Notes under the pieces: model-generated | Databases searched by the model: none | Told to the model about the DNA's origin: nothing | What the model saw: only the letters and a program-made list of their open reading frames with translations | Part shown: in pieces, positions 1-28,374 of the stretch | Layout of the letters: every line of letters begins with the position of its first letter | How positions within the stretch are numbered: position 1 is the first letter of the stretch | Program-made: the position numbers and the translations under genes | DNA from: a virus | Length of the DNA stretch: 28,374 bases | IMG/VR virus record: IMGVR_UViG_3300042465_008731 | Location: 1-28,374 of that record | Reading direction: 5' to 3' (one strand)

Positions 1-634
1 ATACTGATGTTGTTTGGTTAAACAATCTACCATATGTTGTAAAACCCCAACCCCATAATGTTCCATCTTCCTTTAAAGCATGATAAATGGCCATTCTTTG
101 TGTAGGTAAAGATTTCCAATTATTGTTTGAACCAATTTGTACTGGACTACTTGGATAATTTGTCGATACTATATTTGCTGGAATTCGACCATCGTTGTAA
201 CCCCAACCCCATAAAGTACCATCAGATTTAATAGCTATAGATGTTCCAGAATCATTGTTAACTTGTTTCCAACTGCCTCCTCCTACAACCTGTGTTGGTG
301 ATGACCTGTCTACACGATCACCTACGCCAAGAACACCAGTCGATGCATTTTCTCCCCAACCCCACAATGATCCGTCAGTTTTAATACCAAAAACTGAAGT
401 ATAATGAACACTAATATTTTTCCATCCATAAGTGCTTACTTGCACAGGTGAACTTACACTTAACAAACCAACATTTCGACCTGAAGTTCCTGATTCGAGA
501 TAACCATACATAAACAAAGCAGGTTGTTTATAAGCGTCATCAATTTCAGAATAGATTTCCATTATGTCGCCTTTAGAAACGACTACAGTACCTATATCTT
601 TATTGTCTAGTTTATAGTTTATATTGAATGGCAT
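1..634 (-). CDS. RCC1-like beta-propeller protein, probable tail-tip adhesin (3' end outside window)
   Basis: The reading frame is open from an ATG at 634 down to base 1 with no stop, so the C-terminus lies outside the window. The translation begins MPFNINYKLDNKDIGTVVVS and then shows regular repeats of the type IKTDGSLWGWGEN, IKSDGTLWGWGYN and LKEDGTLWGWGF, separated by RSSPTQV or YPSSPVQI turns and a conserved NWK/SWK strand. This is the RCC1/alpha-tubulin-suppressor-like propeller signature, about 50 residues per blade. The N-terminal 70 residues are not propeller-like and may attach it to the fibre. It starts one base after the stop of another RCC1-like gene, so the two are a tandem, translationally coupled pair. 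A receptor-binding role at the distal tail is inferred from fold and position; phage RCC1-like proteins have no single proven function. Confidence 0.85.
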   Translation of the reverse strand, partial: MPFNINYKLDNKDIGTVVVSKGDIMEIYSEIDDAYKQPALFMYGYLESGTSGRNVGLLSVSSPVQVSTYGWKNISVHYTSVFGIKTDGSLWGWGENASTGVLGVGDRVDRSSPTQVVGGGSWKQVNNDSGTSIAIKSDGTLWGWGYNDGRIPANIVSTNYPSSPVQIGSNNNWKSLPTQRMAIYHALKEDGTLWGWGFTTYGRLFNQTTSV

Positions 635-1640
635 ATTATTTTTCTATTACAAAAATATTACCTGCTCCATACTGATGACCAAAATTAACACCACTACCTG
701 ATTTTGAAATGTCAATTTTTTTCCATTTACCTTTGGTGCCTATTAAGGCTTGAGAAGGTAAATATTGGCCTGTATTAAAATTATTAAATCCAAAAGCATC
801 TGGGCCCGCAGCGGAATCACCCCAAGTCCATAAAGATCCATCGGTTTTAATTCCTACGTTAGCATTGTATGCAGATTTAACAGTTTTCCAACCATTGCCA
901 AAACTAGTAAGTTGAACTGGAGAACTTCTAGGGCCGGATGCGCCAGTCAAATAACGACCCCAGTTCCAAAGATTATTGTTTACATCTATAGCATAAGCTG
1001 TTTGATCTCTACTATAACTAGCAAAAGTTGGATCAGCATCTTTTCCACCAAGTGTTACTTCTTTCCAAACAGTATCTACAGCTATTTGTTCAAATACATT
1101 CGTATCATAAGCCGTATTTTGATTATTACCAAGAACACCCTCCAAATTTTTGCCACTCATCCATAGTGAACCATCAGTTTTTATAGCAGCAATATTTGTA
1201 CTTCCAACAGACACTTTTTTCCAATTCGTAGCAGTACCAACTTGTGTTGGAGATGATCTAGATGTTGTATCTCCGTGACCTAAAGCGCCGCTAAGATTAT
1301 GTCCCCATGTCCATAATGTCCCGTTTTCTTTTAATGCAGCAACTGGTCCAGTAAAACCATGCGAAATATCTAACCAATCTATGCCGCTTCCAATTTGAAC
1401 AGGAGATGATCTACCAATTCTAGTACCATCACCAATTTCTCCATTTTCATTAAGTCCCCAACCCCATAAAGTTCCTGGATGGCGAATAGCATGCACATTA
1501 AAACCTGATCCCGTTTGTACTTTTAACCAACCACGAGAAGTACCTATTTGAATTGGAGAAGATCGTGCTACTGAAGCAGTCGTAAGTTTTGTATTTGAAC
1601 CCCAAGTCCATAGAGTTCCATCTGTTTTAATTCCTGCAAC
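40..1640 (-). repeat. Repeated RCC1 blade units spanning two genes
   Basis: At DNA level the block CCCCAACCCCATAA (plus-strand view, encoding LWGWG on the minus strand) and its variants recur about every 150-180 bases through both RCC1-like genes, for example near 49, 203, 354, 821, 1301, 1464 and 1601. A following ATCxGTTTTAATTCC-like block recurs with it. The units are diverged but alignable, and are long enough to serve as substrates for recombination within or between the two genes. Confidence 0.7.
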
Positions 1641-1925
1641 AAATTCTCTATTTGCACCAATAAATTGATTATATGGAGCAAGAGAAGCTACTTCTTTCCA
1701 AGATGATGGAGAAATTAATTGAACTGGAGAAGAATAAGCGGCAACACCTGATGGCCAAAAAGGATTGTGAAAGTCTAGAAGTGTCCCACCGTATCTAGCT
1801 TCACCAACAGCCCACAAATAACCATTTTGTAATTTGAAAGTATCTTCTAAGAGATAGTCTTTATTAAAAAAAGCATTTTCTAAAGTTGAAACTCCGGAGG
1901 GAAATAAATTACTTTTATATGCCAT
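636..1925 (-). CDS. RCC1-like beta-propeller protein, probable tail-tip adhesin
   Basis: The 429-residue protein consists almost wholly of RCC1-type repeats: GIKTDGTLWTWGSN, TLWGWGLNENGEIGDGT, ALKENGTLWTWGHN, AIKTDGSLWMSGKN, DVNNNLWNWGRY and GIKTDGSLWTWGDS, each preceded by a SSPVQI-like turn and a W-K strand. I count about seven blades, enough for a closed propeller. The short N-terminus MAYKSNLFPSGVSTLENAFF resembles the starts of the two proteins encoded just upstream (KSNL/GSNL) and may be a docking segment. The ATG abuts the stop of the S74 fibre gene (stop at 1926-1928), so translation is probably coupled. It is a paralogue of the next gene downstream. Its position at the end of the baseplate/fibre gene block suggests a surface adhesin; that role is inferred. 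Confidence 0.88.
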   Translation of the reverse strand: MAYKSNLFPSGVSTLENAFFNKDYLLEDTFKLQNGYLWAVGEARYGGTLLDFHNPFWPSGVAAYSSPVQLISPSSWKEVASLAPYNQFIGANREFVAGIKTDGTLWTWGSNTKLTTASVARSSPIQIGTSRGWLKVQTGSGFNVHAIRHPGTLWGWGLNENGEIGDGTRIGRSSPVQIGSGIDWLDISHGFTGPVAALKENGTLWTWGHNLSGALGHGDTTSRSSPTQVGTATNWKKVSVGSTNIAAIKTDGSLWMSGKNLEGVLGNNQNTAYDTNVFEQIAVDTVWKEVTLGGKDADPTFASYSRDQTAYAIDVNNNLWNWGRYLTGASGPRSSPVQLTSFGNGWKTVKSAYNANVGIKTDGSLWTWGDSAAGPDAFGFNNFNTGQYLPSQALIGTKGKWKKIDISKSGSGVNFGHQYGAGNIFVIEK

Positions 1926-2480
1926 TTATTTACCTAATTTTTGTTCTACTTCTTTCAGTCTTCCATTTAGCTCTTTGATTGTTTCGACCAAGTATGCAAT
2001 AATGCCTTGATAATTTACAGTTTTAATGCCGTTTTTATTTTTATCTACCAAATGAGGTAAAAATTGCTCTACTTCTTGAGCAATAAATCCTGAAGATTTT
2101 TGTTTATTATCTTTCCAAGTAAATTCAACACCAGATAAATTATCAACAATAGAACTTGGGTTATCAATGTGAATGATGTTTTCTTTTAAAGAAACATCTG
2201 ATACAGTATTAAAATTAACACAAGTTAATGTAGCTGAAAATGGGTTAAAATATAACTGCGTATTTGATATGAAAACATTTGGAGAAAGTAAACCTGTAGT
2301 TGAATTTGCTAAACAAATGTAATAGTCTGTATTTGGGAGAGAAACACTTATGGATGCAATTGCAGGTATAGCTATGTTTACATTTGAAGCTCTCGAAACC
2401 CTACCCTTCGTATCTAAAGTAATTAGAGCGGAAGTTAAATTACTACCGTATGTTCTAGCAGGTACACCTAGATATGCCAT
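1926..2480 (-). CDS. Short tail fibre protein with C-terminal S74 intramolecular chaperone domain
   Basis: The start is taken at the ATG at 2480 (MAYLGVPARTYGSN), one base after the upstream stop; a longer frame from 2507 would overlap the upstream gene. Residues 1-92 are a beta-rich domain. Residues 94-184 match the Peptidase_S74 / endosialidase-type intramolecular chaperone pattern: SDVSLKENI at the self-cleavage point (S94, K99), then FTWK, SGFIAQEVEQFLPHLV, VNYQGIIAYLVETIKEL and a terminal helix. In this family the chaperone trimerises the fibre and then cleaves itself off at the conserved serine, using a Ser/Lys pair. If cleavage occurs here the mature domain would be only about 93 residues, very short for a fibre. 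It may therefore chaperone or cap a neighbouring fibre protein. Confidence 0.88.
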   Translation of the reverse strand: MAYLGVPARTYGSNLTSALITLDTKGRVSRASNVNIAIPAIASISVSLPNTDYYICLANSTTGLLSPNVFISNTQLYFNPFSATLTCVNFNTVSDVSLKENIIHIDNPSSIVDNLSGVEFTWKDNKQKSSGFIAQEVEQFLPHLVDKNKNGIKTVNYQGIIAYLVETIKELNGRLKEVEQKLGK

Positions 2481-2481
2481 G

Positions 2482-2808
2482 TTATGTAATCTCCAGCGTT
2501 GAAACAATCACATCAGCTGAACTTGTTAAAGACGTTTGAACTTGTAAATATTCTCCTGCTTCTAGTACAAGTTTTTGGTCACCTCCAACAGGTATTAAAG
2601 TTTGACCTGTTGGTATTGGAGCCATATGTGCTAAAAAAGCATTTGTTGCTCCCTGAAACAAAACAACATTGGCTGTAATATCTGCTCCTGTTTTATTAGC
2701 AATAGACATACCTATAATTGTTGCTTGAGTTGCAGCCTGACAAACATATACATTTGATCCTGTTGTGCCAAGGCCACTTGTTAAATTACTTTTAAACGTA
2801 TTGGGCAT
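2482..2808 (-). CDS. Small beta-rich virion structural protein
   Basis: The product is 108 residues, MPNTFKSNLTSGLG at the start and rich in alternating beta pattern. It has the arrangement VYVCQAATQATIIGMSIAN, then NVVLFQGATNAFLAHMAPIP, then QKLVLEAGEYLQVQT and VIVSTLEIT. This resembles the small beta-sandwich proteins found among fibre genes of marine T4-like phages and some siphophages, where strands end in a LxxGDxlxVxSS-like motif. No catalytic motif is visible. The N-terminal FKSNLTSGLGTTGSNV is similar to the starts of the next two gene products (YGSNLTSALIT and YKSNLFPSGVST), suggesting a common attachment segment. The gene lies in the adhesin cassette and is probably virion-associated; the exact role is unknown. 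Confidence 0.75.
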   Translation of the reverse strand: MPNTFKSNLTSGLGTTGSNVYVCQAATQATIIGMSIANKTGADITANVVLFQGATNAFLAHMAPIPTGQTLIPVGGDQKLVLEAGEYLQVQTSLTSSADVIVSTLEIT

Positions 2809-2830
2809 TTTAAATCCTTTTGATAATAAT

Positions 2831-3322
2831 TTATCCTAAAGCTATCGCAAAAGCAAGAGCATCGGCTGCGGCAGTATTTGCTTTAATAAAAGACGCATTA
2901 GCATGAATGAAACTTGAATTAGAATGATTGTAACCTGAATTAGCATGGTTATAAGAAGTATTAATAAAGTTACCAGTTGAACCAACCATCAAAGTTATGT
3001 TCGCTGTTTCTTGGTTAGTTCTATTAATTATAGCGGTGCCGAGTGTTGTATTACCTGTTACACCTAATGTTGTACCAATTGTTGCTGAACCGTTTACAAT
3101 CAAGTCATCAAAACCAACAGCATCTAATGTTATGTTTCCGCCAACTGTAAGATTACCTGTAATTGTAACATTATTTGATATTTCAATATTTGTATTTGCA
3201 ACAAAAACATCATTAACTCCACCTTCTGTCAATTTATTTAAAATTGAAATTGCCGACTGAGTTGCTGTTAACCAGTGCAAAAAGGTGTTAGATGTTGTTA
3301 AATTTGTAATTGTATTGGCCAT
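2831..3322 (-). CDS. Tail fibre-like protein with NHAN heptad repeats
   Basis: The protein has 163 residues. Residues 1-35 look helical (FLHWLTATQSAISILNKL). Residues 40-115 are a beta-repeat segment of the NVTITGNLTVGGNITLD / GTTLGVTGNTTLG type, typical of trimeric fibre shafts. Residues 124-151 consist of four seven-residue units (YNHANSG, YNHSNSS, FIHANAS, FIKANTA), followed by a short hydrophobic C-terminus. The [YF]-x-[HK]-[AS]-N repeat is familiar from fibre proteins of marine T4-like phages. Its start codon overlaps the stop of the upstream coiled-coil gene as TAATG, so the two are coupled. It is likely a shaft or connector of the distal tail fibre; a trimeric state is inferred. Confidence 0.8.
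   Translation of the reverse strand: MANTITNLTTSNTFLHWLTATQSAISILNKLTEGGVNDVFVANTNIEISNNVTITGNLTVGGNITLDAVGFDDLIVNGSATIGTTLGVTGNTTLGTAIINRTNQETANITLMVGSTGNFINTSYNHANSGYNHSNSSFIHANASFIKANTAAADALAFAIALG
2870..2953 (-). repeat. Four tandem heptapeptide units in fibre gene
   Basis: These bases encode four consecutive heptads YNHANSG, YNHSNSS, FIHANAS and FIKANTA at residues 124-151 of the fibre-like protein. They are protein-level repeats with visible but diverged DNA similarity (recurring GCATGA / GAATGA blocks on the plus strand). Confidence 0.75.
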
Positions 3323-3570
3323 TATTGTTTCCGAAGTGATGCTATTTCAATGAGCAAATTTTTTATATCTTGCATATCAGACTCTAATTTAGCAAGACGA
3401 ACTTTTGTTTCATTTTCATCTTTTTTAATATTTTCAACAAAGTTTTTTCTACTTTTATATTCTTTTAAAGCATTTATATTTTTATTTAGAAGTGCTTTTG
3501 AGTTTACATCTCTAAGTAAACTTTCATCTTCTGTTTGAACTAAAATATTAGAATCAATTAAAGAGGTCAT
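3322..3570 (-). CDS. Small coiled-coil protein of the fibre cassette
   Basis: The product is 82 residues, highly charged, and predicted helical over most of its length. Residues 27-80 (ALLNKNINALKEYKSRKNF, then RLAKLESDMQDIKNLLIEIA) show heptad spacing of L/I residues suggesting a coiled coil. There is no signal peptide or membrane segment. It overlaps the upstream 517-residue gene by four bases (ATGA) and the downstream fibre gene by one base (TAATG), so it is embedded in the late structural operon. I do not recognise a family. It could be a trimerisation element, a fibre connector or an assembly chaperone. Confidence 0.7.
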   Translation of the reverse strand: MTSLIDSNILVQTEDESLLRDVNSKALLNKNINALKEYKSRKNFVENIKKDENETKVRLAKLESDMQDIKNLLIEIASLRKQ

Positions 3571-5120
3571 GGTGCTAAGGCTATTGCTCTAAGGTCTCTA
3601 ATAATTGGAACATAATTTGTATCTGATGTTCTCATTACTATTTTAATTGAAAAAGTTTTAAAATTATTATATACATTATTATTTGTACCAAAATAAGAAG
3701 TGTCTAAAGTAGTAGGCACAAACAAATATTCCAAGTAGTCAGTTTCAACTTGTGATTTTGTATTATTTAGCAGAGTTTCATTACCTGGTTGAACACTTTT
3801 CATTCTAACATACGGTCTTTCATCAAAAAGAGTTTCATCTTCTTCTGCAACTATTTTGTAGTATACTTCAATTGTTGTTTCCGATGGTTGATAAGCTGTA
3901 AGATAAACTCGAATCATATTAGCATCAAAACCATCAGCCAATGTTACTTTACGAGTAATATAACGTGCAATTGCTGGCCCACCTTTAGAATTTGTTTCTG
4001 ATTCAATAGAAACTGTTGCAGTAGTATTGCCTGCCGGAACACTTGGAGCAGAAAGAGTAGCTGAAACATTTTCAGTATATCCGCTACCAGATGAAGTAAC
4101 TTCAATTTTTTCAATAACACCAGATATTGTATTTGCAACGCCTATTGCTACTGCTCCACTTCCTCTGCCAGCAGAAAAGGTTAATGTAGCGTTTGCTGTA
4201 TAACCTGTTCCACCATTTGTAATTGTGAAGTTTGAGCCTTCTAGACCACAATCATTAATAATATTTTTTACAGCAATCATGTGTAATCTAGCAGTATCAA
4301 TCATAGTTGATACCGTGTTATCTACTGTTGCTATTGTTGCTCTAAGCATAGTTGAACTATTTGAGTTGTTATAAACAACTTTTCTAGTATCTAAAACTAT
4401 ATCTTCTGCCGAAATAACTTCAGTAAAAGAACTTGCTAATGTGCCACTAGAGTTGTCAGTTAATCTATGAGAATATGTCGAAGATGTAGAATCAAATACA
4501 ATTTCTTGTGTAGATACTTTAATTAAATCGTAATCTATATTTGATGAAGGTAAAGAATTTTCAAATGTTACTTGAGATGTACCTACAGTAAAATCGCAAG
4601 CATTTAAACGAAACATTAAATCAATGTCTTGATAAGCGGTATAAGTTGATCCGTTTTGTGATTTAAAAAATGATCCAGTAAATACTTGTTTGTCTACTCT
4701 GCGATCTGAACCATCAATTCTAGTGCCGCCAACTTCTGCAACAAACAATTCATAGTTATCAGAATTAGTAAACATTACAATAGCATGCTCGCCAGGTACA
4801 AGAAAAATTGGAGCTGGAAATTTAAAACGAGTATAATGATTTGGATTTGTAATATCAGGAATATCAGATCCAACACCAGTTACCGTATTAATTTTTTCAG
4901 GTCTTAAATTAACTTGTCCTAAAGCTGCTCCACTATGAATCAATGCAGAATGTGGATAACCATTTACAACCGGTCTAAGTTGAATTGAAAATGGTTGATA
5001 TGTAGCTACATCTTTCTTTTTAAAAACTAAATCAACACTATGTACAAACATACCTTTTGGATATGTTGCTGCATCAACAAAAAATGTTTGTGCTACTGGA
5101 TCAATAAAAGCTGTTGCCAT
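3567..5120 (-). CDS. Virion structural protein, resembling the detached C-terminal region of DUF4815-type proteins
   Basis: The 517-residue protein starts MATAFIDPVAQTFFVDAATY, followed by YPKGMFVHSVDLVFKKKD, VVNGYPHSAL and FPAPIFLVPGEHAIVMFTNS. From memory of marine T4-like phages, the AQTFFVD...GvFltsvDlfF segment lies inside or directly after the large DUF4815 baseplate/fibre protein; here it is separate. Residues about 298-372 contain two copies of the glycine module GGTGYTANATLTF / GSGAVAIG and GSGYTENVSATL. The C-terminus is beta-rich (FKTFSIKIVMRTSDTN, VPIIRDLRAIALAP). The ATG follows the stop of the 1764-residue gene by one base. A good ribosome site (AGGAAT, with seven bases before the ATG) overlaps that stop, so it is a genuine separate start. 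A baseplate-periphery role is inferred. Confidence 0.8.
   Translation of the reverse strand: MATAFIDPVAQTFFVDAATYPKGMFVHSVDLVFKKKDVATYQPFSIQLRPVVNGYPHSALIHSGAALGQVNLRPEKINTVTGVGSDIPDITNPNHYTRFKFPAPIFLVPGEHAIVMFTNSDNYELFVAEVGGTRIDGSDRRVDKQVFTGSFFKSQNGSTYTAYQDIDLMFRLNACDFTVGTSQVTFENSLPSSNIDYDLIKVSTQEIVFDSTSSTYSHRLTDNSSGTLASSFTEVISAEDIVLDTRKVVYNNSNSSTMLRATIATVDNTVSTMIDTARLHMIAVKNIINDCGLEGSNFTITNGGTGYTANATLTFSAGRGSGAVAIGVANTISGVIEKIEVTSSGSGYTENVSATLSAPSVPAGNTTATVSIESETNSKGGPAIARYITRKVTLADGFDANMIRVYLTAYQPSETTIEVYYKIVAEEDETLFDERPYVRMKSVQPGNETLLNNTKSQVETDYLEYLFVPTTLDTSYFGTNNNVYNNFKTFSIKIVMRTSDTNYVPIIRDLRAIALAP
4005..4229 (-). repeat. Two glycine-rich GxGY...GxGAxA modules
   Basis: This stretch encodes two successive copies (about 35-40 residues each) of a module with GTGY or GSGY followed by beta strands and a GSGAVA-like or NTTATV-like strand. 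Similar modules occur in the gp6-, gp7-position and gp8-like proteins of the same operon. Confidence 0.65.
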
Positions 5121-5121
5121 G

Positions 5122-8100
5122 TTAATTCCTAATTAATTTACTTTTGAAGTATTCTTTAATTACTTTAAATGGAGAAGTTACAATATTAATTATAGAAACT
5201 AAAATGTAAAATGCTATCATAAAAGTAAAAATTGTAAATCCTTTTAATCTAGAATCTGGTTTACTTAGATTTGGATTTGTCAAACCAACAATCGCACAAA
5301 TAACTAAACCTAACCAGAACACAAGTTTACCTACTAAAGAACCTTCGTCACGAACTCTCTCAACATATGCCATTTCATCTGACCAAGGCCTTGCAATAAC
5401 CTCTGTCATATGTAGGGCTATGTTCCTTTGCATTTCATTATTGTCTTTCATATCCCAAAGATACAAACTTGGACCTCGTCCTTTTAACCACTCAACAATT
5501 GTTCTTGCCCAATATACATAACCACGATATATAATTGGATGATTACGCTGAAGGCGGCGACCAAATCTTTGATCAGCTTCATTTATATCTGGCGCAAAGA
5601 AACCTTGTTGAGCCATTTCAGAACAAATAATCTTACCTCCACCTCCGCCTCGACTTGGTGGAGGAGTTCTATCTCGTACTAAAGTTGTTCCTAAAATTTC
5701 TCTCTGAACAGCTGTCGTTGATCTATAATTTTCGTTTTTCTCATAGATAACTTGATTTTGAATTGTAGGCACACGAACGGAAACAGAAACTTCTTCTACA
5801 ACATTAAGAACACCTTGAGCATACCATTGTTCTTCAGCAAAAGAATTGGTTTGTGTTGGATCATTATTTGGATCGTTTGTTAATCTAATTAAACGAGCAC
5901 CTGTTCTACTTCTCCAACCATCATCATAAGTTGTTGGTCCATAATTTGGCAAATACCAGCGACCTGGCATATCACCGTGATCATCTGTTTGCGGTTTACC
6001 TACTGACCAACGAGATGTACTATCAGGCACCACATCCCAAGCAGGAGTAATAGATGCTATTTTTGTTGATCCATTATAGTTAGTAATCGTTCTTTCTTGG
6101 CCAAGACCAGTTCCTGCAACAATTCTAATTTGATAAAACTGTGTTGCTGTAATTGGATCTGTAAGATTTTTTGTTCCAGAATACGGCCAAGTTACAGTAG
6201 CATAAGTTGATTGCACATTCACATATGCATTATTTACTGGAGCACCTGAACCAAGAGTAATTGTAGTAGCATTAGCTGTAGTTGTATTACCGTTATTCCA
6301 GAACATAATGTCAATCTTAGCTGTTGCACCACTTACTGCACCAGTAACCGTGTCATTAGCTGCAAATGTACCACGAACATCACCTAAGAAAATCATTGGT
6401 TGTGTTTGTGACCAAGAACGTCCGGTTTGTTTTAAGAGTTTTGCTGTACCACCGCTCGATGATGTTACTGTTTCGTATATGCCATAAGAATCGTTAAAAT
6501 CGCCACTTACATTAAATAACCAAGCAATTGCTGGATATTCAATATATTTTGTTGCATCCAAATCACCTTGTTCAGCAAAAAGGTAATGATATTGATTTGG
6601 TCTTAATCCTTTTGCAACAGTAATAATCCATTGAGCACGAATATAGGGAACGACAGACAAATCAACCTGACGATTACCAATACTTCTTACAATTCTTTCT
6701 GGCACTAATACTTTTTTAGTACCGTACCTTTCTTTAGAATATTGTGTTACTGTTGTAGTGGACCTTACAGTATCTTGATAATCAAGATAACCTACTGATC
6801 TATTTTCAGCACCAGTTCCAACTGTGGTTGATTTTCCTGAAACATATTCATTCCATTCACCCCATTGATTTCCCCATCCTGCTGCTCGAGTATCATGCAA
6901 AGCTGCACCAATTTGTTCCCAAGCATCATTTTCACCTTCAAGATTAACTAAAACATCAGGTCTTTGTTCAGTATCAATCCAGAAATCTCCTGGAGGGAAA
7001 AAATCTAAAGTGCCTGCATAGTTTGAAAGAACAAATGGATTTACAGCTATAGCTTGTGTTGCTACATTTTGAGTAATAACTGTTTTAACTGTATAAGGAG
7101 AAACAATGATTGTTCCTGCTTCCACATTTGCAGTTGATTGAGATGAATTAGCAGTAAAACCAATACTATTTGTAACAAAAGGAGGTCTCAATTCTCCTGC
7201 TTCAAAATCCATAGCACATCTATAATCAAAGTTTTTAACATCACCAACTTGGTGACCTCTAAATGAATCTGTTAATATACCATTTTTAAATCTTTCTAAA
7301 CCATTTGAATCAAGAACAGTTAAGTCTTGAGCTGATTTTTCTAAAGTATTTAAAGCAGTATAGTATTCAAGATTTTCAATTCTTTTTTCTAATTTTCCAA
7401 TATCACGCATCGTATATCGTTTGTTTTCAATATAACGAAGTTGATTATCTGTTGGAAAAAAAGTATAAGGATTAATACGAAGTGTGTACAAACTCATCGC
7501 ATTATCAGGCTCAGCTGGAGTTTGAGGATATAAAGCTGAAATTCCTTTTATTACTCTAAATTTCTTATCTTCACCTAAAACAATCCTATCAATTCGAGAA
7601 ATATAATAGGTATAATCAGATTCTAATGATTCGCCAGCTCTTGGTAAAGAAATACCAGAAAGAGTAAAATTAGGAGATGCAGATGAAGCATTAGTACGAA
7701 TTGGTCTAAAGTCAATACAATCTCTTAACTTAAATATTTCACCTGTTATTGGACTTGTAAAGTTAGGGATTTTAGCATATCGAATATCTTCAGTAGCACC
7801 AAGAGAAGAATTATTATATGAATCAACACTAAAATAACCAGAACCAGTATGAGTAAAATAATTAATTAAAATGAGTATTTGACCTCTTGGCGGAGTTGCA
7901 CCAGGTCTTAAAGTTATAAAACCATGATCATAAAAACCATCGTCTTGGCCATCATTTAAAATGTAACGATCAGTAATGTCTTTAGCTGCATTTGTTAAAT
8001 CTGCAGCAACAACCGCTGATCCCGTACTACCAGAATCAACAACTTTAAACGAAGATTTATAAGTGTTTCCACCAGAAGTAATATTGAAATAACCGTATGT

Positions 8101-10416
8101 TTCTTCAAAAGTTCCTTCTAGTTTGTATATGTCAGAAATATAAAGATTATCTGATTGACCTGGGATTTTATTAGGCGAAGAAATAGCTACTTGCCCATCT
8201 GACAAATATACTGTTGTACTTCCTATTGTCGTTCCACTTGTTCCTATGCCTGTAGTATTTGCAGAAACTAAAGTTTTTGTTTTTGGTGAAGTTGTATTAA
8301 AATCAACTGATGCCATTACATCAGCTGTAACGATATTTGAAGAATTGAAATTAATCGTTACTGAATCACCAGAAACAGTCACCGATCTTCCTGAAGCAGC
8401 TGTAATTGGAACTCTATCTCGTAAATTGAATCCTGTTGATCCAGTATTAGCAGCAATAAAAAAGTGTTGCGCTGCCTGAGCATCAGATAAAACACCAGAA
8501 CCAACAAAAACATTATTTGCCGAACCTGTTGATAGAGTTAAAGAACCACCAGATACAATTTGATTTTTATAAACTATAGATCCTCTAAAATCTTGATCTG
8601 ACATTCCAAAACTAACAAATGATTGAGGAACACGAAATACTAACGATTTAAAATTAGTATCTGAAGTGAAAGTATTTCCAATTTGAGTTCGACTATCTTT
8701 GTTTGTTAAAGTTACATTAGCAGCTGGTAAATAAGGATCATTTGTGCCAGTTAAACGTCTATCTACAAAACTATCAACGTCTTTCACATTAAAATCAATT
8801 GAATAAATTGAGTTTGCTCTTGGACCACCAACAACAGCAAATGTATCTGCTATTCTAACTGTTTTATTTACATTATTATATTGTGTAATAAAATGTTTTA
8901 CGTTATCTGCACCATGGCCACCAGAAATACGAATATAGGCACCATAATAAGCATTAGCAACATTAGAAGCGGCTCCAGCTGTCGCTGAAAGAACAATGTG
9001 ATTTGAGTTACCAGAAGCACCTGAATTTGCGGTTATTGATGTAAAACGGGTATCATAAAAATATAAATTGTAAATATAACTAGACGGATCTAAAGTATTT
9101 GCAGCAGAAACATATTCAATTTCACGAATACGAGCTGTACCAATTTTTGTTGAGTTGTATGTTGTCGTATTACTATTATCAACTCTATCGTGTGTACCAT
9201 CAGCAGGAACAACATCTAGACGGCTTCCATAGGTATTACTTGAGCTTGGAACACAATGTAAATCAATAATACCCATCGTTTGAGTATCAAAAAACCCTTT
9301 TGTATTAGAAACCTGAATATAGTTTCCGTAGTTCGCTGCAATATCATAATTGTTTACTCCAGCTTTTTCTCTTGCTCGATCAAGAGTTAAATTTATTGGA
9401 GAAACAGTTTCAATTTCATAACCACGAACATAAGCTTTTCCTGTGCTTAATTTTGCCGTAAATTGTGAGGAGTTTGAAGTATTACCAACATCTGGAATGT
9501 GATCTTTTAAATAAATCGTAAAAGGTTTTACGGTATAATTACCAGATTCATCGTATGTTCTTCTCGCAAGGGTTCTTTCTAATTCAGCGTATATTGGATA
9601 ACTATTTCTTAATGTAACGATACCACTTTCAATACGAATAATTTCAATAAATTTAGTATCATCAACTGAATCTATTGATCTTGTAGTTAATCCTAAATTT
9701 ACTTTGTAACGAGTTGCTCCAGGCGCTTGATAATTTGAAGCATTTAAAGCTGGATCTAATAGTGAAGTATCGGTTCTTTCATCAACAATACTTTCTTCAT
9801 ATGCTAATCCAACTCTAAATGTTGGTGCATTATCATATTTGTTTAGAATAATTGTTTGAGCGGTTACTTTTACAAAAAAATCATCAATAAAATAAATGCC
9901 ATCATTAACGCTAGCAGTAGAAGTTTTGCCAGTTGAACTAGAAACTATTAATCTACCTTCATATTGATCATTATCTATTGTAAAAAAAGTTTCACCGTCT
10001 TGTAGTTGAAGAGCAGTTTTATATTCAACAAATATTGTAGGAGGGTCAATTGTCGTAGCTTCAGATACCGCAACAACTCTACCAATTGCGGAATTTGAAG
10101 CTAGAGAAGCTGCTGTACCAATGTTTCTATTTAAAAAAGTATTTACATCTATATCAGCACCACTCGTTGTAGTCGTTCTTAGTTTGTGATATACCGCAGA
10201 TGTTGAAATAGAAACTTCTCCACCAGTTACAACTGAACCATTTTTAAAAATGTGTTTGCCGAAACGTGAAACTTGTTTTTGGAGAATTGTTTGTAATTGA
10301 GTTAACTCACGAGCCTGAACTGCATAACCAGGACGAAAAAGCATACGAAGAAATTTTTTATCTTCATCGTAATCATCATAATATGGATTTACATTAAAAT
10401 TTTGTACTAATGCCAT
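5122..10416 (-). CDS. Giant DUF4815-type baseplate/tail-fibre structural protein with C-terminal membrane hairpin
   Basis: The 1764-residue protein begins with a clear DUF4815 signature: NVNPYYDDYDEDKKFLRMLF, RPGYAVQARELTQLQTILQ, FGKHIFKNGSVVTGG. This family is known as a large virion protein of T4-like marine phages, encoded near gp8 where T4 has gp9-gp12. The middle is beta-rich, with a GTFAANDTVTGAVSGATA module near residue 1350. After a GGGGG linker (about residue 1585) comes a different domain (KIICSEMAQQGFFAPDINEA, RGYVYWARTIVEWLKGRG), a type I have seen near the ends of phage tail proteins but cannot name. The last 70 residues contain two strongly hydrophobic segments (about 1697-1712 and 1727-1746) and a basic tail, which is unusual for a baseplate protein. 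It follows gp8 by nine bases. It probably forms the baseplate periphery and fibre socket. Confidence 0.85.
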   Translation of the reverse strand: MALVQNFNVNPYYDDYDEDKKFLRMLFRPGYAVQARELTQLQTILQKQVSRFGKHIFKNGSVVTGGEVSISTSAVYHKLRTTTTSGADIDVNTFLNRNIGTAASLASNSAIGRVVAVSEATTIDPPTIFVEYKTALQLQDGETFFTIDNDQYEGRLIVSSSTGKTSTASVNDGIYFIDDFFVKVTAQTIILNKYDNAPTFRVGLAYEESIVDERTDTSLLDPALNASNYQAPGATRYKVNLGLTTRSIDSVDDTKFIEIIRIESGIVTLRNSYPIYAELERTLARRTYDESGNYTVKPFTIYLKDHIPDVGNTSNSSQFTAKLSTGKAYVRGYEIETVSPINLTLDRAREKAGVNNYDIAANYGNYIQVSNTKGFFDTQTMGIIDLHCVPSSSNTYGSRLDVVPADGTHDRVDNSNTTTYNSTKIGTARIREIEYVSAANTLDPSSYIYNLYFYDTRFTSITANSGASGNSNHIVLSATAGAASNVANAYYGAYIRISGGHGADNVKHFITQYNNVNKTVRIADTFAVVGGPRANSIYSIDFNVKDVDSFVDRRLTGTNDPYLPAANVTLTNKDSRTQIGNTFTSDTNFKSLVFRVPQSFVSFGMSDQDFRGSIVYKNQIVSGGSLTLSTGSANNVFVGSGVLSDAQAAQHFFIAANTGSTGFNLRDRVPITAASGRSVTVSGDSVTINFNSSNIVTADVMASVDFNTTSPKTKTLVSANTTGIGTSGTTIGSTTVYLSDGQVAISSPNKIPGQSDNLYISDIYKLEGTFEETYGYFNITSGGNTYKSSFKVVDSGSTGSAVVAADLTNAAKDITDRYILNDGQDDGFYDHGFITLRPGATPPRGQILILINYFTHTGSGYFSVDSYNNSSLGATEDIRYAKIPNFTSPITGEIFKLRDCIDFRPIRTNASSASPNFTLSGISLPRAGESLESDYTYYISRIDRIVLGEDKKFRVIKGISALYPQTPAEPDNAMSLYTLRINPYTFFPTDNQLRYIENKRYTMRDIGKLEKRIENLEYYTALNTLEKSAQDLTVLDSNGLERFKNGILTDSFRGHQVGDVKNFDYRCAMDFEAGELRPPFVTNSIGFTANSSQSTANVEAGTIIVSPYTVKTVITQNVATQAIAVNPFVLSNYAGTLDFFPPGDFWIDTEQRPDVLVNLEGENDAWEQIGAALHDTRAAGWGNQWGEWNEYVSGKSTTVGTGAENRSVGYLDYQDTVRSTTTVTQYSKERYGTKKVLVPERIVRSIGNRQVDLSVVPYIRAQWIITVAKGLRPNQYHYLFAEQGDLDATKYIEYPAIAWLFNVSGDFNDSYGIYETVTSSSGGTAKLLKQTGRSWSQTQPMIFLGDVRGTFAANDTVTGAVSGATAKIDIMFWNNGNTTTANATTITLGSGAPVNNAYVNVQSTYATVTWPYSGTKNLTDPITATQFYQIRIVAGTGLGQERTITNYNGSTKIASITPAWDVVPDSTSRWSVGKPQTDDHGDMPGRWYLPNYGPTTYDDGWRSRTGARLIRLTNDPNNDPTQTNSFAEEQWYAQGVLNVVEEVSVSVRVPTIQNQVIYEKNENYRSTTAVQREILGTTLVRDRTPPPSRGGGGGKIICSEMAQQGFFAPDINEADQRFGRRLQRNHPIIYRGYVYWARTIVEWLKGRGPSLYLWDMKDNNEMQRNIALHMTEVIARPWSDEMAYVERVRDEGSLVGKLVFWLGLVICAIVGLTNPNLSKPDSRLKGFTIFTFMIAFYILVSIINIVTSPFKVIKEYFKSKLIRN

Positions 10417-10425
10417 TTTTAACCC

Positions 10426-12030
10426 TTAAAAACTAATAACAACTTTAATATTTTCTGCTTGTCCATCTGCTCTATCTAACTTCTGTTCATTTGTAACATA
10501 AAGAATTTCACCAGAATATGGTTGAAATTCTGGATTAGTAATCGTTGTAGTTGTTCTACTGGTACCAGAAGTAGCACCAGTTACAATAAGACCTGGTGTA
10601 AATGTGCCTTTTACTTTTGATACTTGTGCTGTGGTAGCAGTTTGATCGGTAATATAACCATAAGCTGTTGGATTAGACAAAGATCCTTGATAAACAAACT
10701 CATTTAATGAAAATGGTGATCCAGCAATCATATCAAATCTTGTTGTCTGAGATATAACAGTATTTGCTACAGAGTTATTTGCTTCCACAGATTGACCATA
10801 TTTATGCGGATCTTTTACTAAACTGATCTGTCTGAAAGAAGTATTTGTTGAAATTAGACCGTTTTCGGTAGAGTCAAATTCACCAATTCTAACTGCTATC
10901 ATAACATTGTTTGCATTTAATTCTCTAGCAGGATTGAAAGCATGACCATATTTTGAAGGCAATATTACTCTAGCATTAGCTCCAGAACCTGATCCATAAA
11001 TTACAGCATTTGCATAGGTATAACCAGTTCCAATACTACTAATTGTTATTTTAGAAACATTTGCATTTGCGGCCGAAACACCAGAGGCGGTATTTGAAAG
11101 AACTGCATTTGCAACTGATCCTGTACCATCACCATCTAGAAAAACTCTGGTTGATATTGATATATTATTGCCAGTATTTCCACCTGATGCAGTTGTTGTT
11201 GTTGAAAGATTTATTGTTCCTGTTACAATTGATATTTCTTCAATATGTGTTCCTACTGGAATTCCTGTTCCAGCAATAATCATATTTTTTAGATTTGCTA
11301 ATGTAGGAATACTAAAAATTTCTAATGTAAGAGCAGTATTTGTTAACTTTAAAGAAGTTTGTCCTGAAGAATAAGTATCAACTTTAATATTGGATGCTTG
11401 GCGGTAGTTTTGACCAGAATTTAATACGACTATATTTGTTACTTCACCATCAACAACTCCGGTTGGATCAACTGAAAAATCTAAAGCCGAAGTGCTTGTT
11501 GGAACAGGTATCCATTCTGAAGTTAAAAACTTGTTTGATGGAGTAATATTATACATGTATTTCCAAAAATAACCATCTGCTGTTCCTATATTACCATTAG
11601 ATGTATTATAATCACCTGTTGGTTCTATAGTTGAATTGGCCGAATTATTATTTGAAACACACTTGTATACATTTCTTTCTGAGGTAATAACATACATTGG
11701 CCTTACATTTTGTGATGTATTAGCAGTAAATAAATTTGAAAAAATTGTTGTATCATCATAATTTTTATACTTCGTATTAGCTGTCCAATTAAAGCGAGGA
11801 ATTACAAGTTGAACATCATTACCTGTTACTCTTTTTGCAGCAATCATATTATCCCAAACAGTTTTCTCAGTAGCAACCGTTTCAACGATTGAATCTGGAG
11901 AAGATTCGTTAGCATATTCAATATGATTTCCAATAGAAATATAAGCAATTGTTGGAGAACTTTCAGAGAAAGACTCTTTAAATTGTTGTGCGCTATTAAA
12001 CGCAGTATGTTTAGTTACGATTGAAGGCAT
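10426..12030 (-). CDS. 8: Baseplate wedge subunit gp8
   Basis: The 534-residue protein starts MPSIVTKHTAFNSAQQFKES and carries the cyanophage-type gp8 pattern: TIAYISIGNHIEYANESSPD, WDNMIAAKRVT, VIPRFNWT, NVYKCVSNNNSANSTIEPTG and ADGYFWKYMYNI. gp8 joins gp6, gp7, gp10, gp25 and gp53 in the baseplate wedge. T4 gp8 is 334 residues, so this one is much longer. The extra length is mostly beta-rich inserts, including GxGY modules (about residues 196-216 and 325-355) and a KGTFTPGLIVTGATSGTS module near 475. It sits between the gp7-position gene and the DUF4815 gene, as in the T4 order. No Shine-Dalgarno is visible; an ATAAATA box lies six bases before the ATG. Confidence 0.9.
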   Translation of the reverse strand: MPSIVTKHTAFNSAQQFKESFSESSPTIAYISIGNHIEYANESSPDSIVETVATEKTVWDNMIAAKRVTGNDVQLVIPRFNWTANTKYKNYDDTTIFSNLFTANTSQNVRPMYVITSERNVYKCVSNNNSANSTIEPTGDYNTSNGNIGTADGYFWKYMYNITPSNKFLTSEWIPVPTSTSALDFSVDPTGVVDGEVTNIVVLNSGQNYRQASNIKVDTYSSGQTSLKLTNTALTLEIFSIPTLANLKNMIIAGTGIPVGTHIEEISIVTGTINLSTTTTASGGNTGNNISISTRVFLDGDGTGSVANAVLSNTASGVSAANANVSKITISSIGTGYTYANAVIYGSGSGANARVILPSKYGHAFNPARELNANNVMIAVRIGEFDSTENGLISTNTSFRQISLVKDPHKYGQSVEANNSVANTVISQTTRFDMIAGSPFSLNEFVYQGSLSNPTAYGYITDQTATTAQVSKVKGTFTPGLIVTGATSGTSRTTTTITNPEFQPYSGEILYVTNEQKLDRADGQAENIKVVISF

Positions 12031-12036
12031 AGAATT

Positions 12037-12044
12037 TATTTATG
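12037..12044 (-). promoter_or_regulatory. T4-late-like CATAAATA box before gp8
   Basis: The minus strand reads CATAAATA, one mismatch from the T4 late promoter consensus TATAAATA. It ends six bases before the gp8 ATG and overlaps the stop of the upstream gene. If active, transcription would begin at or near the start codon. The placement is unusual for a promoter, so confidence is low. Confidence 0.3.
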
Positions 12045-14592
12045 TCAATATAATTAAGGTTTGACCGTTTGAATTTGTTGTAAATACAGAAGTTACCGAT
12101 AAATTTGTATTGCTAATAATACTATTTACGGTGCGTATAACACCATTAACCGCAATATTTGAACCTAGAGTTAAAATCCCTCTTGTGTTTGCAATATTGA
12201 ACTTTGTATTATTGCCAGTAATAAAAATAGAACCACTATTCGTTGAAATTGTTCCAGAAATTGTATTAGAAGAATAAGAAATTACACTTGTTTGATCTGT
12301 TTGTACTTTTCTGTTTAAATCTAAAACAGCAAAATTTACAAATCCTGCTGGATGTAATAATTGTTTTAATATGTCTTTATATTTGACAAATGAAATAGCT
12401 GAAGAGGTTATGTAAGAAAAATCAAAATAGTACGCACTTCCTTGTATTCTTCTTTCATAGTTTGATAAAATTGAATCGGTTGTTTTCCATCTTCCAGGAA
12501 AAACTGTAACAGCTGCACCTAAAGTTGCTTCTGCAACAGCACTACCATCGCCTATTTGCGATAAATCAATCTTAGGAATATATTTGTATCCACCACCTCC
12601 AGTGGTTATTTTAATGGATGTTATTTTTCCAGAAATTTGATCAACAACAGCTCTAAGATTTTCTCCATCTCCCATCAATGAAGTTATTGCAATATTGGCA
12701 GCAGATCCTGTAGCAGAAGAAACTGAAACACTTGGAAAATTATTTTGAGTGTAATTTGTTCCTCCTACAATTCCTCTAGAATAAGAACCAATTTTATAAT
12801 TATTAGCCCAAGATGTTCCGTCAGTAAAACTTATTGCTACGTTTGTTTGAGCCCAAGTATCTGATACAATTTGCGAAATAAAAGCTTCTTGACTTTTAAA
12901 TGTAATTTTATCACCGACAGCAAGGTCTGATAAAAATTGTGTGCCTGTTCCATAGATTTCTATGGTGGTATTTAAAACATTAGAAGTACCACTAATTCTT
13001 GGAGGTTGTATTTGAATTGAAGTAACCGCACCATTTGCAGCAACAGTTTTAACGGCAGCTGCTGCTCCTTGACTCATTGGAAAAGTATTACCAAATATAA
13101 TCTCGTCACCAATTTTATAATTTAAACCACCTGATATAACATCAATTCTACCAATAGATTTAAATGCTTTAATATCAAAAGTTTCACTGGTGACAGTATA
13201 AAGTGCTGCCTGTGTTGCGTCTACTATTGATAGATCAGCTCCTGGACCAGAATAAACAGATTTTAAATTTGCTATTGGACCAAGGTTTGTAACAACTATT
13301 TTAGAAAGAGCATCTACAATTCTAGTGCTTGAATTTTCAGAAATAGCAGATGACATTCCGTAATCGCCAGCATTAATAACAACATTTTTATAACTATCAA
13401 TTAATTCTGAACCCATTATTAACATTGAATTTGCAGTATAATGATTAGTAGCTATTTGATCAACATAACCAGAAACAAGGACATCTGTGGTTATTGGATC
13501 TGTTCCACTAAAAACAGATTCATCAATTTTAAAACCAGCACCACTATAATCTACAACAATTCTAGCTAAGTCAACGTCTTGTATTTCGTCAATTTCAGCT
13601 GTTGCAACCGTAGTAGGACCACCACCAAATATTAATACCGGATCTCCAACATTATGACCTCTACCTCCATCTATCACATCAATTCTAGTTAATACCGAAA
13701 AAGTTATTGCATGTATTTCAATTAAATTTCCATCTGAATCTATAATATTAGTTCTTAATTCTTCACCATTTTGAAATGAACCTGTAATTGTTTTTGGATT
13801 AATAAAAAGTTCAAAAGGTAAATCAGAACTTAAATTTGTGGTAGTAATCTTTTTAATTGCTCGTTCAACAATAGCAGATGCGCCAGAAGATTGGCCTGTT
13901 ATTCGTCTATTCTTTAACAGATTATAATCAAAATTTTTATATTCAACTTCAATTGAACTATTTGCTGTTGGAGCAGTTGTAAAAATAATTTTTTTTGATT
14001 CTTTTCTTATTTCATAATCTACATTTTCTTGTTTTAATATGTCATTTACATATACATGTATTTCACCAGAATTTACTGGCTGTGCAATTGAAAATTGTTT
14101 AGATAAACTATTTCCTTCGTAAACGCTTCTAACAACAGATTCTATTTGAATAGAATTTTCTATTTCCCATTTACCATCAGAAGCTCTTAAAATATTGTCT
14201 TTAGGAAAAGTTATTTCAACATCTTCTCCGTAGAGTAAATTGAATAATAGTTTAAATGATTCATCTGCACCTTTAGCCAAATATAAAGGCAATATATTTT
14301 TAACTAAAAATTCTTTATCAACCTGTGTTTCTTTTGGTATTAAAGTAAGAAAAGTATTGAAAAAATTATCTTCAAATTGTTCAATTGATTTATCAACATC
14401 AACAACATTTCTTATGTCTTTTAATTGTGTAGTTAAATTATTTTTTAAACTAAGACCAGTGGTAATATCAAATTGTTCCTGTTCAAGAAATTCATAATAA
14501 GCTTTTAAGAACTGAATGAATATAGGATATTCTTCCCGAATAAATTCAGGAACTTGCTGGTTAACTAATATAGATGTATTTGAGAAGGCCAT
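12040..14592 (-). CDS. Baseplate virion structural protein in the gp7 position
   Basis: The product has 850 residues. It begins MAFSNTSILVNQQVPEFIRE followed by YPIFIQFLKAYYEFLEQEQ, an N-terminal helix-rich motif seen in large structural proteins of marine T4-like phages. Residues 80-145 include LPLYLAKGADESFKLLFNLL and GEDVEITFPKDNILRASDGK. The remainder is beta-rich with repeated glycine modules near 302-360, 480-512 and 650-690, and a RRITGQSSGASAIVERA segment near 227. A region near the C-terminus (LKQLLHPAGFVNFAVLDL) is again distinctive. It lies exactly between gp6 and gp8, where T4 has gp7 (1032 residues, wedge initiator). Gene-7 function is therefore inferred from synteny, not from direct sequence match. 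Its ATG overlaps the gp6 stop as TAATG. Confidence 0.78.
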   Translation of the reverse strand: MAFSNTSILVNQQVPEFIREEYPIFIQFLKAYYEFLEQEQFDITTGLSLKNNLTTQLKDIRNVVDVDKSIEQFEDNFFNTFLTLIPKETQVDKEFLVKNILPLYLAKGADESFKLLFNLLYGEDVEITFPKDNILRASDGKWEIENSIQIESVVRSVYEGNSLSKQFSIAQPVNSGEIHVYVNDILKQENVDYEIRKESKKIIFTTAPTANSSIEVEYKNFDYNLLKNRRITGQSSGASAIVERAIKKITTTNLSSDLPFELFINPKTITGSFQNGEELRTNIIDSDGNLIEIHAITFSVLTRIDVIDGGRGHNVGDPVLIFGGGPTTVATAEIDEIQDVDLARIVVDYSGAGFKIDESVFSGTDPITTDVLVSGYVDQIATNHYTANSMLIMGSELIDSYKNVVINAGDYGMSSAISENSSTRIVDALSKIVVTNLGPIANLKSVYSGPGADLSIVDATQAALYTVTSETFDIKAFKSIGRIDVISGGLNYKIGDEIIFGNTFPMSQGAAAAVKTVAANGAVTSIQIQPPRISGTSNVLNTTIEIYGTGTQFLSDLAVGDKITFKSQEAFISQIVSDTWAQTNVAISFTDGTSWANNYKIGSYSRGIVGGTNYTQNNFPSVSVSSATGSAANIAITSLMGDGENLRAVVDQISGKITSIKITTGGGGYKYIPKIDLSQIGDGSAVAEATLGAAVTVFPGRWKTTDSILSNYERRIQGSAYYFDFSYITSSAISFVKYKDILKQLLHPAGFVNFAVLDLNRKVQTDQTSVISYSSNTISGTISTNSGSIFITGNNTKFNIANTRGILTLGSNIAVNGVIRTVNSIISNTNLSVTSVFTTNSNGQTLIILT

Positions 14593-16655
14593 TAACCAGA
14601 AATCGCCGTAAGTGTGGTTACAACAGAAACAGGATCATTTTCGTCAATTGTAAGAATACTATTTCGCACAGAATCTATAATACCTTTTTCCGATTCAACA
14701 GTAATACGCATTAATCCATCTGTAGATAATACATTAAGAATATTTAAATCTACTAATGTAATTTTACCAGTTTCATAATTAATTTCTCCAACATTACTAT
14801 CAACAATTTGTCTTTGTGCTGTTGCATCATAATAAATTGTTCTTAGTGTTCCTATCTTTGAATCAATTTCAGCTGTAGCGGTTGCAGCAATACCGCCGCC
14901 ACCAGATATTGTAACAATTGCCCGAGTATAATCAATACCTCGATTCGTAATTACAATTTCTTTGATTGTACCATTAACGATTATAGCTTCAGCAGTTGCT
15001 CCTTGACCATCGCCAGTAATTGTGACCGTTGGAGGAAAAAGATAATTTAACCCCGGATTTGTAATCAAAATAGAAGAAATACCAGTAAATGAAGTTGGAA
15101 CTTCTTCAATGACAACCGTTCTAGTTACTCCTGATGAATCAGTAACTTGAAATTCAGTTGAAGATAATCTATTTGTTGTTGTTCCTCTTTTTAAAGGCAC
15201 AGTAAAATTTACTTCATATGTAGCATTTCTATTTAATGTAGGTAAAAATCTTTTTTGAACTTTAATTATTAATTGATTTCCTATAATAGAATTCAAATCT
15301 ACATTATCAATAGCAGTTTCTAATTTAGAATCAACCAATCTTGCATTAAATTTATTTAAATTAGTATCAGAATATCTTATAATTGCATCTTTAATATCTT
15401 GTTTTAATGTTTGTGGCGTTTTTGATGTTTTTTTAGAATCATACCTAGCATCAACATCAATTACAAAATAAAGAAAAGTTGGATCTATAATTTCAGCACT
15501 AACAGAAATAATTGATTTTGGATTAATAATTTCTGTAATAATTCTCTGTTTTTCAGCTTCAGAAATATAATAGTTATCTCTTGGTTTTAATGAAGCAAAA
15601 ACTTTACCATAAACTGGTGGATCATTATCTTCGCCGCCCCAAACAGAAATAGAATCAATGTTTGGATAATTATTTAAAATATATGTTGCATAATCTTTAT
15701 TAGTAACTAAACGATTTTGTGTTGAAAATCTTGCTGAAGAAGAAAATTTAATACTGTCTACTGTTTCTCTTTCGGAACCTCCAGATGCTGCGGATAAAGG
15801 AGTAATTGTGTAATTTACATGAGATACACCTAATGAATCAACAACTGCTGTTGTGGCCACAAAATTATTAGCTTTAAGAGCTTCAGTTCCACCAGTTACC
15901 AAATAAGTGCAAGTTACAATTGCACCATCAGGTAGTTTTTTTCCAACTACATTATTACCAAAATAAATTTGAAATATTCCACCACGGCCTTCTTGCAAAA
16001 AATAAACTTCTGAATTAGGACCTACATCTAAAACATCAGTTACTTTTTCATATGTTGTTGATGAAGTATTTGATGCGCTTGGAGTTACAGAAACTTGTAA
16101 TGTTGTTGTATCAATATTTTCTTCTGGCAATTCAAAAATAGATTTTGGATTTGAACTTGCATCGTGTGTAAAAGAAAAAGTAATTAGTTGACCTTCATAT
16201 ATTGAAAGATTCTCATAAACATACTTTGTATTTGACTTTGTAACCAAGGTGTCTTGTAGAACAACAAAATTGTATGCTTTATTATCAATTTGACTTGATA
16301 TAAAAGAAAATCCTTGCGGCAAAGTACATGTAGCAGGAGTAGAGTTAAAAGTTTCAATTGTAAAATTTATATTAGCAACCGGTGCTCGTCTAGAATAAGG
16401 AATATAACCTAAAGATTTAGCATGTGAAACAACTGAATCACGAAGTAAAGCTGTATCTAAAAATGATTCATTAGCCACCATATTTAAATAGTAGGCATTA
16501 TAGTGTGTATTATACGCAAGAATATCTAAAAGAATATTTAAAGAAGAACCTTCAAAATCATAATCTTGAAATTGTTGTTGTTGTTTTAAAAAACTTTTTA
16601 AATTTGTTTTGATTGTATCAAAATCAAGTTCTGTTACTTTTAATCGATTGGCCAT
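14592..16655 (-). CDS. 6: Baseplate wedge subunit gp6 (baseplate J-like)
   Basis: The 687-residue protein opens MANRLKVTELDFDTIKTNLK, with YDFEGSSLNILLDILAYNTH, YNAYYLNMVANESFLDTALL and SLGYIPYSRRAP. These are hallmarks of T4 gp6 / baseplate J-like proteins. Length is close to T4 gp6 (660). The central portion (ARFSTQNRLVTNKDYATYIL, NIDSISVWGGEDNDPPVYGK) also fits the family. gp6 dimers form the inner ring that fastens the wedges to each other and transmits the sheath-contraction signal. Residues about 529-597 carry two GxxY/GxGAxA glycine modules inserted before the C-terminal domain. It follows gp25 by two bases, as in the conserved gp25-gp6 pair. There is no obvious Shine-Dalgarno, so coupling with gp25 is likely. 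Confidence 0.95.
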   Translation of the reverse strand: MANRLKVTELDFDTIKTNLKSFLKQQQQFQDYDFEGSSLNILLDILAYNTHYNAYYLNMVANESFLDTALLRDSVVSHAKSLGYIPYSRRAPVANINFTIETFNSTPATCTLPQGFSFISSQIDNKAYNFVVLQDTLVTKSNTKYVYENLSIYEGQLITFSFTHDASSNPKSIFELPEENIDTTTLQVSVTPSASNTSSTTYEKVTDVLDVGPNSEVYFLQEGRGGIFQIYFGNNVVGKKLPDGAIVTCTYLVTGGTEALKANNFVATTAVVDSLGVSHVNYTITPLSAASGGSERETVDSIKFSSSARFSTQNRLVTNKDYATYILNNYPNIDSISVWGGEDNDPPVYGKVFASLKPRDNYYISEAEKQRIITEIINPKSIISVSAEIIDPTFLYFVIDVDARYDSKKTSKTPQTLKQDIKDAIIRYSDTNLNKFNARLVDSKLETAIDNVDLNSIIGNQLIIKVQKRFLPTLNRNATYEVNFTVPLKRGTTTNRLSSTEFQVTDSSGVTRTVVIEEVPTSFTGISSILITNPGLNYLFPPTVTITGDGQGATAEAIIVNGTIKEIVITNRGIDYTRAIVTISGGGGIAATATAEIDSKIGTLRTIYYDATAQRQIVDSNVGEINYETGKITLVDLNILNVLSTDGLMRITVESEKGIIDSVRNSILTIDENDPVSVVTTLTAISG
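14865..15071 (-). repeat. Two glycine-rich modules in gp6
   Basis: The region encodes residues about 529-597, with two imperfect copies: ITNPGLNYLFPPTVTITG-DGQGATAEA and ITNRGIDYTRAIVTISG-GGGIAATATA. They share the PGxxY-x-xPTVTIxG-GxGAxAxA pattern found in other proteins of this operon. Confidence 0.7.
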
Positions 16656-16657
16656 TT

Positions 16658-17062
16658 TTATCTAATTCGTTCTAGAAAAAAGTTAATTGTAATTGGATTT
16701 GGACTATTAATAATAAAAAATTCTAAAGTAATTTGATAAGAATTTTCATCAGGCGCAGGAATTGCTCTAACTTTAGAAATTTGAGCTCTAGGCTCAAAAT
16801 TTCCAACTACTTCGGTAATTTCCCTCTCAATTCTTGCAGCAATTATTGAATCAATATTTTCAAATAGCATTCGGCGAATATTACTACCAACTTGCGGCCT
16901 AAATGGTCTCTCATAATGATTAGTTAAAATTAAATTCTTAATTGCATTAATAATTGCTGTTTCATTTGTATGAACATTCACATCTTTTCGAATTGGATGT
17001 TTAGTAAAATTTAAATCCAAATCTCTAAATGATCTTTCTGCTTTTATATTTACGGTTGCCAT
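16658..17062 (-). CDS. 25: Baseplate wedge subunit gp25
   Basis: The 134-residue product matches the GPW/gp25 family in length (T4 gp25 has 132) and pattern: SFRDLDLNFTKHPIRKDVNV, AIINAIKNLILTNHYERPFR, PQVGSNIRRMLFENID, then IEREITEVVGNFEPRAQISK. The family is part of the inner baseplate core bundle with gp6 and gp53 and nucleates sheath assembly. It is conserved in contractile systems, including type VI secretion (TssE). The gene lies directly after the PAAR gene and directly before gp6. A GGAGG sequence at the end of the PAAR gene lies rather far from the ATG (about 14 bases), with an AATAAATA box between. Confidence 0.95.
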   Translation of the reverse strand: MATVNIKAERSFRDLDLNFTKHPIRKDVNVHTNETAIINAIKNLILTNHYERPFRPQVGSNIRRMLFENIDSIIAARIEREITEVVGNFEPRAQISKVRAIPAPDENSYQITLEFFIINSPNPITINFFLERIR

Positions 17063-17066
17063 TTTC

Positions 17067-17074
17067 TATTTATT
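17067..17074 (-). promoter_or_regulatory. T4-late-like AATAAATA box before gp25
   Basis: The minus strand reads AATAAATA, one mismatch from the T4 late consensus TATAAATA, and ends four bases before the gp25 ATG. It begins in the stop codon of the PAAR gene. It could be a late promoter giving a nearly leaderless gp25-gp6 message, or simply an A-rich initiation region. Confidence 0.3.
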
Positions 17075-17367
17075 CAACCTCCAGCAAAAACATTTGGTGA
17101 ACCCTGTGCCACGGCTGTACAAGAAGCTACTGAATCTCCTACTCTACCAGCTCCCATCCCATTCACTTTTACTGTTGAAGAACCACTTGAAATAGCTGCA
17201 GCATGAGCTGGACACCCTTTTCCTCCTGGAAGGAGATGTACTGTGTTCACATCGCCTTGCCTACTTAATGGTCGCCCATTAACAAATACATTTCCCGAAC
17301 CCCGTGCTCTTGCTGGAGGAGAACAATGTGTGATATCCAAATCACCAATTCTTGTTACTGCTGGCAT
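17074..17367 (-). CDS. 5.4: PAAR-domain spike tip protein (gp5.4-like)
   Basis: The 97-residue protein has the PAAR layout throughout: MPAVTRIGDLDITHCSPPAR, GSGNVFVNGRPLSRQGDVN, GCPAHAAAISSGSSTVKVNG, GAGRVGDSVASCTAVAQGSP, NVFAGG. The metal-binding set is visible (H14/C15 region, H44 in VHLL, C52 and H55 in GCPAH, C83). T4 gp5.4 is also 97 residues. The protein forms the sharp zinc- or iron-bound cone capping the gp5 beta-helix that punctures the outer membrane. Here it is separated from gp5 by three other genes rather than being adjacent. A GGGAG ribosome site sits about ten bases before the ATG. Confidence 0.95.
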   Translation of the reverse strand: MPAVTRIGDLDITHCSPPARARGSGNVFVNGRPLSRQGDVNTVHLLPGGKGCPAHAAAISSGSSTVKVNGMGAGRVGDSVASCTAVAQGSPNVFAGG

Positions 17368-17976
17368 TTAAGATAAACTCCCTAGGTCAGATCTTGGTAA
17401 TTTTGTTACAATAAAATGACTTCCTATTCTTGGAATAAAACTTCCTGAAGCATTAAATGCACTCAAATAACAATAACTAGAAGTCGTTGTGTTTGATATT
17501 AGAAAGGCTTTAATATTTAAAATTGAAATATTTGTATCCGTTACGGAAGGTGTTACAATAGAAAAAGGTGAAATAGATCCACTAATAAAAGAACCTCCAG
17601 TTGAAGTTCCACTTGTACCGTTAGTTGTTTGATTGATGTGTCCTTCTGCTGTGAAGTTTACTAATTGTGGGTGTATATTAGAAGTATTAGCAGAATTTGT
17701 TGTATTCAATCTCCAAGTTGTTGTAGATGATGTTGTTTTAACAAAATAAACATTCCATTCAATCTGATAAATTGAATTTGCCTCAAGTAAAACTTTCTTA
17801 TTGGGAAAAACAGAAGCTTCTGCGGTAGTTATAGACGAGCCGTTTGATGCTAAGTAAGTAAATGCCGTTATTGTGGTATTATTACTAATAGCATTATCTA
17901 GATAAGTAAAATTATCATCTAAGTCCGACAACCCTACGGATAAAGTTTTGTCTGCAAATGTATTTGGAACAGCCAC
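17368..17976 (-). CDS. Structural protein of unknown role, possible jelly-roll fibre/decoration protein
   Basis: The 202-residue protein starts at a GTG (17974-17976) supported by a strong ribosome site GGGAGG eight bases upstream. The N-terminus MAVPNTFADKTLSVGLSDLD, then DNFTYLDNAI, resembles the first residues of many phage fibre or decoration proteins (a short anchor followed by xLdDNFtyL). Residues 37-195 are beta-rich with SIYQIEWNVYFVKTTSSTTT and AFLISNTTTSSYCYLSAFNA, resembling the C1q/TNF-like jelly-roll used by some phage head fibres and adhesins; that assignment is tentative. It lies between the spike gp5 and the spike-tip PAAR genes and its stop abuts the PAAR start. It may be a virion surface protein translated within the hub operon. 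Confidence 0.7.
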   Translation of the reverse strand: MAVPNTFADKTLSVGLSDLDDNFTYLDNAISNNTTITAFTYLASNGSSITTAEASVFPNKKVLLEANSIYQIEWNVYFVKTTSSTTTWRLNTTNSANTSNIHPQLVNFTAEGHINQTTNGTSGTSTGGSFISGSISPFSIVTPSVTDTNISILNIKAFLISNTTTSSYCYLSAFNASGSFIPRIGSHFIVTKLPRSDLGSLS

Positions 17977-18549
17977 TTAATTTGCCTCCCAAGTTACACT
18001 TTTATTTTCTGCATTAAGCCAAATCATGTTATCTCCATTATCATTTGTCCAAACAAAGGTAAATACATATGGTTCTACTTCTGGATTAAAATAACTGTTT
18101 ATGTAAGTTGTAAAATTTTGAATATTATTTTCTACAATGTGTTCCAAAGAAAAAGTTTCTGTTGTATTTGAAGATTCAAATGGTGTATAAGTTACTATTA
18201 CTGAATATGTTTTAGTTAAACTTTTTCTTGGATCAGGAAAATATTCATACAATTCTTGATTTGCTGGTATCGCATCTATATCATCTAATGTAGTTGAATT
18301 TTCAATTAAGTCACTACTTCCTTTTCTTACATATTTAGCAGAATCAACCCAACCTTTTCTATAAACTCCTGAAATAGTAAAACTGGTATTTGTTGTGGAA
18401 ATACTAACATTAGGTTCAACTTCTCCCTGTAGTGACACATTCACAGAAGTAATATTACCATTAAGATCATCTGATACATTTATTGTTTTAATGAATGGTA
18501 TTTTCCTTTGAACATTTGGAATCTTTGAAGGACTAAAAGTTATTGCCAT
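17977..18549 (-). CDS. Unrecognised beta-rich protein in the hub operon
   Basis: The product has 190 residues, MAITFSPSKIPNVQRKIPFI at the start. It contains the beta-strand-rich stretch VNVSLQGEVEPNVSISTTNT, then SFTISGVYRKGWVDSAKYVR, and a later segment TYTPFESSNTTETFSLEHIV. It ends with FTFVWTNDNGDNMIWLNAEN. No catalytic motif, signal peptide or membrane segment is apparent. It overlaps the upstream 69-residue gene by 17 bases and abuts the next gene, so it is firmly in the operon between gp5 and the PAAR tip. I do not recognise the family. A baseplate or fibre component, or a chaperone for spike assembly, are possibilities suggested only by context. Confidence 0.7.
   Translation of the reverse strand: MAITFSPSKIPNVQRKIPFIKTINVSDDLNGNITSVNVSLQGEVEPNVSISTTNTSFTISGVYRKGWVDSAKYVRKGSSDLIENSTTLDDIDAIPANQELYEYFPDPRKSLTKTYSVIVTYTPFESSNTTETFSLEHIVENNIQNFTTYINSYFNPEVEPYVFTFVWTNDNGDNMIWLNAENKSVTWEAN
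17985..17990 (-). promoter_or_regulatory. Strong ribosome binding site deciding a GTG start
   Basis: The minus strand reads GGGAGG followed by eight bases and then GTG at 17976. This is one of the best Shine-Dalgarno sequences in the window and supports the GTG start of the 202-residue protein, whose start codon directly follows the stop of the upstream gene. Confidence 0.75.
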
Positions 18550-18742
18550 TTGTTTCTCTTTTTAATAATTCTTTTAGCTTATCGTTCCAAGATTCTATTT
18601 CTTCATGTTGTTCATGTGTATGCGGTGGATCAGGAACTTTTGGAGCAAATTTTATTATATTATCAAATCTCTGAGGTATTTTTTCATACTTTGTGTATGT
18701 TTTTAATTTACCATCTAATAAAATAACAAATTCGTGTCCCAT
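18533..18742 (-). CDS. Conserved small protein next to gp5
   Basis: The product is 69 residues: MGHEFVILLDGKLKTYTKYE, then KIPQRFDNIIKFAPKVPDPP, then HTHEQHEEIESWNDKLKELL. The N-terminal half looks like a small beta hairpin (FVILLDGKLKTY), and the C-terminal half is a charged helix preceded by a His-rich PPHTHEQHEE stretch. I recall similar short proteins of the LLDGK...IPxxFDNxIKF...HEQHEEI type beside gp5 in marine T4-like phages, so it is probably conserved there without a known role. It begins two bases after gp5 stops. It may assist hub assembly; this is inference from position. Confidence 0.7.
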   Translation of the reverse strand: MGHEFVILLDGKLKTYTKYEKIPQRFDNIIKFAPKVPDPPHTHEQHEEIESWNDKLKELLKRETNGNNF

Positions 18743-18744
18743 TT

Positions 18745-19704
18745 TTAGTTCAGATCAATACGAGGTGCGGTAAATTTCATAGTTCCACCAGAATTAAAAT
18801 TGCAAGAACCTCCTATATCAGCAGAAAAACTTCCACCAACGTCTAGTGTAGCACTTCCTCCAACACTTACAGTAGCACTTCCACTAATGTCACCTGTTAA
18901 ACTTCCTTCAACGGTTGCGGTAACATCACCACCAACTTCTAGGTTTACATTTCCATCCACATAAACTTTTACATCACCTTTCACATATACAGAATCATCA
19001 CCTACAACAACAGTAAACTTATCTTTTTCTATTCTTTCTGAACGATCACCTTCTGGCCCCCATTCAACATACGAGCCTGAACGGTGATATAAATGAATTC
19101 TTTCAGCATCTTTCGTATCATCAAATTCTAATGCGTGGCCAGATTCAGATTCATAAACATTATTGTAAGGATAAACAGCGTTATAATAAGAATCTGGTTC
19201 TACTTTTGATTCTTTCTTTTCTTTTTTACTTTCATTAATTGGCGATAGGTAATCAGAATCATTTCTTGCTAAGCGTGAGGTTGTTGGTTCATCTAATTTT
19301 CTTGGATATAATGAAGCATCTTCATTTGGTTTTACTGGAGCTGAAGATAGTACATCACCTTCACGGCAATCACTAAAAGCGTCCTGTGCATTTCCTGCTT
19401 TTAATGGAATGCTAGGAAAAGTAGCAACAACTATTGGAGATTGTGCAGCTTCTCCATCAGCAAAGAATCCAAATACCATGTCGCCATCTTTTGGTGCATA
19501 TGGATTTGTATTGTTTGGTGGATAAGCAACAATAGACCAAGGAAGCATATCTGTTGGCAAATGCATTTTATTTTCTGCATGCCAACCAACACAACGAACA
19601 CGGACACGGCCAAGTTTTAAAGGATCTTGCCTATCTTCTACAATGCCAGTAAACCAAATAAAACCGTTTTTACCAGCAAAATCTTTGTTTTCTTCAATCT
19701 TCAT
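18745..19704 (-). CDS. 5: Central spike protein gp5-like, OB-fold plus beta-helix, no lysozyme domain
   Basis: The product has 319 residues. Residues 14-100 match the gp5/VgrG OB-fold: GFIWFTGIVEDRQDPLKLGR, VRVRCVGWHA, LPWSIVAYPP, KDGDMVFGFFADGEAAQSPI. A low-complexity charged linker covers 105-175. Residues 183-222 (YESESGHALEFDDTKDAERI, HLYHRSGSYVEWGPEGD) match the VgrG/gp5 neck. Residues 231-305 are octapeptide-like beta-helix repeats (VYVKGDVK, VYVDGNVN, LEVGGDVT, VSVGGSAT, LDVGGSFS), forming the triangular needle. T4 gp5 has 575 residues with a lysozyme domain between the OB-fold and needle; that domain is absent here. The gene overlaps the gp27-like gene by four bases, consistent with a gp27-gp5 hub complex tipped by the PAAR protein. 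Confidence 0.9.
   Translation of the reverse strand: MKIEENKDFAGKNGFIWFTGIVEDRQDPLKLGRVRVRCVGWHAENKMHLPTDMLPWSIVAYPPNNTNPYAPKDGDMVFGFFADGEAAQSPIVVATFPSIPLKAGNAQDAFSDCREGDVLSSAPVKPNEDASLYPRKLDEPTTSRLARNDSDYLSPINESKKEKKESKVEPDSYYNAVYPYNNVYESESGHALEFDDTKDAERIHLYHRSGSYVEWGPEGDRSERIEKDKFTVVVGDDSVYVKGDVKVYVDGNVNLEVGGDVTATVEGSLTGDISGSATVSVGGSATLDVGGSFSADIGGSCNFNSGGTMKFTAPRIDLN
18790..19014 (-). repeat. Octapeptide beta-helix repeats of the spike
   Basis: The region encodes about nine consecutive eight-residue units of the V-x-V-x-G-x-x-x type at residues 231-305 of the gp5-like protein. These are characteristic of the trimeric beta-helix needle of gp5 and VgrG proteins. Confidence 0.8.
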
Positions 19705-21044
19705 TCTGTGCCATATTCTAAAATTTCATTTTGTTCCTCTCTACTACTTGATGCTATGAAACCAGTATCAGAGGAACTAGATGCAACTTCAATAATTGTT
19801 TCGTGTTTTTGAAAACTTATAATATGTCTTGAAGCTACAATTATGTATTTGCCACTTATACTCTTATCGTTTTCATCTGTTGATCTATTACCAATACCTA
19901 TTTGGGGTGCTTCAACATTTACATTAAATCCAGAAGATAATTGAAAATTACCAGGCATCACAATTTTTAATTTTTTCGCCATTAAATTTTGTAGAATAGC
20001 TTTTCTTTGAAAATACCAATCTTCTATATTTTCTTCTTTTGAAATAGAAGAAGGATCTTTTTTCTTAATGTATTCACTCGTTTGTTTGGCATAACCAAAA
20101 ATACTTACAGCCTTACGAGAATTATATGCTTCCGAATTTTCTACGCCTTCACGGTTTTGAATAGATGTGAAATTTGGTGATTTATTTCCATGATCCATAG
20201 TCAAATAATGGTCGCCATAACTTATATTCTTTGTCATTATAGAACGAGTGATTGGATCAAACCCAATAAATTTACCTGCATTAACACCGTGCCTGGTTTT
20301 GTTGATAGCGTCATTCAATGTCAAAACTTCTAGATGCCTAGCACCTTGCATTTCGCTAATTGTATTAACACCTTCTATATTTTTTGTTTGATATTTAATA
20401 TCAAGTATTTCTTGTTGCGTTAAAAGGGTTGAAAGTGTTGCAAAATTATAACCAGTTATGTTTTGAAAAAATATAAAGTTTGGTGAACTTTTAGAATCGA
20501 TTGCTCTTTTAGCACACCATTGTATAGCATCTAAAGGTCTTAAATTAGGTATAACTATTTGTCTAATACCTGAAGAATCTTCATAAAGTCCTCCTAAATT
20601 ATTTTCAGGCACTTTAAGATAATCAGTAAGAATTCTGTTAACTACTTCAGAATATGTAGCTTCATATGATTGATTAATTCGTTGTTGATCTGAATATATT
20701 AATTCATCAGACACAAAATGTAATAAGTATTTTACAGTTCCTGGCCCATCAGCAACTCTGTTAGATTGTTTGTAAACTCGAAAGGCCTTTTTAAATGTTG
20801 CTATGTCTGATTCCGCATCTTTTTTAAAGCTTAATAATACTGATTCCGACCCATCAAATAGCAATTGTCCAGACAAATTTAATGAATCACGAATCACAAT
20901 ATTACCGCTCATGACTGGCATTAACATGGAATCAAATATATTAATTTCAGTAAAAATTGGACCAATATCTATTTTGCCTGATTTGGTAACAAGAACTACC
21001 TCATCAACCACATACTGAGTGGATTGTTTTATTTCTAAGCTCAT
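19701..21044 (-). CDS. 27: Baseplate hub protein, gp27-like
   Basis: The product has 447 residues, beginning MSLEIKQSTQYVVDEVVLVT. Residues 20-75 (IDIGPIFTEINIFDSMLMPV, MSGNIVIRDSLNLSGQLLFD) and 80-115 (FKKAFRVYKQSNRVADGPGT) fit the hub/VgrG gp27 N-terminal barrel. The segment SYSEVVNRIL-like (SYEATYSEVVNRILTDYLKV) and LRPLDAIQWCAKRAIDS are typical of phage hub proteins, where a helical subdomain connects the barrels. The C-terminus contains GNFQLSSGFNVNVEAPQIGI, then SGKYIIVASRHIIS, again hub-like. T4 gp27 has 391 residues. It overlaps gp53 upstream and gp5 downstream by four bases each, and the gp27-gp5 adjacency supports the call. The trimer would form the adaptor between the tail tube and spike. 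Confidence 0.82.
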   Translation of the reverse strand: MSLEIKQSTQYVVDEVVLVTKSGKIDIGPIFTEINIFDSMLMPVMSGNIVIRDSLNLSGQLLFDGSESVLLSFKKDAESDIATFKKAFRVYKQSNRVADGPGTVKYLLHFVSDELIYSDQQRINQSYEATYSEVVNRILTDYLKVPENNLGGLYEDSSGIRQIVIPNLRPLDAIQWCAKRAIDSKSSPNFIFFQNITGYNFATLSTLLTQQEILDIKYQTKNIEGVNTISEMQGARHLEVLTLNDAINKTRHGVNAGKFIGFDPITRSIMTKNISYGDHYLTMDHGNKSPNFTSIQNREGVENSEAYNSRKAVSIFGYAKQTSEYIKKKDPSSISKEENIEDWYFQRKAILQNLMAKKLKIVMPGNFQLSSGFNVNVEAPQIGIGNRSTDENDKSISGKYIIVASRHIISFQKHETIIEVASSSSDTGFIASSSREEQNEILEYGTE

Positions 21045-21691
21045 CTAGAAACTAACCTTTTAAATTCTCGATTAACTTCATTTACAAAATCACTTTTTAA
21101 AAGTCTAATTTCTCTTTTCTTTTCATTTTCTTCAACTTCATATTCATAATAAGATCTAGTTTCTTTTGATATTTTAATTGTTACTGTTTCACTATTTGCG
21201 GTAGTATATGTGTTTGTTGTTCCTATGGTATTTGCATATGTATTTGCATCAATTTGATATTTTTTTATGGTTGTTGTACTGTCATTTGCAGTTGTGGTTA
21301 CAATTTTAAAATATGCTTGGCGGTTATTTGTACTTAATGCCCAATTAAGACCAGATTGAACCGTTGTATTTGCAGCACCGTTTGCTGTATATTTTTTATC
21401 AACGTATTCGATTAAAGTTTCTGATTTTAATGGCCAATCAAATTGTGGATCTACAATATCATTAAACAACAAAACGATCCAATGTTTTTCTGAATCGCCA
21501 TAATACTTGTCTGCTATAATTTCTGGCGTATCTGAATCTTGTATTTGATATGGATAAAAAGCAGTGGAATTATTTTTTAATTGTTCTTCGAAATTAAAAC
21601 GTGTGAGGATATTTGTTACAACATCTACACCATTTGTTGTATTATTAGCAATATAAAATGTTTTGGGGAAATAAGAGAAAAATTTTGCCAT
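21041..21691 (-). CDS. 53: Baseplate wedge subunit gp53
   Basis: The 216-residue protein begins MAKFFSYFPKTFYIANNTTN, with TNILTRFNFEEQLKNNSTAF and the characteristic YQIQDSDTPEIIADKYYGDS, EKHWIVLLFNDIVDPQFDWP. This matches gp53 of T4-like phages (T4 gp53 has 196 residues), whose LysM-like fold clamps adjacent wedges. The C-terminal half carries an extra beta segment (AYFKIVTTTANDSTTTIKKY, SETVTIKISKETRSYYEYEV), and the protein ends in a basic helix. It follows gp48 by fourteen bases and overlaps the hub gene by four. Confidence 0.93.
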   Translation of the reverse strand: MAKFFSYFPKTFYIANNTTNGVDVVTNILTRFNFEEQLKNNSTAFYPYQIQDSDTPEIIADKYYGDSEKHWIVLLFNDIVDPQFDWPLKSETLIEYVDKKYTANGAANTTVQSGLNWALSTNNRQAYFKIVTTTANDSTTTIKKYQIDANTYANTIGTTNTYTTANSETVTIKISKETRSYYEYEVEENEKKREIRLLKSDFVNEVNREFKRLVSR

Positions 21692-21705
21692 TTTAATTCA
21701 TTTCT

Positions 21706-22914
21706 TCAAGATGTGCCATATTCGCCTCGCTGGCTCGCCGCAGTTTTTTCTGCGGTTATATCGCCTGGCAAAGATATGGATTTTGTGATGTAAGTTACTT
21801 CTTGGAAAGATAAAGTCATTTCGATTCCAACTGGCATACCTGTTCCACCTAAAGTTGCATCTTGACCAGGAACTTCATAGGCAGACCAACCTTGTGGAGC
21901 ATAGTTAACTTGTATATCTTTTAGAACACAAGAACCTATTTTTGGTATGTTATCATTTTCTTTACCTGAATAATAAAATTTAATATCGAACTCTGAAGGA
22001 GGTATTAGTAAGCTAGCAGAACCTTCTGTTTTAATTTCTGGAGCTTGGTGATATTGCAAAAGAGTGATAATTTTCTGAACTTCTATTGCTTCTCTTTCGC
22101 TTCTAGGATAAAATTTAAAAATATAATCAAAACTTCTAAAAGATGGTGATTTGTAAATTACTTCTAACATAGGATTAACAACTGCACCAATACCTAAAAA
22201 AGCCCCAGCTCTACCAATATCACCTAAACCTGCACCTTTTATTGAAGCATAGGCTTTTACTGCATCAAGAAGTTTACCTGTATCAAATCCACCTACGACC
22301 TGTTCAGCAATAGAGCTACCAACTAAACCAGCTAAATTTGAAGTCAATGATAACTCATCGTAATTTTGTCTAAACCCAAATTGCAACGTATCTGGCATAT
22401 AAAGAGCTATAACATCACCGGTGTGTTTTGTTTGACTTAATTTACCACCATTTAATTGTAAACTTTTTACATTTCGATCTATAATCGATTGAGTAGCTGC
22501 TCCATTTCCACTTAATACTGTGGCTTTATTAAAACCTAATCCACCAACAATATTTTTAACACCAGAAACAAATCCTGAAGCTACTTTGCTTCCGGTTAAA
22601 GAATCTATTTTGTTTGCTTGATTTGAAACAAAATTACCAACTTCGCCGCCAACAGCGGTGTTTATGTTTGAAGTTCCTCCCAAACCAGATAAAGCTTGTG
22701 AGGTTGCATTTTCTTGTGGAGAATCTTGTAATTGTGATGAATTTTGCTTGTTAATATAAATTAGCATGTAGTGACCTTTATCAGGAGACCCTACATCTAA
22801 TGGATATTTTAAAGTTTTTGTTTGATACTTTGATTCGTATAGAGAAGCTAAAGGGCCTTTTGTTGCTTCAGGATTTTTATCGAATCGTATTTCGCCTAAG
22901 CCAAATAACGGCAT
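21706..22914 (-). CDS. 48: Baseplate tail-tube cap protein gp48
   Basis: The product has 402 residues. The N-terminus (MPLFGLGEIRFDKNPEATKG, LKYPLDVGSPDKGHYMLIYI) and C-terminus (FRSFDYIFKFYPRSEREAIE, IGSCVLKDIQVNYAPQGWSA, VGIEMTLSFQEVTYITKSIS) fit gp48. This is a tube-fold protein that sits on the gp27 hub and, with gp54, starts the tail tube. T4 gp48 has 364 residues. The central 60-230 region is glycine- and alanine-rich and probably flexible or membrane-like (GGLGGTSNIN-type, LGIGAVVNPMLEVI). It is the first gene of the leftward operon, with a CATAAATA box 26 bases upstream and an AGGAAA ribosome site five bases before the ATG. Confidence 0.85.
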   Translation of the reverse strand: MPLFGLGEIRFDKNPEATKGPLASLYESKYQTKTLKYPLDVGSPDKGHYMLIYINKQNSSQLQDSPQENATSQALSGLGGTSNINTAVGGEVGNFVSNQANKIDSLTGSKVASGFVSGVKNIVGGLGFNKATVLSGNGAATQSIIDRNVKSLQLNGGKLSQTKHTGDVIALYMPDTLQFGFRQNYDELSLTSNLAGLVGSSIAEQVVGGFDTGKLLDAVKAYASIKGAGLGDIGRAGAFLGIGAVVNPMLEVIYKSPSFRSFDYIFKFYPRSEREAIEVQKIITLLQYHQAPEIKTEGSASLLIPPSEFDIKFYYSGKENDNIPKIGSCVLKDIQVNYAPQGWSAYEVPGQDATLGGTGMPVGIEMTLSFQEVTYITKSISLPGDITAEKTAASQRGEYGTS

Positions 22915-22945
22915 ATGAGTTTCCTATGAAAGATAGATAGTATTT
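22915..22945. promoter_or_regulatory. Divergent promoter spacer between gp48 and gp4
   Basis: Only 31 bases separate the start codons of the leftward and rightward structural operons. The spacer holds the gp48 ribosome site (AGGAAA, minus strand, 22925-22920) and part of a late-promoter-like box. I see no comparable box for the plus strand, so the rightward promoter must lie inside the gp48 coding region or use an unrecognised signal. Confidence 0.6.
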
Positions 22946-22948
22946 ATG
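22941..22948 (-). promoter_or_regulatory. T4-late-like promoter box for the gp48 operon
   Basis: The minus strand reads CATAAATA followed by C, one mismatch from the T4 late consensus TATAAATA. It lies 26 bases upstream of the gp48 ATG, leaving room for a short leader and the AGGAAA ribosome site. T4 late promoters consist only of this -10-like box read with gp55/gp33/gp45. The box overlaps the gp4 start codon on the other strand. Confidence 0.55.
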
Positions 22949-23374
22949 TCATATAAAGGATGGTTTACTCCTCGAAACCCACAAAAATACAAAGGCGATG
23001 CTACAAATATCGTTTATCGCTCGTCATGGGAACTTCGTGTAATGAAGTATTTGGATGAAAATCCTGCGGTTGTATGGTGGGCATCTGAAGAACTTTTTAT
23101 ACCCTATAAATCGCCAATTGACCAAAAAGTACATCGTTACTTTCCTGATTTTATTGCAAAAATTCGTCAAGCAAATAAAGAAACAACCATGATCATAGAA
23201 GTTAAACCATTCAAACAAACTCAAAAACCAACTCAAAAAAAACGCACACAAAAGTTTCTTCAGGAAGTAGCTACATATGCTATCAATCAGGAGAAGTGGC
23301 GTGCAGCCGATCTATTCTGTAAGGAACATGGTTGGCAATTTAAAATTATAACAGAGAAAGAGTTAGGTCTTTGA
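22946..23374 (+). CDS. 4: Head completion nuclease gp4
   Basis: The 142-residue protein (T4 gp4 has 150) begins MSYKGWFTPRNPQKYKGDAT and has the PD-(D/E)xK nuclease layout: E29 in YRSSWELRVMKYLD, D68 in HRYFPDFIAKI, and E85-V-K87 in TMIIEVKPFK. The C-terminal helix contains a basic stretch (QKPTQKKRTQKFLQEV). gp4 acts after DNA packaging, preparing the filled head for joining to the tail; the TnsA-like nuclease fold suggests end trimming of DNA. It opens the rightward operon, 31 bases from the divergent gp48 start. No good ribosome site is seen directly before the ATG. Confidence 0.92.
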   Translation: MSYKGWFTPRNPQKYKGDATNIVYRSSWELRVMKYLDENPAVVWWASEELFIPYKSPIDQKVHRYFPDFIAKIRQANKETTMIIEVKPFKQTQKPTQKKRTQKFLQEVATYAINQEKWRAADLFCKEHGWQFKIITEKELGL

Positions 23375-23382
23375 GATAAATA
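23375..23382 (+). promoter_or_regulatory. T4-late-like GATAAATA box in the gp4 / 192-residue gene junction
   Basis: The plus strand reads GATAAATA, one mismatch from TATAAATA, directly after the gp4 stop and five bases before the next ATG. Its spacing repeats that of the boxes before gp8 and gp25 on the other strand. Promoter activity is speculative. Confidence 0.3.
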
Positions 23383-23387
23383 GCATA

Positions 23388-23966
23388 ATGGCTTATCTTA
23401 TAGACCGAATAAAACAATCACTTGCGAAAGAGGGCTTGGCGCCAAGAACTCGTTATGCTAGAGAATGGTTGAATTCTAAAGTAAAGAATTTAAATCCAAC
23501 TCCTGCCACATTAATCCGTGATAGACAAAGATTGAGAGATAAGACATTTATTGGAAAGATGTATTTTTACTACTATGATCCAAAGACTAAAGATTCAATG
23601 CCATATTACGACAGGTTCCCATTGGTGATTCCAATAGAACAATACTCAGACGGTTTCTTAGGGTTGAATTTACATTACATTCACCCAAGGCAACGAATCA
23701 TATTATTGGACAAATTAAGTAAAACAGCGACCAATAAAAACTTTGATGACAAAACAAAGCTTAGGCTTAGTTATGATTATTTGAAAGCTGCTAGTTCTAC
23801 ATTTGAAGCAATGCCATGCATCAAGAGGTATCTTTTTACACAAATCAATTCTCGTTTTTTAGAGATAGCTGCTGATGAGTGGGATATTGCTGCATTAATA
23901 CCAACAAGTAGTTTTGTTGGTGCTACAGAAAATAAAGTTTACGCAGATTCACGAAAGAAATTTTAA
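23388..23966 (+). CDS. Conserved T4-like virion-assembly protein of uncertain role
   Basis: The product has 192 residues, beginning MAYLIDRIKQSLAKEGLAPR. The core motif is GKMYFYYYDPKTKDSMPYYD followed by RFPLVIPIEQYSDGFLGLNL and HYIHPRQRIILLDKL, which I recognise as widely conserved in T4-like and other myoviruses although I cannot recall a firm name. The C-terminal half is helical (SYDYLKAASSTFEAMPCIKR, ADEWDIAALIPTSSFVGATE). In T4, gene 2 (DNA end protector) neighbours gene 4, so a gp2-like role is one possibility, but synteny alone is weak evidence. It is followed without a gap by the gp54-like gene. It probably acts in head completion or head-tail joining. Confidence 0.75.
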   Translation: MAYLIDRIKQSLAKEGLAPRTRYAREWLNSKVKNLNPTPATLIRDRQRLRDKTFIGKMYFYYYDPKTKDSMPYYDRFPLVIPIEQYSDGFLGLNLHYIHPRQRIILLDKLSKTATNKNFDDKTKLRLSYDYLKAASSTFEAMPCIKRYLFTQINSRFLEIAADEWDIAALIPTSSFVGATENKVYADSRKKF

Positions 23967-24716
23967 ATGTCATTTTCACCAAATCTTTTTTTATCCAATA
24001 TTCGAGGCAAAGACGGCTTAGCAAAACCATGCCGATTTGAAGTTATTCTTCCAATACCGCCATATGTAAATCAATTTATTGGAAATTCTATTATTGAGAA
24101 AATATTAAATTTACCTAACTCAGTTTTCAATGATGTGTCTGACGCAATTGGTTCTGCTTTTGGCGCAGGCGGAGCGGCCGATGAATATTCTAAAACTTCA
24201 AATTCATCTATGTCAAGATACTTAGCACTTCAATGTGAAAACGCAGAATTACCAGGTAGAACTACAGCAACAGCAGATGTTAAAATATATGGACCAACAT
24301 TTAAAGTTCCATATCAAACACAATATGGCGATACTTCATTAACTTTTTTATGTACAAATGATTTTTTTGAAAGAAAACTTTTTGAAAGATGGATGGAGTG
24401 TATTCATCCTTCAGATACAAATAACGTGAGATATGCTAAAGGTGCAAAATCTCGTTATCTTACAAATATTAAAATTATTCAATATGATGAATTCATTAAA
24501 CAAATTTTTGCAGTTGAATTATTAGATGCTTTTCCAATAGGAATAGCTGCTCAACCTTTAAACTGGAGTGAAGAAGGTTTTCACCGCCTTTCAATTCAAT
24601 TTGCATATCAAAAATATAGGCCAATTTATACTGGCACATATGATTTGGCCGCAGCAGCCACAGCTTTATTTGGAACTGCTGCAGCGAGAGCACTACCACT
24701 TGGTCGTGCATTTTAA
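23967..24716 (+). CDS. 54: Tail-tube initiator gp54-like protein
   Basis: The 249-residue protein begins MSFSPNLFLSNIRGKDGLAK. It shows the tube-fold signature: RYLALQCENAELPGRTTATA, IYGPTFKVPYQTQYGDTSLT, FLCTNDFFERKLFERWMECI, SRYLTNIKIIQYDEFIKQIF and AAQPLNWSEEGFHRLSIQFA. gp54 and the tail-tube protein gp19 share this fold. The length (T4 gp54 has 320, gp19 has 163) and baseplate-gene context favour the initiator gp54, with a gp19 paralogue as the alternative. It stacks on gp48 and starts polymerisation of the tube around the tape measure. Its ATG directly follows the stop of the preceding gene. Confidence 0.82.
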   Translation: MSFSPNLFLSNIRGKDGLAKPCRFEVILPIPPYVNQFIGNSIIEKILNLPNSVFNDVSDAIGSAFGAGGAADEYSKTSNSSMSRYLALQCENAELPGRTTATADVKIYGPTFKVPYQTQYGDTSLTFLCTNDFFERKLFERWMECIHPSDTNNVRYAKGAKSRYLTNIKIIQYDEFIKQIFAVELLDAFPIGIAAQPLNWSEEGFHRLSIQFAYQKYRPIYTGTYDLAAAATALFGTAAARALPLGRAF

Positions 24717-24735
24717 TTAACTAAGCGAGGTCATT

Positions 24736-25452
24736 ATGTTACCAAAGTTAGATGTTCCAATTTATTCTGTTAATCTTATATCAACAGGAAAGCCAGTTCG
24801 TTTTAGACCATTTTTGGTGAAAGAACAAAAGATGTTTCTAATGGCATCTGAGTCTGAAGATTCAAACGAAATGGTAAATATTATTCGTCAAGTATTAAAG
24901 AATTGTGTAATTGACGAAATTGATATTGATAGTTTGCCTACTTTTGATTTAGAATATTTGTTTTTAAATCTCAGAGCTAGGTCCGTTGAAGAAGTTGTAG
25001 ATCTTCGTTACAAATGTAACAATGTAATAGATGAAAAAAAGTGTTCAGGTGTTGTTGAATTTAAATTAAATTTACTACAAATTGAACCAACAAAAAACGA
25101 AAAACATAAAGATAAAATTCAAATTACAGAAAATTTAGGAATTTGTTTTAAATACCCAACATTTGATATGCTTCAAAAATATGAAAAGCTAAGTGAGAAT
25201 GAAATTATGATTCGTATCTTGGTTGATTGTATCGATTATATTTACGATAAAGATCAAATATATTATTCTAAAGATTCGAGTAGAGAAGAACTAGAAGAAT
25301 TCATTGATAATCTACAACAAAAAGATTTAGAGAAGTTTAAAGAATTCTTTGATACAATGCCTGAAATTAAAAAAGATGTTCAATTTAAATGTCCAAAATG
25401 TTCTTATGAAGAAGATATTACTATAAAGGGCATTCAAAATTTTTTCGTCTAA
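24736..25452 (+). CDS. 26: Baseplate hub assembly protein gp26-like (zero-frame product)
   Basis: The 238-residue protein begins MLPKLDVPIYSVNLISTGKP. It carries the gp26 family pattern: VRFRPFLVKEQKMFLMASES, MVNIIRQVLKNCVID, LPTFDLEYLFLNLRARSVEE. Four cysteines (C94, C103, C219, C222, the last two as KCPKC) could bind zinc. T4 gp26 (208 residues) is needed for hub assembly and is not clearly a mature virion part, which fits a chaperone role. A GCGAGG ribosome site lies seven bases before the ATG. The final codons AAT TTT TTC GTC TAA contain two overlapping -1 slippery heptamers, and a -1 frame of 65 residues continues past the stop. I expect two products, gp26 and a 302-residue fusion. Confidence 0.88.
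   Translation: MLPKLDVPIYSVNLISTGKPVRFRPFLVKEQKMFLMASESEDSNEMVNIIRQVLKNCVIDEIDIDSLPTFDLEYLFLNLRARSVEEVVDLRYKCNNVIDEKKCSGVVEFKLNLLQIEPTKNEKHKDKIQITENLGICFKYPTFDMLQKYEKLSENEIMIRILVDCIDYIYDKDQIYYSKDSSREELEEFIDNLQQKDLEKFKEFFDTMPEIKKDVQFKCPKCSYEEDITIKGIQNFFV
25437..25446 (+). promoter_or_regulatory. Putative -1 ribosomal frameshift site (overlapping slippery heptamers)
   Basis: The bases AAATTTTTTC contain A-AAT-TTT (25437-25443) and T-TTT-TTC (25440-25446), both in the X-XXY-YYZ register of the gp26 frame, two codons before its stop. Slippage would continue as CGT CTA ATA and so on to the TAA at 25641-25643. No obvious downstream hairpin was found by eye. Confidence 0.65.
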
Positions 25453-25643
25453 TATTTCGTTATGATACTCTGAAGAATTACTATGAAACAAACTTTGCTA
25501 TGATGCAACATCACAAGTATAGTTTGTCTGAATTGGAAAATATGCTACCTTGGGAAAGAAACATTTATGTGTCTTTGTTGGTGAAGTATTTGCAAGAAGA
25601 AAAAGAACGTATAGAACTACAGAAAGCAAGTAAGAAACGATAA
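25446..25643 (+). CDS. Minus-one-frame extension of gp26 (tail-assembly chaperone T-like; gp51 position)
   Basis: In the -1 frame relative to gp26, reading after the slippery site gives RLIFRYDTLKNYYETNFAMM, then QHHKYSLSELENMLPWERNI and YVSLLVKYLQEEKERIELQK, 65 residues in all, ending in a TAATG overlap with the next gene. The first independent start is the ATG at 25500 (MMQHHKYS, 47 residues), which has no ribosome site nearby; the region before it reads as protein-like (FRYDTLKNYYETNFA), so expression by frameshift is more convincing. The SLSELENMLPWER motif resembles the short extensions of phage tail-assembly chaperones. In T4, gene 51 (hub assembly) follows gene 26, so the position matches, but direct homology to gp51 is not established. 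Confidence 0.75.
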   Translation, partial: RLIFRYDTLKNYYETNFAMMQHHKYSLSELENMLPWERNIYVSLLVKYLQEEKERIELQKASKKR

Positions 25644-27559
25644 TGGCATCAATAAGAAATTTAAATAGATCAGGATTCCTTGGCGGCCAAGAGGTTGGTT
25701 CTGGATTTGGTTCGGGTTTAAAATCTAGGCTTGCAAAAGGACAAACAATTGGTAGTTCTTTTGGTGGCGGTTTTTCTGATATGATGCAAACACTTGCGCC
25801 AGAAAATATCAAAAAACGAACACTTGAAAAAGCATTTGGTGGTCCAGGCCTTGTTTCTGCATATGCTCGTGGAAAATTAAAACAAAAATATGGAACATCT
25901 CCAACAAAAGCTTCAACAACAGATCCTTCAGGTGAAACTTCTCAGGTTAGTGATTCTTCGTATTTAAAAGTTATTGCTAAAGCATCTATGTCTTTACCTG
26001 GTATGGCTAGAGATATGAATGTTTTACGGCAAAATGTTCAAAAACTTGTAAAACTTAAAGCTGGTCCTCAAAAGAAAGGAAGCAAAGCTTATGCTTCTAG
26101 CGCAGATGCTTATTTTCTTAAAGAAGATGAAAGAGAAAGAGCTCTAGAAGCACAAAGACAAAAAACACCAGGTAGTAAATCAATCACGCCTACGCCAGAA
26201 AAGAAAGAAGAAAGTGGCAATATACTAGACTCAATATCAAAAACATTTAGTAGTGGATTTTTGAGTGCTATAAAATCTTTGTTTAGTGCAAAACTGCTTG
26301 GTGCAATACTGAAAAAAGTATTTTTACCAATTGCAATAATTGGAACTTTGTTTAGTGGTATTACAGATGGTTTTAAGCGTTATAAAGAAACTGGAAGTTT
26401 TACTGATGCGATTGTAGCTGGTCTTGGTGGAATGTTAGAATTTGTTTCTTTTGGCCTATTTGGTGAAGATACTTTAAAATCTCTATTTTCATCCATCAGT
26501 AACTTCTTTCAACCAATTACAGATACAATATCGAGCATTTTTACAGGCATTAAAAACTTCGTAATAGGTTTATTTGGTGGCAAAGTTGATGTAAAAGACG
26601 ATGCGCCGGCAAAAGCAGATAGTGTAAAACCTACAATGCCTGATCCAAAACAATTTGCTTTAACTTCTGCAAAAGCTTCAGGTGCGTCAGATCAAAAAGC
26701 ATCAGACATTGGTGATATGTTTGGTGCTGTTGGTAAAGGTGATGCTCAAAGTCTATTTGACAAAGCACAAGCTTTCGCTAAAAAATATCCTGAGCCGGCA
26801 CCAGCTGCAACAGCACCTACTCCTATGGCAAGCGAAGGTGTGCCAATGGATCAGGCTCAAAGAAATTACGAATTAAATAAAAAATTAACCGGTGAAGCTT
26901 CAAAAGCACTTGGTGTTCCCTTACAAGCACCAGCTCCGCCAACACCAGCAACACCACCAGCTCCAGTTGCTACTGCACCAACACCTGCACCCGAAATGTC
27001 TGATTCTGATAAGGTTAAACAATTAGAAGGTTACATTGAAGGCAATAAAAAACGATTTGCTAGAAGGGAAGCTGATGCAGCAAGACATATTGCTTCATTT
27101 AAAAAGCGATATGAAAATGATCCTAGTCGTGTAAAAGAATTGGAAGACGATTATAAACAAACACTTGATGTTGAACGCAAAGAAATGGAAGAAGCAAATG
27201 CTGGTTTCCAAAGACAAATTGATGCTCTTAAAAAATCATCTGGAGGTAAAGTAACCGCAGGTGCTTCTTCAACACCAGCAGTTGAAGCAGGAGGTTCTAG
27301 TGCTCCAGCAATATCTGCTAGTGGCGGTGGTGCCGGCGGAGCTTCTGTTGCTTCTGCTCCTACTGCACCATCGGGTTCTGATATATCTCAAACTTCTTCT
27401 TCTGTGGCCGAAGGACAAAGAATGGAATCGGCTGCAGATCAAGGTTCAGTTGTAAATGCTCCAACAACAAACAATCAATCTGCATCTTCTGGCAAAACAA
27501 AACCTCCAACAGCAGATGTGTATAACGCAGATTTTGCTAAAATGTTAGCGACAACATAA
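25643..27559 (+). CDS. Large hydrophobic/coiled-coil virion protein, tape-measure or hub candidate
   Basis: The product has 638 residues. Residues 1-80 are glycine-rich. Residues 105-150 hold SLPGMARDMNVLRQNVQKLV, a motif shared with the next gene. Residues 200-315 contain membrane-like or amphipathic helices (LGAILKKVFLPIAIIGTLFS, ISSIFTGIKNFVIGLFGG). Residues 375-450 are Ala/Pro-rich low complexity (APAPPTPATPPAPVATAPTP). Residues 453-534 are a charged coiled coil (VKQLEGYIEGNKKRFARREA, RVKELEDDYKQTLDVERKEM). The C-terminus is Ser/Gly/Ala-rich, ending NAPTTNNQSASSGKTKPPT and a short tail. Position just after gp26 and its frameshift extension is where lambda and P2 encode the tape-measure protein and T4 encodes 27/28/29. 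A tape-measure or hub role fits but is not proven. It overlaps both neighbours as TAATG. Confidence 0.78.
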   Translation: MASIRNLNRSGFLGGQEVGSGFGSGLKSRLAKGQTIGSSFGGGFSDMMQTLAPENIKKRTLEKAFGGPGLVSAYARGKLKQKYGTSPTKASTTDPSGETSQVSDSSYLKVIAKASMSLPGMARDMNVLRQNVQKLVKLKAGPQKKGSKAYASSADAYFLKEDERERALEAQRQKTPGSKSITPTPEKKEESGNILDSISKTFSSGFLSAIKSLFSAKLLGAILKKVFLPIAIIGTLFSGITDGFKRYKETGSFTDAIVAGLGGMLEFVSFGLFGEDTLKSLFSSISNFFQPITDTISSIFTGIKNFVIGLFGGKVDVKDDAPAKADSVKPTMPDPKQFALTSAKASGASDQKASDIGDMFGAVGKGDAQSLFDKAQAFAKKYPEPAPAATAPTPMASEGVPMDQAQRNYELNKKLTGEASKALGVPLQAPAPPTPATPPAPVATAPTPAPEMSDSDKVKQLEGYIEGNKKRFARREADAARHIASFKKRYENDPSRVKELEDDYKQTLDVERKEMEEANAGFQRQIDALKKSSGGKVTAGASSTPAVEAGGSSAPAISASGGGAGGASVASAPTAPSGSDISQTSSSVAEGQRMESAADQGSVVNAPTTNNQSASSGKTKPPTADVYNADFAKMLATT

Positions 27560-28374
27560 TGGCCTCAATTTCAGACATTTTAGGATCAGTTATCAAGACT
27601 AAAGTTCTTGGTTCTAAAAATCCATCTAAAGTAAGTTCAGAAAAAAATACATCAGCGCTTACAAAAGTAATTGGCAAAAACTTTATGTCTTTGCCTAGTT
27701 TTGCTCGTGATTTAAATGTTGCTAGACAAAACATCCAAAAATTAGTAAAACTAGAAGGTGGTACGCCCGCTCGTGGCGCTGATGCTAAGTTTTTAAAATC
27801 ATCATTAGCTGATGAAAAGTTAGATATTGAAGTTGGAAAAATAGAAAGAAGACCTGCTCCAGAAAAATCTAAAAAAGGAATGAATGTTTTAGGAAATTTG
27901 AAGAAAACTTTTAGTGCAGGTAATATTCTAAAATCACTTACAAAATATTTAGCTGTTGGTGCTATAGTTACTGCTATATTTGTTGCCTTCAAAGATAGTT
28001 TTGCTGAATGGGCATCTGGTCTTTGGGAAACAATAAAAGAAGCACTTGATGAATTTGTTGGAGGAATTAAAGATTGGTTTATGGAAAGTGTTCAACCAAT
28101 CATTGATAAAGTCCAAGAAATGATTCAACCACTCATAGATGCTATCTCTGGCTTTATAACAAAACTTGGAGATTGGTTTAAAGAAAAAATAGAATGGTTC
28201 GCAGCTGAGTTTCCACAAACATTTGCTTTCATTAAAAAAGTAATTGACAAAGTTATGAGTCTTATTGATAGCTTAGTTGAAAAACTTAAAAATTGGGCAG
28301 AAAAATTATTAAGTAATAAAGCAACAGCTTGGATGGTTCCTGATTTTGTAAAAGATATGTTGAAGATTGGCCAG
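27559..28374 (+). CDS. Paralogue of the preceding protein, tape-measure/hub candidate (3' end outside window)
   Basis: The frame is open from the ATG at 27559, overlapping the upstream stop as TAATG, to the window end (272 codons seen). The N-terminus MASISDILGSVIKTKVLGSK is short. Residues 36-63 (VIGKNFMSLPSFARDLNVAR, then QNIQKLVKL) match the preceding protein (VIAKASMSLPGMARDMNVLR) closely, followed in both by a polar linker with KFLKSS or YFLKED. A hydrophobic segment SLTKYLAVGAIVTAIFVAFK lies near residue 127. Beyond it are amphipathic helices rich in W, I and K (LWETIKEALDEFVGGIKDWF, TKLGDWFKEKIEWFAAEFPQ), as in tape-measure proteins. I infer tandem gene duplication followed by divergence. 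The end is not visible. Confidence 0.8.
   Translation, partial: MASISDILGSVIKTKVLGSKNPSKVSSEKNTSALTKVIGKNFMSLPSFARDLNVARQNIQKLVKLEGGTPARGADAKFLKSSLADEKLDIEVGKIERRPAPEKSKKGMNVLGNLKKTFSAGNILKSLTKYLAVGAIVTAIFVAFKDSFAEWASGLWETIKEALDEFVGGIKDWFMESVQPIIDKVQEMIQPLIDAISGFITKLGDWFKEKIEWFAAEFPQTFAFIKKVIDKVMSLIDSLVEKLKNWAEKLLSNKATAWMVPDFVKDMLKIGQ

Follow-up and report, generated by a model that had tools for sequence, protein, structure and literature searches.

A predicted -1 frameshift at the end of gp26 as the likely source of short and long tail assembly chaperones in a T4-like phage

Programmed frameshifting in tail assembly chaperone genes is established in phage lambda, where G, the short form, and GT, a minor form made by -1 frameshifting, are encoded between the tail tube and tape measure genes (gene order V-G-T-H), and where the ribosome slips on G_GGA_AAG. 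In the lambda-type mechanism the tape measure is the target of the short form, and the tube protein is recruited by the long form (PMC5009743). Stimulators of the SD type are known for ribosomal -1 frameshifting and act 9-14 nt upstream: in E. coli dnaX and in IS elements, a heptamer is combined with an upstream SD-like stimulator (PMC5009743). A downstream stem-loop or pseudoknot is often added in those systems. The motif U_UU.U_UU.C belongs to the efficient frameshift motifs in E. coli (PMC4066793). Closer to the locus considered here, Vladimirov, Gautam and Davidson (2022; Virology 566:9-15) reportedly identified the tail assembly chaperones of T4-like phages, with short and long forms as predicted for the present phage. 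Papers that cite this work add that TAC-N genes of T4-like phages are known to carry poly-T -1 frameshift signals (PMC12846349) and that in some T4-like phages a short gene is accompanied by a long, fused one (PMC10885494). The TAC of phage Adele (Pakpunavirus / Vandenendeviridae) also has a conserved -1 site, of the GTTTTT type, ending TAC-N and followed by an open -1 frame (PMC12846349); Adele belongs to a different phage family, and its TAC is likened to gp26 by the frameshift arrangement alone. In T4 itself, gp26 and gp51 have been called hub proteins or hub assembly chaperones, not tape-measure chaperones, and the particle is reported not to contain gp51 (PMC3004832). The gp51 of cyanophages was observed by Sullivan et al. 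(2010; PMC3037559) to be missing its first ~200 residues.

The locus described here lies in a stretch of 28,374 nt from a marine T4-like phage (positions 1 to 28,374 of IMG/VR virus record IMGVR_UViG_3300042465_008731), which we call the window. Its relevant features are as follows.

23967 to 24716, plus strand: tail tube protein gene, in the position of lambda V, upstream of gp26 (phrog_45 tail tube, E 6.4e-31)
24736 to 25452, plus strand: gp26-like short tail assembly chaperone (TAC-N), zero frame, 238 aa (PF12322 T4_baseplate, E 1.3e-61; phrog_150, E 2.5e-67)
25425 to 25430, plus strand: SD-like element AAAGGG, 9 nt before the heptamer, a putative 5' frameshift stimulator (conserved spacing, duplex energy)
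25437 to 25443, plus strand: overlapping A_AAT_TTT heptamer, present here and unconserved
25440 to 25446, plus strand: slippery heptamer T_TTT_TTC, the predicted operative -1 slip site
25446 to 25643, plus strand: -1 extension (TAC-C), 65 codons and TAA, equivalent of the C-terminal domain of T4 gp51 (phrog_634, hhalign, pN/pS)
25450 to 25452, plus strand: zero-frame stop TAA, one codon past the heptamer
25500 to 25502, plus strand: first ATG in the -1 frame, which would give 47 aa; no ribosome-binding site on inspection of the sequence
25643 to 27559, plus strand: 638-aa gene without assigned function, its start overlapping the -1 frame stop (TAATG) (ORF list, family searches)
27559 to 28374, plus strand: tape-measure-like gene, partial, ending at the contig edge (phrog_1272, E 2.7e-8; phrog_58, E 7.1e-8; tape measure)

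The order tail tube, gp26/gp51, tape-measure-like gene matches lambda apart from the extra 638-aa gene, and bears out the G/GT-like arrangement proposed in the initial annotation of this DNA. The 238-aa gp26-like protein contains two CxxC-type motifs, and its gene ends CAA (25435) AAT TTT TTC GTC TAA. From 25410 onwards the -1 frame has no stop until the TAA at 25641-25643, a codon that overlaps the ATG of the following gene; these coordinates were checked and are correct, as is the predicted length of the fusion made by a slip on T_TTT_TTC (237 + 65 = 302 residues). The extension is homologous to the gp51 C-terminus: it matches phrog_634 ("baseplate hub assembly catalyst", gp51) at E 9.1e-27, and its profile aligns to residues 199-245 of T4-type gp51 (hhalign E 6.5e-8). 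It is also matched by the C-terminal part (234-280) of phrog_150, which indicates that some members of that family carry both parts in one frame.

Other features of the window deserve mention in their own right. The 638-aa gene is rich in Ala, Pro and Ser, found no family in domain and phrog profile searches, and has an N-terminal part that by eye resembles that of the tape-measure-like gene that follows. On the minus strand, a phrog_358 protein (function not known) is split over two ORFs one base apart, 5122-10416 (profile 3-1413) and 3567-5120 (profile from 1422); the latter has its own ribosome-site-like sequence (aggaattaacATG), so that the split looks like gene fission. Also on the minus strand, 636-1925 encodes a protein of 429 aa that has RCC1-type repeats (phrog_4219, E 6e-25), and the adjoining ORF 1926-2507 resembles tail-fibre C-termini.

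A slippery heptamer is by itself weak evidence in DNA of this composition, because canonical X_XXY_YYZ heptamers are frequent in it: the AT-rich window (33% GC) has 100 in 8,733 codons, although none of the 22 genes other than gp26 has such a heptamer in its last 8 codons. Whether the heptamer is there by chance alone is decided by comparison across relatives, which rejects it. Loci were drawn from a search of IMG/VR with gp26 alone (64 loci), from a search of IMG/VR with the extension profile (more than 600 stretches, 80 kept) and from eight annotated phages. The extension could be placed in 151 loci, of which 91 were left once near-duplicates had been removed. Because the gp26 search made no use of the extension, its result involves no circularity; the extension-profile search selected for the conserved extension motif and for neither the heptamer nor the frame relation. 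In 150 of the 151 loci, and in all 91 non-redundant ones, the extension is read in the -1 frame and is preceded by a T_TTT_TTN that sits in the right register where the two frames overlap; these loci span cyanophages, a methylophage, Vibrio phages and rhizobial phages. The expectation that both the heptamer and the open -1 frame would be kept in relatives is therefore upheld. In the one locus without a slip site (L056), the C-terminus of gp26 is missing and the extension follows on in the gp26 frame, which is probably an assembly error and possibly a natural deletion.

The slip site keeps its register, its position and its wobble bases in 91/91 non-redundant loci. The heptamer reads TTTTTTC in 76 of these, TTTTTTT in 8, TTTTTTA in 6 and TTTTTTG in 1, and among 150 loci the run is six T then C in 134. 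In every one of the 91, T is the last base of the codon that precedes it, where the share of T for those amino acids over the whole gene is 0.60; the slip site's first Phe codon is always TTT, against 0.71 over the gene. The zero-frame stop follows 0 to 8 codons past the heptamer, usually one (the spacing seen here is found in 78/91); in three loci (L124, L129 and L144) it comes about 8 codons past the heptamer instead of one, giving a longer short form. The initial annotation had described two overlapping heptamers in register. Both are present in this genome, but only T_TTT_TTN belongs to the conserved signal: in most relatives the preceding codon is AGT, GAT, TCT or GCT (AGT in 39/91 non-redundant loci), and A_AAT_TTT was rejected as a slip site.

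The conserved signal appears to extend upstream. Upstream of the slip site, 97% of the non-redundant loci match TAAGGAGGTGA over 4 nt or more, as do 29% of windows taken from other parts of these genes; the matches near the slip site mostly end 8-10 nt before the heptamer. Wobble positions point the same way: a G that strengthens the SD match is used at 0.42 (0.23 expected) at one codon and at 0.43 (0.14 expected) at the preceding codon. Over the 91 loci the predicted duplex exceeds that of synonymous shuffles in strength by 1.3 kcal/mol (z -9.4), and the excess persists when the loci are thinned to 42, 22 and 10 (z -6.1, -5.2 and -2.8). The same shuffle comparison gave no comparable signal farther upstream in the gene. 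The duplex in this window, at -4.4, is weaker than the average of -6.17. Downstream RNA structure was considered as a stimulator and rejected, none being detected over the 91 loci (mean z -0.29); here the locus differs from dnaX and the IS elements, which often have one. From its conservation, spacing and computed pairing, the SD-like element is a putative frameshift stimulator. No description of it was found in the literature searched, which lay outside the full text of Vladimirov et al. (2022), where it may be described.

Comparison with T4 clarifies what the two products would be. T4 gp26 and gp51 both align to the full length of PF12322 (8.8e-64 and 3.9e-52); they match each other at 2e-6, and comparison of the gp26 and gp51 profiles gives E 4.5e-11. 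T4 gp51, at 249 residues, consists of a gp26-like domain with the same extension at its C-terminus, in one frame. T4 gp26 thus corresponds to the short form and T4 gp51, with both parts, to the long form, which supports the earlier suggestion that gp26/gp51 are the T4-branch equivalent of the lambda-type chaperones. Judged by these matches, T4 uses two genes for what this phage is predicted to make from one. The two arrangements share the PF12322 domain in both products and the extension in gp51; they differ in that T4 has two genes, with gene 26 on the opposite strand, has gp51 fused in frame, and has no slippery run (the T run is absent from the T4-type sequences inspected). A PF12322 tree separates three groups (frameshift-type gp26, T4-type gp26 and T4-type gp51); as it is unrooted, it does not give the direction of the T4 duplication, that is, which came first. 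The cyanophage gp51 noted by Sullivan et al. would seem truncated because the missing part is gp26, joined to it by frameshifting. Several GenBank records show gp51 as a short separate ORF or have no gp51 gene. In the public records of S-WAM1, ACG-2014e and Syn30 (L065, L066 and L068) the extension is unannotated, and in other cyanophage records it is a separate short ORF.

How the extension is expressed could be explained in other ways, and the standalone ORFs of GenBank amount to one of them: a 47-aa gp51 made separately from the ATG at 25500, by reinitiation after the gp26 stop and without any fusion. An ATG does occur within 63 nt in 85/91 non-redundant loci, but not one of the 85 has an SD 4-mer, and the ATG at 25500, the sole internal start in the -1 frame, has no ribosome site, as had been noted from the start. 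The residues encoded before the ATG are also conserved. pN/pS before the first usual ATG position is 0.16 (48 independent pairs), the same as farther downstream, which confirms purifying selection on the -1 frame before any ATG; between the zero-frame stop and that position, stops occur in 0/125 loci in the -1 frame, compared with 107/125 in the zero frame and 119/125 in the +1 frame. Upstream of the slip site the -1 frame extends just 0-69 nt in the non-redundant loci. A separate gp51 would also leave the T run kept at synonymous sites, the in-frame fusion of the equivalent domain in T4 gp51 and the records with no gp51 gene at all to be explained. A separate start was rejected given the lack of ribosome sites at the candidate ATGs, and we consider this reading very unlikely; the missing SD sequences together with the selection upstream of the ATG make frameshifting the best-supported route. 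That the slip might be made by RNA polymerase, giving mixed mRNAs, would suit a homopolymer run conserved at the junction. The run is usually just six T then C, however, in the register expected for tandem tRNA slippage, polymerase would generally need longer runs, and the SD-like element stands at a spacing known for ribosomal stimulators; transcriptional slippage has, in our estimate, only a slim chance of being right. A sequencing error, pseudogene or chance overlap might be suspected where slippery heptamers are so common, but the identical break recurs in dozens of independent assemblies and isolate genomes and the -1 frame is under purifying selection. Conservation across loci and this selection refute such an origin, to which we give next to no credence.

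A further alternative accepts the frameshift and concerns what it is for: gp26 and its extension could be parts of the baseplate hub, with frameshifting setting the ratio of two hub subunits. In the T4 literature a part in assembling the hub is ascribed to gp26 and gp51, and some genetic studies place gp26 in the hub (PMC3004832). The fold evidence points both ways. An AlphaFold (AF2) model of gp26 (pLDDT 87) has the HK97 tail assembly chaperone 2ob9 as its top PDB match, in line with a chaperone; the match is weak, at E 0.52 and probability 0.69, and a fold search with a T4-type gp51 model (pLDDT 84) gave no chaperone match, in line with the hub alternative. Sequence profiles found no relevant match among solved structures for gp26 or gp51. 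The likeness to lambda G is one of architecture and gene order. It is these G/GT features that speak against hub parts: the gene lies between the tail tube gene and the tape-measure-like gene, with one unassigned gene intervening; a short form and a C-terminally extended long form are encoded, at the level of sequence, by one gene; and a predicted frameshift gives rise to the long form. The reported absence of gp51 from the T4 particle (PMC3004832) and the reported identification of these proteins as TACs (Vladimirov et al., 2022) count against it too, and a hub role seems unlikely.

A -1 frameshift at the end of gp26 that yields short and long tail assembly chaperones is thus very probably the right explanation. 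The comparisons show that the signal, the frame and selection on the coding sequence are conserved and that the domains are equivalent to those of T4 gp26 and gp51; from this we infer the slipping itself, its efficiency, the action of the stimulator and the chaperone mechanism. Most ribosomes would terminate at 25450-25452 and give the 238-aa short form (gp26, TAC-N). A minority would slip back one base on T_TTT_TTC, probably aided by the SD-like element 9 nt upstream, and would make a long form of 302 aa (TAC-NC), in which the 65 added residues form the domain known as gp51. The rest of the scheme is carried over from lambda G/GT by analogy: the short form may coat the tape measure protein, the extension of the long form may recruit tail tube subunits, and both forms may leave before the tail is completed.

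A frameshifted chaperone is not a new idea, since one was published for T4-like phages in 2022. The observation made here is real and was read correctly; the arrangement is already known in T4-like phages, to which this phage adds a new genome. The abstract of the 2022 paper reportedly describes frameshifting in several groups of T4-like phages and gives the T4 genes as 26 and 51. For the clade, we lean towards a signal of two parts, both 5', consisting of T_TTT_TTN and an SD-like stimulator 8-10 nt upstream with no downstream structure, and maintained by selection at synonymous positions in marine, rhizobial and Vibrio phages, with the T4 branch using two duplicated genes instead. The SD-like element is a concrete and easily testable candidate stimulator. 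For annotation, it follows from the predicted fusion that many T4-like genomes have gp51 wrongly annotated or lack an annotation for it. Within one phage lineage, one function would have two encodings: a frameshift or duplicated genes.
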